From contig NZ_SWBP01000002.1 of NCBI RefSeq assembly GCF_005116455.1, forward strand, positions 62,001-126,000: a DNA stretch of 64,000 nt, read 5' to 3'. The notes below the pieces were generated by a model. That model made no database searches. It was not told the origin of the DNA and worked only from the letters and a program-made list of their open reading frames with translations. Origin of the DNA: Pedobacter cryophilus (lineage in GTDB: Bacteria > Bacteroidota > Bacteroidia > Sphingobacteriales > Sphingobacteriaceae). The translations under genes were made by a program, and so were the position numbers. This document shows, in pieces, positions 1-64,000 of this stretch; the stretch's first letter is position 1, and the number at the start of each line of letters is the position of its first letter.

Positions 1-412
1 CCTCATCAAAGGCTTCTCTGCAATGAATAACAATGGGAAGGTCTAATTCTTTTGCCCATAAAATTTGTTTCTTAAAGGCAATTTGCTGTTCTTTTAGTAA
101 AGATTTATCCCAATAAAGATCTATCCCAATTTCTCCAATAGCATAAATATGATGATGGTCAATAGCGGTTTTAATCGAGTTTAACTCTTCTTCAAAATTT
201 TCTTTCACATCACAAGGATGCAATCCCAACATAGGGAAACAATTTTTTGGATGAGATTGTTGCAGCCCTAAAACCAATTTAATAGAGGCGCTATCTACAT
301 TAGGAAGAAACAATCTGGTGATCTGGTTATCCCAGCATCTTTGTAATTGCTCTTCTAATTTTTGAGGATCTGTTTCGTAATAAATATGGGTATGCGTATC
401 TGTAAGTATCAT
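1..412 (-). CDS. tatD: TatD family hydrolase, C-terminus cut by window edge
   Basis: Metal-dependent TIM-barrel hydrolase of the TatD DNase family. The visible 137 residues start MILTDTHTHIYY, and D5, H7 and H9 form the family's N-terminal metal motif. Next come a GLHPCDV segment at about 64-70, AIGEIGIDLYWDKS at about 92-105 with the metal-binding Glu, and PIVIHCREAF at about 126-135. The rest lies beyond base 1. The ATG at 412 is preceded by the terminator of the upstream FKBP gene, so it probably has its own promoter. Family members act as 3'-5' nucleases or deoxyribonucleases in the cytoplasm; the actual substrate here is unknown. Confidence 0.93.
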   Translation of the reverse strand, partial: MILTDTHTHIYYETDPQKLEEQLQRCWDNQITRLFLPNVDSASIKLVLGLQQSHPKNCFPMLGLHPCDVKENFEEELNSIKTAIDHHHIYAIGEIGIDLYWDKSLLKEQQIAFKKQILWAKELDLPIVIHCREAFDE

Positions 413-436
413 GATCAACAAAAATAGCATTAAAAA

Positions 437-461
437 ACCCCTTCTTTTAGGGAAGGGGTTA
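437..461 (-). terminator. Rho-independent terminator after the FKBP gene
   Basis: Nine-base stem AACCCCTTC (437-445) pairs with GAAGGGGTT (453-461) around a 7-nt loop. A-rich and T-rich flanks on both sides let it work in either direction. It lies between the stop of the FKBP gene and the start of tatD. Confidence 0.85.
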
Positions 462-466
462 GTTTT

Positions 467-1426
467 TTATTTTATTGGAGCTACCGGAGCTGGTGGCGGA
501 GGAGTGCCACTTTTCTTAATTACATTCACTAATTCTATTTCAAAAATTAGTGGAGTAAATGGTCCAATCATACCGCCTGGCATTCCTTGATCACCGTATC
601 CAAGACTAGATGGAATGATTAAAGTAGATTTTCCACCTTTTTTCATTTGCAATACGCCTTCATCAAAACCAGGGATTACATTACCTCTTCCTATAATTAG
701 GTTTAAAGTAGTGTAAGGAACTCTAGCAGGGTTAAATATTTTTTCTTTTTTAGCTACATCTTCTAAGCTTGTGTCAAATACTTTTCCAGAGATTAATTTT
801 CCGGTATAGTTAACTTGAACGCTATCGCCAGCTACTGGTTGTTCACCTTTACCTTCTGTAAGGGTTACCATTTGTAAGCCCGAAGGAAGTACAGTTGCCT
901 TAAGTTTATTATCTTCAACGTATTGCTTAATTTTAACAACTTCTATTTTCTTAGCTTTTTCTCCTTCAGCTTTAAAGAAAGTTTCAATTTTGGCTTGAAA
1001 TTCTTCTTGTTTAGTAGAATCTTTATGGATAACGTCTTCTATTTTAACAGTATAGATCACATATTTTCCTTTAATGCCTTGTGGTCTTGGTTGCCCTTTT
1101 TTCTCAGCAGAATCTAAATCAATTTTAATAGTTGCGCTATCACCTTTAGTAAGCATTTTTACGGCATAAAATAAATCACCGTCATACATTGGCTTAGGTA
1201 CAAAAGTTTGAGAAGCTCTACCTAATTCGTAAGAATTATAAAGAACAGAGTCTCCGTCTGTTTTTGCAATAATGTTTAAGCTGATAAAATCGCCTTCTTT
1301 AATAGAATCGCCTTTAGCATCTTCATGGATGCTATACATTAAACCTGCCGGACCTTTTTGAAGGCCACCTTTACAAGCTGCAAATCCTAATGCAGCAACA
1401 GTAATCATTAATAATCCTTTTTTCAT
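467..1426 (-). CDS. FKBP-type peptidyl-prolyl cis-trans isomerase, lipoprotein
   Basis: 319 residues. The N-terminus MKKGLLMITVAALGFAAC is a lipoprotein signal with Cys18 as the lipidated residue, so the protein is probably anchored to the inner face of the outer membrane and works in the periplasm. The C-terminal domain, about residues 195-305, is a full FKBP fold with VNYTGKL, GKVFDTS, GRGNVIPGFDEGVLQMKKG and IPSSLGYG segments, which form the usual active-site surface. Residues about 42-135 resemble a second, degenerate FKBP-like domain (KEGDFISLNI...GDSATIKID). Family role: proline isomerisation during folding of exported proteins. The tail is proline-rich. Confidence 0.92.
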   Translation of the reverse strand: MKKGLLMITVAALGFAACKGGLQKGPAGLMYSIHEDAKGDSIKEGDFISLNIIAKTDGDSVLYNSYELGRASQTFVPKPMYDGDLFYAVKMLTKGDSATIKIDLDSAEKKGQPRPQGIKGKYVIYTVKIEDVIHKDSTKQEEFQAKIETFFKAEGEKAKKIEVVKIKQYVEDNKLKATVLPSGLQMVTLTEGKGEQPVAGDSVQVNYTGKLISGKVFDTSLEDVAKKEKIFNPARVPYTTLNLIIGRGNVIPGFDEGVLQMKKGGKSTLIIPSSLGYGDQGMPGGMIGPFTPLIFEIELVNVIKKSGTPPPPAPVAPIK

Positions 1427-1468
1427 CTATATTTTATTGTTTTTATATACTTTTTGTTGTTATTAGTC

Positions 1469-1501
1469 TATGGTCCATTGTCGATGGTCAATTGTCCATG
1501 G
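1469..1501. repeat. Degenerate heptad array, family nATkGTC
   Basis: Four and a half 7-bp units follow each other: TATGGTC, CATTGTC, GATGGTC, AATTGTC, CATGG. The array fills the gap between the FKBP start codon and the nrnA stop codon. It is one of several arrays in the window with different unit sequences but the same 7-bp period. Confidence 0.75.
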
Positions 1502-1504
1502 AAA

Positions 1505-2515
1505 TTATTGCAATAATAAGTGTTTATACTCTGGCAATATTGATTTAAATTTTTCAATCACAGTTTCAAACGGTTCATCTGATTGGCCGCCCGAAGCATT
1601 TTTATGTCCCCCGCCGTTAAAATATTTTTTACAAACTTCATTAGCAGGAAAATCTCCTACAGAACGTAAAGAAAGCTTAACTTTATCAGAACGTTCTATA
1701 ATAAACGCCGCTAACTTAATACCATTTATTGAAAGCGCATAATTTACTACACCTTCTGTTTCTCCGGTTTGTATATCAAACTGCTTAATATCTTCCTTAC
1801 TTACCGTAATAAGTGCAGTATTATATTCTCTAAAAACTTGTAATCTGCTGCTTAAGCAGAAGCCTAAAAATTTCAATCGACTTTCGGTAGCGTTATCGTA
1901 AACTTGTTGATGAATTTTCCAGTTTACGGCACCAGCATCTATTAAATTGGCAACAATTCTGTGCAAATCTGAAGTTACTGTTGGGAAACGGAAAGAACCA
2001 GAATCAGTCATGATACCAGTATATAAACAAGTAGCTACATCTTTATTAATTAAATCTCCATCATTTAAATGATAAACAATAAAATCATAAATTAATTGAG
2101 CCGTAGCACAAGCTTTGGTATTCCAATGTCTAAAATCTTCAAAACCTTCAGGTTCTAAATGATGATCAATCATTACTTTTATGGCAGTTGATTTTCTTAC
2201 TTCTTCACCAAGTTCATTGATTCGCGAAAGCGCATTAAAATCTAAACAAAAAATAAAATCAGCATCAGCAACCAGTTGTTTACTTTCTGCTTCCTTCTCT
2301 GTATAAATAATTACTTCATTATTGTGAGGTAGCCAATGTAAAAAATGAGGATAATCAGTTGGAGAGATCACCTTTACATCATGACCTTTTTGAATAAAAT
2401 AGCTGTATAAACCCAATGAAGAACCCATAGCATCACCATCAGGCTTGTGATGGGTGGTGATAATAATCTTACAAGGTTGAGCTAATTTTTCTTTAAGCGA
2501 GTCTAAATCAATCAT
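1505..2515 (-). CDS. nrnA: Bifunctional oligoribonuclease / pAp phosphatase NrnA (DHH family)
   Basis: DHH/DHHA1 phosphoesterase that degrades very short RNA and hydrolyses 3'-phosphoadenosine 5'-phosphate in the cytoplasm. Seen in order: TTHHKPDGDAMGSS at about 20-33, FCLDFN near 90, MIDHH near 115 (the DHH signature), and the DHHA1 nucleic-acid motif GGGHKNASGG near 305. The reading frame opens at a TTG at 2566, but the first ATG is at 2515 and leads straight into MIDLDSLKEKL, as in homologues, so 2515 is chosen; the protein is 336 residues. It is divergent from ndk. Confidence 0.92.
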   Translation of the reverse strand: MIDLDSLKEKLAQPCKIIITTHHKPDGDAMGSSLGLYSYFIQKGHDVKVISPTDYPHFLHWLPHNNEVIIYTEKEAESKQLVADADFIFCLDFNALSRINELGEEVRKSTAIKVMIDHHLEPEGFEDFRHWNTKACATAQLIYDFIVYHLNDGDLINKDVATCLYTGIMTDSGSFRFPTVTSDLHRIVANLIDAGAVNWKIHQQVYDNATESRLKFLGFCLSSRLQVFREYNTALITVSKEDIKQFDIQTGETEGVVNYALSINGIKLAAFIIERSDKVKLSLRSVGDFPANEVCKKYFNGGGHKNASGGQSDEPFETVIEKFKSILPEYKHLLLQ

Positions 2516-2572
2516 CAATTTTATTGAAAGGGCGAAGTTAAGCAAATCATCCGAAAATATGTGCAATACTTT

Positions 2573-2600
2573 TTGTTATGATTTTAAAAGCCTACTTTTG
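2573..2600 (+). promoter_or_regulatory. Bacteroidota-type promoter for ndk
   Basis: Exact TAnnTTTG (TACTTTTG) at 2593-2600 with TTG at 2573-2575, 17 bp apart. The predicted transcript begins near 2606, which rules out the upstream in-frame ATG at 2578 as the ndk start. Confidence 0.75.
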
Positions 2601-2616
2601 CAACAATTTTAAAAAA

Positions 2617-3042
2617 ATGAACATGGTAACGAACAGAACTTTTACAATGATTAAGCCTGATGCAGTAGCAAACGGACACATTGGAGCTATTTTAGATGAT
2701 ATAATTAAAGGCGGTTTTAAAATTGTAGCGATGAAATACATTCAGCTTTCTCCAGAAAAAGCGGGTGAATTTTATGCAGTTCACAAAGAACGTGGTTTTT
2801 ATGGCGAATTGGTAAGCTTTATGTCTTCTGGACCTATAGTAGCTGCTATTTTAGAGAAAGACAACGCTATTGAAGATTTTAGAAAGCTAATTGGCGCTAC
2901 TAACCCAGCCGACGCTGCAGAAGGAACTATCCGTAACAAATACGCAAAATCTATTGATGCAAATGCGGTTCATGGATCTGATTCTGACGAAAATGCACAA
3001 ATTGAAGGTAGTTTCTATTTTACTGCTTTTGAGCGTTTTTAA
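2617..3042 (+). CDS. ndk: Nucleoside-diphosphate kinase
   Basis: Transfers the gamma phosphate between nucleoside triphosphates and diphosphates through a phospho-histidine. The sequence has [11 protein letters not shown] near the start and the active-site His in [12 protein letters not shown] near the C-terminus. It is 141 residues from ATG 2617; the second ATG at 2623 would give 139, the more usual family length. The frame is open back to 2578, but the promoter at 2573-2600 puts that ATG outside the transcript. It is monocistronic: a terminator follows 20 bases after the stop. Confidence 0.97.
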
Positions 3043-3063
3043 GAAAGAATGAGTTTTTGAAAG

Positions 3064-3094
3064 GCTTCTGTGAGAAATTGCAGAAGCTTTTTTT
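3064..3094 (+). terminator. Rho-independent terminator after ndk
   Basis: GCTTCTG (3064-3070) pairs with CAGAAGC (3081-3087) and is followed by seven T residues. Confidence 0.88.
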
Positions 3095-3132
3095 ATTGAA
3101 ATTAAAATGGATGCGCTATTTATAGAAAAGTA

Positions 3133-3140
3133 TAACTTTG
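3133..3140 (+). promoter_or_regulatory. TAnnTTTG box for the small membrane protein gene
   Basis: TAACTTTG lies only 4 bases before the ATG at 3145. Transcription would begin at or beside the start codon, giving a leaderless or nearly leaderless message. No TTG element is found at the usual distance. Confidence 0.45.
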
Positions 3141-3144
3141 AAAC

Positions 3145-3339
3145 ATGAAAATTTTAACTCGTCAATACGTCATTTTTTTTATTATTGTGTTAGTGGTGTC
3201 GCCAATAATTGGAATGGGATTAATGAATGAAGAATTTACACCATTATTTGCCGCCAGAGCATTATTTACTGCAACTTTAAGCACCGTATTATATTTTATG
3301 TTTAATAGAAGAACAGCGCAGCAAAGAAAAAACAACTAA
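3145..3339 (+). CDS. Small two-helix membrane protein, unknown function
   Basis: 64 residues, not recognised as a named family. Two hydrophobic stretches (about 9-28 and 36-52) are separated by a short NEEFTPLF loop, and the tail RRTAQQRKNN is basic, so a cytoplasmic C-terminus is likely. It stands alone between the ndk terminator and the convergent DUF721 gene, whose stop is 2 bases away. The ATG is chosen because it follows a TAnnTTTG box. Confidence 0.7.
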   Translation: MKILTRQYVIFFIIVLVVSPIIGMGLMNEEFTPLFAARALFTATLSTVLYFMFNRRTAQQRKNN

Positions 3340-3341
3340 TT

Positions 3342-3632
3342 TTAAAGAAACACAATTTCTTCTACTACCACTGCGCCAGCTTTTTCGTTTAAATTACTGA
3401 TGATTTGACTGCGCATCATTTTCAATTCATTTTTTACTACCGAAGATTCTATTCTAACAAATAATTTTTTGTCTCTGATGAAAATCTCTTTGGTTCTATT
3501 GGCCACCGCCTTACCTACCACATCTTCCCAAGAGGCTACAGCAAAAGTTTCGTCAAATTTTCCTTTTAAACGATAAACCTTTAACAGTTGATCCATCGCC
3601 TCTTTTAAGGTTTTATCATTGGTTCTACTCAT
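3342..3632 (-). CDS. DUF721 domain-containing protein (DciA-like)
   Basis: 96 residues covering almost the whole DUF721 domain, including WEDVVGKAVANRTKEIFIRDKKLFV and VKNELKMMRSQII, which are the conserved core. The family includes DciA, a loader of the replicative helicase in bacteria lacking DnaC or DnaI. Location next to recF, with an 8-bp overlap of the recF stop and this start, fits a role with DNA replication or repair. That role is inferred from family and position only. Confidence 0.85.
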   Translation of the reverse strand: MSRTNDKTLKEAMDQLLKVYRLKGKFDETFAVASWEDVVGKAVANRTKEIFIRDKKLFVRIESSVVKNELKMMRSQIISNLNEKAGAVVVEEIVFL

Positions 3633-4728
3633 GGCTTACCATACTTTTATCAATATGAAATAATTTTAAATCAACACCAATCTCTTCAAAAATACGCTCT
3701 ACTCTTTCTGCGTTGGTATCGGTAATAAAAATCTGACCAAAATCTTCTTCAGAAACCATTTTCATCAATTTAGTCATTCTTAAATCGTCTAACTTGTCAA
3801 AAATATCATCTAATAAAAGTAAAGGTTTAAAGCCTTTTTGCTGATATAAAAAGCTGTATTTAGCTAATTTTAAAGCAATTAAAAATGATTTTTGTTGGCC
3901 CTGAGATCCAAACTTTTTTAAAGGCATCCCATGTATCTGAAAAGTTAATTCGTCTTTGTGTATGCCTACGCTGGTTCTTTGTAGTATTCGGTCTCTTTCT
4001 ACCGATTTTTTTAATAAGGTTTCAAAATCTGCTAAAAACAAAGGCGATTCATAAATTAGCTGCACCAATTCGGCTTCATCACTCAAATATTTGTAGTGCT
4101 CATTAAATATGGAAATAAAGGATTCCATAAAAGCTTTTCTTTTTTCAAAAATCTTGTTTCCGGCTCTTACCAACTGCTCATCAAAAATTTCTAGAAGAGT
4201 AGGGTCGTACCTGCCGGTTTCTGCAATTTGCTTCAACAGTGCATTCCGGTTTTGTAAAGTTTTGTTGTAGATAATCAGTTCATCTAAGTATTTGGCATCA
4301 GTTTGCGAAATTACGGTATCAATAAACTTCCTGCGTTCTTCGCTTCCATCTAAAATTAAGCTGGTATCGTTTGGCGAGATCATCACCAAAGGGAACAAAC
4401 CAATATGATCAGCCAGACGCTGATATTCTTTTTTATTCCGCTTAAATTGCTTTTTCTGATTTTTTTTAATGCCACAAGAAATCAATTCATCAGAATCGTT
4501 TCTATCAAACGTTCCTTGTATCATAAATAAATCTCTATCCTGCTTTATTTGTTGACTATCTATCGGATTAAAATAACTTTTACACAAAGAAAGATAATGT
4601 ATGGCATCCAATAAATTGGTTTTACCTGCTCCGTTGTTTCCGGTAAAAGCATTCGCCCCTTCAGAGAAACTAAGCATAGCTTCATCGTAGTTTTTAAAGT
4701 TAATTAACGACAGGTTTTTAAGATACAT
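3625..4728 (-). CDS. recF: DNA replication and repair protein RecF
   Basis: SMC-like ATPase that helps load RecA at gaps. 367 residues from the ATG at 4728 (MYLKNLSLINFKNY); the frame opens earlier at a TTG at 4752 but has no upstream homology. Walker A is GNNGAGKT at 30-37, the signature region GSQGQQKS is near 280, and Walker B LLLLDDIFDKLD is near 316. Translationally coupled to the DUF721 gene downstream. Confidence 0.96.
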   Translation of the reverse strand: MYLKNLSLINFKNYDEAMLSFSEGANAFTGNNGAGKTNLLDAIHYLSLCKSYFNPIDSQQIKQDRDLFMIQGTFDRNDSDELISCGIKKNQKKQFKRNKKEYQRLADHIGLFPLVMISPNDTSLILDGSEERRKFIDTVISQTDAKYLDELIIYNKTLQNRNALLKQIAETGRYDPTLLEIFDEQLVRAGNKIFEKRKAFMESFISIFNEHYKYLSDEAELVQLIYESPLFLADFETLLKKSVERDRILQRTSVGIHKDELTFQIHGMPLKKFGSQGQQKSFLIALKLAKYSFLYQQKGFKPLLLLDDIFDKLDDLRMTKLMKMVSEEDFGQIFITDTNAERVERIFEEIGVDLKLFHIDKSMVSHE

Positions 4729-4877
4729 TGGGTGTAAAGTTAGGAAAACCAACGGGTTTTATCTGTAAATGATGAGTATGGTAGATAAATTTTACTGTTT
4801 AAAAAGCCCTTCATTGTCTTTCTGTTATGCTTTTTACATTAAGCGGATAACTATCTCACAATAATTTAATAAATGAG

Positions 4878-4907
4878 TTGTTGTTTTTAATGAAAACACT
4901 ATTTTTG
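4878..4907 (+). promoter_or_regulatory. Bacteroidota-type promoter for the TPR gene
   Basis: TATTTTTG (4900-4907) matches TAnnTTTG exactly. TTG triplets lie at 4878-4880 and 4881-4883, giving spacings of 19 or 16 bp. The ATG is at 4928. Confidence 0.65.
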
Positions 4908-4927
4908 CACTCTTTAATAAAATCAAA

Positions 4928-5602
4928 ATGTCAGATAAAGAGAACGATCAGCTTGCACAGCTAACAGGCGAATGGGGTAAAACCGGAGCTTTTATTCAGG
5001 AGAATAGAAAAAGCCTATTGGTAATTGGTGCTACAGTAGTAGGATTAATTTTACTATTTTTTGCTTATCAAAGATTTTATTTAGCGCCAAGAGAAACCGA
5101 GGCTGTTGATCAAATGTTTAGGGCACAACAATATTGGGAACAAAAAAACTGGGATAAAGCCATTAAAGGCGATGGAAACTTCCCTGGTTTCGAAAAAATT
5201 GTAGAAGATTATGACAATACCAAATCAGCTAACTTAGGTTACTATTATCTAGGAATTGCTTATTTAAATAAAGGCGAATACCAAAAGGCTGCTGAGAACT
5301 TAACTAAATATAGTGGTTCTGATCCAATCCTGGCTCCAGAAGCTTTAGGCGCAACCGGAGATGCCTATGTAGAACTAAAAAATTACGACGAAGCAATTGT
5401 GTTTTATAAAAAAGCGGTTGCTAAAGGCGATAACCTTTTTGCAGCACCAATTTATTTGAAGAAACTAGGATTGGTTTACGAAGAGCAAAAAGATTTTAAA
5501 TCTGCGGTAGACAGCTACTCAAAAATTAAAACTGATTATCCTGAAAGCGCAACAGCAAGTACAATTGATATGTACATTGCCAGAGCAGAAGGTAAATTAT
5601 AA
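4928..5602 (+). CDS. Membrane-anchored tetratricopeptide repeat protein (YfgM-like architecture)
   Basis: 224 residues. A soluble N-terminal stretch of about 28 residues is followed by one transmembrane helix (LLVIGATVVGLILLFFAY, about 30-47) and then a periplasmic TPR region. Repeats are visible around ANLGYYYLGIAYLNKGEYQKAAENL, PEALGATGDAYVELKNYDEAIVFYKKAV and KLGLVYEEQKDFKSAVDSYSKI. The layout matches YfgM-type ancillary chaperone proteins, but TPR folds are not diagnostic, so partners are unknown. It has its own promoter and terminator. Confidence 0.85.
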   Translation: MSDKENDQLAQLTGEWGKTGAFIQENRKSLLVIGATVVGLILLFFAYQRFYLAPRETEAVDQMFRAQQYWEQKNWDKAIKGDGNFPGFEKIVEDYDNTKSANLGYYYLGIAYLNKGEYQKAAENLTKYSGSDPILAPEALGATGDAYVELKNYDEAIVFYKKAVAKGDNLFAAPIYLKKLGLVYEEQKDFKSAVDSYSKIKTDYPESATASTIDMYIARAEGKL

Positions 5603-5620
5603 TCAATAAAAAAATGAACA

Positions 5621-5656
5621 AAAAAAGGTTAGTTGATTTCAGCTAACCTTTTTTAT
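5621..5656 (+). terminator. Rho-independent terminator between the TPR gene and ribH
   Basis: GGTTAG (5627-5632) pairs with CTAACC (5643-5648), extended by a G-U and an A-U pair, and flanked by six A and six T residues, so it can act both ways. It ends only 10 bases before the ribH ATG. Confidence 0.82.
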
Positions 5657-5665
5657 TTTTACAAT

Positions 5666-6160
5666 ATGGCCACTCATTTAAAAAACCTTTCAGATTTTTC
5701 TCATACAATTGTTCCTTCGGGCAAACCTTTTCGTTTCGGAATCGTAGTAGCCTCTTGGAATGTTGCGGTTACCGGTAAACTATATCAAGGCGCTTATGAT
5801 TCTTTGTTGAAACATGAAGTGGAAGAAGATAACATCATTTCTGTTGATGTAGCAGGGAGTTATGAATTGATTTCTGGTGCCGATTTATTATTGAGCAATA
5901 AAAACATAGATGCAGTAATTTGTTTAGGCTGTGTAATACAAGGAGAAACCCGCCATTTTGATTTTATTTGCGATGCGGTGGCCAATGGAATTGCTCAAGT
6001 AAGCATAAAGCACACTAAGCCCGTAATATTTGGAGTTTTAACCACAGATAATCAAGAACAAGCATTAGATAGAGCAGGCGGGAAGCATGGTAATAAAGGA
6101 GATGAAGCAGCAATAACCGCTATAAAAATGGCACACCTTCATTTATCTTTAAAAGATTAG
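5666..6160 (+). CDS. ribH: 6,7-dimethyl-8-ribityllumazine synthase
   Basis: Penultimate step of riboflavin synthesis: condenses the 5-amino-6-ribitylaminouracil intermediate with 3,4-dihydroxy-2-butanone 4-phosphate. 164 residues from ATG 5666. The open frame begins at a TTG inside the preceding terminator, which cannot be translated usefully. Family motifs: FGIVVASWN near 25-32, VAGSYELI near 62-69, GETRHFDFI with R96 and H97 at the active site, and GVLTTDN. No FMN riboswitch is seen upstream; the space is a terminator. Confidence 0.96.
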   Translation: MATHLKNLSDFSHTIVPSGKPFRFGIVVASWNVAVTGKLYQGAYDSLLKHEVEEDNIISVDVAGSYELISGADLLLSNKNIDAVICLGCVIQGETRHFDFICDAVANGIAQVSIKHTKPVIFGVLTTDNQEQALDRAGGKHGNKGDEAAITAIKMAHLHLSLKD

Positions 6161-6273
6161 TGTTTAATTTATAGCAATTTATATATCTTTAATAAAAATT
6201 ACGCTCATGAAAATTTTATCTCCATACAATTTGAGGTAAATGTTTCATCACCGTACAAAAAATCATAAACAAA

Positions 6274-6393
6274 ATGAAAAAAGTGATTTATGTAATGCTC
6301 ACGGTAATGATATTAGGTACTATGCTTCAAGCATGTACTTCTAAACTTTGTCCGGCTTATAATTCCTATCCTCAAGCAAAAGGAAGAAGGTAA
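6274..6393 (+). CDS. Tiny lipoprotein, 39 residues
   Basis: Read directly from the sequence. The protein begins MKKVIYVMLTVMILG and has a lipobox LQAC with Cys21 as the lipidated residue. Only 18 residues remain after cleavage (CTSKLCPAYNSYPQAKGRR with the lipid Cys included), with a second Cys in a CPAY motif and a basic end. Clean ATG, A-rich upstream sequence and a classic signal peptide support a real gene. Function unknown. It precedes a secreted protein gene by 45 bases and may be co-transcribed. Confidence 0.7.
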   Translation: MKKVIYVMLTVMILGTMLQACTSKLCPAYNSYPQAKGRR

Positions 6394-6438
6394 AAAACAA
6401 TTTACTTCCAAAACGCTTATTAATCAAAAATAACTTAA

Positions 6439-7176
6439 ATGAAAAAGATAGTTCTTTTATGGGCAATTGGTATTGCTCTATTTTCTTCGGCTACAGCTCA
6501 AGAAAAAGATCAAGTAATTAAAAAAGTATGGGAAGCAGTTGGTGGTAAAGCTACTTTTGAAAAAAGCAGGTACATCCAATTCACCTTTGCATCAGAAAGA
6601 AACGGACAAGTAGGTAACGGAAGAAATCATATTTGGGATAGGTATACTGGCGATTATCGTTTTGAAAGCAAAGCCGCAAATGGCAAAACCACCACCGTTC
6701 TTTTTAATGTGAATACGCAAAAAGGAAAAGCTTTTGAAGATGGGATATTACAGCCAGATACCACATCTGCCAAATTAATAAAGAGAGCTTACGGTGCTTT
6801 TATTAACGATACTTATTGGTTAATGGTTCCGCTAAAATTACAAGATCCAGGCGTAAATACCGCTTTAGAAGCTTCAGAAACTATAGACGGTGTTAAGTGT
6901 GAGGTGATCCATTTAAATTTTGATAAAGTAGGTTTAACTCCAGGAGACCAATATTGGTTATACGTAAATGCGTTAACCGGAGAAATCACCAGATGGAAAT
7001 TCTTATTACAAGGACAAAAAAATACCTCAGTATTTGAATGGGCGCCTTATCAGGATTTAGGAAACGGATTAAAATTATCACTTAAGAAAACCAATTTAGA
7101 AAGCAAAAGTGCCATCGTGTTTCCGGGGACGAAAGTTTTGCCAAGTGTAACAAAAGATATTTTTATTAAACCATGA
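6439..7176 (+). CDS. Secreted protein of unknown function, possibly LolA-like fold
   Basis: 245 residues with a Sec signal peptide (MKKIVLLWAIGIALFSSATA, cleavage expected before Gln21). The mature part has YIQFTFASERNGQ, DRYTGDYRFES, a GVKCEVIHLNF segment and a YWLYVNALTGEITRWKF segment. These resemble beta-rich outer-membrane lipoprotein-sorting-like domains, where alternating strands measure how a ligand is held, but I cannot name the family with certainty. Its stop overlaps the ytxJ start by 4 bases (ATGA), so the two are translationally coupled. Confidence 0.8.
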   Translation: MKKIVLLWAIGIALFSSATAQEKDQVIKKVWEAVGGKATFEKSRYIQFTFASERNGQVGNGRNHIWDRYTGDYRFESKAANGKTTTVLFNVNTQKGKAFEDGILQPDTTSAKLIKRAYGAFINDTYWLMVPLKLQDPGVNTALEASETIDGVKCEVIHLNFDKVGLTPGDQYWLYVNALTGEITRWKFLLQGQKNTSVFEWAPYQDLGNGLKLSLKKTNLESKSAIVFPGTKVLPSVTKDIFIKP

Positions 7177-7505
7177 ACTGGATTAAATTAGAAAGCGAAG
7201 AGCAAATTAATGAAATTAAAAATGATGCAGGTTATAGTATTATTTTTAAACACAGCACCCGCTGTTCCATTAGTATGATGGCAAAGAAAAGAGTAGAGAT
7301 GGATGCCGATGAATTGCCACAAGAGATTAAACCTTATTTTTTAGATTTAATAGCCTTTCGTGATTTGTCAAGCCTTATTGCCGAAACTTTTCAGGTACAT
7401 CATGAGTCGCCGCAATTGCTGCTTATTAAAAACGGAGAATGTTTGTTAGATCAATCTCATGGAGATATTTCTATTGAAGAAACTGTTGAAGTAGTTCAAG
7501 CATAA
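7173..7505 (+). CDS. ytxJ: Bacillithiol system redox-active protein YtxJ
   Basis: 110-residue thioredoxin-like protein. FKHSTRCSIS at about 25-34 is the YtxJ motif with a single redox Cys31. A cis-Pro segment (ESPQLLLIKNG) follows. YtxJ is a putative monothiol bacilliredoxin in bacteria that use bacillithiol, including many Bacteroidota, and would remove bacillithiol from protein thiols in the cytoplasm. Coupled by ATGA to the secreted protein gene upstream; why these two are paired is not evident. Confidence 0.88.
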   Translation: MNWIKLESEEQINEIKNDAGYSIIFKHSTRCSISMMAKKRVEMDADELPQEIKPYFLDLIAFRDLSSLIAETFQVHHESPQLLLIKNGECLLDQSHGDISIEETVEVVQA

Positions 7506-7510
7506 AAAAA

Positions 7511-7538
7511 GCTTCCCGAATTTTCGGGAAGCTTTTTT
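7511..7538. terminator. Bidirectional terminator between ytxJ and the OsmC gene
   Basis: A ten-base perfect stem GCTTCCCGAA (7511-7520) with TTCGGGAAGC (7523-7532), A-run on the left and T-run on the right. It separates two convergent genes. Confidence 0.92.
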
Positions 7539-7539
7539 G

Positions 7540-7947
7540 TTACCAACCAAAATCTATTACTCTTTTAATATCTGGATGTAAGCTGTAATGTACAGGGCAG
7601 TTTAAGCCTGTATGTTCTAATATTTTCTTCTGCTTGTCAGAATATTCGTCTTTTTTAGGGAAGTGTAAGTTTACATGTATTTCGGTGACTCTTCTTGGGT
7701 TAGCTTCCATTATTTTAGTCACTTCTGCTGAAGCGCCATCCATATCAATTTCATGAGTTTGCGCAGCAATACCCATTACGGTAAGCATACAATTTGCAAA
7801 AGAAGTAGTCATTAAATCTGTTGGAGAAAAAGCTTCGCCTTTTCCGTGGTTATCAACCGGGGCGTCGGTAATAATTTCATCACCAGATTGTAAATGAGTA
7901 GAAGTGGTTCTTAAACCACCATTGTATATCACTTTAGAAGTTGCCAT
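7540..7947 (-). CDS. OsmC family protein
   Basis: 135 residues. OsmC/Ohr proteins reduce organic hydroperoxides with two cysteines. Here C53 lies in SFANCMLTVMG and C117 in LNCPVHYSLHP, both in the expected places. DGASAEVTKIM and RVTEIHVNLHFP match the OsmC core. It is closer to the general OsmC group than to Ohr by the wording around the first Cys, but this is a judgement by eye. Single gene facing ytxJ, a thiol-redox neighbour. Confidence 0.9.
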   Translation of the reverse strand: MATSKVIYNGGLRTTSTHLQSGDEIITDAPVDNHGKGEAFSPTDLMTTSFANCMLTVMGIAAQTHEIDMDGASAEVTKIMEANPRRVTEIHVNLHFPKKDEYSDKQKKILEHTGLNCPVHYSLHPDIKRVIDFGW

Positions 7948-8137
7948 AAAATTTATTTAAGCTCAAATTTAAAAATTTTATTGAGGGAAAGATCGCAATT
8001 CTTTTATATCAATTTGAGCGCTTTAAGCAAGTGAATAAGCTAGCATATATAGTGAAAAACATAAGAAAAATCCCTTTCATAAAATATAGCCTTCAAGTTC
8101 ATTTTTTTTTATCTTTACACCCCGTTAAAAAATTGAT

Positions 8138-9121
8138 ATGATGCCATTTCTGCAGTTAAATAAGGTCACCAAGAATTTTTCAGAAAATACACCATCAGGT
8201 GTGTCTGAAATAGATTTGACCATTCATGCAGGGCAAATCATTACCATAATAGGCGAAAGTGGCAGTGGAAAAACCACACTTTTAAAACTCATTTATGGCT
8301 ATTTAGTCCCACAAATAGGAACCGTACTTTTTAACGGAGAGCCCATTAAAGGGCCTACAGAAAAACTAATTCCTGGGCATGATGAAATGAAAATGGTGAC
8401 CCAAGAACTTACCTTAAATATTTATGCCAAAGTTTTTGATAACATTTCATCACAACTATCTAATGCAGATTTAGAAGCAAAGCATGAGCTAACCTTACAA
8501 ACTATGGAGTTTTTAAGGATAGATCATTTAGCAAACAAAAAAATAGTAGAATTAAGTGGGGGAGAGCAACAAAGAGTAGCCATTGCCCGAGCTGTAATTA
8601 CGGAGCCCAAGGTTTTGTTATTAGACGAACCTTTTAGCCAGGTAGACACCATTTTAAAAAGACAGTTAAGAGACGATATAGAGCGTTTAGCAAAATTTTT
8701 AGGCATTACGGTGATTATGGTTTCACATGACCCTACAGATGGGCTATCGCTGTCTAACCATGTTATTTTTATCAAAGACGGAAAAATCATTAGAGAAGGC
8801 AGTCCGCAGGAAGTATATTTTGACCCACGAAGTGCTTATGTAGCCAAATTATTGGGGAAAGCCAATATCATTAAAAACGCTCCTTTTTTACCTTACACCG
8901 CCCCAATTTATGCGGTTTATCCTCATCATATACAGTTATCTGAGCAGCCAACAGCTTATTTAGCTACGGTAAGAAGTGTGCATTTTAATGGTGCTTACCA
9001 AGAAGTAGAACTTATTTTTGAAGGTAAAAACCTATTGGTTCACGATGCTCAATTTGTCTCTTTGCAAAAGGGAGATGCTGTTTATTTTGATGTCAATCAA
9101 TACTTTTCTTTAGAGAATTAG
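8138..9121 (+). CDS. ABC transporter ATP-binding protein with C-terminal TOBE-like domain
   Basis: 327 residues of the PotA/MalK/FbpC type. Walker A GESGSGKTT (39-47), signature LSGGEQQ (140-146), Walker B VLLLDEP (160-166), switch His in VIMVSHDP near 196. Residues about 245-327 form a small beta-rich tail as in importers whose ATPase is regulated through a TOBE domain. No permease or binding protein lies nearby, so the substrate is unknown. ATG 8138 is followed by a second ATG at 8141. A weak promoter box TATCTTTA lies at 8110-8117. The stop codon TAG shares its G with the repeat that follows. Confidence 0.88.
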   Translation: MMPFLQLNKVTKNFSENTPSGVSEIDLTIHAGQIITIIGESGSGKTTLLKLIYGYLVPQIGTVLFNGEPIKGPTEKLIPGHDEMKMVTQELTLNIYAKVFDNISSQLSNADLEAKHELTLQTMEFLRIDHLANKKIVELSGGEQQRVAIARAVITEPKVLLLDEPFSQVDTILKRQLRDDIERLAKFLGITVIMVSHDPTDGLSLSNHVIFIKDGKIIREGSPQEVYFDPRSAYVAKLLGKANIIKNAPFLPYTAPIYAVYPHHIQLSEQPTAYLATVRSVHFNGAYQEVELIFEGKNLLVHDAQFVSLQKGDAVYFDVNQYFSLEN

Positions 9122-9222
9122 GGCGTTTCCTTGCAGGTCGCATGTTGCAGGGCTTCGCTTTGCTACGGTTTTTTTTAAATGAAGAATTTAAAAAAGAACT
9201 CAACCCTTTCACTCACTAACGC
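9121..9222. repeat. Dispersed intergenic element, family GGGCGTTT...TAACGC, copy 1
   Basis: Begins GGGCGTTTCC and ends CACTAACGC, with an internal GGGCTTCGCTTTGCTACGG segment and T-run/A-run arms that could fold back. Two further copies lie at 15045-15122 and 39069-39184. Copies share their ends and some internal words (CGCT..., ATCGTTAACGC), not their full sequence. Confidence 0.6.
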
Positions 9223-9226
9223 AGAT

Positions 9227-9646
9227 CTAAGCTACCAATTTAATAAAGTCCTTTACATCAACAATTGGTAGTTTAGCGTTAGCGAACTTTTGGAAATCAA
9301 TATCAAAACTTATTAAATAATCCATTTTGTGGTTTAACGCTGTAAAGTATTGTAAGGCATCTTCTATATCTTTAGAATCTGATTTTAAGGCGTCTAACGC
9401 ACCTTCATGATTGCTATCTATTACTTTAATATGTTCTAATAGTTTTAATAGCGTAGTTTTGGCAACATCAACTCCGAGATATTTAGTAAGCCAATAACCT
9501 ATAATGTGTAGAATTGAGGAGCTGATAAAAAGCTTTATATTTCCTTTTTCCTCTTGCTCAAAAATGAGTTTTACATCTTCATAATTCTTACGTTTTAAAA
9601 CAAAATCTAAAATAACATTGGCATCTAAGAAAATTTTAAAAGCCAT
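9227..9646 (-). CDS. PIN domain toxin (VapC-like)
   Basis: 139 residues. PIN-type ribonuclease fold with the first acidic residue D8 in FLDANVILDF, a central acidic pair E95/D96 in KDIEDALQYF and D115/D117 in LISFDIDFQKF. Such toxins cut RNA when freed from their antitoxin. The ORF overlaps the antitoxin gene upstream by 11 bases, the usual toxin-antitoxin coupling. It sits after the terminator of the leu genes, at the edge of a repeat element, consistent with an acquired module. Confidence 0.88.
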   Translation of the reverse strand: MAFKIFLDANVILDFVLKRKNYEDVKLIFEQEEKGNIKLFISSSILHIIGYWLTKYLGVDVAKTTLLKLLEHIKVIDSNHEGALDALKSDSKDIEDALQYFTALNHKMDYLISFDIDFQKFANAKLPIVDVKDFIKLVA

Positions 9647-9881
9647 ATTTCTCAGATTTATTTTCGTAGTAAGCTTTCTTAAAATCTATTTCAGCATCAA
9701 TTTCAGGAACTTCGAGTTTATCTATATAATCTATTAAAGATTCTGAATCAGCTTTATTGGCTAATTTTTTTAAATAATCCTCCACCAATTCAGATAAGCT
9801 CTCTTCAATTTGAGAGGCATATTTTTTAGCTTTTATCAAAACCTCATGTTCTATTGTTAGATTAACTCTCGTTTTCATCAT
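9636..9881 (-). CDS. Antitoxin of the PIN toxin (ribbon-helix-helix type)
   Basis: 81 residues. The N-terminus MKTRVNLTIEHEVLIKAKKYASQIEESLSELVEDYL reads as a strand followed by two helices, as in ribbon-helix-helix or DUF6364-type antitoxins. The acidic C-terminal half (about 50-81) would wrap the toxin. Two adjacent ATG codons at 9881 and 9878 are possible starts. An imperfect palindrome over the promoter suggests autorepression. Confidence 0.82.
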   Translation of the reverse strand: MMKTRVNLTIEHEVLIKAKKYASQIEESLSELVEDYLKKLANKADSESLIDYIDKLEVPEIDAEIDFKKAYYENKSEKYGF

Positions 9882-9882
9882 T

Positions 9883-9914
9883 CAAAAATACGTATAAATT
9901 TTATTTATGCGTAT
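9883..9914 (-). promoter_or_regulatory. Toxin-antitoxin promoter and operator
   Basis: On the minus strand TATTTTTG (9883-9890) is an exact TAnnTTTG. An inverted repeat overlaps it: ATACGTATAAA (9888-9898) and TTTATGCGTAT (9904-9914), 10 of 11 positions complementary, spacer 5 bp. The box is 1 to 4 bases from the ATG, so the message would be leaderless or nearly so. Confidence 0.7.
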
Positions 9915-9931
9915 AATTTTGTTTTTTCAAC

Positions 9932-9961
9932 AAAAAAAAACCGACGATGATTTATCGCCGG
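9932..9961 (-). terminator. Terminator of the ilv-leu operon
   Basis: On the minus strand CCGgCGAT and ATCGtCGG form a stem with loop AAATC, followed by nine T residues. It comes 30 bases after the leuB stop codon. Confidence 0.82.
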
Positions 9962-9991
9962 CCTCTCGGTTTAGGTTGATTGGTAAAATTC

Positions 9992-11050
9992 TTAAATATT
10001 TTTAGCTAGCCAATCGCCAACTTCACTGGTTTTATAAGCTTTGTTTTTTCCGGCTAAGTCTTCGGTTACAATACCTTCGGCTAAAGATTTATTGACTACT
10101 GCTCTAATCGCATCTGCTTCAGCTTGTAAGCCAAATGCATCTTCAAACATCATAGCTGCCGAAAGTACAGTTGCTAATGGATTGGCAATGTCTAAGCCTG
10201 TTGCTTGTGGGTAAGAACCGTGAATTGGCTCATACAAAGAAGTATGAACGCCTTTAGATGCTGATGGCATTAAACCCATTGAACCAGAAATTACTGATGC
10301 TTCATCGGTTAAAATATCGCCAAATAAGTTTTCGGTAATTAATACATCGTAAGAATTTGGCCATTGTACCAAACGCATTGCTACGGCATCAACAAATTCA
10401 TAACTTACGGTTACTTCTGGATAATCTTTTTCCATATCCTGTACGGTTTCTCTCCATAATCTGGAGGTTTCCATGACGTTGGCTTTATCTACACAGCACA
10501 ATTTTTTACCACGAGTCATGGCAATTTCGAAGCCCATTTTAGCTAAACGTTGCACTTCAGCTCTGGTATAAGTACAGGTATCAAAAGCGGTATCTCCATT
10601 GTCTTTTCTGCCTTTTTCGCCAAAATAAATACCTCCAGTTAGCTCACGTAAGATAATTAAATCAGTTCCTTCTATACGTTCTCTTTTTAGCGGAGAATTA
10701 TCAATTAAAGAAGGGAAAGTGAAAGTTGGACGAACGTTGGCAAATAAGCCTAGTTTCTTACGCATTTTAAGCAAACCTTGTTCTGGACGAACAGTTGCTT
10801 TTGGGTCGTTATCGTATTTTGGATGCCCAATTGCGCCAAATAAAACGGCATCAGCGGCCATACAAACTTCGTGTGTGCTATCTGGATAAGGTTCTCCACA
10901 AGCATCAATGGCGCAAGCGCCTGTTAAAGCTGATGTCCAGGTAATATCATGATTATATTTTTTGGCAATTACATCAACTACCTTAACGGCTTGAGCAATT
11001 ACTTCTGGTCCAATTCCGTCTCCTGCTAATAGGGCAATATTTAGTTTCAT
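9992..11050 (-). CDS. leuB: 3-isopropylmalate dehydrogenase
   Basis: 352 residues; NAD-dependent oxidative decarboxylation of 3-isopropylmalate in leucine synthesis. Motifs: LLAGDGIGPEV at the N-terminus, the RPEQGLLKMRKKLGLFANVRP segment, LTGGIYFGEKGRK, and the metal/NAD region SYEPIHGS-like LYEPIHGSYPQATG. Last gene of the operon and followed by the terminator at 9932-9961. If the neighbouring LeuA-like enzyme makes citramalate, LeuB would also act on the methylmalate intermediate of isoleucine synthesis, as known for LeuB enzymes with broad substrate range. Confidence 0.97.
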   Translation of the reverse strand: MKLNIALLAGDGIGPEVIAQAVKVVDVIAKKYNHDITWTSALTGACAIDACGEPYPDSTHEVCMAADAVLFGAIGHPKYDNDPKATVRPEQGLLKMRKKLGLFANVRPTFTFPSLIDNSPLKRERIEGTDLIILRELTGGIYFGEKGRKDNGDTAFDTCTYTRAEVQRLAKMGFEIAMTRGKKLCCVDKANVMETSRLWRETVQDMEKDYPEVTVSYEFVDAVAMRLVQWPNSYDVLITENLFGDILTDEASVISGSMGLMPSASKGVHTSLYEPIHGSYPQATGLDIANPLATVLSAAMMFEDAFGLQAEADAIRAVVNKSLAEGIVTEDLAGKNKAYKTSEVGDWLAKNI

Positions 11051-11061
11051 TCTTTTTATTT

Positions 11062-11280
11062 TAGTATCGAGTAGTTAGTATCAAGTATCAAGAGCCTATC
11101 TACGTTCTATTGTAATTTATTAAGTTTATTTTAGTATTAAGTATTTAGTATCGAATATCAAGACCTTTGCAGGTTTACTATCTATTTGCCACAATATAAG
11201 GAGTCTTGATACTTGCCATCTTGCTACTTATTTGTCACAATACAGGAATCTTGCTACTTGCTACTTGATTCTTGATACTC
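11062..11280. repeat. Heptad arrays, family AGTATCn, between leuB and the LeuA-like gene
   Basis: Three blocks. 11062-11096 reads TAGTATC GAG TAGT-type units, with TAGTATC and AAGTATC. 11132-11165 reads TAGTATT, AAGTATT, TAGTATC, GAATATC. 11200-11280 runs in the opposite orientation with TGCTACT, TGCTACT, TGATTCT, TGATACT. The last block enters the 3' end of the LeuA-like gene and encodes its final residues and stop codon. Confidence 0.75.
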
Positions 11281-12825
11281 AAAACCTTTATATTCCTGCA
11301 TTTGCCCTTCCATAATGTTCAACATTTTTTCGGTGGCTTTAATGGCACAAACGGTTTGGTCTGAATCTAAACCTCTGGTTTTAAAAGTTTTTTTATCTGT
11401 TTGCCATGTAATTACTGTTTCGCATAAAGCATCAGAACTGCTGCCGGGTGCAATATGTACCACGTAATCTATCAAAGCTGGAAGTAGTTTACCTTGTGAT
11501 TTATATAAAAAGCTTAATGCCAGCATAAAAGCGTCAAACTGTCCGTCTCCCTGGGCGTGTTCTTCGTAAACTTCTCCATTTATTTTAATGGCAATAGTTG
11601 CCGATGGTCTTAAGCCTTTAGAATGCGAAAGCACATAAGATTCTACTTTTACTTTATCCTGATAAGCTTTACTGTCTAAAACATCAGAGATAATATAAGG
11701 CAAATCATCTTGAGTAACGGTTTCTTTTAAATCGCCCAACTCAATCACTCTTTGGGTAACTTTCTTTAAATCGGCATCATTTAGTTTTAAGCCTAATTCT
11801 TGTAAATTCTTTTCAATATTGGCTTTGCCCGATGTTTTTCCTAAAGCATAAGAACGTTTACGCCCAAATCTTTCAGGTAATAAATCGTTAAAATAAAGAT
11901 TATTTTTATTGTCGCCATCTGCATGGATGCCCGCAGTTTGGGTAAATACATTTTCGCCAACAATGGGTTTATTAGCGGGTATTCTTACGCCTGAGAAAGT
12001 TTCGACTAATTTACTCACTTTATAAATAGAGCATTCTTTTAGGCTAATTTCAATTTCGGGTAAAAAATCATTAATCACGGCAATTACGCTTGCCATTGGG
12101 GCATTTCCGGCTCTTTCTCCCATTCCGTTTACGGTTAAATGTAAACCATCAATTCCGGCGTTTACGGCTTCTAATGCGTTGGCGGTACCTAAATCATAAT
12201 CATTATGTGCATGAAAATCAAAATGGATTTGAGGATACTTAGCCTTGATGTCTTTTAAAAATTTAAAAGTTTCATGAGGCGTTAAAACCCCTAAAGTATC
12301 GGGCAATAAAATTCTTTCAATGTTTTGAGTGGCTAAAAAATCAAGGTATTGAAAAACATATTCGGGCGAATTGCGCATTCCATTACTCCAATCTTCTAAA
12401 TAAACATTGGTTTTGATTCCTTCTTTTACACCTAGCTCAATTACCTGATTGATTTCTGAAAAATGCTGTTCAGGAGTTTTTTTAAGCTGATGAGTTAAAT
12501 GATTTAAAGAGCCTTTGGTTAATAAATTTTGAACTTTAACGCCAGCTTGCAACATCCAGTCAATAGAAATACCATGATCTACAAAAGTAAGCACTTCTAC
12601 ACGCTCTAAATATCCGTTAGCTGTTGCCCAAGTGGTGACCGCTTTTACAGCTTCCAATTCCCCTTCAGAAACTCGGGCAGAAGCAATTTCTATTCTATCT
12701 ACCTTCAATTCTTCCAGTAACAGTTGTGAAATTGTTAATTTCTCTGAAACGGAAAATGAAACACCAGATGTTTGTTCGCCATCTCGCAAAGTAGTGTCCA
12801 TGATTTCTATTTTCCTTTTTTTCAT
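11254..12825 (-). CDS. Second 2-isopropylmalate synthase-like enzyme, possibly (R)-citramalate synthase
   Basis: 523 residues from ATG 12825 ([18 protein letters not shown]); the frame opens earlier at a TTG at 12840. HMGL-like TIM barrel with DTTLRDGEQ at 9-17, HAHNDYDLGTANAL and NGMGERAGNAP, then the linker and a C-terminal LeuA-type allosteric domain (about 390-515). It differs clearly from leuA at 15260-16768 and sits between leuD and leuB. Such second copies in Bacteroidota may condense pyruvate with acetyl-CoA to citramalate for isoleucine; no threonine deaminase gene is in this window, which fits but does not prove it. The last residues, EYQESSSK, and the stop come from a heptad array. 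Confidence 0.85.
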   Translation of the reverse strand: MKKRKIEIMDTTLRDGEQTSGVSFSVSEKLTISQLLLEELKVDRIEIASARVSEGELEAVKAVTTWATANGYLERVEVLTFVDHGISIDWMLQAGVKVQNLLTKGSLNHLTHQLKKTPEQHFSEINQVIELGVKEGIKTNVYLEDWSNGMRNSPEYVFQYLDFLATQNIERILLPDTLGVLTPHETFKFLKDIKAKYPQIHFDFHAHNDYDLGTANALEAVNAGIDGLHLTVNGMGERAGNAPMASVIAVINDFLPEIEISLKECSIYKVSKLVETFSGVRIPANKPIVGENVFTQTAGIHADGDNKNNLYFNDLLPERFGRKRSYALGKTSGKANIEKNLQELGLKLNDADLKKVTQRVIELGDLKETVTQDDLPYIISDVLDSKAYQDKVKVESYVLSHSKGLRPSATIAIKINGEVYEEHAQGDGQFDAFMLALSFLYKSQGKLLPALIDYVVHIAPGSSSDALCETVITWQTDKKTFKTRGLDSDQTVCAIKATEKMLNIMEGQMQEYKGFEYQESSSK

Positions 12826-12862
12826 TTGAGGTTGAATCAAGTGTGAGCTAATGAATAATTAT

Positions 12863-13459
12863 TTATAAAGGAAGATGGGTTGCAAATTCCTGAATTTCAG
12901 TTTTAATGTTTTGTAAATAATCAATATCATCAAAGCCATTTAGCATGTTATCTTTCTTATAAGAACTGATGTCAAAGTTTTCTTTTTCGCCTGAAGACAA
13001 CAACGTAATGCTTTGATCATTTAAATTGATCTCTAATTCTGTTTCTGGATTTGCATGTACGGCTGCAAAAATTCTATCTAAGAATTCGGCACTGACTTGT
13101 ACTGGTAAAACGCCGATATTTAGGCAATTACCTCTAAAAATATCTGCAAAGAAACTTGATACTACTGCTCTAAAGCCATAATCGTAAATGGCCCAGGCGG
13201 CATGCTCTCTAGAAGAACCCGAACCAAAGTTCATACCTCCTAATAAAATTTTTCCTTTGTAAACTGGGTTGTTTAATACAAAATCTGCCTTTAAGCTACC
13301 ATCTGTATTGTATCTCCAATCTCTAAATAAATTATCGCCAAAGCCCACACGTTCTGTTGCTTTAAGAAAACGAGCTGGGATGATTTGGTCTGTATCTACA
13401 TTCTCTATCGGAAGAGGAACTGCAGTGCTTTTTATGATGTCGAATTTATCGTATGCCAT
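12863..13459 (-). CDS. leuD: 3-isopropylmalate dehydratase small subunit
   Basis: 198 residues. Forms with LeuC the isomerase that converts 2- to 3-isopropylmalate. Visible: VDTDQIIPARFLK near 20-32 and GGMNFGSGSSREHAAWAIYDYGFRAVVSSFFADIFRGNCLNIG, the swivelling-domain core. Length is normal for the family. It lies 106 bases after leuC, the gap being filled by a heptad array. Confidence 0.96.
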   Translation of the reverse strand: MAYDKFDIIKSTAVPLPIENVDTDQIIPARFLKATERVGFGDNLFRDWRYNTDGSLKADFVLNNPVYKGKILLGGMNFGSGSSREHAAWAIYDYGFRAVVSSFFADIFRGNCLNIGVLPVQVSAEFLDRIFAAVHANPETELEINLNDQSITLLSSGEKENFDISSYKKDNMLNGFDDIDYLQNIKTEIQEFATHLPL

Positions 13460-13487
13460 TTTGTGTCTTTTAATATGTTTTAATTTG

Positions 13488-13575
13488 CTTAAAGCTAAAT
13501 GCTCAAGGCTGAAAGCCTAAATGGCTAGCCACTTTGCTATTGCTTTAAGCTTTCCGCCTTCTGCTTTAAGCTTCC
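13488..13575. repeat. Heptad array, family AGCTTTn / CTnAAAG
   Basis: Two blocks in opposite orientation. One has CTTAAAG, CTAAATG, CTCAAGG, CTGAAAG, CCTAAAT. The other has TGCTTTA, AGCTTTC, CGCCTTC, TGCTTTA, AGCTTCC. The second block covers the leuC stop codon and its last two codons. Confidence 0.72.
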
Positions 13576-14972
13576 TCCATCATTAATTCTCTCGGATCTG
13601 TTACTTTACCGGTTACCGCGGCAGCAGCTGCAACCAACGGACTAGCTAATAATGTTCTGGAACCTGGTCCTTGTCTGCCTTCAAAATTTCTATTAGAAGT
13701 ACTCACTGCATATTTTCCAGCCGGAATTTTATCATCATTCATGGCTAAACAAGCAGAACAACCTGGCTGACGTAAAACAAAACCAGCCTCGGTGAAAATA
13801 TCTAATAAACCTTCTTCTTTGATAGCAGCTTCCACAATATGAGAACCTGGTACCAACCAAGCGGTAACATTGTCAGCCTTTTTGCGACCTTTTACGATAG
13901 AAGCAAATGCTCTAAAATCTTCAATTCTTCCATTGGTACAACTTCCAACAAAAACAAAGTCAATGCTTTTTCCAATCATTGCATCACCTTCACCAAAACC
14001 CATATAATTTAAAGATTTAGCATAAGTTGCTGCACCACCTTCAACAGCATCAGCAGATGGAATATCCTGGCTAATTCCCATTCCCATACCTGGGTTGGTT
14101 CCGTAAGTAATCATCGGTTCAATTTTAGAACCATCAAAAGTGTATTCCTTATCAAAAACTGCATCAACATCAGTTTTTAAGGTTTTATAGTAAGCTAAAG
14201 CTTTATCCCAAGCCTCGCCTTTAGGGCTAAATTCTCTTCCTTTTACATAGTTAATGGTGGTTTCATCAGGGGCAATCATTCCGCCTCTGGCTCCCATTTC
14301 TATACTCAGGTTACAAACTGTCATACGGCCTTCCATAGTCATTTGCTCAAAAACACCACCAGCATATTCTACAAAATAACCTGTAGCGCCAGAAGTTGTC
14401 AATTGAGAAATGATAAATAAAGCCACATCTTTTGGCGTTACACCAAAACCTAAAGAACCCGTTACATTGATTCTCATTTTCTTAGGCTTAGGCTGCATAA
14501 TGCATTGCGTAGCCAAAACCATCTCCACTTCTGAAGTTCCAATACCAAAAGCAATGGCTCCAAAAGCACCATGAGTAGAAGTGTGAGAATCGCCACAAAC
14601 AATGGTTGCGCCCGGTTGCGTAATGCCATATTCTGGACCTACCACATGTACAATTCCATTTTTTTGATGACCTAATCCCCAGTGAGAAATACCATATTCA
14701 TTACTGTTAGATTCTAATGCTTTCAACTGATTAGCCGAAAGTGGATCTTCAACTGGTAAATGTTGGTTAATAGTTGGAGTATTATGATCTGCGGTAGCAA
14801 AAGTACGCTCAGGATATAAAACCTTAATTCCTCTGCTTTTTAAACCCAAGAATGCAACCGGACTAGTCACCTCATGAATCAAATGACGATCTATAAAAAG
14901 CACATCAGGGCCACCTTCAATTTTGCGGACTACGTGGCTGTCCCACACTTTGTCAAATAATGTATTGCTCAT
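13566..14972 (-). CDS. leuC: 3-isopropylmalate dehydratase large subunit
   Basis: 468 residues, aconitase family. Cluster-binding cysteines are in VGSCTNGR (near 350) and [11 protein letters not shown] (near 410 and 413), and [24 protein letters not shown] is the substrate-side signature. Works with LeuD in the cytoplasm on isopropylmalate, and on citramalate if that branch is used. The C-terminal EEA and stop lie in a heptad array, so the natural end may have been changed by the repeat. Confidence 0.97.
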
Positions 14973-15259
14973 TTTTTTTATTTTTTATGTCATTGCGAGG
15001 AACGAAGCAATCTATTTGTTTCATCCTCATTTTATTTTTTATTTGGGCGTTTTAACACGCTATTCGCTCATACTGCACAGGCCTTATTCTCGAGGGCCGG
15101 TATCCGCTGCTATCGTTAACGCGATGTGCAACGTTAATAAAGGAAGGATAATCCGAGGATTATCCCTACGGTGCCGTAATCTGTGTCCACAGACGTATTA
15201 TGCCATGGTCTGTGTCCTCACAGACCATTTCGTTATCTTCACAGACCATTTCGTTACAC
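14973..15259. repeat. leuC-leuA spacer made of several repeat families
   Basis: 287 bases without a gene. From left: a GTCATTGCGAGGAACGAAGC word (14990-15008); the GGGCGTTT...TAACGC element copy 2 (15045-15122); the palindrome GGATAATCC-GA-GGATTATCC (15146-15165), which also occurs twice near 29.2 kb; and CACAGACCATTTCGTTA repeated near 15217-15256. No promoter box is seen for leuA-leuC coupling. Confidence 0.7.
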
Positions 15260-16768
15260 TTATATAAATTTATTAACAGCGTCTAAATATGCATTTGCTG
15301 ATGCTTGCACTATATCTGTACTAAAACCATAACCCGTATAGTTTTTGTCTAAATATTTAATACGCATATTCACTTTACTCACATCATCACTTCCGCCTTC
15401 TATGGCATCAATATGGAATTCTTTAATGCAAATGTCTTTATCTAAAATAGAATTAATGGCTTTAATAGTTGCATCTACAGGTCCGTTACCAGATGAAGTT
15501 GCCTCATGCATTTTACCGTTAATATCTAGCTTAATAATAGATGTTGGAATTAGTGGATCGCCACACATCACCTGTAATAATTTAACCGTTACGCCAGCTT
15601 TGTAATTGCGTTCTGTTCCATCACTCATTAAGGCTAATAAATCATCATCCTTAATTTCTTTTTTTTGATCGGCGACTAATAAAAAGCGCTCATAAACATC
15701 ATCTAAATTGATTTTTTCTAACACATAACCTAATCTTTCTAAATGGTGTTTTAAGGCATGACGGCCACTTCTGGCAGTTAAAATAATAGCCGATTGATCT
15801 ATACCAACATCCTCGGGGTTAATAATTTCATAGTTTTCACGATGTTTTAAAACGCCATCCTGATGAATTCCTGAACTATGAGCAAAAGCATTTTTACCTA
15901 CAATAGCTTTATTAGCTTGAACCGGCATACGCATCATTCGGCTCACCATTCCGCTTAATTCGTAAAAATGCTTACTGTTAATTTTGCTGTATTTATTTAA
16001 AGTCTGATGTGTTTTTAAAATCATAGCCACTTCCTCTAAAGAAGTATTTCCGGCTCTTTCACCAATACCATTAATGGTACATTCCGCTTGGCGGGCACCA
16101 TTCTGAATTCCTGCTATGGTATTCGCGGTAGCTAAACCTAAATCATTATGGCAGTGTACAGAAATAATGGCCTGATCTATGTTTTTTACATGATCCATCA
16201 AATATTTTATTTTCGAACCATATTGGTCGGGTAAGCAATAACCGTTGGTATCAGGGATATTTACCACTGTTGCACCCGCTGCAATTACGGCTTCCACCAT
16301 TTGGGCTAAAAATGCATTATCTGCTCTTCCGGCATCTTCTGCGTAAAATTCAATATCCTCAACAAATTTTTTGGCATATTTAACGGCATCAACCCCACGT
16401 TGTAAAATATCCTCACGTGTACTGTTAAATTTGTATTTAATGTGCATATCCGAAGCGCCAATTCCGGTATGGATACGTGGTCTTTTTGCATATTTTAGAG
16501 ACTTCGCAGCCACATCAATATCATTTTTATTTGCTCTGGTTAAAGCGCAAATGATAGGCTCTGTTATCGCTTTTGAAAGCTCCACCACACTTTGAAAATC
16601 TCCCGGACTAGATACCGGAAATCCCGCTTCAATTACATCCACACCTAAAGCTTCCAGGCGGAGTGCAATCTCTATCTTTTCAGAAGTAGTCAATTGGCAG
16701 CCCGGCACCTGTTCGCCATCGCGTAACGTGGTATCGAAAATGTAAATTCTATTAGGATCGTGTAACAT
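15260..16768 (-). CDS. leuA: 2-isopropylmalate synthase
   Basis: 502 residues. Condenses 2-ketoisovalerate with acetyl-CoA, the first step of leucine synthesis. [17 protein letters not shown] at the start, [17 protein letters not shown] and [16 protein letters not shown] in the barrel, [17 protein letters not shown], and a C-terminal regulatory domain from about 385 where leucine feedback acts in the family. The start ATG at 16768 gives the usual short N-terminus. Upstream gene is the double-ABC protein, 39 bases away. Confidence 0.97.
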
Positions 16769-16806
16769 GTTAATTTTTTATTGTCCGCTTTCGCAGGATG
16801 CATTTA

Positions 16807-18369
16807 TTATTGCTCAACTAATGTTGAATAATTTTCTTTTTCTATTATTGAATTCTTTTCTAATATTCTTTCGATGACTTTTACTTTGCCATTTTCTAAT
16901 ACTATTCTTTTCTCTAAGCAATTTGGTAGCAGTGATTCAAAATGACCAACATAAATCAGGGTCATTCCATTACTGCATAATTCATCAACCAATTGGTTAA
17001 AATGTTGTGTCTGTTGCAGATCTAAACCTTGGCAAGGTTCATCCAAAATCAACAGCTCTGGATTTTTGATAATGGTTCTGGCCAATAAAACCATGCGTTG
17101 CTTACCTAAAGGAAGCGCACTCAATAATTCATTTTTGTTTTCGGTTAAACCGAAATAAGCTACCAATTCGTCAACCTGAGCACTTTTTGAAAAAGGTAAA
17201 TGCTGAAACAAACCCACCGTATCATAAAAACCTGATGCAATACTTTCCCAAACGGTTGATGAAGCATCAAAATACCAATGAAACTCTGGTGATATTAAAC
17301 CTATATGTTGTTTAATGTCCCAAATGCTTTCGCCACTTCCTCTTTTGTTTCCAAATAGATAAAGCGTGTTGGCATAAGATTGCGGATGATCACCATTAAT
17401 CAAGCTTAATAAAGTTGATTTTCCCGACCCATTTGGACCTTGTAAAAGCCATTTTTCTCCAGCTTTCACTTCCCAATTGATGTTATTTAAAACTTGCTTT
17501 TCGCCATAGCTGATATTTACATCAACCATTTTCACTATGTTATTCGACGAATAAACAGGAGATTCCTTTAAAAAATCAGGAATTTCTCTCTCATATTTTT
17601 CAGGCAAAGCCGATGCTATTTCTCTTGAATTCATCTCGACTAGTTCACCTGCTTCGATTGTAGCAAATCGATTGATACAAAATGGTAATTCTGCATCATT
17701 ACAAATCAAAATTAATTGTACACCTTCCGCTGAAACATCATCTAATAAAACATTTAAGTGTTTACGAGATGCCGCATCCAAACCAGTATAAGGTTGATCT
17801 ATAATTAACAATTGTGGCTTTAACCATAAGGCTTTAACCAATTGCAATTTTTTATGCTCGCCGCTTGATAATTCAATTAATTGTGAATTTTTTAAAGCAG
17901 AAAAACCTAAAGCTTTTAATATGGGTTCAGCATCGGCGAAAGCCAAATTATTTTCCTTGCCATAGCTCATTAATTCAGCATTAACAGTCAAGGTTTCTTT
18001 AGCCTGCACACTTGTATAACGCTGCTGGTAATAGAAATTTGCAACACCTTCTACATTCTTAAATTGGTACCAGCTTTCTACAAATAAGGCTTTAGCGGGC
18101 AATAAGCTTTCTGTATTAAAGTTGATTTTCACCTCTCCACTCACACTTTGTAAACCCACAATTGCCTTCGCTAAAGCAGTTTTTCCGCTTCCGCTGATTC
18201 CGCTTAACAACCAATTTTCACCTTTCAAAATTGTCCAATGCAAATCCTTCAATACCAGTTTGTGTTGATATTTCAGGTTTAAAGTGGAAATAGAAACAAA
18301 AGCCTCACCCCAACCCTCTCCAAAGGAGAGGGAGTTATTATGGCTCTGCTCATTGTTCAAATTTTTCAT
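16807..18369 (-). CDS. Double ATP-binding cassette protein, ModF/PhrA-like
   Basis: 520 residues with two ABC domains in one chain and no membrane segment. First domain: Walker A GISGSGKTA near 57, signature LSSGEHKK near 169, Walker B LLIIDQP near 187. Second: Walker A GPNGSGKST near 315, weak signature LPLGKQRMVL near 424, Walker B LLILDEP near 442. This layout resembles ModF/PhrA, whose substrate is uncertain. It is embedded between ilvC and leuA. Residues about 13-23 ([11 protein letters not shown]) are encoded by a dispersed palindromic repeat, and no later start codon exists before the first cassette. Confidence 0.85.
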   Translation of the reverse strand: MKNLNNEQSHNNSLSFGEGWGEAFVSISTLNLKYQHKLVLKDLHWTILKGENWLLSGISGSGKTALAKAIVGLQSVSGEVKINFNTESLLPAKALFVESWYQFKNVEGVANFYYQQRYTSVQAKETLTVNAELMSYGKENNLAFADAEPILKALGFSALKNSQLIELSSGEHKKLQLVKALWLKPQLLIIDQPYTGLDAASRKHLNVLLDDVSAEGVQLILICNDAELPFCINRFATIEAGELVEMNSREIASALPEKYEREIPDFLKESPVYSSNNIVKMVDVNISYGEKQVLNNINWEVKAGEKWLLQGPNGSGKSTLLSLINGDHPQSYANTLYLFGNKRGSGESIWDIKQHIGLISPEFHWYFDASSTVWESIASGFYDTVGLFQHLPFSKSAQVDELVAYFGLTENKNELLSALPLGKQRMVLLARTIIKNPELLILDEPCQGLDLQQTQHFNQLVDELCSNGMTLIYVGHFESLLPNCLEKRIVLENGKVKVIERILEKNSIIEKENYSTLVEQ

Positions 18370-18427
18370 TTTTTTTTGTTTCCATTCAGCCCCCTCTCTT
18401 TTGGAGATGGGATTTAGGGGTGAGGCT
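18302..18427. repeat. Two copies of the CCCTCTCC...GGAGAGGG palindromic repeat
   Basis: Copy at 18302-18335 reads GCCTCACCCCAACCCTCTCC then AAAGGAGAGGG and lies inside the coding start of the double-ABC gene. A diverged, oppositely oriented copy at 18388-18427 (CCCCCTCTCTTTTGGAGATG, ending GGGGTGAGGCTT) fills the spacer to ilvC. A third clear copy follows obgE at 33984-34017. Confidence 0.8.
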
Positions 18428-18431
18428 TCTT

Positions 18432-19913
18432 TTATGCCGTTTTAATAGTTTTCATTGCTGTCATCGCTTTTCTCAATACCGCACCAACTTGTTCAACTTG
18501 GTGTGTACGGATAGCATCATTAACTGCTATTAAAGTTCTGTTATCAACACCAGCATCTTTACCTTCATTAAAGTTTTTGCCTACTAAATCAGTAGTCACT
18601 TTCTTCATGAAATCGCCTAATAAAGGCTTGCAAGCTTGATCAAACAAATAACAACCATATTCTGCAGTATCAGAAATCACGCGGTTCATTTCGAACAATT
18701 TTTTACGAGCAATGGTATTTGCAATTAAAGGTGTTTCGTGTAATGATTCGTAATAAGCAGATTCTGGTTTAATTCCAGCTTGCACCATCGTTTCAAAAGC
18801 CAATTCTACACCAGCTCTCACAAAAGCCACCATTAAAGTATAGTTGTCAAAATATTCTTGCTCGTTGATTTTAACATCTCCAGCTGGAGTTTTTTCAAAA
18901 GCAGTTTCGCCAGTTTCGGCTCTCCAAGCCAATAAGTTTTGATCTCCATTAGCCCAATCTTCCATCATGATACGGCTAAATTCGCCACTCATAATATCAT
19001 CCTGGTGTTTTTGGAATAATGGACGCATAATGTCTTTTAATTCTTCAGAAATCTCAAAGGCTTTGATTTTTGCAGGATTACTCAATCTGTCCATCATGGC
19101 TGTAATACCACCTTGTTTTAAGGCTTCGGTAATGACTTCAACTCCGTATTGAACTAGCTTAGAAGCGTAACCAGCATCAATTCCTTTTTCAACCATCTTA
19201 TCAAAAGATAGGATAGAACCTGTTTGCAATAAACCACAAAGAATGGTTTGTTCTCCCATTAAATCTGATTTTACTTCAGCAACAAAAGATGATTTTAAAA
19301 CACCTGCTCTATGGCCACCAGTACCAACTGCATATGCTTTTGCTTGTGCCAATCCTTTTCCTTGTGGATCATTCTCTGGGTGAACCGCAATTAATGTAGG
19401 TACTCCAAAGCCTCTTACATATTCTGCTCTAACTTCACTACCTGGGCATTTTGGAGCCACCATAATTACCGTAAGGTCTTTACGGATTTGCATGCCTTCT
19501 TCCACAATATTGAAACCATGAGAATAAGATAAAGTAGCACCTTCTTTCATTAAAGGCATAATAGATTTTACTACTGCAGTATGCTGTTTATCTGGAGTAA
19601 GGTTAATCACCACATCAGCATTTGGAATTAATTCTTCGTAAGTGCCTACTGTAAAATTGTTTTCAGTGGCATTTTTCCAAGAATCTCTTTTACCTTCAAT
19701 AGCTTCTTTACGTAAAGTATAACTTACATCTAAACCACTATCTCTTAAATTTAAACCTTGATTTAAGCCTTGAGCACCACAACCTACAATTACTAGTTTT
19801 TTGCCTTTTAAAGCATTTACGCCGTCCAAAAATTCAGAACTGTCCATAAAGTCGCAAACACCTAATTGGTTTAATTTTTCTCTAAGAGGTAACGTGTTGA
19901 AATAATTTGCCAT
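18432..19913 (-). CDS. ilvC: Ketol-acid reductoisomerase
   Basis: 493 residues, the long class II form. NADPH-binding [17 protein letters not shown] near 44-60, [19 protein letters not shown], and a duplicated C-terminal knotted domain ([24 protein letters not shown]). Converts acetolactate and acetohydroxybutyrate to dihydroxy acids for valine, leucine and isoleucine. Expected requirement: magnesium. Confidence 0.97.
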
Positions 19914-19927
19914 TTTTTTCTTTTTTT

Positions 19928-20040
19928 AGTCCGAAGTCGGCAGTCCGAAGTCGGCAGTATTTCTCGTTTAATTAATGATTTATTGTTAAAATTTACATGG
20001 AGTTTTGTTCAGCAATTGCTGCGGACAGCGGTCTGCGGAC
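19928..20040. repeat. Heptad arrays AGTCSGM and TGCGGAC in the ilvC-ilvN spacer
   Basis: 19928-19955 is AGTCCGA, AGTCGGC, AGTCCGA, AGTCGGC. 20020-20040 is TGCGGAC, AGCGGTC, TGCGGAC. The same unit types occur inside the glycosyltransferase gene at 40.7 and 41.3 kb. Confidence 0.8.
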
Positions 20041-20055
20041 TTTCCTACTCAAAAA

Positions 20056-20658
20056 CTACATCGTAAATACTTTCTCTCCTTTGTTTAAGTATTCATTTTC
20101 TACTGCATGTTCACCGGGTTCTAAGCGCTCAAATTCTCTAAGTTTTGCATGGAAACCATCACTTGCTTTAATAATGGCCACTCTTGCACTTCTTACAAAT
20201 TCAATTAAACCATATTGTTGCAGTACTTCTACCAAAGCATCTGTTTCTTCTCTGTGCCCTGTAGTTTCAAAAACAGTATAATCACTTCTAATCACTACCA
20301 CTCTTGCGCCGTATTGTCTTAAAAGTCTTTCTACACTCACTTTTTCGGCAATAATTTCAGTAGGAACTTTATAAAGTGCTAATTCTTGCCAAATAATATC
20401 TTCGTTAGCATTAAAATACACTTTTAAAACTTCTACTTGTTTTTCTAATTGTCGAGCTACTTTTCTGATCACATCTTCAGTTTCTGTTAACACGATATTA
20501 AAGCGATGAATGCTCTCTACTTCAGAAGGGGAAGTGTTTAAACTATCCAAGTTAAGCTTTCTCCTGCTAAAAATAATAGCGATTCTGTTTAATAAACCAA
20601 CTTGGTTTTCGGTATAAACTGTGATGTTAAATTCCTTCTTGTCTTGATTTGCTTCCAT
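20056..20658 (-). CDS. ilvN: Acetolactate synthase small (regulatory) subunit
   Basis: 200 residues. N-terminal ACT domain (FNITVYTENQVGLLNRIAIIFSRRKLNLDSL) with the glycine and asparagine region where valine binds in homologues, then the ALS small-subunit C-domain (EIIAEKVSVERLLRQYGARVVVIRSDYTVFETTGHREE). It would stimulate IlvB and give feedback control. Located 63 bases after ilvB, with a CCCCTTTAGGGG repeat in the spacer. Confidence 0.95.
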   Translation of the reverse strand: MEANQDKKEFNITVYTENQVGLLNRIAIIFSRRKLNLDSLNTSPSEVESIHRFNIVLTETEDVIRKVARQLEKQVEVLKVYFNANEDIIWQELALYKVPTEIIAEKVSVERLLRQYGARVVVIRSDYTVFETTGHREETDALVEVLQQYGLIEFVRSARVAIIKASDGFHAKLREFERLEPGEHAVENEYLNKGEKVFTM

Positions 20659-20690
20659 TTTAAAATCAATTTGTTAAGTCCCAATTTTAA

Positions 20691-20722
20691 CCATCCCCTT
20701 TAGGGGATTGAGGGGTGGGGAT
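20691..20722. repeat. CCCCTTTAGGGG-type repeat between ilvB and ilvN
   Basis: CCATCCCCTTTAGGGGATTG followed by AGGGGTGGGGA. Related in wording to the CCCTCTCC family at 18.3 kb; it reaches the ilvB stop codon. Confidence 0.55.
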
Positions 20723-22464
20723 TATTTTAACCTTATTTCACTTACACTGCATCCCTGTGGAACCATAGGGAAAACATTATTTTCTTTGGTCACCATGACT
20801 TCTAAAAGGTAAGATCCTTTTGAATTAAGCATGGTTTTAAGTGCATCAACTAAATTTGCTCTTTCAGATACTTTTTGCCCATCAATATAATAGCCTTTAG
20901 CAACTGCAACAAAATCAGGACTGGTGATATCTACAAAAGAATACCTTCTATCGTTAAACAATTCTTGCCATTGACGAACCATTCCTAAAAACTGATTATT
21001 TAAGATCATGATTTTTACGTCAATGCCACTTTGCATGATGGTACCTAATTCTTGAATGGTCATTTGGAAACCGCCATCGCCAATAACCGCCACAACTGTT
21101 TTATCTTGAGCACCAAATTTAGCACCTATTGCAGCTGGTAATGCAAACCCCATAGTGCCTAAACCGCCACTGGTAATGTTACTTCTGGTATGGTTAAACT
21201 TGGCATATCGGCAAGCAATCATCTGGTGTTGGCCAACATCTGTTACAATAATGGCATCTCCGTTGGTTAAAAGATTCAATTGATGAATCACTTCGCCCAT
21301 GGTTAATTCCCCTTCAGTGGGATTCAATTCTGGGTGAATTAATTGTTCATTTTCAATTTTATCAAAAGACCTGAATTTTGATAACCATTCTGTATGCTTT
21401 TTTTCTTCTACTAAAGCAGTTAATAATGGAAGGGTTTGTTTACAATCTCCCCAAACGGGTACAGTAGCTTTTACATTTTTATCAATCTCAGCCGGATCAA
21501 TATCTAAATGAATGACTTTAGCTTGTTTAGCGTATTTATCTAATCGTCCAGTTACCCGGTCATCAAAACGCATTCCTATCGCAATCAATACATCGCATTC
21601 ATTGGTCAATACATTTGGACCGTAGTTACCATGCATGCCTAACATTCCTACATTTAAAGGATGGTCTGTAGCTATTGCGCCGGCTCCCATAATGGTCCAT
21701 GCCGATGGAATTCCTGCTTTTTCTACAAAAGCTTTAAATTCTTTTTCGGCATTGCCTAACAAAACACCTTGTCCAAAAAGTACGAAAGGTTTTTTAGCTT
21801 GATTAATCAATGCAGCAGCCTGCTCCACATAAGAAGTTCTTACAATAGGATAGGGGCGATAGCTTCTGATGTGATCACACTTTTTATAGCCTTCAAATTC
21901 TACTTTTTGAATTTGGGCATTTTTAGTAATATCAATTAAAACAGGTCCTGGTCTGCCAGTTTTAGCAATATGAAATGCTTTGGCTAATACTTCTGGAATT
22001 TCAGAAGCATCAGTCACCTGATAATTCCATTTGGTAATTGGCGTGGTGATATTGATGACATCAGTTTCCTGAAAAGCATCAGTCCCTAAAAGATGTGCAA
22101 ACACCTGCCCGGTAATGCAAACCATAGGCGTACTGTCTATTTGCGCATCAGCAATTCCGGTAATTAAATTGGTTGCACCTGGGCCGCTAGTGGCAAAAAC
22201 TACCCCAACTCGTCCGGATGAACGGGCATAACCTTGGGCAGCATGAGTAGCGCCTTGTTCATGTCTCACCAATATGTGTTTTAGATGATCAGTATAATCA
22301 TATAAAGCATCATATATAGGCATAATTGCACCTCCCGGATAACCAAAAATGGTGTCAACGCCTTCTTCAATTAATCCTTTGAGTAAAATTTCTGAACCTG
22401 ATAATTCTTCAACCATTACAGTTGTTTCGTTAGTCTTCGTCAGTAACGCATCCTTCTGTTGCAT
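20722..22464 (-). CDS. ilvB: Acetolactate synthase large subunit, biosynthetic type
   Basis: 580 residues. ThDP- and FAD-dependent enzyme that makes acetolactate and acetohydroxybutyrate. Has [14 protein letters not shown] with the catalytic Glu in [19 protein letters not shown], and the ThDP motif [12 protein letters not shown]...NNQFLGM. ATG 22464 overlaps the end of ilvD by 35 bases; a second in-frame ATG at 22416, 14 bases after the ilvD stop, would remove 16 residues and keep all conserved sequence, so the exact start is open. Confidence 0.96.
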
Positions 22465-24109
22465 TCTTTACTAATTTAAAATATTTATACAATACCCCGC
22501 TTTTTACCGGAGGTTCTGGTTGTTTCCATTCTTTTTTTCTAGCCGCAAGCACTTCATCAGCTAATAAAACATTGATGGAGTTTTTGGTAGCATCTAGCTC
22601 AATGATGTCATTATCCTGAATCAAAGCGATATTTCCACCTTCAAAAGCTTCAGGTACAATATGTCCTACCACAAAACCATGTGTTCCGCCAGAAAATCTA
22701 CCATCAGTAATCAAAGCGACTGATGAACCTAAGCCTGCTCCAAAAATTGCAGAGGTAGGTTTTAGCATTTCCGACATTCCTGGTCCGCCTTTTGGTCCAA
22801 CATACCTGATCACCACTACATCACCTGCTTTTACTTTTCCTGAAGAAATACCGTGAATTAATTCAAATTCACCGTTAAAAACTCTGGCCGGGCCAGTAAA
22901 GCTTTCGCCTTCTTTTCCTGATATTTTGGCTACACTACCTTGTTGGGCAATATTTCCGTAAAGCATTTGTAAATGCCCGGTTGCTTTAATTGGGTTTTCT
23001 AATGGGAAAATCACTTTCTGATTGTCGAAATCAAGATCTTTAGCTTCTGCAGCATTTTCAGCAATTGTTTTTCCGGTTACGGTTAAGCAATCTCCATAAA
23101 TCAATCCTTTTTTAAGAAGATATTTCAGTAAAGCTGGAGTACCGCCTAAATCGTGAACATCCTCCATCATGTATTTGCCGCTAGGTTTTAAATCGGCAAT
23201 CACAGGCGTTTTATCACTAATCTCCTGAAAATCATTCATCGTTAAATTAACGCCAACAGATTTTGCCATCGCAATCATGTGCAATACCGCATTGGTTGAA
23301 CCCCCTAAAACCATAATCACGACCATGGCATTATGAAATGCTTTACGGGTCATGATATCTTTAGGCTTGATATCTTTTTCAAGCAGTATTCTGATATATT
23401 TTCCTGCTTCCAAACACTCGTCTTTTTTCTCCTGGCTTAAAGCCGGATTAGAAGAGCTGTAAGGTAAACTCATACCTAAAGCCTCAATGGCAGACGACAT
23501 GGTGTTTGCAGTGTACATTCCTCCGCAGGCACCCGCACCCGGACAAGAATGTTGAACCACACCTTCAAAATCTTCATCATTAATAGTCCCTGCCATTTTC
23601 TGACCTAAGGCTTCAAAAGCAGATACAATATTTAAAGATTGACCTTTGTAATTTCCAGAATGAATACTTCCACCATAAACCATAATGGCTGGGCGGTTCA
23701 ATCTGCCCATCGCCATAATGGCTCCCGGCATATTTTTATCACATCCCGGTAGGGCAATTAAACTATCATAATAATGACCGCCGCAAACAGTTTCAATAGA
23801 ATCGGCAATTAAATCTCTCGAAACCAAAGAATAACGCATGCCTTCTGTTCCGTTGGTAATGCCATCAGAAATACCAATGGTATGAAACATTAAGCCTACT
23901 AAATTTTGATTCCAGACTCCTTTTTTAACAATTGCAGCTAAATCATTTAAGTGCATGTTACAAGTGTTTCCATCGTAACCCATGCTCACAATACCTACTT
24001 GTGCTTTAGCGAGATCTTCTTTTGTTAAACCAATTCCATATAACATGGCCTGCGAAGCAGGTTGGGTAACATCTTGAGTAATTGTTTTACTGTATTTATT
24101 TAACTCCAT
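22430..24109 (-). CDS. ilvD: Dihydroxy-acid dehydratase
   Basis: 559 residues. Iron-sulfur enzyme that turns the dihydroxy acids from IlvC into keto acids. Cluster cysteines lie in [14 protein letters not shown] near 123 and [19 protein letters not shown] near 190-206; [25 protein letters not shown] is the C-terminal family signature. Its ATG follows the ilvE stop directly, with no spacer. Confidence 0.97.
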
Positions 24110-25000
24110 TTATATGATGACTTCGAAACTTAACTTATCTAAAACAATGTTTTTATAAACCCTTTGAATGGTAGAGCCAAAACTTTCTGAAAATGATATA
24201 GGAAAAACAACATCATCTACAGATTGGATGCCCGAAATTTCTGCTGAAGTACCACATAAAAAAGCAGCATCAGCAGTTTTTAGATCATTTGCAGTCAGGG
24301 TTTTTTCTTCGACTTCTATTTCTAATTGTTTGGCAATTTGTAATACCATACTTCTGGTAATACCCGGAATAATATTTCCTTTTGTTGGCGTATAAAGTTT
24401 GCCGTTTTTTTCAATAAAAATATTTGCTGAGGATGTTTCAGCCACATAACCGTACATGTCTAAGAGTATGGCTTCATCAAAACCTTTTCTTTTGGCTTCT
24501 GATAATGCCAGCATAGAATTGAGGTAGCCTCCGGTAATTTTAGCTGCAACTGGGGCAGAAAGTGGATTAGCTTTTTCGTAAGAAGATATGCAAGTTTTTA
24601 ATAAACCTTCTCCGTAATAGGTATCAAAAGTCCAGGCGGTAATTACCAAGTGAACCGTTGCTGGATTGCCCATTGTTAAACTTCCTTCGGTGTAAACCAA
24701 TGGTCTGATGTAGGCGTTTTTAAGTGAATTTGCCTCTAATAATTTATAGGTGTCTTTTACCAATTGATCAATGTCCCAATTAAAGGGTAAGAAAATTTGC
24801 TCGCAAGAAGATTTCAATCGCTCAAAATGTTCTTTAGCTTTAAATAACTTAATCCCGTTTGCGGTATGGTAAGATCTTATGCCTTCAAATGCGCCAAAAC
24901 CATAATGTATGGTTTGACTTGAGAAACTCATTCCAAGTGATTGTGCAGGAAAAAAATTTCCGTCTTTATAAATGATACTTTGTTCCTTAAAACTGTCCAT
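24110..25000 (-). CDS. ilvE: Branched-chain amino acid aminotransferase
   Basis: 296 residues, fold-type IV PLP enzyme. The lysine that binds PLP is K154 in APVAAKITGGYLNS; GAFEGIRSYH, YIRPLVY and GYVAETSSANIFIEKNG are family landmarks. Last step in valine, leucine and isoleucine synthesis. First structural gene of the operon, 25 bases after the leader terminator, so its expression should depend on read-through of that hairpin. Confidence 0.96.
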   Translation of the reverse strand: MDSFKEQSIIYKDGNFFPAQSLGMSFSSQTIHYGFGAFEGIRSYHTANGIKLFKAKEHFERLKSSCEQIFLPFNWDIDQLVKDTYKLLEANSLKNAYIRPLVYTEGSLTMGNPATVHLVITAWTFDTYYGEGLLKTCISSYEKANPLSAPVAAKITGGYLNSMLALSEAKRKGFDEAILLDMYGYVAETSSANIFIEKNGKLYTPTKGNIIPGITRSMVLQIAKQLEIEVEEKTLTANDLKTADAAFLCGTSAEISGIQSVDDVVFPISFSESFGSTIQRVYKNIVLDKLSFEVII

Positions 25001-25024
25001 GACCGTTTTTTGAATAATTTGGTT

Positions 25025-25054
25025 AAAAAAAAAGCCTTCTGTTTTGGAAGGCGT
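25025..25054 (-). terminator. Attenuator terminator in the ilv leader, with overlapping antiterminator arm
   Basis: On the minus strand GCCTTC and GAAGGC (25052-25047 and 25039-25034) form a stem with a 7-nt loop and then nine T residues. Its 5' arm, read as ACGCCTTC (25054-25047), is perfectly complementary to GAAGGCGT at 25092-25085 inside the leader peptide gene, so the two pairings exclude each other. Confidence 0.85.
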
Positions 25055-25073
25055 TATTGTTAAATGGTTATTT

Positions 25074-25154
25074 TTAAATTAAACACGCCTTCTGCTTTTT
25101 ACTGGTCATCAGTAAATCAATAATTATAATGAGATTGATCAGAAGAAATAACAT
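25074..25154 (-). CDS. ilv operon leader peptide
   Basis: 26 residues, ATG at 25154 and TAA at 25074-25076, read directly. It begins MLFLLINL, then has four consecutive Ile codons (9-12), D13, L14, L15, and ends QKACLI. Seven Leu and six Ile make half the peptide; there is no Val. The codons for L4-L5 (CTTCTG) can pair with CAGAAG (codons 21-22), and that segment can instead pair with the terminator 5' arm. A ribosome stalled at the Ile run would cover the first segment and favour antitermination. The peptide itself likely has no function. The symbol ilvL would be by analogy only. Confidence 0.82.
   Translation of the reverse strand: MLFLLINLIIIIDLLMTSKKQKACLI
25098..25116 (-). promoter_or_regulatory. 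Candidate pause hairpin within the ilv leader
   Basis: TTTACTG (25098-25104) and CAGTAAA (25110-25116) form a 7-bp perfect stem with a 5-nt loop. It lies over codons 13-19 of the leader peptide and nests inside the CTTCTG/CAGAAG pairing. Confidence 0.6.
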
Positions 25155-25188
25155 GTTTGAATGATAAAATTTATTTTATTTGATAATC

Positions 25189-25219
25189 TCAAGTTAAGTT
25201 AAGCTTTGCGTTTTGTCAA
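25189..25219 (-). promoter_or_regulatory. Candidate promoter of the ilv-leu operon
   Basis: Minus strand TTGACA (25214-25219) and TAACTTGA (25189-25196), the latter one base short of TAnnTTTG; 20 bp lie between TTG and TA. It would start transcription about 30 bases before the leader peptide ATG. Confidence 0.5.
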
Positions 25220-25450
25220 TACTTAATTTAAAGAAGCTGAAAAAAAAATTTAATTTCAATTTGAGAAGATTAACAGAATTTAAATTTGGGGTCAGACCCT
25301 TTGATTGGGCTTTAATTTCCAATTATTTGTACCAAACAACGAATCGGTATTCGGTATAGTCGAGGTGAGTTAGAGGAAGCAGAGTTAAATTCTGCCTAAA
25401 ATCACCTATCATCTAAAATGTTTTAAATGTTTAAAACATTTTAGGGCATA
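25220..25450. repeat. Spacer between the ilv promoter and the atp terminator; one long inverted repeat
   Basis: No gene is seen. A GGGTCAGACCC palindrome lies at 25289-25299. At 25413-25444 a perfect 15-bp inverted repeat (CTAAAATGTTTTAAA, 2-nt spacer, its complement) has no T-run after it and is not an obvious terminator. Confidence 0.6.
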
Positions 25451-25479
25451 AAAAAACCAGCAGATGTCTGCTGGTTTTT
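25451..25479. terminator. Terminator after atpC
   Basis: CCAGCAGA (25457-25464) pairs with TCTGCTGG (25467-25474), flanked by six A and five T residues. It stops transcripts from atpDC and may also act rightward. Confidence 0.9.
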
Positions 25480-25496
25480 AAATTATTTTGAAAAAC

Positions 25497-25745
25497 TTAT
25501 TTTTCTGTAATACCTTCTGCTAAAACAATCACTTTATTATCAATTACCTCTACCACACCGCCTTTGGTATAAAATTTTTGTTCTTTATTAGCCGATCTTA
25601 CCACTACTTTTCCATTTTCTAAAATAGAAATAATAGGAGCGTGGTTGTTTAATATTTCAAAAGATCCCAGCGCACCAGGTACAGTAACCGAAGTTACTTC
25701 GCCTTCAAATATTTTTTTATCTGGAGTTAATATTTCTAAGTTCAT
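25497..25745 (-). CDS. atpC: ATP synthase F1 subunit epsilon
   Basis: 82 residues, the N-terminal beta-sandwich domain only (MNLEILTPDKKIFEGEVTSVTVPGALGSFEILNNHAPIISIL). The C-terminal helical hairpin of longer epsilon subunits is absent, which is common in Bacteroidota and would remove the helical brake on ATP hydrolysis. Central-stalk subunit of the F1 part. It follows atpD after 81 bases filled by a heptad array. Confidence 0.94.
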   Translation of the reverse strand: MNLEILTPDKKIFEGEVTSVTVPGALGSFEILNNHAPIISILENGKVVVRSANKEQKFYTKGGVVEVIDNKVIVLAEGITEK

Positions 25746-25749
25746 GCTT

Positions 25750-25826
25750 TAGTATCTAGTCGTAAGTATCAAGTATCAAGTTGGTCGATTTATCTCGATA
25801 CTTGATACTAAATACTTGATTCTTAA
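25750..25826. repeat. Heptad array between atpD and atpC
   Basis: Units TAGTATC, TAGTCGT, AAGTATC, AAGTATC on one side and TCGATAC, TTGATAC, TAAATAC, TTGATTC on the other, so the two halves can fold into a hairpin. It begins 4 bases before the atpC start codon and ends at the atpD stop codon. Confidence 0.78.
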
Positions 25827-27347
<1,521 letters not shown>

Positions 27348-27396
27348 TTATTTATCAATGAGATATAAATCTTTATCAATTGAATTTTTGAGTGGG

Positions 27397-27426
27397 CAAA
27401 ATTACTGTTTATTCGTCAAATTACAA
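27397..27426 (-). promoter_or_regulatory. Promoter of atpDC
   Basis: Minus strand TAATTTTG (27397-27404) is an exact TAnnTTTG; TTG at 27424-27426 is 19 bp upstream. It lies about 60 bases before the atpD ATG. Confidence 0.65.
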
Positions 27427-27754
27427 ATATATGTCTGCAAAATGTTTTAATTGTTTACTAAAGTTCTAAAAGTGGGATTAGAATTTTGTTTTAAACTTAA
27501 ATTGAGCCTTATAATCAGGCTATTTAATGCGCTTTCGCAGGACAGACAAATTACTGTTTAATTAAAATTAATATGGTTTTAAATAGCAATGAGGCTGGTT
27601 TTCTTCATCCTGTAGAAGAAGGTGAGAAAATATTTTACAATTGAAAAAAAATTCCTTCAAAATAATTGGATTGAATTAGAATATTTGCTATGCTTGCATA
27701 TTAAAAGCGGAATCTCTTTCGCTCTAAACCTAATTATACTTAAATAACAACAAA
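27427..27754. other. Intergenic spacer without a recognisable gene
   Basis: Separates divergent atpD and the GDSL lipoprotein gene. It contains a GCGCTTTCGCAGGA word (27530-27543) that is also seen, slightly changed, at 16786-16799. A 23-codon ORF from 27573 has no supporting signal. No terminator or clear plus-strand promoter was found. Confidence 0.6.
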
Positions 27755-29068
27755 ATGAATTTTAAATACATTTCTAAATGGATGTTTGCGGCTTTGATTT
27801 TGGTCGCCACCGCATGTAATGATAAAGAGGAAACAGCGATTGCGGTTACGCCAACCCAAGGAACTGCAGATTTTTCCAGATACATTTCCTTAGGTAATTC
27901 CTTAACCGCAGGTTATGCAGATGGAGGCCTTTTCCTCGCGGGTCAGCTCAATTCTTTTCCAAGTATTATTGCACAACAAATGAAACTCGCGGGTGGAGGA
28001 GAGTTTACTCAGCCTCTTTTTAGCACTACTCAAGCTAATGGGTCAGGATATTTAAAATATGGTGGCCTCACCACAGCAGGAACCCCAAATTTGATTCCGG
28101 TAACTACCAACTTAGGAGTACGTGGTCAAGTCGCTATTCCTGGATTTGGTAATGTAACACTGTACACCAAATATGTAGGAGAGCTTAACAATTATGGTGT
28201 ACCCGGCATCAAGCTTCAGCAAATCACTTTTGCACCTTACGGTAATTTGAATGGTTTTTATGAACGCCTACTTCCTGGTAATGCGGGTACCAACACTAAA
28301 ACTTATTTAGATTTTGCAACCGAAAAGCCATTTACTTTCTTTACCAATTGGTTAGGAAATAATGATGCTCTAGGTTATGCAACCTCAGGCGGTGTAGGAG
28401 ATGTACTTACTCCGAAAGCAGATTTTACTGCTTTGTATACAGCCTTAATTGCCAAGTTGACTGCTACAGGAGCTAAAGGTGCAGTAGCTACCATTCCTGA
28501 TGTTTCGGCTATTCCATTTTTAAATACAGTAACAGTAGTGGCTTTGTTGGCAGGCGTAAAAAAGGTTAATCCAGCGGTTACAGCCATTTATATTGAAACT
28601 TCTACAGGCGCAAGAGTAGCAACATCAGAAGATTTAGTGAATCTAACCTTCTCTACTTCTTTATTAGGGTCGTCCACTGGTCCGGGAGCACCTTTTCCAT
28701 ATGGTTTACATCCAAACAATCCAATAGAAAGTAAATATATATTAGATAAAGCAGAGGTAGCTAATGCACAGGATTTTGTGAATAGTTACAACGCAACCAT
28801 TAAATCTGTTGCCGAAGCAAAAGGTTTGGCTGTATTTGATGCTTATACTTTTTTAAATACTTTAAAGGGAAGCGGTATCCAATATGACGGAACTACATTA
28901 AATTCTGCTTACATCAGTGGTAAAGTTTTTTCTTTAGACGGAGTGCATCTTACGCCAATGGGCTATGCAGTAGTTGCTAATGAATTTATTAAGGTAATTA
29001 ACGCTAAATACGGATCTACGCTTCCTACGGTTAGTTTAGGTAATTATACTTTTTTAAGGTTTAATTAA
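27755..29068 (+). CDS. SGNH/GDSL hydrolase family lipoprotein
   Basis: 437 residues. Lipoprotein signal with Cys21 (ILVATAC), so a periplasmic or surface location. Block I reads YISLGNSLTAGY at about 43-54, with the nucleophile Ser49; the usual Asp of GDSL is Asn here. The catalytic Asp-His pair is in SLDGVHLTPMGYAVVANEF near 395-412. Family members hydrolyse esters of lipids or sugars; the substrate is unknown. A very strong hairpin follows 15 bases after the stop. Confidence 0.88.
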   Translation: MNFKYISKWMFAALILVATACNDKEETAIAVTPTQGTADFSRYISLGNSLTAGYADGGLFLAGQLNSFPSIIAQQMKLAGGGEFTQPLFSTTQANGSGYLKYGGLTTAGTPNLIPVTTNLGVRGQVAIPGFGNVTLYTKYVGELNNYGVPGIKLQQITFAPYGNLNGFYERLLPGNAGTNTKTYLDFATEKPFTFFTNWLGNNDALGYATSGGVGDVLTPKADFTALYTALIAKLTATGAKGAVATIPDVSAIPFLNTVTVVALLAGVKKVNPAVTAIYIETSTGARVATSEDLVNLTFSTSLLGSSTGPGAPFPYGLHPNNPIESKYILDKAEVANAQDFVNSYNATIKSVAEAKGLAVFDAYTFLNTLKGSGIQYDGTTLNSAYISGKVFSLDGVHLTPMGYAVVANEFIKVINAKYGSTLPTVSLGNYTFLRFN

Positions 29069-29083
29069 AAAGACCTTAATTTT

Positions 29084-29129
29084 AGATTTGTCAACTCTCT
29101 TATAAAGCGGCAAGAGAGTTGACAAATCT
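29084..29129 (+). terminator. Long hairpin after the GDSL gene
   Basis: A perfect 18-bp stem: AGATTTGTCAACTCTCTT (29084-29101) and its complement (29112-29129), loop 10 nt, followed by TTACATTTTTA. It can terminate transcription, but its length and the degenerate copy at 29327-29371 suggest that it is also a repeat element. Confidence 0.7.
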
Positions 29130-29181
29130 TTACATTTTTATAAAATTGAAAGGATCTGGCTATTGCCGATACTAATATCAG

Positions 29182-29371
29182 AGGATGATATTTTTGTTTT
29201 CAAGGGATAATCCTCGGATTATCCGTTATTAAGATCTTTTGACAATCCTAACAATATAGGATGATATTTTTGTTTTTAAGTAGGGATAATCCTCGGATTA
29301 TCCGTTATTAAGATCATCTAATTTTTTAGATTCGTTAACGCTCTCATAAAGTGGCAAGAGAGTTGATAAAT
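29182..29371. repeat. Tandem duplication with a GGATAATCC palindrome, and a decayed hairpin copy
   Basis: About 55 bp are repeated at 29182-29236 and 29258-29315: AGGATGATATTTTTGTTTT, then the palindrome GGATAATCCTCGGATTATCC, then GTTATTAAGATC. At 29327-29371 a diverged copy of the 29084 hairpin follows (GTTAACGCTCTCATAAAGTGG then CAAGAGAGTTGATAAATCTT). The palindrome also occurs at 15146-15165. The remainder of the 29069-29529 gap shows no gene. Confidence 0.8.
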
Positions 29372-29529
29372 CTTCCTACCAGAAAAAACGGTGCAAAAGC
29401 CTAAAAATCTTCCTTTAGGAAATCCAGATTAAAATGCCAAATCAACTCTTATTAATCACTATGTATCACGATAGGAATTAAACGCCCTGGTTTTTTTAAT
29501 TATGCAGATAAAAAACTAATTTCGACACG

Positions 29530-30444
29530 ATGAAAAAAATACTGGTTACCGGGAGTAATGGTTTATTAGGTCAGAAATTGACAGAACGAATATTGGCTCA
29601 AAATGATTTCGAGTTAATAGCCACTTCAAAAGGCGCAAACAGATATACCACAAAAGAAGGTTATACCTATGCATCTATGGATATTGCCGATAGGGAAAGC
29701 GTAGAGGAAGTCATTAATACTTATCTCCCTGATGTGGTGATCAATACCGCTGCCATGACTAATGTTGATACCTGCGAAATAGAGAAAGACTTATGCTGGC
29801 AATTAAATGTGACAGCTGTAGCGAATTTAATAGCAGCCTGTGCTCCACATCATATACAATTGATTCATTTATCTACTGATTTTATTTTTGATGGTGCAGA
29901 TGGACCGTATTTGGAGGATGCAGAACCTAACCCATTGTCTTATTATGGAGAATCTAAACTAGCAGCAGAAAAACTACTCGAGGAATCAAACATTCACTGG
30001 ACCATCTTAAGAACCATTATTGTTTATGGAATTGTGAATGATATGAGCAGAAGTAATATTGTACTATGGGCAAAAGGAGCATTAGAGAAAGGTGCGCCAA
30101 TAAATGTGGTAGACGATCAATGGAGGATGCCAACTTTAGCAGAAGATTTAGCTGAGATTTGCTTATTGGCCGCAGCCAAAGGAGCACAAGGAATATATAA
30201 TGCATCAGGTAAAGACATGATGAGCATTGTGGAGCTGGTAGAGCAAGTTGCCGATTTTTATCAATTAGATAAATCTTTAATACAAAGTATAAGCACCGCT
30301 TCTCTTGATCAAACCGCAAAAAGACCTGTAAAAACGGGATTCATCCTAGATAAATCCATCAATGAATTAGGTTATCAGCCTCATTCTTTTTTAGAAGGAC
30401 TAAAAATAATGGATCAACAAATTAGTGCCAGAAAAACCAATTAA
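29530..30444 (+). CDS. SDR family sugar-nucleotide reductase, RmlD-like
   Basis: 304 residues. Rossmann motif GSNGLLG (8-14), conserved Ser in HLSTDFIFDG, and the catalytic Tyr139-Lys143 in SYYGESK. The layout is that of the RmlD substrate-binding family (dTDP-4-dehydrorhamnose reductase), but no other rhamnose genes are nearby, so only a sugar-nucleotide or related reductase role is supported. Cytoplasmic, with NAD(P)H. The following peroxiredoxin gene is 57 bases away and may share the transcript. Confidence 0.82.
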   Translation: MKKILVTGSNGLLGQKLTERILAQNDFELIATSKGANRYTTKEGYTYASMDIADRESVEEVINTYLPDVVINTAAMTNVDTCEIEKDLCWQLNVTAVANLIAACAPHHIQLIHLSTDFIFDGADGPYLEDAEPNPLSYYGESKLAAEKLLEESNIHWTILRTIIVYGIVNDMSRSNIVLWAKGALEKGAPINVVDDQWRMPTLAEDLAEICLLAAAKGAQGIYNASGKDMMSIVELVEQVADFYQLDKSLIQSISTASLDQTAKRPVKTGFILDKSINELGYQPHSFLEGLKIMDQQISARKTN

Positions 30445-30501
30445 AGGTTTAGGCGTTAAGAAATTAATTAATCATTTAACTATTCAATCAAACTTAAAAA
30501 A

Positions 30502-30963
30502 ATGGCAATAAAAATTGGAGACAAAGCAACTGATTTTACTTTATTCAGTTCAGAATTAAAAGAAGTGAATTTATCAGACTTCAAAGGGAACAAAGTAATT
30601 ATTCATTTCTTCCCGATGGCATTTACTGGCGTATGTACCACCCAATTATGTACTATGCGAGATAATTTTAGTTTTTACGAAGGTTTAGGCGCTCAAGTTT
30701 TAGGAATTTCAGTAGACTCTCCTTTTACCTTGGCTAAGTTTAAAGAAGAAAATCAATACCAATTTCCTCTATTGTCAGACTTTAACAAAGAGGTTTCTCA
30801 GGCTTTTGGTGCTTTTTATGACGAGTTTGTTTTCAACTTAAAAGGAGTTTCTAAAAGAGCAGCATTCGTATTAGACGAAAATCAAGAAGTGATTTATGCC
30901 GAAGTATTAGAATCTGCCGGTGATCTTCCAGATTTTAAAGCTATTGATGAGTTAGTGAAATAA
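30502..30963 (+). CDS. Peroxiredoxin (AhpC/TSA family)
   Basis: 153 residues. Thioredoxin fold with the peroxidatic Cys45 in PMAFTGVCTTQLCTMRD and a second Cys50 four residues on, as in AhpE/BCP-like peroxiredoxins. FPLLSDFNKEVSQAFG and KRAAFVLDENQEVIYA are family segments. It reduces hydrogen peroxide or organic peroxides in the cytoplasm. The start codon follows an A-rich stretch, and a cluster of dispersed repeats begins 27 bases after the stop. Confidence 0.92.
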   Translation: MAIKIGDKATDFTLFSSELKEVNLSDFKGNKVIIHFFPMAFTGVCTTQLCTMRDNFSFYEGLGAQVLGISVDSPFTLAKFKEENQYQFPLLSDFNKEVSQAFGAFYDEFVFNLKGVSKRAAFVLDENQEVIYAEVLESAGDLPDFKAIDELVK

Positions 30964-30990
30964 TTCAAAGTTTGTAATTATCAGTAGGGT

Positions 30991-31689
30991 GTCACCCTGA
31001 GCGGAGTCGAAGGGTCATCATGCAAGGGCTTCGACTCCGCTCAGCCCGACAAGACCGATTAGACTGTTATTACTAGTACCCTGAGCGTAGCCGATTTATT
31101 GTCACCCTGAGTGGAGTCGAAGGGTATAACACTTAATTATGAAGTATTATTACGTCTATATCCTAAAATGTAATGACAACTCGTATTATACAGGAGTCAC
31201 AAATAACATAGAGAGAAGATTTGAAGAGCATCAAATTGGGGAGGATATAAAATCTTACACTTACAATAAAAGACCAGTTTCTCTGGTATTTTGTGAATAC
31301 TTTTTAGATATCAATCAAGCAATCATGTTTGAAAAGCAAGTGAAGGGATGGACTAGGAAAAAGAAAGAAGCAATCATTGCTGATAATTGGGAAAAGTTAA
31401 AAGAATTGTCGGTTTGTAGAAATGCTAGTCATTTTGAAAATAAGGGCTTCGACTCCGCTCAGCCTGACAGCCCCGATTAGATTTTATTCTTATTATGTCA
31501 CCCTGAGCGGAGTCGATTTATTGTCACCCTGAGCGGAGTCGAATTATTGTCACCCTGAGCGAAGTCGAAGGGTCATCAATTAAAGGGCTTCGACTCCGCT
31601 CAGCCTGACAAGAGTGATAATTTTGATTGTAGCAGTATGTCACCCTGAGCGAAGCCGATTTATTGTCACCCTGAGCGGAGTCGAAGGGT
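30991..31689. repeat. Cluster of GTCACCCTGAGCGGAGTCGA repeats and their inverse
   Basis: Forward words start at 30991, 31101, 31497, 31523, 31549, 31639 and 31665; inverse words (GGGCTTCGACTCCGCTCAGC) lie near 31026, 31444 and 31585. A roughly 100-bp composite unit (inverse word, CGATTAGA-type spacer, two forward words joined by GATTTATT) occurs at 31024-31125, 31442-31542 and 31581-31689, bracketing the first GIY-YIG gene. Spacing is uneven and repeats are in both orientations, so this is not CRISPR. Confidence 0.85.
31139..31480 (+). CDS. Small GIY-YIG nuclease-like protein, repeat-derived C-terminus
   Basis: 113 residues. YYVYILKC (4-11) and YYTGVTNNIERRFEEH (16-31) are the GIY-YIG core, with Arg26/27 in place and the Glu side in FEKQVKGW. 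Single-domain proteins of this type are common and mostly uncharacterised; homing and repair nucleases share the fold. Residues about 102-113 (KGFDSAQPDSPD) are encoded by an inverse repeat word, so the gene ends inside the repeat cluster. The flanks are imperfect 100-bp direct repeats. Confidence 0.82.
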   Translation: MKYYYVYILKCNDNSYYTGVTNNIERRFEEHQIGEDIKSYTYNKRPVSLVFCEYFLDINQAIMFEKQVKGWTRKKKEAIIADNWEKLKELSVCRNASHFENKGFDSAQPDSPD

Positions 31690-31736
31690 ATTTTTCAAGT
31701 TATTACCACACCATTAGTGTAATTTGATAAAACATT

Positions 31737-31766
31737 TTGCAAAGTAGAATGAAATTCCTACTTTTG
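31737..31766 (+). promoter_or_regulatory. Promoter of the tRNA-Arg / GIY-YIG unit
   Basis: TACTTTTG (31759-31766) is an exact TAnnTTTG with TTG at 31737-31739, 19 bp away. It lies 19 bases before the tRNA-like 5' fragment. Confidence 0.72.
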
Positions 31767-31785
31767 CAATCCCAATAAGGGAAAC

Positions 31786-31831
31786 GGACCTGTACCTGCC
31801 TGCCGGCAGGCAGGGCTTAACACAATGAAGC
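31786..31831 (+). pseudogene. 5' fragment of a tRNA-Arg gene, interrupted by a palindrome
   Basis: GGACCTGTA (31786-31794) and GCTTAAC (31815-31821) together equal the first 16 bases of the intact tRNA-Arg at 32075. They are split by the 20-bp palindrome CCTGCCTGCCGGCAGGCAGG (31795-31814). The following bases ACAATGAAGC still allow a D-stem (GCTT/AAGC). No anticodon arm follows; the GIY-YIG start codon does. Confidence 0.78.
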
Positions 31832-31832
31832 A

Positions 31833-32084
31833 ATGAATGACAAATGGGTTGTTTATGTTTTATTAAGTGAAGTAAAGAAAACCAGATACGTAGGTTTTAC
31901 TTCTAATTTGGATAGAAGATTAAAAGAGCATAATAGTGGATTTAATAAATCTACAAAAGCATACAAACCATGGAAATTGGTTTACAAAGAAATTTTTGAA
32001 TTAAAGTTAGACGCAAGAAAACGAGAACTTTATTTGAAAAGCGGAATAGGAAGAGAATTCCTTAATGATTTATTGGACCTGTAG
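31833..32084 (+). CDS. Small GIY-YIG nuclease-like protein inside the tRNA-Arg unit
   Basis: 83 residues. VVYVLLSE (6-13) and RYVGFTSNLDRRLKEHNSG (18-36) form the GIY-YIG core with Arg28/29; KRELYLKSGIGREFL is the C-terminal part of the domain. The start follows a tRNA 5' fragment at 31786-31831, and the last two codons and TAG stop are the first ten bases of the intact tRNA-Arg. It would be transcribed from the tRNA promoter. Distinct from the first GIY-YIG protein at 31139 in sequence and length. Confidence 0.82.
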   Translation: MNDKWVVYVLLSEVKKTRYVGFTSNLDRRLKEHNSGFNKSTKAYKPWKLVYKEIFELKLDARKRELYLKSGIGREFLNDLLDL

Positions 32085-32148
32085 CTTAACTGGATAGAGC
32101 ACCTGACTACGGATCAGGAGGTTAGGGGTTCGACTCCCTTCAGGTCCA
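32075..32148 (+). tRNA. tRNA-Arg (anticodon ACG)
   Basis: Cloverleaf: acceptor GGACCTG/CAGGTCC, D-arm GCTT...GAGC, anticodon arm CCTGA with loop CTACGGA and TCAGG, T-arm around GGTTCGACTCC, discriminator A. No CCA is encoded. The 5' end overlaps the stop codon of the GIY-YIG gene by 10 bases. Confidence 0.95.
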
Positions 32149-32189
32149 CAAAATATGGAATATCGAAGCGTTCACTAAACGCCAGGTAT

Positions 32190-32238
32190 GCAGGGTTCCC
32201 TGCCTGCCGGCAGGCAGGGACTCCCTTCAGGTCCACAA
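32190..32238 (+). pseudogene. 3' fragment of a tRNA-Arg gene, interrupted by a palindrome
   Basis: GGGTTC (32194-32199 region) and GACTCCCTTCAGGTCCACAA (32219-32238) rebuild the T-arm and 3' acceptor strand of the tRNA at 32075-32148; the last 20 bases are identical. The palindrome CCTGCCTGCCGGCAGGCAGG (32199-32218) splits the T-loop between TTC and GAC. A terminator follows 13 bases later. Confidence 0.8.
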
Positions 32239-32250
32239 TCAATTTAAGGT

Positions 32251-32284
32251 AAAGCCTTTTTGCCAACAGGCAGAAAGGCTTTTT
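32251..32284 (+). terminator. Terminator of the tRNA-Arg unit
   Basis: AAAGCCTTT (32251-32259) pairs with AAAGGCTTT (32274-32282), with an inner GCC/GGC pair, followed by T residues. It is 17 bases before the adk ATG. Confidence 0.85.
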
Positions 32285-32300
32285 AAATTTTTATTGTAAT

Positions 32301-32876
32301 ATGCTAAATATTGTTCTCTTTGGCCCTCCAGGCGCTGGTAAAGGCACTCAATCTCAAAATTTGATCAACAAATATGCATTGGTACATTTATCTACCGGTG
32401 ATATATTAAGAGGCGAGATCAGCAGCGGTACCTCATTAGGCTTAGCGGCTAAAAAATTAATGGACGAAGGTCTTTTAGTTCCTGATGAAGTAGTTATTGG
32501 AATGATTTCCAATAAACTAGATCAAAATCAAGATGCCAAAGGGTTTATTTTTGATGGTTTCCCCAGAACAGTTGCTCAAGCAGAAGCTTTAGATCAGTTG
32601 CTAGTTTCTAAACAATCTGCCATCTCTGGGATGATAGCCTTAGAAGTAGATCAGGAGGAATTAGAAAAGCGATTGTTAGCTAGAGGTAAAGAATCGGGAA
32701 GACCAGACGATCAAAATCCAGAAATTATCAAAAAGAGAGTTCAGGAATATACTTCTAAAACTGCTCAGGTAGCCAATTACTATCAAGCGCAAAATAAATT
32801 TTATACCGTAAAAGGAATTGGCTCTATAGAAGGTATTTTTGAGAATATAGCCAAAGTAGTAGAAAAGCTAGGTTAA
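32301..32876 (+). CDS. adk: Adenylate kinase
   Basis: 191 residues, the short-LID form. P-loop GPPGAGKGT (8-16), ALVHLSTGDILRGEI for the AMP site, GFPRTVAQAEAL, and RGKESGRPDD in the LID. Catalyses ATP + AMP to two ADP in the cytoplasm. No clear promoter is visible between the tRNA terminator and the ATG. obgE follows after 109 bases. Confidence 0.97.
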   Translation: MLNIVLFGPPGAGKGTQSQNLINKYALVHLSTGDILRGEISSGTSLGLAAKKLMDEGLLVPDEVVIGMISNKLDQNQDAKGFIFDGFPRTVAQAEALDQLLVSKQSAISGMIALEVDQEELEKRLLARGKESGRPDDQNPEIIKKRVQEYTSKTAQVANYYQAQNKFYTVKGIGSIEGIFENIAKVVEKLG

Positions 32877-32985
32877 ATATCTTCATTTTATAATGGTTCA
32901 TTAGTCTTTGTAATTGGTGAATTCTTGGGTAAGTATTTGATAATTTTCAAATCAACCCATCTTCAAATCTTCAAATCATAAAACC

Positions 32986-33984
32986 ATGTCTCAAGGATCA
33001 AACTTCGTTGATTACGTTAAAATATCTTGTCGTTCTGGAAACGGAGGACCTGGTTCTGCCTACCTGCATCGTGATAAAAAAACGAGTATGGGAGGTCCGG
33101 CTGGAGGAGATGGTGCCAGAGGTGGTCATGTGATTGTGAAAGGAAATGCTCAGCTATGGACATTGTTACACCTTAAATTTAGGAAACATGTGTTTGCCGG
33201 AGAAGGTGGTGCAGGTGGAGCAACCATGAAATCAGGAAAAATGGGGCGTGATGAAATTTTAGAAGTCCCTTTAGGAACCATCGCAAAAGATGCCGAAACT
33301 GGAGAAATTCTTTTTGAGATTACCAAAGACGGCGAAGAACAAATACTATTGAGCGGGGGTAAAGGAGGTTTAGGGAATTCTCACTTTAAATCATCCACCC
33401 ATCAAACACCAAGATACGCTCAACCAGGCTTGCCAGGAAAAGAGGAATGGAAAGTACTGGAATTAAAAGTACTGGCAGATGTGGGCTTAGTAGGATTTCC
33501 AAATGCAGGTAAATCTACCTTACTTTCGGTAATTACTGCTGCAAAACCAGAAATTGGCGATTACCCATTCACCACTATTGTTCCAAATTTAGGAATTGTT
33601 TCCTACCGTGGTCACCAGTCTTTCATCATGGCTGATATTCCCGGAATCATAGAAGGGGCATCAGAAGGAAAAGGATTAGGATTTAGATTTTTAAGACATA
33701 TAGAAAGAAATGCGGTTTTGCTATTTATGGTACCCGCAGATACCTCCAGAAGCATCAAAGAAGAATACGAAATTCTACTTTCAGAACTATCCGCCTTCAA
33801 CCCAGAGTTGATGCAGAAACCCAGAATCATCGCCATCAGCAAAACTGATTTATTAGATGATGAACTTCAAAGAGAAATTCAAAAGCAATTGCCTAAAGAT
33901 ATTCCATCCATATTCATATCCTCTTTAGCCAACAAAGGCTTAATGGATTTGAAAGATTTGCTTTGGAAAGCAATAAATGGGTAG
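32986..33984 (+). CDS. obgE: GTPase ObgE/CgtA
   Basis: 332 residues. Glycine-rich Obg fold (about 1-158: [29 protein letters not shown]), then the G domain with GFPNAGKST (170-178), [16 protein letters not shown] and the AISKTDLLD specificity motif. It lacks the C-terminal OCT domain of some homologues, as is usual in this group. Involved in ribosome assembly. The TAG stop shares its G with the start of a dispersed repeat. Confidence 0.97.
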
Positions 33985-34384
33985 CCTCACCCCAACCCTC
34001 TCCAAAGGAGAGGGAGCGCTTATATTGTGGCAATAGATTCGATATAGTGACAACGTTTTACACTATAAAGACTGTCTCCTTTTACAGGAAAAAAATTCTA
34101 AAGCTTCTTACATTTTTAAAAGCCTTTTTATTTTATAGATAAACATTCAGCTCTGTGAACTCCGCGTCCTCCGTGGTTAAAAATTTAAAACCTCTCCTTA
34201 AAAGAATCATTTCAAATAAACACTATTATTCTATGAATAGAGATTTACCTATGCGAACTCCGCGTTCACCTCTGCGTCCTCCGTGGTTAAAACTTTAGAC
34301 TCTCTCCTTACAAAAATCCAATTCAAATTGACACTTCCATTTAAAATTTATATTTTGGGCAAAATCAATCCTATTAAATAAATA
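33984..34384. repeat. obgE-fdtA spacer with dispersed repeats
   Basis: 400 bases without a gene. 33984-34017 is a copy of the GCCTCACCCC...GGAGAGGG palindromic repeat. A second pair (34155-34200 and 34250-34310) shares GCGTCCTCCGTGGTTAAAA followed by a TCTCCTTA tail. The right end carries the candidate promoter of the next gene. Confidence 0.75.
34328..34357 (+). promoter_or_regulatory. Candidate promoter for the FdtA-like gene
   Basis: TTGACA at 34328-34333 and TATATTTTG at 34349-34357, one base longer than TAnnTTTG; 18 bp lie between TTG and TA. Confidence 0.45.
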
Positions 34385-34753
34385 ATGGCGCATTTACTCA
34401 ATCTTACCACATTTACAGATAAAAGAGGAAACCTAACCGTAATTGAAAAAGCAATCCCATTTGATATCAAGCGTATTTTTTATATTTACGGAGTAGATGA
34501 TTCTATCAGAGGAGGGCACCGTCATCATCAAACTATTCAAGCAGCCATTTGTCTTAAGGGAAGCTGTACTATCTCTAATAATGATGGAAAAAATACAGAA
34601 AATTTCGAATTAGATAGTCCGGCTAAATGTTTAATCATAGATCCCAAAGATTGGCATCAGATGTTTAATTTTACGCCAGATGCAATTTTAATGGTGCTGG
34701 CATCAGAATATTACGACGAGCAAGATTATATTTTTGAAAATTATAAGGCATGA
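34385..34753 (+). CDS. FdtA/QdtA-like sugar 3,4-ketoisomerase (cupin)
   Basis: 122 residues, a single cupin. RGGHRHHQT (42-50) holds the histidines and AICLKGSCTIS and LIIDPKDWHQMFNF complete the fold typical of dTDP-4-keto-6-deoxyglucose 3,4-ketoisomerases. Product would be the 3-keto sugar used by the adjoining aminotransferase. ATGA overlap with the next gene (34750-34753) indicates translational coupling. This supplies a nucleotide-linked amino-deoxysugar for surface polysaccharide. Confidence 0.87.
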   Translation: MAHLLNLTTFTDKRGNLTVIEKAIPFDIKRIFYIYGVDDSIRGGHRHHQTIQAAICLKGSCTISNNDGKNTENFELDSPAKCLIIDPKDWHQMFNFTPDAILMVLASEYYDEQDYIFENYKA

Positions 34754-35835
34754 TCGAATACGAAGACTTAGGAAAGTTAAACGAACCTTTTTTTGAAGAT
34801 TTTACCCACAGTTTTCATAAAACCCTCAGCTCAGGGTGGTATATTCTTGGCGACAATGTGAAAGCATTTGAACAAGAATTTGCGGAGTACACCGGGAGCA
34901 AATATTGCATCGGACTAGCGTCGGGTTTAGATGCTTTGGTACTGGCTTTAAAGGCCTTTAATTTTCTACCAAATGCTGAAGTAATTGTTGCATCAAATAC
35001 CTATATCGCTACCATATTGGCTATCATCAATGCCGGACACAAGCCCATATTGGTAGAGCCTGATTTAGCCACTTACAATATCGATCCAGAGCGAATTTCC
35101 GAAAAGATTAATCATCAAACAAAAGCCATCATGGTGACTCATTTATATGGGAAAGTAGGGGAGATGGATAAAATAGCGGCAATTTGTAAACAACATGATC
35201 TCAAATTGATTGAGGATTGTGCCCAAGCTCATGGCGCTACTTTTAAAGGCGAAATGGCAGGTACTTTTGGTGATTTTGGCGCTTTTAGCTTTTATCCTAC
35301 CAAAAATTTAGGTGCTTTAGGCGATGCCGGAGCATTGACAACCAATAAGGAGACATTATGTAACCTGATTAAAGCCTTAAGAAACTATGGCTCATCTGCA
35401 AAATACCATAATGATTACATTGGCTTTAATTCCCGTTTAGACGAAGTACAAGCAGGTTTTCTATCTATAAAGCTGGTAAAGTTAGCCCAGATTACCCAAC
35501 ATAAAAGAACATTAGCGCAATCCTATTTAGAAAATTTAAAAGCTGATTTTATCCTACCACAAGTTCATCCAGATTATTTTGATGTGTATCATATCTTTAA
35601 TATCCGTCACCCCAAAAGAGACGAGTTAAAGCAATACTTATTAGCTCATGATATTAAAACAGAGATTCATTATCCCATCCCTCCGCACCAGCAAAAAGGA
35701 TATTTAAATATATTCAAAAGAGAATCCTACCCCATAGCCGAAGAAATACACCAAACTACCCTCAGCTTACCCATTTCATTCGCTCACCAAACTTCAGAAA
35801 TAGAAAGAGTGATAGAAGTGATGAATAGGTTTTAG
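34750..35835 (+). CDS. DegT/DnrJ/EryC1/StrS aminotransferase (FdtB-like)
   Basis: 361 residues, fold-type I PLP enzyme. LASGLDALVLAL near 56-67, EDCAQAHGA near 155-163 and the PLP lysine K185 in SFYPTKNLGALGDAG; GFNSRLDEVQAGFL is the family C-terminal region. With the coupled isomerase it would make a 3-amino-3,6-dideoxyhexose. An acetyltransferase of the Fdt pathway is not adjacent; the hexapeptide protein at 58127-58690 could fill that place, which is speculation. Confidence 0.93.
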   Translation: MIEYEDLGKLNEPFFEDFTHSFHKTLSSGWYILGDNVKAFEQEFAEYTGSKYCIGLASGLDALVLALKAFNFLPNAEVIVASNTYIATILAIINAGHKPILVEPDLATYNIDPERISEKINHQTKAIMVTHLYGKVGEMDKIAAICKQHDLKLIEDCAQAHGATFKGEMAGTFGDFGAFSFYPTKNLGALGDAGALTTNKETLCNLIKALRNYGSSAKYHNDYIGFNSRLDEVQAGFLSIKLVKLAQITQHKRTLAQSYLENLKADFILPQVHPDYFDVYHIFNIRHPKRDELKQYLLAHDIKTEIHYPIPPHQQKGYLNIFKRESYPIAEEIHQTTLSLPISFAHQTSEIERVIEVMNRF

Positions 35836-37220
35836 TTGGTTGGTTGGTTGTGGGTCACCCTGAGCGGAGTCGAAGGGATTGATTTGATGATGCATCTGTA
35901 GCGCCTTTACTATCAAATGAACTATGTATTCCAATTGGAATACAATCCTTTGCAAGACAAACCCGCCTCCCTTTCTGTCATTCTGAATTCATTTCGGAAT
36001 CTCCGTGGTTTGGAATGCTGACTTACTTTAATGGTGAACCTTTGAACTTCGCCCGCTATTTTCCTGTCATTGCGAAGCCAGAAGGGCTGGTTTGGTATGG
36101 GAAGGCTGTGGCAATCCCCGAGTTTTGAAACACTTGCTTAATTTGTAGTATAGTTTTGGAAATCTGTTTTCCAATCATATTTATGCCACTCATTGCCGTG
36201 GAGGCCTATTACTTTTTCTTTAGCAAAAAAGTAACAAAATGCCACCGCTTCGCCATTAGCTACAAAGTTTCTTCTTTAACTTCTTCATCGCCACCGCTAA
36301 TGCAAAGGCGGAATAATATGCTGTACTTTGGTTTGTCTGGCTACTTCTTTGGGTTGAGTTAAATTCATTATTTGCGGCTTTGCAAAGCCGATATGCAGAG
36401 CAACAAAGCAAGGATGGCCTTAAAGGATTTGGAGGGAGAACCCATAAATCTTTTGAATTGCCTTTCGCCTATCACAAGCTCCAAACAATCCGTAAAAGTG
36501 GTGTAGAAACTTTATGCTTGCACTGCCATACCCACGACTTGGATTGTTGCTTCAAAGATTTGTGGAGCTATCCCGAACAAAGGCTTTTCAGCCTTGATTT
36601 TTTGGTTACTTTTTTATCAAGAAAAAAGAACTAGGCTTGTCCCGCCATTAGGGACGGAGAGGCTTGAGCTTTTGGCAAAATACTGTTTTAATGAAATTCA
36701 ATTTTTCAATTCATATTTATGCCGCTCATTAGCCGCGGAGGCCTATTACTTTTTTCGCAAGTTTTATATGTTTTTAATTGCCCTCAAGCATGCGTACGCA
36801 AGATTCTTTAGCAAAAAAGTAACAAAATGCCACCGCTACGCCGCTTGCTACAAAGTTTCTACAAGTTGTACTGCATCACCACCGCAATCGCCAAGGCGGG
36901 ATTTAATGGTGTACTTTGGTTTGTCAGGCTATTTCTGAAGCTGAATTTGAAACCTATATTCCAATTGGAATACAATCCTTTGTAAGACCAAACATGTTGA
37001 TGGCCTATGCTTCGACTCCGCCCAGCCTGACAACAGTAGTGGTTTTAGTAGAATGTCACCCTGAGCAGCTTGTCCCGATTCTGTCTCAGCAGGCTCGCTT
37101 TAGCTGACCATGCGATATTAATAGCTGAAAATTAGATAATTAAAAAAGGTAAGTAGTAGGAGAGTCGAAGGGCACCACAATCAAAAGGCTTCGACTCCGC
37201 TCAGCCTGACAACCTTGGAA
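35836..37220. repeat. Repeat graveyard without a convincing gene
   Basis: 1385 bases. A long direct repeat occurs at about 36163-36350 and 36705-36935 (shared words GGAGGCCTATTACTTTTT, TTTAGCAAAAAAGTAACAAA, TACTTTGGTTTGTC); the second copy carries about 50 extra bases near 36752-36802. The palindrome ATTCCAATTGGAAT with a shared ACAATCCTTTG tail lies at 35926-35959 and 36956-36988, bracketing most of the region. GTCACCCTGAG-type words occur at 35850, 37009, 37054 and 37145-37212. Short ORFs here translate repeat sequence only. Confidence 0.75.
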
Positions 37221-38948
37221 TTAAACCCTGCTCACCACAATATTTCCCATCACTAACATATCCATTTTTGTTCTTAAATAGCAAGCCAGTGCTTCTTGAG
37301 GAGTATTTACAATAGGCTCATTCTCATTAAAAGAGGTATTCAATAAAATAGGAACCCCTGTTTTTTGTCTGAAATTCTCAATTAAACCATAATACTTAGG
37401 CTCTACCAATTGATCTACCGTTTGCAAACGACCAGTTCCATCTACATGAGTTACCGCAGGTATTTCAGCGTGTTTCTCTTTTTTAATAGGGAACACTTTT
37501 TCCATAAAAGGAACCTCATCAGTGACTTCAAAATATTCGCTGACATATTCTTTGAGAATAGAAGGGGCAAAAGGACGAAAAGATTCGCGACGCTTAATTT
37601 TAGCGTTTAAAATATCCTTAGCATCAGCTCTTCTTGGGTCGGCTATGATAGAACGATGACCTAAAGCTCTAGGCCCAAACTCTGCTCTTCCTTGAAACCA
37701 GCCTACTACGCCCGAGTTAATCAAACAATCTGTAACCCTATTGAAAAGTGCATCGCCTTCCAGTTTTTCAAATTTGATGTCTTTTTCTTCAAGAATTTTA
37801 ACGATTTCTTCATCTGAAAATTGACTACCAAAATAACCATGGGTAGTAGGAGCAAGCCTGGGCTTATCTAATACTTGGTTATAAACCCAAAGTGCAGCAC
37901 CTAAACAAGTACCCGCATCATGCCCCGCAGGTGGAATGTATAAGTTTTCAAAAGTAGTATGTTGTATAATTTTACCATTGGCTACAGAATTTTGAGCCAC
38001 ACCACCAGCAATACAAATATTTTTTAAGCCGGTTCTTTTTTGAAGGTGATTTAAGATGTGAAAAATCAATTCCTCTGTGATGCGCTGTACCGAAGCAGCT
38101 AAATCTTTATGGTATTGGCTTAGTGGTTCTTCCGGCTTCCTTGCTGGTCCAAATTTATCGACTAAATGATCTGTAAAAAGACTGTCCATATGTGGGATGC
38201 CACCTTCCCAAACCATTTGAACACCCGCCTTTGGGTGATTAAAATAAGCTAGATTTAATTCAAATAGCCCATTATCTTTAAATAGCAGGATATCACGTAA
38301 TTGCTCCACATATTTAGCTTCCCCATAAGGCGCTAATCCCATTACTTTATATTCATCTCCATAATGCGGAAAACCTAAATACTGGGTAAGGGTAGTATAA
38401 AATACCCCAGCAGAATGAGGATAAGAAACCGTATCTAAAACTTCCATTTTATTCCCTTTTCCAACACCAATCATGGTAGAAGAAAAATCACCAAAACCAT
38501 CAATAGAAAGTAAGGCCGCATCTTCAAAAGGAGAGGCGAAAAAGGCACTGGCTAAATGGCTTCTATGATGTTCTACATTAACTATTTTAGCTTTTAAGCT
38601 GCCTTTTTCTAATTCAAAGAAAGACAAGAGTTCTTCTTCTATGTTAGCCGCTTTTTTGAGGTTTTTAGCTCTGTTAATGATATTAGAAAGACTCAATCTG
38701 TTTTTTAAAGCAGTCAACACTTTCTTACCGAAATTAGCTTTAGGATCTCTGGAAACAGCAATATAATCTACTTCTTGAATAGATATACCCGCTTCTGCTA
38801 AGCAAAATGAAATCGCTGATTTAGGGAAACCAGCCCAATGTTTAATTCTTCTAAACCTTTCTTCCTCAGAAGCAGCAATTAATACGTCGTTATGGTAAAT
38901 ACAAGCTGAAGCATCAGCATGGTAAGCGTTTATTCCAAGGATATACAT
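37221..38948 (-). CDS. Carbamoyltransferase (NodU/CmcH family)
   Basis: 575 residues, usual length. N-terminal Kae1-like domain with ILGINAYHADASACIY and metal-binding VEHHRSHLASAFF near 125-138, SIDGFGDFSS, then YGDEYKVMGLAPYGE; C-terminal YrdC-like domain with GRAEFGPRALGHRSIIADPR. Transfers a carbamoyl group to a sugar hydroxyl. Its place beside polysaccharide genes suggests carbamoylation of the exported glycan. Monocistronic in appearance: 229 bases lie between it and the next gene upstream. Confidence 0.93.
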   Translation of the reverse strand: MYILGINAYHADASACIYHNDVLIAASEEERFRRIKHWAGFPKSAISFCLAEAGISIQEVDYIAVSRDPKANFGKKVLTALKNRLSLSNIINRAKNLKKAANIEEELLSFFELEKGSLKAKIVNVEHHRSHLASAFFASPFEDAALLSIDGFGDFSSTMIGVGKGNKMEVLDTVSYPHSAGVFYTTLTQYLGFPHYGDEYKVMGLAPYGEAKYVEQLRDILLFKDNGLFELNLAYFNHPKAGVQMVWEGGIPHMDSLFTDHLVDKFGPARKPEEPLSQYHKDLAASVQRITEELIFHILNHLQKRTGLKNICIAGGVAQNSVANGKIIQHTTFENLYIPPAGHDAGTCLGAALWVYNQVLDKPRLAPTTHGYFGSQFSDEEIVKILEEKDIKFEKLEGDALFNRVTDCLINSGVVGWFQGRAEFGPRALGHRSIIADPRRADAKDILNAKIKRRESFRPFAPSILKEYVSEYFEVTDEVPFMEKVFPIKKEKHAEIPAVTHVDGTGRLQTVDQLVEPKYYGLIENFRQKTGVPILLNTSFNENEPIVNTPQEALACYLRTKMDMLVMGNIVVSRV

Positions 38949-39068
38949 GTATGATGTTAAATTGCTGTATCTGTTTTATCTATGGCGAAGATAAGAATAT
39001 TTGCTTTTATGCCAATGCCAACTAAAAACTATAAACCTCTAAAAAATTAGGTTTAATCAATTTCATTT

Positions 39069-39184
39069 GGGCGTTTCCTGCCAGCCGCAGGCAAGGTAAC
39101 ACGCTTTCCACTATATCTTTTTTTGTCATTCTGAGCGGAGTCGAAGAACGCACAAAAAAAGGATGTCGTTTCAATCGTTAACGC
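39069..39184. repeat. GGGCGTTT...TAACGC element copy 3, with two nested repeats
   Basis: The outer element begins GGGCGTTT and ends ATCGTTAACGC. After GGGCGTTT a 20-bp palindrome variant CCTGCCAGCCGCAGGCAAGG (39077-39096) is inserted, and TAACACGCT then continues exactly as in copy 2 at 15045. A GTCATTCTGAGCGGAGTCGA word (39124-39143) sits in the loop between T-run and A-run arms. Its last bases supply the stop codon of the next gene. Confidence 0.8.
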
Positions 39185-40044
39185 TTCATTTCACCTAAAC
39201 GTTTCTTCTTCAACTCATAAATCTTAGCATCTACCAAAAATCTAAACCAAAACCCTTGTAGAAAATGAAAAATTAATCCCCGTCCTCCATCAAGAAATCC
39301 TAGTTTAATAAAATACCTGATGATGAAATACACAAATGGCCGAATAAACAAAGGAAATTTCTCGTACAAAGATTTAGCATAACGACGACGTTGTTGTGCA
39401 TTCCCATTTGCCTTAGCTTGTACTAGCTGTGCAGTATTTTTTGCAGCATATCCATAAAACTGGTCTTCCGCTTCTAAGGTCGACCATCGATTATGTCTTT
39501 CGGTGAATGATTGTAGAGAATCCGTTAAAGTATCAATCATGTCGGTTTTAATGGTCTCACACGTACCCTCTACCACAAAATGTTGGTCGTACAATTTATC
39601 TTCGCATTTGCCAAAACCTTTTCTAAACAATATGGCATGATAAACGGGGTAATGCCCTCCATATTTCATCCATTTACCCATAAATAAGGTTCTTCTGCTA
39701 ATTAAAAAACCTTTAATTTCTTCAGAAATGGTATTGCTAAAAATTTGTAATAATTCAATGGCAAGTTCAGGAGTGATGCGATGATCAGCATCCATATTTA
39801 AAATCCAGGGCGTTTGAATGGGTAAATGCTCAAAAGCCCAATTTCTTTGTGCACCATAATTCTCAAAAGGATGATGAAATACCTGAACCGGATATTTTTC
39901 TACAATGCCTAAGGTTTGATCTGTTGAACCAGAATCTACCAAAAATATCGGGCAGTTTAAGGCTAAGATGCTTTGCAAACAAGCTTCAATATTTTTCTCT
40001 TCGTTAAACGAGAGGATAATAATAGATAAAGAACGATCAAGCAT
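39178..40044 (-). CDS. Glycosyltransferase family 2 (WaaE/KdtX-like)
   Basis: 288 residues. GT-A fold: SIIILSFNEEKNIEACLQSIL at the start, VDSGSTDQT, and NMDADHR as the DxD motif near 93-99. The C-terminal part is basic and hydrophobic, as in membrane-associated lipopolysaccharide-core beta-1,4-glucosyltransferases. The stop codon lies in the repeat element at 39069-39184. Overlaps the upstream GT4 gene by 8 bases. Confidence 0.88.
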   Translation of the reverse strand: MLDRSLSIIILSFNEEKNIEACLQSILALNCPIFLVDSGSTDQTLGIVEKYPVQVFHHPFENYGAQRNWAFEHLPIQTPWILNMDADHRITPELAIELLQIFSNTISEEIKGFLISRRTLFMGKWMKYGGHYPVYHAILFRKGFGKCEDKLYDQHFVVEGTCETIKTDMIDTLTDSLQSFTERHNRWSTLEAEDQFYGYAAKNTAQLVQAKANGNAQQRRRYAKSLYEKFPLFIRPFVYFIIRYFIKLGFLDGGRGLIFHFLQGFWFRFLVDAKIYELKKKRLGEMKR

Positions 40045-41488
40045 GGTACATCAATTGATATTTATCTCGTAAAGATGAAAAATCTTTTAATAAGGGTTTA
40101 ATCGCCAATTGGTTTTTATGAAAATGATACAACTCATTTTTTAAAGCTTCAACAGTTTGATGATGAACCAAACCATAATGGTTTGCATTCACCCATTCAC
40201 ATAATCCAACTTTATCTGAAATTAAAACAGGCGTTCCAATAGCTAAAGACTCCATCACTACATTCGCGAAATTCTCATTATAAGACGGCAATACAAATAA
40301 ATCATGTGCTGCCAAAAGTTTAAACTTATCATCACCATAAACAGCACCGTACCAATTTATCATAGCTTTCAGCCTTAAGCTTTCAGCTTTCAGCTTTAAG
40401 TTTTCCACATAACCCTCTTCCCCTTCCCCCACTATAGTTAAGCAAAAAGGAAAAGAAACCTCTGCTAAAGCATCCAATAATAATTCAATCCCTTTTTTAG
40501 GATGTATCCGAGATAAGAAAATCAATTTTAAAGTGCCATCAAATACCCTTGTTTTTTGAGGTAAAACGGCAGGAAAATTCACAATATTATGAATCACATA
40601 AATTCGAACAGCTTTACTTTTAGATTGTCGACTACCTATCGCCGACTCTATTTTACCATCCAGATATGCTGGCTGTTGTCTGCCGGCCTTGGACTTTCCT
40701 CTCACCTCATCATAATCTGAACCTGGACTGCCACCTTCAGACTGCCGACTTCGGACTGCGGACCCCGGACTGCCGACTTCGGACTTCTCCATCAAATCCA
40801 CAATCTCCACTTTTGAATAATCACCGCCAAGCGATGCTGCAATCTCTTTTGCCTCCATTAGGGTAGTGGCATGAAAGTGACAAGCACTCAGTAATCTTAT
40901 CCCTAATAGTTGATGAAAAACTCGCTTTCCTTTACTAAAAGTATAATCACCCAACATCCCTCGGGGTGAAACAATCGGTTTAATTCCTCTTAGTAAACAA
41001 ATGACTACACTGCCCATACTTACCAAATTCCACCAGGAATGGATATGGATCACCTCATAGCTTTTGGCATTTTTCCATAACCAAAATAATAAAGCAGGGG
41101 AGAAGTGGCTATGGTCTTTGGTCCATCTTTTAAAATACCTCACTGGCACACCTTCTACTATCTTTTGTTCACCAGAGGGATAAGGAAGCTCTTCCTTTCC
41201 ATTGGCTAAGGTGGTAATCACTTCTAATACCACAGTCTGCGAACCATCAACTGTCGAAGCATTTAATCTTTCTTCCTTGCTCCTTAATCCTGCGGACTGC
41301 GGACTGCCGACTGCCGACAATTTATCCTTGCTCTTTGCTCCTTGTTCCTTATTCAGTACTTCCTTTACTGCGGACTGCGGACTACAGACTCTTTCAACCA
41401 AAGCTTCGCACAATGCCGCCACAGAATAAATAGGGCCACCATAAATATAGGCTGGTTTATAAGAAGCTGTAATGTGGAGGATTTTCAT
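40037..41488 (-). CDS. Glycosyltransferase family 4 with three repeat-derived insertions
   Basis: 483 residues, against about 360-370 for relatives with this layout. GT-B fold: ITASYKPAYIYGGPIYSVAAL at the start, HIHSWW near 148-153, IFLSRIHPKKG near 323-333, and LPSYNENFANVVMESLAIG as the nucleotide-sugar motif. Blocks at residues about 32-87, 235-294 and 362-375 have no place in the fold and are encoded by 7-bp tandem arrays and related words. All three leave the frame intact. Whether the enzyme is active cannot be judged from sequence. Confidence 0.85.
   Translation of the reverse strand: MKILHITASYKPAYIYGGPIYSVAALCEALVERVCSPQSAVKEVLNKEQGAKSKDKLSAVGSPQSAGLRSKEERLNASTVDGSQTVVLEVITTLANGKEELPYPSGEQKIVEGVPVRYFKRWTKDHSHFSPALLFWLWKNAKSYEVIHIHSWWNLVSMGSVVICLLRGIKPIVSPRGMLGDYTFSKGKRVFHQLLGIRLLSACHFHATTLMEAKEIAASLGGDYSKVEIVDLMEKSEVGSPGSAVRSRQSEGGSPGSDYDEVRGKSKAGRQQPAYLDGKIESAIGSRQSKSKAVRIYVIHNIVNFPAVLPQKTRVFDGTLKLIFLSRIHPKKGIELLLDALAEVSFPFCLTIVGEGEEGYVENLKLKAESLRLKAMINWYGAVYGDDKFKLLAAHDLFVLPSYNENFANVVMESLAIGTPVLISDKVGLCEWVNANHYGLVHHQTVEALKNELYHFHKNQLAIKPLLKDFSSLRDKYQLMYHA
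40364..40405. repeat. Heptad array AGCTTTn inside the GT4 gene (block C)
   Basis: AGCTTTC, AGCCTTA, AGCTTTC, AGCTTTC, AGCTTTA. Encodes LKLKAESLRLKA on the minus strand. The same unit family is at 13488-13575. Confidence 0.85.
40607..40786. repeat. Heptad array and related words inside the GT4 gene (block B)
   Basis: 40735-40786 reads AGACTGC, CGACTTC, GGACTGC, GGACCCC, GGACTGC, CGACTTC, GGACTTC. The left part has GATTGTCGACTACC and CGCCGACTC words of the same type. Encodes SEVGSPGSAVRSRQSEGGSP and the following Ser/Arg/Lys-rich stretch. Confidence 0.82.
41228..41395. repeat. Composite heptad arrays inside the GT4 gene (block A)
   Basis: Includes GCGGACT, GCGGACT, GCCGACT, GCCGACA near 41292; TCCTTGC, TCTTTGC, TCCTTGT, TCCTTAT near 41327; and TGCGGAC, TGCGGAC, TACAGAC near 41369. 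Two unit families sit side by side. Encodes VCSPQSAV, LNKEQGAKSK and AVGSPQSAG among others. Confidence 0.82.
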
Positions 41489-41495
41489 TTATTTT

Positions 41496-42530
41496 TTATT
41501 TGATATATCTATTAATAATTGGTTGGCATTTTATTTCAACCAAATAAGATAAAGCAAAGACGATAATCAATTTTAAAGGGATGTCGAAATACCAACTAAT
41601 ACCTGTGCTCCATTGAATAAAAATGATGTAATGAAAAATATAGAAACCATAAGAAATAGGGGCTAAGTGGTGGAAAGGAAAAATGATGCTTTTGATGAAA
41701 AGTTTAAACATTCCTCCTTTTAAAGCTAAAAAAACAAACAAGAAGGCAAAAGTAAAGTGTCTTAAAAACAAAAGGGGATATACACCCGCTCTAAATTCCC
41801 CGAAATTTACTTGTCTATATATTGTTGTAATTGTTAAAAGAAGTAGGATTGGAAAGAAAGCTATAAAAGCTCTTTTTACATTAAAGGTTTTATTTGATAA
41901 AATAGTTTTTAAAGAAGACAACTCTAGGCCACACCACCAAATAATTAGATAAGCTGGGATGAGAAATAAATGGTTAGGGAATAATATGTAAGCTAACATA
42001 GAAATAAAGCTTATAAACATGATATAAAACAATCTAGAGTCTTTGTTTCCTATTGCTATATATACAAAAGGGAAAAGAAGATAAAATCCCCATTCGTATG
42101 AAAGCGACCATAAAGGTGCGTTACCCATAAAACTATCCACAAAGACACCTGGTTTACCACTAGAGAAATCTTGTAGCATCAATAAATTACCAATAAATTC
42201 TTTCCAAGTGAATTTTGACAAAGGCAGAATGATTAATGATAAGCCTAATGCAATGATGAACGGGAAATATATTCTTCTAAATCTTTTAATAAAATAGGAT
42301 TTTAAATCCTTATTTATATTATGAGTCCAAGACGTATGAATAACATAACCAGAGAGGATAAAGAAAATAATAACAGCTTCTTGGCCAAACGAAAACAAAA
42401 ATTTTACTGATGGGTGAATTGGTGAGTAACTTAATACCCAATGACCGATAGCTACATAAAAACTAGAAAAGCCTCTTAAAGCCTCTAGCGTTAGATTTTT
42501 TTGAGCTAAATTTTTATTTTCAGAAAACAA
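41496..42530 (-). CDS. Acyltransferase family 3 (OafA/ExoZ type), membrane
   Basis: 344 residues with about ten hydrophobic segments. LTLEALRGFSSFYVAIGHW near 14-32 is the family start with the catalytic His; FFILSGYVIHTSW and PLWSLSYEWGFYLLFP follow. Adds an acetyl or similar group to sugars at the inner membrane. The conserved LRGF motif lies only 17 residues from the first possible start, a TTG at 42530, and no ATG precedes it, so a TTG start is chosen. One base separates it from the upstream stop. Confidence 0.88.
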   Translation of the reverse strand: MFSENKNLAQKNLTLEALRGFSSFYVAIGHWVLSYSPIHPSVKFLFSFGQEAVIIFFILSGYVIHTSWTHNINKDLKSYFIKRFRRIYFPFIIALGLSLIILPLSKFTWKEFIGNLLMLQDFSSGKPGVFVDSFMGNAPLWSLSYEWGFYLLFPFVYIAIGNKDSRLFYIMFISFISMLAYILFPNHLFLIPAYLIIWWCGLELSSLKTILSNKTFNVKRAFIAFFPILLLLTITTIYRQVNFGEFRAGVYPLLFLRHFTFAFLFVFLALKGGMFKLFIKSIIFPFHHLAPISYGFYIFHYIIFIQWSTGISWYFDIPLKLIIVFALSYLVEIKCQPIINRYIK

Positions 42531-42531
42531 T

Positions 42532-44844
42532 TTATCTATAAATTAATGACTGTTTAATTTCGTTCCACATTTTTACATAGCCCCAGTTTAATAAAATCTT
42601 CCTATTTTCTTCTTTTTGGACGTTAGGGTCTAATTCTAGAGAAGCTATCATTTTCTGTTGTAAAGTAGTTACATCTTTAAAAGGATATATAAAACCATTT
42701 TTACCTTCAATAATGAGATCTGTTGCCGAGCCTACAGTATCTGAGGTAATCACAGTACAATCACATGCAATCGCTTCATGTACTGATACACCCCAATTTT
42801 CTTCTCTTGTTGAATGTACGAAAACATCTGATAAATGATAATAGAGAGGTAAATTAACGTAATTAATATATCCTAAAAATCTAATATCTATTTCATCTCT
42901 TTTTTTACAATAAGCTTCTAAATCAGGCCTACTATTACCATCGCCTATAATTAAAAGTGTCCAGTCTGGTTGATTACATTTTATAAATGCATTAATTACA
43001 TCAATAGGATTTTCTCTACTCACCAATTTAGCAACACATAAAAACACTTTTTGATGATTTTTTAATTGGAGTTTATTTTTCAGTTTATTTAATTCTAGCG
43101 AATTGATTTTATTAAACTTATTTTCATCAATTGAATAAGAAAAGAAATTAATCTGATTAGATTTTTTACCTAATGCCAATATATAATCTCTTGTTTGGTT
43201 ACCTACTACTAAGAAATGATCAAATAGTTTAAAGGCGATTTTTAAAATTGGGAGCTTCCAATACTTCCAAGCTATAGGTTGATTTCTTAATATTGAATCT
43301 GTTCTTAAAGCTAGTTTATTGGAGTGAATAAACATTAAATCTAAAATATTCAAATATTTTCCATTGTATCCATTACTAATGATGAGTTCATATCCATTTA
43401 ACTGAAGTATTTTTTTTAAATCACTTCTTGATTTTGTAATATGGTAGTTGTAACCTTCGAAGAGGTCAAAGCCCCAATCAATTTTTCTACTGATCTCTTT
43501 ATCGTAATGAAGTTGCTTGTCCGTACCAATATAAATTACATCAAACTTTACTTGATCTTTTTGAGAAAAAATATATTGAAAAAATGGAACTTCAAACTGT
43601 GTAGGGTGAGTCACAATGAAAGCAATTTTAGGTCGTATCGTAGTCAAAATAGTAGAAAACACTACTTTTATTTGGTTATTGTATTTCTCCCAACTTATTA
43701 ATTTTGATTGTGCATAAGCATTTCTACTTATGAGCTCTTTCTCCGATAAACTTAAATGGTAAAATTTTAAAATCGAATGATTTAGCGCTTCACTGCTTAA
43801 TTCTTGCATGATGAAGCCATCAAATCCATCAGTGATTTTCTCGCCTGCTCCAACAAAAGGAGAGACAATATTAGGAATGCCTAACATCATGGTTTCTGGC
43901 ACTACCATCCCAAAAGAATCAAATCTGCTTGGTAAAATATGTAATTGGATGTTTTCTGCTTGTAAATACTGTATCAGTTTAGGTTGATTAAAAGAGCCGG
44001 CAAAAACTACCTTTCCATTGCTTAAATTATTTTCATCTAACCTATCTAATACCCAACTTTTAGAAATCTTCCCAATCAGGTGTAATTGAAATGGAATCTT
44101 TAAGTTGTTAATAACATTCAATAAAAAATCAAGTCCTTTTCTCAATTCCATATTGGCTATAAAAGCAATTTGTAAAACAGGTTGTTCAAAGTTTATTTTA
44201 TTAATTTCTAATTTGGGTAGTGCTGCGCCAACATGTGCGGTAAAATGGAGGGCTTCAGATGTTTTTTCTTGATAGCTTTCCTTTGCAAAATCAGAACAAT
44301 ACAGGGCAAAATCAATATACTGTCTTTCTTTTAACTTTAGCGCTATTCCATAATTGGTTTCTTGTATACCTAAGGCAATAGCACTCTCGTGACTAATAGA
44401 AGGGAAATCCATTACGACAGACATTTTCCACTTTTTAGCAAAGAAACTCAAAGGCCAGCCACAAGTGTCATATAAAACCAAAACGGTATTTTTTCTATTA
44501 AAAAATAGATAAGGAACTAAAAAAATACCAAAAAAATAGCTCCATAGGTACTGAATATTATTATAATTGCTAAACTTCTTTTTTGGAAAAAGTAAAAAGT
44601 ACAATTTTTCATGCAATAAACTCAGTAGCTCAAAAAAGGGGAATATAGAGAGGGAGACCTCTTTATCAATGTCTTTTACACGTTTTTTAAAGACTCGGAA
44701 ATTAGCTAAAGGATGTTTAGGTTTTATTAAAAACCAAGTACAAAGGCTCACCTTGCTAAACAAATCAGAAAGAACCAATGCATTGGCTAAACGATAGGCG
44801 TGTTGTACCCCTGGATGGATAATAAGGATCTTCTTCTTATTCAA
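42532..44844 (-). CDS. Fusion of two GT4 glycosyltransferases
   Basis: 770 residues, two GT-B enzymes in one chain. First unit about 1-390: IIHPGVQHAYRLANAL, FIANMELRKGLDFLL and LPSRFDSFGMVVPETMMLG. Second about 395-770: KIAFIVTHPTQFEVPFFQYI, FLCVAKLVSRENP and HSTREENWGVSVHEAIACD. Both retain the EX7E-type nucleotide-sugar motif, so the protein could add two sugars in succession. The start is a TTG at 44844 overlapping the previous stop; a stop codon lies just upstream in frame and no ATG occurs near the N-terminus. Confidence 0.85.
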   Translation of the reverse strand: MNKKKILIIHPGVQHAYRLANALVLSDLFSKVSLCTWFLIKPKHPLANFRVFKKRVKDIDKEVSLSIFPFFELLSLLHEKLYFLLFPKKKFSNYNNIQYLWSYFFGIFLVPYLFFNRKNTVLVLYDTCGWPLSFFAKKWKMSVVMDFPSISHESAIALGIQETNYGIALKLKERQYIDFALYCSDFAKESYQEKTSEALHFTAHVGAALPKLEINKINFEQPVLQIAFIANMELRKGLDFLLNVINNLKIPFQLHLIGKISKSWVLDRLDENNLSNGKVVFAGSFNQPKLIQYLQAENIQLHILPSRFDSFGMVVPETMMLGIPNIVSPFVGAGEKITDGFDGFIMQELSSEALNHSILKFYHLSLSEKELISRNAYAQSKLISWEKYNNQIKVVFSTILTTIRPKIAFIVTHPTQFEVPFFQYIFSQKDQVKFDVIYIGTDKQLHYDKEISRKIDWGFDLFEGYNYHITKSRSDLKKILQLNGYELIISNGYNGKYLNILDLMFIHSNKLALRTDSILRNQPIAWKYWKLPILKIAFKLFDHFLVVGNQTRDYILALGKKSNQINFFSYSIDENKFNKINSLELNKLKNKLQLKNHQKVFLCVAKLVSRENPIDVINAFIKCNQPDWTLLIIGDGNSRPDLEAYCKKRDEIDIRFLGYINYVNLPLYYHLSDVFVHSTREENWGVSVHEAIACDCTVITSDTVGSATDLIIEGKNGFIYPFKDVTTLQQKMIASLELDPNVQKEENRKILLNWGYVKMWNEIKQSLIYR

Positions 44845-46138
44845 GTTCTAATTTTTTCTTTTTCTGTAAATAAATTACCTTATCTAAATAGCATATTCCC
44901 AACGCAACGTACATCAAATTATAAACATTATAAACAATGGGAACTGTCGAAAAAATAAGTAGTATAATAATTAGCATAAAGATTTTATTAATATAAGTAT
45001 TATACAGTAATCTGTAAAACATGAAAATCTTTAGAGCTAATAATAAATATCCTCCCTCAAATATCACCTTCCAAACTTCGCCTTCAGGTGGAATACCTTT
45101 CAAATAAGGAGAATATCCAAATAATTCATTAGCCCCCTGATATCCTCCACCTAGACCAGCCCCGAAATAAGGGAAAGGACCATTATATCCTAAAATTACA
45201 TCAATAAATTCTGTACCTCTAGAAGAACCTTCTTCTTTATTATCTTCCACTCTCGATTCAAAATTACTATAAGCCTGATCTAGTTTTTCTATAGAATTAA
45301 CAGGATCATTTAGTCCAACATTTAGTAATATGATAAATGCTACTCCTACTACAATTTGAAATAAAAGACTTATACTTTTTAAAAAGTCAGATGAAAATAT
45401 TATGAAAGAAAAAATACCAATGATGTAAAAAGCAGTTACTCCTCTAGAACCAGAAATAAAGCAACCATAAATACCTAGTGTGATTAAAAAACCTAACAAT
45501 ATTCTATTAAAGTTTTCTTTTACCATACATGCACAAATAAAAAAGGTATAGAAAATAATATAAGCACCAAAACCTGAAATAAAACTAAAAGTCCCTGTTA
45601 CTCTAATTGAATCTCCAACAGCAGCTTTACCAGCTTCTTCAACAGACCCTTCCACTAGGTATTTATTTAATATGTGTTCGGCTGGTAATGAGTATTGAAA
45701 AGCACCTAGGATAAATTGAAAAATACTTGCGAATAAAAATAATTTGAATAATCTTTCAATAGGAAACCAATTCCTAAATTGTAAATAAACTAGAATGATG
45801 AGCCAAAAAGTAAAATGTAAGATAAAACCTAAAGCGCCATGGAACAAGGTTACATTTAATGGATTAAAGGCTTCAAAAATTAATACTATGCCGTATAATT
45901 TTAAAACATCGGCTATTTTTTTGTTTTTTTCATCGAAGGTTTGCTCCTTTACTTTGTGAAAGTAATAGATTAGGAAAGGGCAAATTAATTGAACTGCAAA
46001 TATTAATGTGCTAATAATAGAATCCGAGAAAACCCACTTTCTAATTGCACCAGAAAAAGTAGTAATTGTGAACATCATTACTAGTAACCACATATTCTTT
46101 TTTAGCGCATCGGTTTTAACAATTTCATTTATGACCAT
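44837..46138 (-). CDS. O-antigen polymerase/ligase-like membrane protein
   Basis: 433 residues with about ten to twelve transmembrane segments. A periplasmic loop between about 275 and 345 is flanked by a YGCFISGSRGVTAFY segment, as in Wzy_C/WaaL proteins where the GSRG region and loop are functional. It either polymerises repeat units or ligates glycan to an acceptor. Overlaps the next gene by 8 bases. The locus also has an ABC exporter, so ligation or a second glycan are both possible. Confidence 0.78.
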   Translation of the reverse strand: MVINEIVKTDALKKNMWLLVMMFTITTFSGAIRKWVFSDSIISTLIFAVQLICPFLIYYFHKVKEQTFDEKNKKIADVLKLYGIVLIFEAFNPLNVTLFHGALGFILHFTFWLIILVYLQFRNWFPIERLFKLFLFASIFQFILGAFQYSLPAEHILNKYLVEGSVEEAGKAAVGDSIRVTGTFSFISGFGAYIIFYTFFICACMVKENFNRILLGFLITLGIYGCFISGSRGVTAFYIIGIFSFIIFSSDFLKSISLLFQIVVGVAFIILLNVGLNDPVNSIEKLDQAYSNFESRVEDNKEEGSSRGTEFIDVILGYNGPFPYFGAGLGGGYQGANELFGYSPYLKGIPPEGEVWKVIFEGGYLLLALKIFMFYRLLYNTYINKIFMLIIILLIFSTVPIVYNVYNLMYVALGICYLDKVIYLQKKKKLELE

Positions 46139-46154
46139 AACTAATAAACTAGTA

Positions 46155-47177
46155 TTAAGAAGTATGCTTTTTGATAAATTCTAAATATTTTTTTGAAGTT
46201 GAAAGTATGCTATGGCTTTTAAGATGAGTTTCAACAGAAGATTTATCAAATAGAGTGTTTTTTGATGTGAAATATGTTTTTAATTGAAAATATAAACTTT
46301 CAATATCTCCATTTTGAAAATTTAATGATTGTTTACCACTAGCTTCGATCAAACCACCATTTTGAGACACCATTAAATCGCAACCACAAGCCAATCCTTC
46401 AAGCGCAACAATACCAAATGGTTCTTTCCATTTAGAAGGCACTACCATTAATTTGTGCTGATTCAATAAATTCACTAAAGATTGGCCAATATGTTTGCCT
46501 GAAAAAATGATTTGATGATTAAGGTTTAAGCTAAACACAATGTTTTTTAGATTTTCTAATTCAGGTCCAGTGCCGATAATTGTTAAGCTTGGGCATAAAT
46601 GATCATTTTTTTTTAGTAGATGTAGTGCATTTACTAATGTATCTACTCCTTTGTCAGAAACTAATCTACCAACAAAAACAATGTCGAATTCTCTTTGTTT
46701 ACTTAAGTTTTTAAATAGATGATCATTATAACAATTTCCAATTACACAGCCCTTATTAAAATTTAGTGAGTCTTTCACAAATTCACTACAATAAATGTTT
46801 ATACTAAACTTCGCAATGTATCTTTTAATTCTTTCTAGTAAATCTATACTACCATCTATGTTGGTATAGGTAATTTGGTGGCTCACAAAAAAAGGTTTTC
46901 TCTTAAAAAATAAAGGCCACAAACCTTTTAAACTTATATTAAAGTTTAAGTAGGCATCACACTCTTTATAGTAATTATAGAATTGAAAAATGCTTGGATT
47001 TCTTACTGTTTTATAGGGCGTTGTTTCTATATTGTCTGCTATTGGTTTATTACCTACAAGCGTAATCACAATTACTTCGACGCCAAGTTCGCTTAAACCT
47101 CTTGCTAAAAAGTCCATCATATTTTCCAATCCACCTAAAACCGGTAAAAAAGAGGGACTAAATATTAAAATTTTCAT
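46155..47177 (-). CDS. Glycosyltransferase family 4
   Basis: 340 residues. PSFLPVLGGLENMMDFLARGL at the N-terminus (glycine-rich donor-side loop), FVGRLVSDKGVDTLV near 167-181, GTGPELENLK, and VVPSKWKEPFGIVALEGLACG near 245-265 with both glutamates of the EX7E motif. Cytoplasmic, transfers a sugar from a nucleotide donor. Overlaps the upstream methyltransferase gene by 20 bases. Confidence 0.9.
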   Translation of the reverse strand: MKILIFSPSFLPVLGGLENMMDFLARGLSELGVEVIVITLVGNKPIADNIETTPYKTVRNPSIFQFYNYYKECDAYLNFNISLKGLWPLFFKRKPFFVSHQITYTNIDGSIDLLERIKRYIAKFSINIYCSEFVKDSLNFNKGCVIGNCYNDHLFKNLSKQREFDIVFVGRLVSDKGVDTLVNALHLLKKNDHLCPSLTIIGTGPELENLKNIVFSLNLNHQIIFSGKHIGQSLVNLLNQHKLMVVPSKWKEPFGIVALEGLACGCDLMVSQNGGLIEASGKQSLNFQNGDIESLYFQLKTYFTSKNTLFDKSSVETHLKSHSILSTSKKYLEFIKKHTS

Positions 47178-47937
47178 TACACTTTGTTTTAGCGCTTAAA
47201 AATAGCCACGATTCATTTTTCCTAAATTCATTACTTAAATAGGTGAAATTCTTAATAATAAATTCATTTTTAAATTTAGAACTCAATTCTTGTTTATTAA
47301 TTTTATTTATAGTGACTATATCATGTGTTTTACAAAACCTTTCCCTCATTTTTGTTGAAACATCTGGATAAATATCGTGATGCAACTCAATAAGGATATC
47401 ACAGTATTTCAAACCTTTGGTTTCCTTTGGATCAAGTAAAATATATTCGTATCCCTCAATATCACACAAAATAAATGTTGTTTTATCTGGACTAAGCCTC
47501 GCACTTAAATTTTTTGAAGTGCATTCGCCAAAAATTTCTATGGAATTTTCAATCCACAAATTGTTTAACATTAAGTTTCTTTCAATTTGCTTTCTACCTT
47601 TTTTTTCAGTCTCAAAGGCTGCAATTTGTAATGAAGGATTAAGATACTTTACACCGCAAACATAATATCCTTCAGCAGCTCCTATATCAATAAAAAGATG
47701 ATAATCTTTTAAGAAATCCTTAGTAAAGAAATGTGATAATTCATGTTCATAGGTGCCTATTAGTTTGGGGGTTAAAACAGAACCCACACTATTAAGATTA
47801 TATTTTAGACCCTTAAAAGGTCCTTGATGAATTTTATTTCCTAATTTATGAGAATAGTAATACTGAGGGATGTTAACATTGCAATACAGCCAATATTTGT
47901 ATTTTAAATGTTGAACTATTTTTTTAAATATGTTCAT
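47158..47937 (-). CDS. SAM-dependent methyltransferase, FkbM-like
   Basis: 259 residues from ATG 47937; the frame opens earlier at a TTG at 47967. FIDIGAAEGYYVCGVKYL is SAM motif I, AAFETEKKGRKQIERNL follows, and ILCDIEGYEYILLDP is the later acidic motif of FkbM-type enzymes. It would methylate a sugar or other hydroxyl of the polysaccharide. The first 40 residues are basic and aromatic. Start overlaps the upstream gene's end by 14 bases. Confidence 0.78.
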   Translation of the reverse strand: MNIFKKIVQHLKYKYWLYCNVNIPQYYYSHKLGNKIHQGPFKGLKYNLNSVGSVLTPKLIGTYEHELSHFFTKDFLKDYHLFIDIGAAEGYYVCGVKYLNPSLQIAAFETEKKGRKQIERNLMLNNLWIENSIEIFGECTSKNLSARLSPDKTTFILCDIEGYEYILLDPKETKGLKYCDILIELHHDIYPDVSTKMRERFCKTHDIVTINKINKQELSSKFKNEFIIKNFTYLSNEFRKNESWLFLSAKTKCNENFNI

Positions 47938-49018
47938 TAATTTTATTTGCAATATTTTTCCAATCAAATTCTTGCTGTAAAGTAACTAAATTACTTTTGA
48001 TATCTTTAATTAACATTGGGTTATTTATTGTTTCTAATATAAGTTTTGCTGCCATTGAGCTATTTTCCGGAACAAAAATTAGATGCTCTTTATGCTTTAA
48101 AAAACCATCAGTCATATCCCCTTTATTACTAAAAATTAATGTTCTATGAACTATTGCAGCAACTGAAATCCCGCTTTTTAGACTAAAACCCCCAAAGTTC
48201 TGTTCAAGTTTTTCTATAAGTAGTAAACCAATTGTATTAGATAAAATAATGCTTAAATCATTTTCTCCAACAATACCATGCACATATATACATGCGGCTA
48301 ATTCGGGTGCGTTTTTTATAAATAGATCAATAATATTTAAATTATCATCAGATAATTTCCCAATTATTTTTAGATCACATTGCCCACCAGAAAGTATATT
48401 AAATTCTTTAAAAATGGATAACGCTTGGTGGTGATCACGATTGCCCCACAAAGTAAAATAAGGTCGTGTATCATTTTTTTTTAAGTGAGTTGTTTGTGGT
48501 ATTATGTTAGGCCCAATTCTAAGTAAATGACTGTTTTTTTGGAATAAAATGCATTGTTTAAGGTATCTTTCAATACTAGTAAATACTACTGTCGAATTTT
48601 TTAATATAATGGACAAACATTGTTTTTGAAGTAATGAATAAATTTTTGTTTTAAAGGAATGTCCCGGTCTAATGTAAGTTTCGTGTACAATAGTGAAAAT
48701 ACGCTTCTTTTTGAGAGAAAGTATAATTGTTAGCAACGCAAGCCAAAAAGGAAACCCTTTTCGATGGAAACTATAACCTACATATTGTAAAATGATAACG
48801 TCGGAATGGTTATTCAATAGGCCATTTAACAACCTAAATTTCTCTTTAATGCTTTGTAAGTTGTTTATATTAATATTATCATCCGAGTAATTTGTAGATG
48901 TAAAAATTTGAATTTGATGAGAGTGGTATTGTTTTAGAAATTCAGATAAATGGGCAGAATAATCCCCAACACCATCATGCTCACCAGTCCAATATTTTGA
49001 TATGATGCTAATTTTCAA
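47924..49018 (-). CDS. Glycosyltransferase, GT4-like
   Basis: 364 residues. ISKYWTGEHDGVGDYSAHLSEFL is a GT-B N-terminus; FTIVHETYIRPGHSFK and FTLWGNRDHHQALSIFKEF are in the expected order, but the C-terminal EX7E motif is weak (EKLEQNFGGFSLKSG), so assignment is less certain than for its neighbours. Start is TTG at 49018, directly after the upstream stop TAA; no ATG lies nearby. Confidence 0.75.
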   Translation of the reverse strand: MKISIISKYWTGEHDGVGDYSAHLSEFLKQYHSHQIQIFTSTNYSDDNININNLQSIKEKFRLLNGLLNNHSDVIILQYVGYSFHRKGFPFWLALLTIILSLKKKRIFTIVHETYIRPGHSFKTKIYSLLQKQCLSIILKNSTVVFTSIERYLKQCILFQKNSHLLRIGPNIIPQTTHLKKNDTRPYFTLWGNRDHHQALSIFKEFNILSGGQCDLKIIGKLSDDNLNIIDLFIKNAPELAACIYVHGIVGENDLSIILSNTIGLLLIEKLEQNFGGFSLKSGISVAAIVHRTLIFSNKGDMTDGFLKHKEHLIFVPENSSMAAKLILETINNPMLIKDIKSNLVTLQQEFDWKNIANKINEHI

Positions 49019-49954
49019 TTACTTTAAGATAACTTGACCAAGTTTAATTAAATGGTAAATACCTCTAGGAGTAAACCTTTTATAAAAAGGGTACTGTTTA
49101 GAGAAATAGAATTCTTTTGCTTCTTTATATTTTTTAAGATTTAAATAACTCCCAAATAAAAGTATATATTCATCTGTTAAAATCTTTTTGTGCAGAGAAG
49201 GGTATTTTTTGTTTATGCCAAATTCATCTAAGATTTTATATTTAAAAACTATAGCGTTATTATTTGATAATTTAGAGATTGAATCCTTACTTATTCTATA
49301 ATTTGAAACAAATTCATTGACAAAGTACAGTTTAAGGTCATATAAGATTGTTGCTCTTATTATCAAGTCAATATCACAAGCATCTCCAGCAGTCTCATAA
49401 TCTCTATAGCCCAACTTTCTTAATTGAGCTCCTGATATCAAAAATCCATTACTTGGGCATCTTTGTAAAAGTGTTGCCTTTATGTTATCAGTTTGTAAAC
49501 CAACAAATGTTACACTTCTTTGGTAAGAAAGGTTAAGGTTATCTGTTGCATTTTTATTCTCTATATCGTTTTGATCTATTATTTTTTGCTTACCATATAA
49601 AATTAAATTGTTAGGAAAATTTAATTCTTCTAATTTTTTTAATAAACATATCAACCCTTCTGATGTAAAAGAATCATCATCATGCATAATTACACAATAG
49701 TCTCCTGTAGTTTGTTTAATTAAAAAATCAACATTTTTATTTTGCTTTAATGCTTTTTTGTGGTGGAAATATTTTATTTCATAATTTTTCTGTGGCAAAA
49801 ATGATTGTAAATCCTTTTGACTTAAACTAGGGATAGTCGAATCGTCACCTATTAAAATTTCGAATTGATAGTTGCTTTCAAAAAAGCAAGACAAAATAGC
49901 TTTTTCTAAAAATTCGCGTCTGTTATATGTAGGAATGCAAATAGATATTTTCAT
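49019..49954 (-). CDS. Glycosyltransferase family 2
   Basis: 311 residues. ISICIPTYNRREFLEKAILSC, ILIGDDST and CVIMHDDDSFTSEGL with the metal-binding acidic run. The later SNGFLISGAQLRKLGYRDYETAGDACDIDLIIRA resembles the acceptor-side region of GT2 enzymes. 4-base overlap (ATGA) with the upstream FkbM gene. Confidence 0.88.
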   Translation of the reverse strand: MKISICIPTYNRREFLEKAILSCFFESNYQFEILIGDDSTIPSLSQKDLQSFLPQKNYEIKYFHHKKALKQNKNVDFLIKQTTGDYCVIMHDDDSFTSEGLICLLKKLEELNFPNNLILYGKQKIIDQNDIENKNATDNLNLSYQRSVTFVGLQTDNIKATLLQRCPSNGFLISGAQLRKLGYRDYETAGDACDIDLIIRATILYDLKLYFVNEFVSNYRISKDSISKLSNNNAIVFKYKILDEFGINKKYPSLHKKILTDEYILLFGSYLNLKKYKEAKEFYFSKQYPFYKRFTPRGIYHLIKLGQVILK

Positions 49955-50709
49955 ATAGATTTATGATAGCATAAAAGTATACCACTATTCTCCTCTAATT
50001 TTTTATGCTTTATAATTTTGAAATTTAATTGAAGAAGTTCTTTTAATTTTTCCATGGTTTTGTTCTCTTTGGGAGAAAGATGATATTCCATAGTAAGAAT
50101 CTTAACTTTATTCCAGCACTTTAGCTTTAAAACTTCCCATTCAGCCCCTTCACAATCCATCTTTACTAAATCAATTCCAACACCTATTCCATTGACAAAT
50201 TCTTCAAAATTTATTTGGTCAATACCGCCCTTCTCATCTTCAATAGATACTCCAAGTCCACTTACGATTTGTTGTTCCCTTTTTTGTTCTATTAAGCTTA
50301 TTTTACAGTTTTTAGCCCCTACAGCTTTATTATAAAAATTGATATTTTTATTAGGGCAATTTTTAATAAAATGAACTTTTAGATTAGGATTTGGCTCAAA
50401 ACTATGAATAGTGGCTTTAGGGAATTTAGCATGTAAAGCTAAAGTTGAGAATCCAATATTGGCACCAATATCAATAATGGTATTGACGGGGGAATTTATT
50501 TTTTCAAAATAATAACAATCGTCTAAAAATAGCTCTCTAAAAATAATAAGTGAGGTAGTATCTTCTTTTATATAACTTAAACCTTGTATTTTCCCATTTA
50601 TGTAAATTTTATTAGGCATAGCTATTTTTGCTACACTTGTAAAAAATGGCATACCTAGTTTTTTAGCCCGGAAGTTTCTATGGAAAAATTGTAAAGCCCT
50701 CTCTAACAT
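49951..50709 (-). CDS. FkbM family methyltransferase
   Basis: 252 residues. TIIDIGANIGFSTLALHAKFP is SAM motif I, IHSFEPNPNLKVHF motif II, and DLVKMDCEGAEWEVL the FkbM signature. Expected to O-methylate a sugar. The stop overlaps the downstream GT2 start by 4 bases; one base separates it from the upstream gene. Confidence 0.9.
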   Translation of the reverse strand: MLERALQFFHRNFRAKKLGMPFFTSVAKIAMPNKIYINGKIQGLSYIKEDTTSLIIFRELFLDDCYYFEKINSPVNTIIDIGANIGFSTLALHAKFPKATIHSFEPNPNLKVHFIKNCPNKNINFYNKAVGAKNCKISLIEQKREQQIVSGLGVSIEDEKGGIDQINFEEFVNGIGVGIDLVKMDCEGAEWEVLKLKCWNKVKILTMEYHLSPKENKTMEKLKELLQLNFKIIKHKKLEENSGILLCYHKSI

Positions 50710-50710
50710 G

Positions 50711-51652
50711 CTAGAATATTCTCTGTAAAATTTGAGTAATCAATATCTCCATTTTTCTAAGATTTTGTGTAATCTTATTAGGGTATAAGTTAATTGGACT
50801 GAAGCTATTTTCTTGAAAAGAATAATTGGCAGGTGAAATTTTACTGCCTCTTTTAAGGAAATCTAAAATGAATTTCCTTTCCCAAGTTTTAATTCCAGTA
50901 TTATGGTGCATTAAATAGCCAGCAGGTATAAAGCCCATGCCTTCTGGTCCCACAATACTGACTTTTATAGAGCTATAATTTTGAATAATGGTTGCATTCA
51001 AGATATCCTGATCACCTGTAATAGGATTTAACCTTTTATGGGTCTTTGTCCTTTTTATGGCTGGCTTAAGTTCTGTTAAGTCATTACCATTTTGAACAAG
51101 TAACAAAATGTTGTTTTTCCATTTACTAATTAAGTCTAGGGAGTTGATGGAGCACCCTATAAAGCCACTATTAATATAGAAGTTGAAATTACTCCCATTT
51201 TCTAAATCATAGTCATATAATTTAGCCCATTGCTGTTTAATAGGGTGGTTGTAGGGCATTATAGGATAACAATCATCAAGTACTAGGCCCATTCCATAGT
51301 CAATCCATTCTTCAAAAAAATCCCAATCACCAATAATGGTAATATCAGGATCAAAATAATAAATTTTATAATTTATATAAATTTTAAAGAGTTGCTCAAA
51401 AAAGAAAGGTTTGTAGTAACGTAAGTGCAATTTTGTTTCAATCTCTATAAACTCAATTTCAATATCTTTGATATTAGACAAAAAGTATTTGTCATTTTTT
51501 TTATTCAGTTGGGATATCCAAAATGGTAAAGCCCCTTTATAACCAACAATTATTTTACCACTAAAATTACAAGCACAAGCAGAGTTAATAAGCGCTCCTA
51601 CACCATATTCATACCTATTCTCAAATAATGTAAATATGATTGATTTAGACAT
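50711..51652 (-). CDS. Putative GT-A fold glycosyltransferase
   Basis: 313 residues. No strong family match by eye. YKIYYFDPDITIIGDWDFFEE near 92-112 looks like the DxD metal site of GT8/GT24-type enzymes, and NFYINSGFIGCSI and HRLNPITGDQDILNATI further support that fold. A late HHNTGIKTWER resembles the His-rich C-terminal motif of such enzymes. Overlaps the next GT2 gene by 8 bases. Confidence 0.7.
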   Translation of the reverse strand: MSKSIIFTLFENRYEYGVGALINSACACNFSGKIIVGYKGALPFWISQLNKKNDKYFLSNIKDIEIEFIEIETKLHLRYYKPFFFEQLFKIYINYKIYYFDPDITIIGDWDFFEEWIDYGMGLVLDDCYPIMPYNHPIKQQWAKLYDYDLENGSNFNFYINSGFIGCSINSLDLISKWKNNILLLVQNGNDLTELKPAIKRTKTHKRLNPITGDQDILNATIIQNYSSIKVSIVGPEGMGFIPAGYLMHHNTGIKTWERKFILDFLKRGSKISPANYSFQENSFSPINLYPNKITQNLRKMEILITQILQRIF

Positions 51653-52499
51653 AAAGGGTGATATTTTTTAAAGCAGTTAAGTTAGGTTTTTTATAATATT
51701 TGAAACAGGCATATAAATATTTGAAAGTTAAAATATAGCCACTATTCCATTTTGCTTTTATTTTTAACTTGTATATTTCTGGATAAATGGGAATCATCCA
51801 CAAAAGAGTAGATTCAAATTCACCTAATGGGATCTTAGAATTGTTATTTTCATGAACACGGTAAGTACCCACAATATCACCACTGTAATAAGCTAATAAA
51901 TTTTGCTGATAGCTCTCATACCATAGCATGGCATCGCATACTTGTGTAGGGTAAAATAAGCCAAATTCATTTTTTAATTTGTCTAGACTTCCTTTTTTTG
52001 CTAGAGTATAATTCCAATGTATCCTATAAAAACGTTGATGGTTAATATTGATGATGTTATGGGTAATCCCTTTATATGATTTAAAAATAGTGCCTAAATC
52101 TGCATTTTTTTCATCATCAGTTCTTTCGTAACTATTGATGACCATATCAATTCCTTCATGAACTTGAAAATAGGAAACACTACGTTCTAAAAAATCATTA
52201 ACTACTAAATCATCCGCATTAAAAATAACTACAAATTCTCCCTTTACCTTTTCATAAACCTCATTCCAGTTCTTCCCAATTCCAAAGTTTTGAGAATTTT
52301 GATAAAGTCTAATTTTATCATGGAATTCATATTTCTCCAATAATAGCTCCCAGGTTCCATCTTTTGAGCAATCATCCTGAACAATCAATTCCCAATTCTT
52401 GTAGGTTTGGTTAATGAAGCAATTTATTGTTTCCTCAATAAATTCAATCGCATTATATACGGGTAAACAGATACTGACCAGTGGTTGATAATTAAACAT
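51645..52499 (-). CDS. Glycosyltransferase family 2
   Basis: 284 residues. VSICLPVYNAIEFIEETINCFINQTYKNWELIVQDDCSKDGTW and FVVIFNADDLVVNDFLE give the GT-A donor site. Followed closely by a second GT2 gene; both are short enzymes without membrane segments and sit in the densest part of the AT-rich glycan cluster. Confidence 0.9.
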   Translation of the reverse strand: MFNYQPLVSICLPVYNAIEFIEETINCFINQTYKNWELIVQDDCSKDGTWELLLEKYEFHDKIRLYQNSQNFGIGKNWNEVYEKVKGEFVVIFNADDLVVNDFLERSVSYFQVHEGIDMVINSYERTDDEKNADLGTIFKSYKGITHNIININHQRFYRIHWNYTLAKKGSLDKLKNEFGLFYPTQVCDAMLWYESYQQNLLAYYSGDIVGTYRVHENNNSKIPLGEFESTLLWMIPIYPEIYKLKIKAKWNSGYILTFKYLYACFKYYKKPNLTALKNITLYV

Positions 52500-52507
52500 A
52501 ATCTTTA

Positions 52508-53398
52508 TTAGCTAAAACACAAGATTAGCGTATTAAAAAAATCACTAACTTTTATTCTTCCCCTTATAAAACCCCCAAATATAGCCCTAAATTCTTTCCA
52601 ATTTAAAATATTAGCAGTACGTTTTAAAGATGCTTCAGTATCGGAAATGTGATGCATACACATGTTTCTTGCCTTTATTCTTTCTCGCATACCTAAGTAA
52701 TTGTTGTCCGATTTTTTGGTGAGGTTATTAGAATGGGAGCGATAATTGTTCAACGCATCTGGGATATATGCAATTGAATGTTTAGTGCAAATTAGCATAT
52801 AGCACAGCCAATCTCCTGCATACTTATAATCATAGGTTTTCGCTATCACGTTTTCAATAGCTTTTTTTCTAAATAAAACAGCACTTACATTATTAATCGT
52901 ACAAGTTTTAATAAGGCTATGTTTAAGTTCTTCTATCCCATTTATTTGATATGCATTATCCCATTTATCACTGTGGTATTTTTCTGCTTTTTTTATTTTA
53001 AAGCTCCCTGTTTTTTTTTGTTCTGTAATAATATTAGAATCGGTGTATACAAAGCCTAAATTATTGTTTGCTTCAAGCATTTTTAAGCAAATTTCTAAAA
53101 AGGTGTTTTCCGCAAAGTCATCACTTTCGGCAATCCAAATATATTCTCCTTTAGCTAGTAATATTCCTTTTGCCCATTGTTTAAATGGGGAGCCCCCATT
53201 TACTTTGTTATAAACTATTTGATTTACTTTGGGATGTCTTTTATATTTTTCAATAATTAAACTACTATTGTCTGTACTGCAATCGTCTAGTATAATTAAC
53301 TCAAAATCTTGATAGGTTTGTGCCAAGATCGATTCTATTCTTTTATTTAGAAAAGACGAATGATTAAAATTGGGAACAATAACTGAGATTTTAGGCAT
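52508..53398 (-). CDS. Glycosyltransferase family 2
   Basis: 296 residues. ISVIVPNFNHSSFLNKRIESILAQTYQDFELIILDDCSTDNS and IWIAESDDFAENTFLE are the core GT2 motifs. VNGGSPFKQWAKGILLAKGEYIW is a typical stretch for polysaccharide enzymes. 8-base overlap with the upstream WbsX-like gene. Confidence 0.9.
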   Translation of the reverse strand: MPKISVIVPNFNHSSFLNKRIESILAQTYQDFELIILDDCSTDNSSLIIEKYKRHPKVNQIVYNKVNGGSPFKQWAKGILLAKGEYIWIAESDDFAENTFLEICLKMLEANNNLGFVYTDSNIITEQKKTGSFKIKKAEKYHSDKWDNAYQINGIEELKHSLIKTCTINNVSAVLFRKKAIENVIAKTYDYKYAGDWLCYMLICTKHSIAYIPDALNNYRSHSNNLTKKSDNNYLGMRERIKARNMCMHHISDTEASLKRTANILNWKEFRAIFGGFIRGRIKVSDFFNTLILCFS

Positions 53399-54482
53399 TA
53401 TTTAAAATATCTTTTGTTGCCTCTAAATATTGTTTTCCCCATTTGGTACACGGTTCTAAATGGTTTCCTTCTGCCCACTCATTCCAGGCGTTTATGAAAA
53501 TAAAGTTATCTTCTCCATTTTCCTTTTTAATCTTCTCAGTAAGTTTTAATAGCCATCTTTTATATATTTCAGGATTGTTATTTTTAAATATAAATCCTCC
53601 TTTTTTTCTTCTGGCAGTATTATCCCACATAGGAGTAATACATGGCATAACTCTACCAAGGCTTTGCTTTTCTATAAAGGCTTTAAATGCTTCATTACTA
53701 TATTGTTCATAATTACAAATCACATGATCCCAATATGGAGTTTTCTTAATACCAAAATTATGAAGTTTAATTTCCAGTTTGTTAGGTGTAATTCGATTAG
53801 CTTGTTTGAATTGAGGTTGAAAATCCATTACTGCATCAAACCCTAATTTTGATGGAGATATCTCAGCTTGATGTGCATTTACCATAATTAGATACAGGTC
53901 ATTGAACCCATTTTTTTGTGCGATTTTTCTCCATAACTCAATTGTTACTTTAATATTAGGAAATAAATGTGGTCTGTAAATTACAAATACAGGTTTCCCA
54001 TCAACTGTAATATAATTTTTATGCCTAAAAAAAGTTTCGCACAAAAAAGACATGTGGTCACCATCATCTTCATCACTATAGTTTTGTTTTATTAATACTT
54101 CTTGATCATGCCCGTCCCATCTCCTTGTCCAGTTTTCGTTTGCCCAACAGAGCATAAATGGAAAATTCAAATCATTTTTCAGAACAATATCTAATGCCTC
54201 GTTCATCAATCTTTTACCATTAAACCAATAATGATAATAGCAAAAACCTTCAATACCATGTTGTTTTGCCAATTTGATCTGTTCTAAATGTGTTGTGATT
54301 AACCTTAGATCATAAAAACCTAAATCTGAAGGTAAATGTGGTTGATAATGCCCTTTAAAAAGAGGTTTTGCCTTGGTTACATTGGTCCATTCTGTAAAAC
54401 CTTTTCCCCACCACTCATCATTTTCAGTAAATGGGTGAAATTGAGGTAAATATATTGCGATTGGTTTAATTTTATTTGACAA
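53391..54482 (-). CDS. WbsX-like glycan protein (glycoside hydrolase family 99-like)
   Basis: 363 residues. IAIYLPQFHPFTENDEWWGKGFTEWTNVTKAKPLFKGHYQPHLP, GIEGFCYYHYWFNGKR and FIFINAWNEWAEGNHLEPC are hallmark segments of the WbsX / GH99-like domain found in O-antigen and capsule clusters. Catalytic role, glycosyl transfer or trimming, is unsettled for the family. The start is a TTG at 54482: a stop codon lies four codons upstream in frame and there is no ATG near. Confidence 0.85.
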   Translation of the reverse strand: MSNKIKPIAIYLPQFHPFTENDEWWGKGFTEWTNVTKAKPLFKGHYQPHLPSDLGFYDLRLITTHLEQIKLAKQHGIEGFCYYHYWFNGKRLMNEALDIVLKNDLNFPFMLCWANENWTRRWDGHDQEVLIKQNYSDEDDGDHMSFLCETFFRHKNYITVDGKPVFVIYRPHLFPNIKVTIELWRKIAQKNGFNDLYLIMVNAHQAEISPSKLGFDAVMDFQPQFKQANRITPNKLEIKLHNFGIKKTPYWDHVICNYEQYSNEAFKAFIEKQSLGRVMPCITPMWDNTARRKKGGFIFKNNNPEIYKRWLLKLTEKIKKENGEDNFIFINAWNEWAEGNHLEPCTKWGKQYLEATKDILNNA

Positions 54483-54847
54483 TATGAGCTTTAATTAATA
54501 ATAGTAACATTAGCCACTTACAGCTAAATAATATTTATTAGGTAATTGATATTTTGATACAGTGTTTTTGATGGTTTTTTTAAATGATATATTATCATAA
54601 AAATTTTGATTAAGCAAAATAAACTTAAGACAAAAAACGAACGCATACGTTATTTATTAATATATTTTAAATTGTGGATATAATTTAAAATATATTAATG
54701 ATTCAATAAACTTTTAAACTGTAAAAAATTTAATCTATATTTTAATGAAGTTATAAAAACTTAAATTAATGTGGCTTATATGATAAACCTAGATATTCTT
54801 TAAAATCTTTTCCTATCAAGCGCCTTAAATATATGAAATTGAAGACA
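54483..54847. other. AT-rich spacer within the polysaccharide locus, with a 17-bp inverted repeat
   Basis: 365 bases without a gene. A perfect inverted repeat lies at 54657-54673 and 54682-54698 (TTAATATATTTTAAATT and its complement, 8-nt spacer). It could be a weak terminator for the upstream operon part or a protein-binding site. No clear TAnnTTTG is seen for the WbsX-like gene. The gap divides the locus into two blocks. Confidence 0.65.
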
Positions 54848-55690
54848 TTATGTTGCGATTCGTTTAAATGAATGCATTTTTATTTTTTGTTTAAGCGAAA
54901 GAATAAAATAAAATATATAAAGTTTTACTTTGTTACAAACATGCAGCTCCTTAGTGAAAATATATTTTCTAAGTTCCTCTTTTATATTAATAAAAGCACT
55001 CTTATATAAGATATTTCTAAAATATTTAAATAGATTAGAGTAGTACTCATTTTGAAAAATTTCGTCTTTTTCGTAAGAACTTATTCCTCCGTTATTAAAC
55101 TCTGCTAAAATCTCATTTATGTAAATAGGTTTTTTAAACGAATAAGCTCTTAAGTTCAGGTCGTAATCTGCACAAATTTTAAATTTTAAATTATAATTAC
55201 CAATTGACGTCAATAATGATTTACTATAAAAAACACTTTGATGACAAATATTTCTTTCAATTATTTTTTGTAAATTAAATTCTCCATCATAAACAGATTT
55301 ATTTATAGCCCAAGGGATATTTCCATTAATAGACACATTACCATAAATCCAATTATTTGGGTGCAATAAACATAACTTATGAATTTTCCCCAAAACATCT
55401 GAATTATATAATGAGTCGTCACTACCTAAGAAGTATAGCCAGTCACCTTGTGATAATTCAATTCCCTTATTCATTGCATCATAAACACCATTATCAGTTT
55501 CTGAAATAATTTTAACGCGTTTATCATTATAGGAATTTGCTATTAATATTGTTTTATCGGTTGAAAGCCCATCTATAATCAATATTTCGTAGTTAGTAAA
55601 GGTCTGAAAAAATACACTATCTAGACATTCTTTTAAAGTATTGGATGAATTAAATGTGGGGATTATAATTGTAAAAAATACTTTATCCAT
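54848..55690 (-). CDS. Glycosyltransferase family 2
   Basis: 280 residues. FTIIIPTFNSSNTLKECLDSVFFQTFTNYEILIIDGLSTDKT, then NKGIELSQGDWLYFLGSDDSLYN with the acidic pair, and NICHQSVFYSKSLL as in glycan GT2 enzymes. C-terminal region is basic and may touch the membrane. Overlaps the upstream bifunctional gene by 8 bases. Last gene of its block. Confidence 0.88.
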   Translation of the reverse strand: MDKVFFTIIIPTFNSSNTLKECLDSVFFQTFTNYEILIIDGLSTDKTILIANSYNDKRVKIISETDNGVYDAMNKGIELSQGDWLYFLGSDDSLYNSDVLGKIHKLCLLHPNNWIYGNVSINGNIPWAINKSVYDGEFNLQKIIERNICHQSVFYSKSLLTSIGNYNLKFKICADYDLNLRAYSFKKPIYINEILAEFNNGGISSYEKDEIFQNEYYSNLFKYFRNILYKSAFINIKEELRKYIFTKELHVCNKVKLYIFYFILSLKQKIKMHSFKRIAT

Positions 55691-57251
55691 TGTTTACAAA
55701 CCAAAATTCTTTTGCTACCATAATTGCATTTAAATTAGTATTAGCGTACTCGTAATAACCTTTTGATTTAAGATATTCTATTAATTCTGATCTTCTTTTA
55801 CCCGCACCAATAGGTGAATATTCTGCTGCCTCAACACAAATTATTTTTGGGGCACTAAAATCAAAATTAATAGACTTTATAATAGCTTCATCTAATCCTT
55901 CAACATCAATGCTTAAAAAGTCAGGAAATATCCCATTGTTGTATTTTCTTAATACATTATCAATATTATCAGTATCTATTAATTTTATTTCGTCTAAAAC
56001 CTTACTACTATTAATCATATTTTCATATTCTTCCTTACTAAAAGTACTTAACGTGTCGTCCTTCATAATGTAAAAGTCCATTTTACCACTAATATTACTT
56101 ATCCCAATGTTTAAGTTAACATCCTCTGGTCGTTCAATTTTAAATTTTGATAGTAATTTGGGATTTGCTTCAATATTTATACCTCTACAACCATTTTTAT
56201 AGAACACAGCAGTGTTGTTTAAATAAAATGGATCGTTTGCTCCAATATCCAAATAACTTGGTTTTGTTATACCACGCAGCTCAAAAATGTATTTGATAAT
56301 TAAATCTTCACCACATTGAGAAAATGATTCTTTTTTGTGGGGGTTAATATTTTTAGTTCCTTTTGAATTGAAAATATATTTTAGTAAACGATTAATTTTA
56401 TTTTTCATTTTTATATTAAAAACATTTTGTCTTTTTTTAATTGAATTTGGTCCAAAAGTTTTATTACGATGATGATTTAGTAGTTGATGATAATTTGAGC
56501 AAATAGGGTGATCAGAGTAATATTTGGTTTGGAGTTGATTTAGTTGATTTACACAATTAAACTCATTTTTTAGACGATATTTTGAAAGCTTATAGTGATT
56601 GCCAAATTGAGAGGGCATTCTGTGTAATTCGATATTATATTTTATTGCTAGGAGAGAAAGAATGGATTGATCCCATCTGTGTTCAATGAACTCTTTGAAA
56701 TTATTTTCCCCACAAATATTGGGGAGACTACTAATAACATTAATATTACAAGAATGTAATAACCACTCTTCTATAAATTTAATACTTAAATCACTTTTTT
56801 TGAAGAGACAAAATGCGGCATCACAATGCATTCCATCCCAATATTTTTTGTTGTCACAGTCCATTAAAATAAAACAATCACGTTTTGTCCAAAGCTTATT
56901 GTTAAAGTCTGAATTTTGAAATAATAGTATATCTGTTTTATTTAAGCAAATATCAATCAACGGATTTATGTTATTAATAATCTCTATGCCACAATCAGAA
57001 TATATTACAACATCACCATCATTGAGTTTTTTTAAAGCTTCAAGAATTATAAAAGGTTTCCATATCCAATAACCAAGCCCTTTTGAGTTTGAGAAAATAT
57101 CTGAATTTTTTTTATAAAAATCAGTAGGAATGAGATCATTATAATCATATGAAAAAATTGTTGAAATTCCGAACTCCTTTGCGGATATATTTAGCCTATT
57201 TCTACTATCAATAAAGAGATGGTCTGATAGATTAGTTAAAGCGATATTCAT
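55683..57251 (-). CDS. Glycosyltransferase-like domain fused to FkbM methyltransferase
   Basis: 522 residues from ATG 57251; the frame opens at a TTG at 57269. Residues about 1-260 contain GLGYWIWKPFIILEALKKLNDGDVVIYSDCGIEI and a HRWDQSILSLL segment, typical of a GT-A-like domain of glycan clusters. Residues about 295-522 are FkbM-like: SQCGEDLIIKYIFE, PSYLDIGANDPFYLNNTAVFY, GINIEANPKLLSKF and PDFLSIDVEGLDEAII. One protein may transfer a sugar and methylate it. The N-terminal assignment is tentative. Confidence 0.78.
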   Translation of the reverse strand: MNIALTNLSDHLFIDSRNRLNISAKEFGISTIFSYDYNDLIPTDFYKKNSDIFSNSKGLGYWIWKPFIILEALKKLNDGDVVIYSDCGIEIINNINPLIDICLNKTDILLFQNSDFNNKLWTKRDCFILMDCDNKKYWDGMHCDAAFCLFKKSDLSIKFIEEWLLHSCNINVISSLPNICGENNFKEFIEHRWDQSILSLLAIKYNIELHRMPSQFGNHYKLSKYRLKNEFNCVNQLNQLQTKYYSDHPICSNYHQLLNHHRNKTFGPNSIKKRQNVFNIKMKNKINRLLKYIFNSKGTKNINPHKKESFSQCGEDLIIKYIFELRGITKPSYLDIGANDPFYLNNTAVFYKNGCRGINIEANPKLLSKFKIERPEDVNLNIGISNISGKMDFYIMKDDTLSTFSKEEYENMINSSKVLDEIKLIDTDNIDNVLRKYNNGIFPDFLSIDVEGLDEAIIKSINFDFSAPKIICVEAAEYSPIGAGKRRSELIEYLKSKGYYEYANTNLNAIMVAKEFWFVNNG

Positions 57252-57276
57252 TATTTCTTTATAAATCAATTAAAGT

Positions 57277-58122
57277 TTAATATTTAATCGCTAAACGAGA
57301 ACTAAAATCTATTCTATTAAGATATATATCTAGTTTGTTATTCAAAATATATTCGTCAACAGCTTTTTTTTGTCCCATCCATTGTCCATAATCATCAATA
57401 ATCATTACCCCTTTATTCACTAGTATTGGATATAAGTACTCTAGTTCATGAATTGTAGATTCGTACCAATCAGTATCAAGTCTTAATAATGCTATTTGAT
57501 GAGGTATCTGATTAGGTATTGTGTCTTCAACTTTCCCCTTTATAAAATGTATTTTGTTGGGATTGTATCCAATGGATAATAAATTATTTTTTACTTCTTC
57601 TATATTCGAATAACACCATATATTATTTCCATTTTCTTTTTCACTCAATTCTTTCTCTAAAAGGATTGAAGCTATTTTGTTATCAAAACTAATGTCATTA
57701 GAAGAAGGAGTTGCCATCCCTTCAAAAGTATCATATAGATATAATTCTCTATTTAATTCACCTAATTCAATTAATGTTTTTGCAATTAGCATCATGCTCC
57801 CTCCTTTCCATACTCCGCATTCGACAAATGCTCCTGGTATATTATTTTTAACAATATATTCAACTGCTCTTATTAAGGAAATCATCCTTAATGGGCCAGT
57901 CATAGTATATTGTTTCACATTGTTGATTTTTTGAATTTCATCTAAAGTTAAATCATCTAAAGTAAAATATAAACTGTATTCTTCATGTAATTGATTTTGT
58001 AAGAAATGTAATTCGTTGATTTTTTTTAAGCTATCAGAAGAAATACTAAGGTCTAAATTCCTTTTTTTTCTCTGTATTTCTAAGTTTAATTTACTTAAAA
58101 AATATTTAATGATTTTTTTCAT
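57277..58122 (-). CDS. TylF/MycF family O-methyltransferase
   Basis: 281 residues. PGAFVECGVWKGGSMMLIAKTL is SAM motif I, LYDTFEGMATPS follows, then FIKGKVEDTIP, LRLDTDWYESTIHELEYLYPILVNKGVMIIDDYGQWMG, which carries the metal-binding Asp pair of macrocin-type sugar O-methyltransferases. Expected to methylate a deoxysugar hydroxyl with Mg2+. Four bases separate it from the acyltransferase upstream. Confidence 0.9.
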   Translation of the reverse strand: MKKIIKYFLSKLNLEIQRKKRNLDLSISSDSLKKINELHFLQNQLHEEYSLYFTLDDLTLDEIQKINNVKQYTMTGPLRMISLIRAVEYIVKNNIPGAFVECGVWKGGSMMLIAKTLIELGELNRELYLYDTFEGMATPSSNDISFDNKIASILLEKELSEKENGNNIWCYSNIEEVKNNLLSIGYNPNKIHFIKGKVEDTIPNQIPHQIALLRLDTDWYESTIHELEYLYPILVNKGVMIIDDYGQWMGQKKAVDEYILNNKLDIYLNRIDFSSRLAIKY

Positions 58123-58126
58123 ATTT

Positions 58127-58690
58127 CTATATTCTGGTTTTTAAGAATTTAGCAGGGTTACCACCTACAACTGTATAAGGTTGGACGTTTTTAGTTACTA
58201 CGCTCCCCGCAGCTATTACACAGCCATCACCAATAATAACCCCTGGTAATATAATCGCACCACATCCAATCCAAACATCATTTCCAATAATTACATTATT
58301 TTTTTCTTCGTCCCATGGATTTTCCCTTAGTAGAATTTTTTTTTCAATGCAATGATTTGCGGCAATAATTCTTACATTTTGGGCTATCAGACAATCATTT
58401 CCTATTTTTATATAACCTCCAGCTGCTCTAATGTCACAAAACTCACCAAATGATGTATTTTCTCCTATATCTAGGTGTGAGATTTTGTTGTTTTTATCCC
58501 TATTTACAATTGTTAAAAAGCAATAGTTTGATATATAAACATTCTTATTAATTTTAAGATCTTCAATTGCTTCGTATCTTATTATGACCTTATTTTCTAT
58601 AAAGCAGTTGAATTTAGATTTTAGAGATTCTATTTTTCTAAAATGAGTATATTTCTCTATTAATTTACTTTTGATGAAAGTTAATATCAT
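58127..58690 (-). CDS. Hexapeptide-repeat acyltransferase (WcaF/maa-like)
   Basis: 187 residues. Left-handed beta-helix repeats from about 65 onward (LDIGENTSFGEFCDIRAAGGYIKIGNDCLIAQNVRII), catalytic His in AANHCIEKK, and IIGNDVWIGCGAIILPGVIIGDGCVIAAGSVVTKNVQPYTVVGGNPAK at the end. O- or N-acetylates a sugar. An N-terminal stretch of about 60 residues precedes the helix. Confidence 0.9.
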   Translation of the reverse strand: MILTFIKSKLIEKYTHFRKIESLKSKFNCFIENKVIIRYEAIEDLKINKNVYISNYCFLTIVNRDKNNKISHLDIGENTSFGEFCDIRAAGGYIKIGNDCLIAQNVRIIAANHCIEKKILLRENPWDEEKNNVIIGNDVWIGCGAIILPGVIIGDGCVIAAGSVVTKNVQPYTVVGGNPAKFLKTRI

Positions 58691-58699
58691 TATCTACTG

Positions 58700-59959
58700 T
58701 TAATCTGTGTATTGCCATTTATTTAATGAGAGCAAGATTCCTGTTCTATTTCCTGTATTTAAAAAATTATTATTTTCAATTGAAAAAAAAATTTCAACAC
58801 TATCAAAAAGAGTGGTGTTAATTTCACCCATTATAAAAGTGATTTTATAATTTCCAGAATTTAGATTGTATAATGGAATAGGAGCTATTACATTATAGAG
58901 GCCAGGTTGTCTAATTTCTATTAACTGCTCTGCGGTAAGTTTATCAGTATCTGAGCTGGAATATAAATGTGTATCAAAAGTATCTGAAATTGTAAAGCCA
59001 ATATTAAAGTATTTGGTGGGTTTCACAATCTCGTATTTTATTGAAGCATATGAAATAGTTTCTGCTTTAAAACTATTAGTGATTTTTTTTTCATAACTAA
59101 ATAAATCTATTTTGTGTATAAAGCCAAGTTTATTTATTTTACTTCTATCATGTGTGTATTTAGATTTTTGATGATCAAATTGCAAATATTCTTGAGTAAC
59201 AATATCTATAGAATTATAATTAGATAATTTCCCATTTTCTAAAAGAATACCCATTTGGCAAAGTTCTTTGATTGCAGATAGATTATGGCTAACAAACAAA
59301 ATTGTTCTACCCTCACTTTTACTTACATCATTCATTTTTCCTAAGCATTTCTTCTGAAATTCAGCATCTCCTACTGCAAGTACCTCATCAACCACTAAGA
59401 TTTCTGAATCTAAATGCGCTGCTACAGCAAATGCTAAGCGTACATACATACCACTGCTATAACGCTTTACTGGCGTATCAATATATCGTTCAATCCCAGC
59501 GAAATTGACAATTTCATCAAATTTACGGCTTATTTCTTTTTTACGCATCCCTAAAATGGCTCCATTTAAAAAGATGTTTTCACGCCCGGTGAGTTCTGGA
59601 TGAAATCCCGTACCCACTTCTAATAAACTGGCTACTCTGCCTTTTACTTTTACGCTACCTGTGGTAGGGGAGGTCACACGGCTCAATATTTTCAATAAAG
59701 TGCTTTTCCCTGCGCCATTCCGGCCTATAATTCCCACCGCATCGCCCTGTTCAATTTCAAAATCAAGGTCTTTTAAACTCCAAACCATATTGCTTTCGCC
59801 TTTAGTGGTACGGTCGTTAGTTTCACCTATCTTTAAAAAAGGGTCATCTTTTCCTCTAACTTTATATGCCCATCTTTTTAAATCATTAGAGAGCGTCCCT
59901 GTCCCAATCTCACCCAATTGGTAAGCTTTAGATAAGTTTTCTACTTTAATTGCTTTCAT
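58700..59959 (-). CDS. Polysaccharide ABC transporter ATP-binding protein (Wzt-like)
   Basis: 419 residues from ATG 59959; the frame opens at a TTG at 59989 inside the upstream gene. Walker A GRNGAGKST (79-87), signature YSSGMYVRLAFAVAAHLDSEILVVDEVLAVGD with Walker B, switch His in LFVSHNLS. Residues about 255-419 form a beta-rich Wzt-C-like domain, which in O-antigen exporters recognises the glycan's terminal group. Partner permease is at 61760-62629. Two bases separate it from the upstream methyltransferase gene. Confidence 0.92.
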   Translation of the reverse strand: MKAIKVENLSKAYQLGEIGTGTLSNDLKRWAYKVRGKDDPFLKIGETNDRTTKGESNMVWSLKDLDFEIEQGDAVGIIGRNGAGKSTLLKILSRVTSPTTGSVKVKGRVASLLEVGTGFHPELTGRENIFLNGAILGMRKKEISRKFDEIVNFAGIERYIDTPVKRYSSGMYVRLAFAVAAHLDSEILVVDEVLAVGDAEFQKKCLGKMNDVSKSEGRTILFVSHNLSAIKELCQMGILLENGKLSNYNSIDIVTQEYLQFDHQKSKYTHDRSKINKLGFIHKIDLFSYEKKITNSFKAETISYASIKYEIVKPTKYFNIGFTISDTFDTHLYSSSDTDKLTAEQLIEIRQPGLYNVIAPIPLYNLNSGNYKITFIMGEINTTLFDSVEIFFSIENNNFLNTGNRTGILLSLNKWQYTD

Positions 59960-59961
59960 TT

Positions 59962-60657
59962 TTATTTTTTGTAGGTAATAGGTGTACAATCATATATCAA
60001 TGGTTTTCCACCTAATACATAATCAAGACCCCACTGATTATTTTTACCTAGGTTTTTTGCAATGGTTTTTTCACCTATTCTATTTGCATCATCTAAAAAA
60101 TAATTTAAAGAATCGTTCATAATTTTATCTTGTAAATAAATAAAGGCACCAGCTCTACAATATGGATTGTTGTAAGCAATAGGCGCATCAATAATTACAA
60201 GATCTAAAGGCTCATTTTTTAATACAAAGTCTAAAGATTTAAAATTAAACCACTTAAAATTATGTGAATTAAAATTTAATGATTCGCTCAAATCAACTTG
60301 ATGAAATTCTGTCACATCATGAGTTTGAACAGTTTCTTTAATTATTTTCAACCACTTTAAATCCTGCTCTATACAAATTAGTTTACAATCTAATGCTTTT
60401 TCTTTGATTAATTGGTTTATAAAAATAGTACTACTTCCGGCTCCAAATTCCAGTATTCTTTTGGGTTTATATATTAATATATAATTCATCAAATGCAATA
60501 ATGCGGTAGGAGACATTGACCATGTGGTCATAGGGAAAGCGGGTAAATTTTTAAAATAAGAATGCAAAATATTGAGACTGTAGGCCTGTATTGTTTTTTG
60601 CCTTTGCTCTTCTAGCCTTACCGGAAGGTGCCAAAATGATTTAATTTTATTAAGCAT
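59962..60657 (-). CDS. Class I SAM-dependent methyltransferase
   Basis: 231 residues. ILEFGAGSSTIFINQLI is SAM motif I, LICIEQDLKWLKIIKETV motif II, and LDLVIIDAPIAYNNPYCRAGAF the catalytic-side region. TylF-like distance between motifs, but no clear subfamily. Lies between acyltransferase and ATPase genes in the export block; role in glycan decoration or chain-end capping is inferred from place. Confidence 0.78.
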   Translation of the reverse strand: MLNKIKSFWHLPVRLEEQRQKTIQAYSLNILHSYFKNLPAFPMTTWSMSPTALLHLMNYILIYKPKRILEFGAGSSTIFINQLIKEKALDCKLICIEQDLKWLKIIKETVQTHDVTEFHQVDLSESLNFNSHNFKWFNFKSLDFVLKNEPLDLVIIDAPIAYNNPYCRAGAFIYLQDKIMNDSLNYFLDDANRIGEKTIAKNLGKNNQWGLDYVLGGKPLIYDCTPITYKK

Positions 60658-60668
60658 TATAATATTTA

Positions 60669-61760
60669 TTATACGGTATTAAATTTTGTCTTAAACTTTA
60701 GAAAGTATAATTCTATCAAATAATAAGACAAAATAGCCATGGTGAAAATACCAATGATGTTGAAAGGGAATTTATTCCACCAAATATAGTTAACGTCATA
60801 AAACTTATCACTAAAAACAAATAATTGTTGCCATAAATATAGGCTATAACTAATTTTGGCTTGGTAATTTAAAAAGCTATTATTCAATAAAAGTATAGGT
60901 TTGCAATTTGCACTAATGAGTAATACTAATAAAATACTAAGCGAGCTTAATGTAGAACCAAACGGTAATAAAACCTTTCCAAATTGGCCATTGTACATAG
61001 CATGTTCAATCAACCAAAATATAAAAGTAAATACCAACAAGTATAAATTGGGGTTTTTTAAAAAAAATGATATCGGAATTAATTTTTTAGCATATAACAA
61101 CGCACCTATAGAGCCGATAATAATAGGTTCGGCTAGGTTGAATAATGGAGATAATGTATATAACTGGTATTCAGGATGTAAATACACCAAGACTCTTGAA
61201 AATGGGTTTAAGCAAATAATAGCAATAGCGATGTAAATCACCTTATCACAAAAGAATTTGAATATAGTTGGCCAAATTAAATAGTATTGCTCTTCAACAG
61301 ATAAACTCCAAGTATGCGCCAGAATAAATGTTTTGGGAAAAAAAGGAAAATTTGATAAGTATAAAAAAGCACCTATAAAAGCACCATTATTGATATCTAA
61401 TTGATAATAATAGTTAATTAAATAGGCAATAAATAAAAAAAAAATAAATGCTGGAACGATTCTTAAAAAACGCCTCATGTAAAATTTTCTCAAATTGATT
61501 TTACCGTTTTTTAGCTGTTCTTTTATCAATAAAGATGTAATGAGAAACCCGCTCAAAACAAAAAACACCCTAACCCCTAATTTTCCATCATGTAAAAAGT
61601 AACGTATATTATTAACTATAGAAACAGGTATGTTATCAACAAACTGCTGATGAGCAATAATTACAATCAGTATAGATAAGCCTCTTATTCCATTTAGGCC
61701 GTTGAAGCTTTTATGATTTAAATATCCATTTAAAGAAAGTGGTTGAGCTAGGTTTATCAT
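60669..61760 (-). CDS. Acyltransferase family 3, membrane
   Basis: 363 residues with about ten transmembrane segments. FNGLNGIRGLSILIVIIAHQQF has the catalytic His region, RVFFVLSGFLITSLLIKE and HTWSLSVEEQYYLIWPTIF are family hallmarks of OafA-like O-acetyltransferases. Its start codon overlaps the permease stop by one base. Second enzyme of this family in the locus (the other is at 41496-42530). Confidence 0.9.
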   Translation of the reverse strand: MINLAQPLSLNGYLNHKSFNGLNGIRGLSILIVIIAHQQFVDNIPVSIVNNIRYFLHDGKLGVRVFFVLSGFLITSLLIKEQLKNGKINLRKFYMRRFLRIVPAFIFFLFIAYLINYYYQLDINNGAFIGAFLYLSNFPFFPKTFILAHTWSLSVEEQYYLIWPTIFKFFCDKVIYIAIAIICLNPFSRVLVYLHPEYQLYTLSPLFNLAEPIIIGSIGALLYAKKLIPISFFLKNPNLYLLVFTFIFWLIEHAMYNGQFGKVLLPFGSTLSSLSILLVLLISANCKPILLLNNSFLNYQAKISYSLYLWQQLFVFSDKFYDVNYIWWNKFPFNIIGIFTMAILSYYLIELYFLKFKTKFNTV

Positions 61761-62629
61761 TATACGGTATCAACAAATGTTTTTTCAACCCTGTTAAAAA
61801 TAATTACGCCTATAAATAATAATAAAACAGAGATAAAGGAGGTGTACAAAAAGCTTTGTAGATTAAAACTTCCTTCTCCTAAAAAACCCAGCCTAAATCC
61901 TTCTATAATAGTGGTCATTGGATTATATTCAATAATCCAGGCATATTTAGGGTATTTACTAATTGCTGTACTCAGTGGGTAAATTACCGTTGTGGCGTAC
62001 ATTAATAATTGAACGCCAAAAGTAACCAAAAAAGCTAAATCACGGTATTTAGTAGTCATGGCTGTAATAATAAGGCCAATGCCTAAACCTTGGATACCCA
62101 TTAAGATAACCAACAAAGGAAATAGCATTACATAAAAAGTGATATTAAAATTTGCTCCGGTAAAATAATAGTAAGTCAATAACAATATAAATAAGAGCAT
62201 TTGAACACCAAAGCGCACCAAATTACTAACCACAATACTTAAAGGCATAATTAAACGAGGGAAATAAACTTTTCCAAAAATATTGGCATTATCTTTAAAT
62301 ACGGTACTGGTTTTGGTTAAACAATCTGCAAAATAATTCCATGCCGTAATGCCAGCCATGTAAAAAAGCGGTTGAGGTAAACCATCTGTTGAAATACCTG
62401 CTAAATTACCAAAAATGAAGGTATAAATAATGGTGGTAAATAAAGGCTGTATAAAAAACCATAATGGACCTAAAATGGTTTGCTTATAAAAACTAACAAA
62501 ATCTCTTCTTACCAATAATCCTAAAAGGTCACGATAGCGCCAAACATCAGCTAAATGTAATTCAAACAGATTATTTTGAGGCTTAATTTCTAAATCCCAT
62601 GATTCATCCTGAGCGTTTTGTAATGGCAT
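61760..62629 (-). CDS. Polysaccharide ABC transporter permease (Wzm-like)
   Basis: 290 residues from ATG 62629; the frame opens at a TTG at 62653. ABC-2 type permease with an N-terminal cytoplasmic part (YRDLLGLLVRRDFVSFYKQTILGPLWFFIQPL) and six membrane segments. GLGIGLIITAMTTKYRDLAFLVTFGVQLLMYATTVIYPL is typical of the family. Pairs with the Wzt-like ATPase to move the lipid-linked glycan across the inner membrane. Confidence 0.92.
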   Translation of the reverse strand: MPLQNAQDESWDLEIKPQNNLFELHLADVWRYRDLLGLLVRRDFVSFYKQTILGPLWFFIQPLFTTIIYTFIFGNLAGISTDGLPQPLFYMAGITAWNYFADCLTKTSTVFKDNANIFGKVYFPRLIMPLSIVVSNLVRFGVQMLLFILLLTYYYFTGANFNITFYVMLFPLLVILMGIQGLGIGLIITAMTTKYRDLAFLVTFGVQLLMYATTVIYPLSTAISKYPKYAWIIEYNPMTTIIEGFRLGFLGEGSFNLQSFLYTSFISVLLLFIGVIIFNRVEKTFVDTV

Positions 62630-62745
62630 TTTTTTAGAGTTAATAGGCTGCAAATGTAATTTTTTGTTTTGTTAAAATTAATAATTGTGTTTACTTAGGG
62701 CTTAAGCTTATTAATAATTTATTTATTCATTATTTTTTTTAACAA

Positions 62746-63852
62746 TTAATGGAGCAGTATCTTGATTTTTTGGGCATAATTTTTAAACCCATAATTATTT
62801 ATGGTGCTGTTTTGAATTTCTATAGTCTTTTGGTTAAAATTTAATAAATCTACGATGGTTTTTAAAATTTCTTTAGGTTTTTTTGGATCACATAAAAGGC
62901 CTGTCTGTCCTGATATTACAGCATCACGGCTACCATCGCTATTTCCGGCAAGTACAGGAACACCACAAGCACTGGCTTCAATAAAAGTGATACCAAAACC
63001 TTCTCCCTCACTGGGCATCACATAAACATCTGCCAATTGATAATGCGCTATGAGTTCATCTTCTTGAATAAAGCCTAAAAACTTTACATATTTATTTACT
63101 TTGTATTGATTAACTAGCTGTTTTAATCTGATGATTTCTTTTTCATCAGCTTTGCCTGCAATGAGATAAACAACATTTTGATTTGTTTTGATTAGCTCTG
63201 GCAATAGTTGTATGATTTTATCATAACCTTTATATTGTTCTGTAAATGATAACCTAGCTAATGTTAAAAGTACTTTTTGAATAGGTTTAATTTGATAACG
63301 AGCCAATAGATAATTTGGCTTATCTAATATTTTTGGGATTTTAAAATAAGGGTCTAAAGCATTTGGAAATACTGCAATTTTATTTTCATCAACTTGATGT
63401 TTATTTACTAATTGTTGTTTTGTAAAATGGCTAACCGCTAATATTTGAGTACTAGCCTGTATTACTTTTTGTTGTACAGCGTTGAGGTTACCCCAAACTT
63501 CTATGCCATGGGCATGTAAAATAAGCTTAGTTTTAGGCTTTAAAAGCATGATCATCCATGCTACAGGAGCTAAATGAATATGGCTTAAAATTAAAGTATC
63601 GGCCCAAAAACCACTTAAAATGCTGTAAATACTAAATAGTAATTTACGACCTTTAAAACCTTTAAAATGGAATTTTTCTATGTATTTTTTATCAGGTTTA
63701 TCATCTAATAAGATAGCGGCTTTAATTTTAAATTCAGGATTTTCTTGATTTATTATAGTCAGAGATCTTAACCAACTTTTATTCACCTTTTCTATGCCTC
63801 CAGCCTGCGAAAAGGCACTCAAACCCAGAAATAAAATTTTCTTCTTATTCAT
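62746..63852 (-). CDS. Glycosyltransferase family 4
   Basis: 368 residues. LSAFSQAGGIEKVNKSWLRSL at the start, LILHAHGIEVW, LARLSFTEQYKGYDKIIQLLPELI and YVMPSEGEGFGITFIEASACG near 281-301 with the EX7E glutamates. Close to capsule GT4 enzymes that act early in chain assembly. The gap of 116 bases to the permease gene holds nothing recognisable apart from AT-rich sequence. Confidence 0.92.
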   Translation of the reverse strand: MNKKKILFLGLSAFSQAGGIEKVNKSWLRSLTIINQENPEFKIKAAILLDDKPDKKYIEKFHFKGFKGRKLLFSIYSILSGFWADTLILSHIHLAPVAWMIMLLKPKTKLILHAHGIEVWGNLNAVQQKVIQASTQILAVSHFTKQQLVNKHQVDENKIAVFPNALDPYFKIPKILDKPNYLLARYQIKPIQKVLLTLARLSFTEQYKGYDKIIQLLPELIKTNQNVVYLIAGKADEKEIIRLKQLVNQYKVNKYVKFLGFIQEDELIAHYQLADVYVMPSEGEGFGITFIEASACGVPVLAGNSDGSRDAVISGQTGLLCDPKKPKEILKTIVDLLNFNQKTIEIQNSTINNYGFKNYAQKIKILLH

Positions 63853-63871
63853 AACCTAGATTTTGCACTTA

Positions 63872-64000
63872 TTATTTAAAATCTAAAGCATCTTTACCCC
63901 CAAACTTTTCCAACACAATTAAACTCATAATTTTAGACCAATGTAATTGGTCTTCTTCATAGGCTTTGAATAAGGAAGTTAAAGATTTGTTTTTTAAATA
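63872..64000 (-). CDS. C-terminus of an unidentified gene, cut by window edge
   Basis: The last 42 residues and stop of a leftward gene. It ends LHWSKIMSLIVLEKFGGKDA then LDFK. The frame is open from 64000 and the pattern of an aromatic-hydrophobic helix before the end is compatible with an asparagine synthase-like protein, but too little is visible to name it. 19 bases separate its stop from the downstream GT4 start, so it belongs to the polysaccharide transcript. Confidence 0.5.
   Translation of the reverse strand, partial: YLKNKSLTSLFKAYEEDQLHWSKIMSLIVLEKFGGKDALDFK

Follow-up and report, generated by a model that had tools for sequence, protein, structure and literature searches.

A GIY-YIG gene nested among tRNA-Arg copies in Pedobacter cryophilus: a candidate homing cassette that brings its own replacement tRNA

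Why should a gene for a small GIY-YIG endonuclease lie between broken pieces of a tRNA-Arg gene, with an intact tRNA-Arg directly behind it? This is the question raised by positions 31736-32282 of the window, i.e. the whole 64,000-nucleotide stretch of DNA analysed here, for which a sequence-only reading had proposed a very small mobile cassette. The answer that we favour, with somewhat better than even confidence, is that the locus is a minimal selfish chromosomal cassette, in which a free-standing, homing-type GIY-YIG gene would target one particular tRNA gene and bring along a replacement copy of it.

The locus reads, in order, promoter-like site, outer 5' tRNA-Arg piece, GIY-YIG open reading frame (ORF), intact tRNA-Arg(ACG), outer 3' tRNA-Arg copy, terminator-like site and adk, with every feature before adk on the forward strand. 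The promoter-like site, TTTG-N19-TACTTTTG at 31736-31766, is presumably a promoter according to the Bacteroidota consensus; a match to TTTG-N17..21-TANNTTTG stands upstream of the tRNA in 12 of the 13 relatives with an empty site, and it is plausible that expression of the cassette rides on this putative tRNA promoter. The ORF (31833-32084, 83 amino acids) matches the GIY-YIG family PF01541 with an E value of 2.1e-17, above the 22.6-bit cut-off, and it ends, as had been claimed, inside the 5' end of the tRNA-Arg at 32075-32149, with TTG GAC CTG TAG as its final codons and stop. This tRNA is the single one that ARAGORN finds in the whole window, and since ARAGORN reads it as uninterrupted, we disfavour a self-splicing intron carrying a GIY-YIG gene. 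The terminator recognized earlier is a terminator-like hairpin with a T-run at 32251-32282, which also follows the tRNA at the empty sites inspected, sites of this kind being not rare in shuffled sequence (mean 1.2). Between the outer tRNA pieces, the GIY-YIG ORF is the sole same-strand ORF of at least 40 amino acids, accompanied by the tRNA; no integrase gene was found among such ORFs.

The outer pieces are indeed tRNA pieces, but the palindromes that both of them carry, and that mark the class, had been overlooked. Namely, the 5' piece (31786-31821) does contain bases 1-16 of tRNA-Arg, not contiguously but as bases 1-9 (31786-31794) and bases 10-16 (31815-31821), separated by the exact 20-bp palindrome CCTGCCTGCCGGCAGGCAGG at 31795-31814. 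The 3' piece, previously taken for a 20-base fragment, is longer (32155-32236): it is a decayed tRNA body without the 5' acceptor strand, in which a perfect hairpin of 5 bp (32168-32182) stands where the anticodon arm would be, followed by GGGTTC, the same 20-bp palindrome at 32199-32218 within the T-loop, and finally GACTCCCTTCAGGTCCAC, with the 3' acceptor strand intact, up to 32236. Its predicted fold has an energy of -35.8 kcal/mol (z -3.7). The 20-bp palindrome has two copies in the window, where none is expected from shuffles, and is found at 8 places across the 4-Mb genome. We therefore reject an ordinary dispersed repeat as the source of the fragments, these being tRNA pieces around a palindrome with 8 genomic places, and the 16- and 20-base matches are not genome-wide repeats unrelated to tRNA.

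Similar palindromes are spread more widely in the same genome, with 42 of the TCCCGA type, as against 0 for the reversed pattern, and 8 of the CTGCC type. Of these, 5 of the 42 and 2 of the 8 are at GIY-YIG loci, which is why we reject them as a mark of such loci only, and among 37 TCCCGA palindromes away from tRNA loci, none of the 32 inspected has a tRNA in its stretch. As a pattern for the class, the exact T-loop palindrome is too narrow, being found in 1 of 247 genomes of the phylum, the window's own, because hairpin type and place vary; the window's palindrome type is also present at locus L020. Some dispersed palindromes are inside other repeats (L266, L270), one (L271) is within a gene that resembles that of a group II intron reverse transcriptase, and those at L272 and L273 resemble plain terminators. 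The window's palindrome also occurs within large intergenic repeats (L013, L014, L015, L016), which are found both with and without it.

The nuclease gene is maintained as a protein under purifying selection, given that the product keeps every position conserved in at least 92% of its tRNA-linked relatives, and that the ratio pN/pS against the copy in genome G016 is 0.26 over 79 codons. With some 83 residues, the protein has no obvious DNA-binding part beyond the catalytic domain. Its best relatives of solved structure are UPF0213 proteins (E 4.6e-5 and 8.8e-5) and, weakly, SLX1 (E 0.016). A tblastn search of 50,697 phage records gave no match at an E value of 1e-5, and on this ground we reject a phage origin of the gene. 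The window's own genome holds 10 GIY-YIG matches in all, and one related nuclease gene, in G006, has an in-frame stop.

A comparison of filled and empty tRNA-Arg(ACG) loci in relatives, which the sequence-only reading had suggested, shows that the arrangement is far from fixed. A search of 18 genomes of the genus gave 16 with a match, and the site upstream of adk was readable in 15 (G010, G012 and G015 were left out), 2 of them filled (the window and G016) and 13 empty. The empty sites consist of a bare tRNA, terminator and adk, the latter 59-65 bp past the tRNA; no palindrome of the window's type is near the tRNA at any of the 13, and at 12 there is no GIY-YIG match within about 900 bp. At the thirteenth (G014), the match is an orthologue (73%) of a second GIY-YIG gene of the window, at 31139; this orthologue is upstream of the empty tRNA and comes with repeats of its own. 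The G016 site has extra tandem hairpin-bearing 3' pieces, its 5' side being past the contig end. A quick-search tree of adk from the 15 genomes, with SH-aLRT support values, places the window and G016 in a clade of 8, G016 grouping with the empty G014 and G017. The six empty members of this clade share one tRNA type, from which the tRNAs of the window and G016, identical to each other, differ at 5 positions, while differing at 1 position from the type of a more distant group.

The tRNA-Arg(CCT) site at metG is likewise mixed, with filled and empty alleles, and with both orders of gene and tRNA, within one genus. Here the tRNA of the filled G016 is identical to that of the distant, empty G004, and has 8 differences from those of G014 and G017, with which G016 again groups in the metG tree. 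On the other hand, the filled sites of G001, G006 and G012 have the same tRNA type as the closest relatives with an empty site (G005, G008 and G009 were left out of this comparison). In other words, some filled sites hold an imported tRNA, but the sign is not universal. G014 shows a palindrome-bearing 3' scar adjoining an intact tRNA. In the pair G001 (filled, on one contig) and G007 (empty), the difference at metG is the whole nest, consisting of a 5' piece with four tandem palindromes, the intact tRNA, the GIY-YIG gene and a hairpin-bearing 3' copy, together with a direct repeat of the 3' half of the tRNA plus 39 bp. Upstream, the two genomes are 91-94% identical over 2.5 kb; from the tRNA onwards, identity rises to 98.8-99.8% for 1.5 kb and then falls to 92-95% over the following 2 kb, which suggests a recombination tract, compatible with gain by G001 as well as with loss by G007. 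The inner tRNA of G001 is the empty allele of G007. The four palindromes in the 5' piece of G001 (L314) are head-to-tail copies of the 20-bp unit.

Related layouts recur at many other tRNA genes. A search of 61 genomes of the family with PF01541 yielded at least 84 small matches, chosen by open-frame length (up to 203 codons), in 31 genomes. Among the 84 listed, 31 have a tRNA within 100 bp, in each case on the same strand, and 40 have one within 450 bp, which for 39 of them is on the same strand; as a control, any tRNA within 1.5 kb was found at 1 of 20 loci with GIY-YIG ORFs of about 600 codons, which we take to be uvrC. The isotypes at the linked genes listed are Ala, Arg, Asn, Asp, Gln, Leu, Met, Pro, Ser and Val. 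In the commoner order, an intact tRNA with its terminator is followed by the GIY-YIG gene and then by a hairpin-bearing tRNA copy with a terminator, 22 of the 31 closest genes listed being downstream of the tRNA; less commonly, as in the window, the gene comes first and the intact tRNA follows. Some loci (L051, L001, L110 and L099) have arrays with two to four nuclease units, up to four being found in L099. We reject linkage as a trait of all small GIY-YIG genes, for in a sample of the phylum, with one best match per genome, 6 of 29 are within 450 bp of a tRNA.

The converse search was for tRNAs with a TCCCGA...TCGGGA hairpin in place of the anticodon arm, and it yielded at least 118 stretches; the 118 listed include 109 from Bacteroidota and 9 from assembled metagenomes, which may be mis-binned. 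When hairpins less than 500 bp from a locus end are dropped, 103 of those listed remain at 74 loci with 500 bp on both sides. A GIY-YIG match is within 200 bp of 57 and within 500 bp of 69 of them, always on the same strand, while 4 have one beyond 500 bp and 30 have none in the locus; another tRNA is within 500 bp of 91. At 1480 control positions, the corresponding counts are 0 and 0 for GIY-YIG within 200 and 500 bp, and 19 for a tRNA within 500 bp.

The broken copies themselves follow a clear pattern. We counted 163 hairpin-bearing copies at 92 loci, 3 of them at edges, after dropping self-matches of native T-arms. The 65 copies upstream of an intact tRNA mostly keep the 5' acceptor strand only (55; both strands 1, neither 9), and the 95 downstream mostly the 3' strand only (60; both 8, 5' only 5, neither 22), so the intact tRNA is usually enclosed by remnants of outer copies that complement each other. 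Often the hairpin has taken the place of precisely the anticodon arm, of 17 nt, and elsewhere it is in the D-loop, the T-loop or a junction. A swap of the whole anticodon arm is seen in 117 of the 163, a number inflated by the search pattern; in the 47 copies from other loci the place is the whole anticodon arm in 6, part of it in 10, the D-arm in 10, the T-arm in 5 and other positions in 16. In 29 of 84 cases the hairpin still contains the anticodon, as against 13.3 in 2000 shuffles (maximum 23).

In a FastTree phylogeny of 163 small GIY-YIG domains (98 columns, many forks being weak; the overlapping loci L002, L003 and L006 were dropped), the tRNA linkage falls on one side. Namely, one side has 56 genes, none of them tRNA-linked, and the other has 89 linked out of 107. 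Over 147 rows, 16 unlinked ones near contig ends having been set aside, there are 5 changes between linked and unlinked, compared with a mean of 46 and a minimum of 39 in 200 shuffles. Isotype changes number 21 among 87 linked rows (shuffled 46, minimum 41), and 15 on the 40 rows not drawn by the hairpin pattern (shuffled 28.8, minimum 25), although this grouping could partly reflect vertical descent. The clade without tRNA linkage has repeats of another kind: 45 of its 55 testable genes have one repeat on both flanks, above the 95th percentile of cross-locus pairs. To it belongs the second small GIY-YIG gene of the window (31139-31480), which is set in repeats at 30993-31684, comprising nine copies of CACCCTGAGCGRAGTCGA with at most 2 mismatches, and whose C-terminus is encoded by this repeat.

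The closest known system is, in our judgement, SegB, a free-standing GIY-YIG homing endonuclease of T-even phages that cuts within tRNA genes (PMC13096335). According to that account, segB is beside tRNA genes of many isotypes, tRNA-segB units are amplified in tandem, the 5' end of the tRNA and the 3' end of segB share microhomology, and the motif RAWTSGAAC is present at 23 of 83 sites (PMC13096335). Both the many isotypes with tandem units and the ORF that ends in the tRNA 5' end have their likeness here; moreover, the reverse complement of the motif appears to resemble the T-loop, which the window's right-hand palindrome interrupts. The differences are that SegB is phage-borne and the cassette chromosomal, that the available part of the SegB account makes no mention of hairpin-bearing tRNA pieces, and that the window's protein, of 83 residues, has no match in the phage records searched. 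We regard the cassette as carrying a candidate free-standing GIY-YIG homing gene that, judging from that search, is not a member of SegB.

How might such a cassette work? The nuclease would cut the tRNA gene of a cassette-free chromosome, and recombinational repair from cassette DNA would copy in the nuclease gene plus the tRNA copies, leaving the cell with one intact tRNA between the remnants of others. The remnants would be disarmed in two ways: one acceptor strand is missing, and a hairpin either interrupts a tRNA arm or stands in its place, which may at once abolish the cutting site. Recombination between copies could then produce tandem arrays. This would be SegB logic carried over to chromosomes, with a rescue tRNA added. 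Such a homing cassette is supported by the filled and empty alleles at adk and metG, the foreign tRNAs at adk (window, G016) and metG (G016), the same-strand linkage of GIY-YIG genes and hairpin copies to tRNAs, the complementary truncation of outer copies, the few changes of linkage and isotype on the tree, the constraint on the protein, the 1.5-kb tract of 99% identity at the G001/G007 tRNA and the SegB precedent (PMC13096335). That said, the local-type tRNAs in the filled metG sites of G001, G006 and G012, the in-frame stop in G006, a protein of about 83 residues without an obvious DNA-binding part, the 30 of 103 listed hairpins without GIY-YIG in the locus, and the position of most TCCCGA palindromes of the genome away from tRNA genes count against it, as does the G001 inner tRNA, whose identity with the empty allele leaves its escape from cutting unexplained. 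As for the original proposal, outer tRNA pieces do enclose a nuclease gene and a working tRNA, and the unit is small and patchy, with empty sites; we infer its movement from presence, absence and the foreign tRNAs.

The same facts can be viewed from the side of the hairpin. An SLX1-like, structure-specific nuclease acting on hairpins or cruciforms might spread a hairpin-bearing repeat in the manner of REP sequences and RAYTs, the tRNA copies being the repeat in one clade and dispersed hairpin repeats taking that place in the sister clade. The solved relatives of the protein fit this, as do the shared repeats bracketing 45 of 55 genes without tRNA linkage and the dispersed palindromes, 42 against 0 for the reversed pattern and some of them inside other repeats. 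We nonetheless find it unlikely, seeing that none of the 32 palindromes inspected of the 37 away from tRNA loci has a tRNA, that the genome has only 10 GIY-YIG matches, and that, taken alone, it leaves the foreign tRNAs and the isotype grouping unexplained.

These tRNAs could also have a neutral history of tandem duplication and decay, in which GIY-YIG genes travel as passengers and the palindromes are insertions of unrelated origin, preserved only where a copy is dead. Tight same-strand linkage across many isotypes and genera, a dedicated tRNA-linked clade, complementary truncation and a protein under constraint all make this quite improbable in our eyes, even though tRNA gene duplications are common, palindromes are found elsewhere too and some filled sites have local tRNAs. 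The nuclease might instead serve the host, by raising the dosage of tRNA genes in times of stress or attack, in the way that SegB does for phage tRNA-Tyr. The arrays of up to four units (L099) and the SegB precedent speak for this; with the extra tRNA copies mostly broken and a patchy presence within the genus, we give this very little credence.

Other known systems share single traits with the homing cassette. UPF0213 and SLX1 proteins are the nearest solved relatives of its nuclease by sequence and, like it, consist of the catalytic domain only; SLX1 is a partner-dependent repair nuclease, and we know of no tRNA linkage for these small GIY-YIG proteins. RAYTs are Y1 (HUH) transposases acting with REP sequences, and resemble the present case in that a nuclease-type gene is bracketed by hairpin repeats, whereas here the gene is GIY-YIG only, without a Y1 (HUH) transposase, and the repeat consists of tRNA copies. 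Rickettsia palindromic elements are short palindromes inside genes, as here in tRNA copies. Integrative elements at tRNA genes likewise use the tRNA gene as their site and restore its function, but the cassette has no integrase ORF and carries a whole tRNA, not one end. Among the matches listed in open-access full text (PMC), we found no description of the layout or its palindromes.

More tentatively, and with clearly less than even confidence, we suggest that the locus may belong to a class, so far unnamed, of tRNA invaders that are self-rescuing. Each lineage would be matched to a particular tRNA gene, which it would break and replace, leaving nested hairpin-disarmed pieces, and together with the repeat-bracketed sister clade the class may form a GIY-YIG counterpart of REP-RAYT across Bacteroidota, repeatedly replacing host tRNA genes. 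If this holds, cassettes only some hundreds of bases long would invade the tRNA genes of a major bacterial phylum time and again, and at times replace them. Passing as small GIY-YIG ORFs and as pseudogenes of tRNAs, they would be an overlooked kind of very small selfish element. It would be a cellular counterpart of phage SegB, would explain hairpin-interrupted tRNA copies and provide one route for horizontal tRNA gene replacement, and would offer a compact test system for how a homing nuclease aimed at an essential gene spares its carrier.

At adk, the 5 differences of the inner tRNA might shield it from cutting. At the metG tRNA-Arg(CCT) site (L306-L320), the acceptor stem varies by paired changes among close relatives (GGTCCC, GGTCTC, GGCCTC, GGCTCC); the cause might be either evasion of the nuclease or an earlier conversion.
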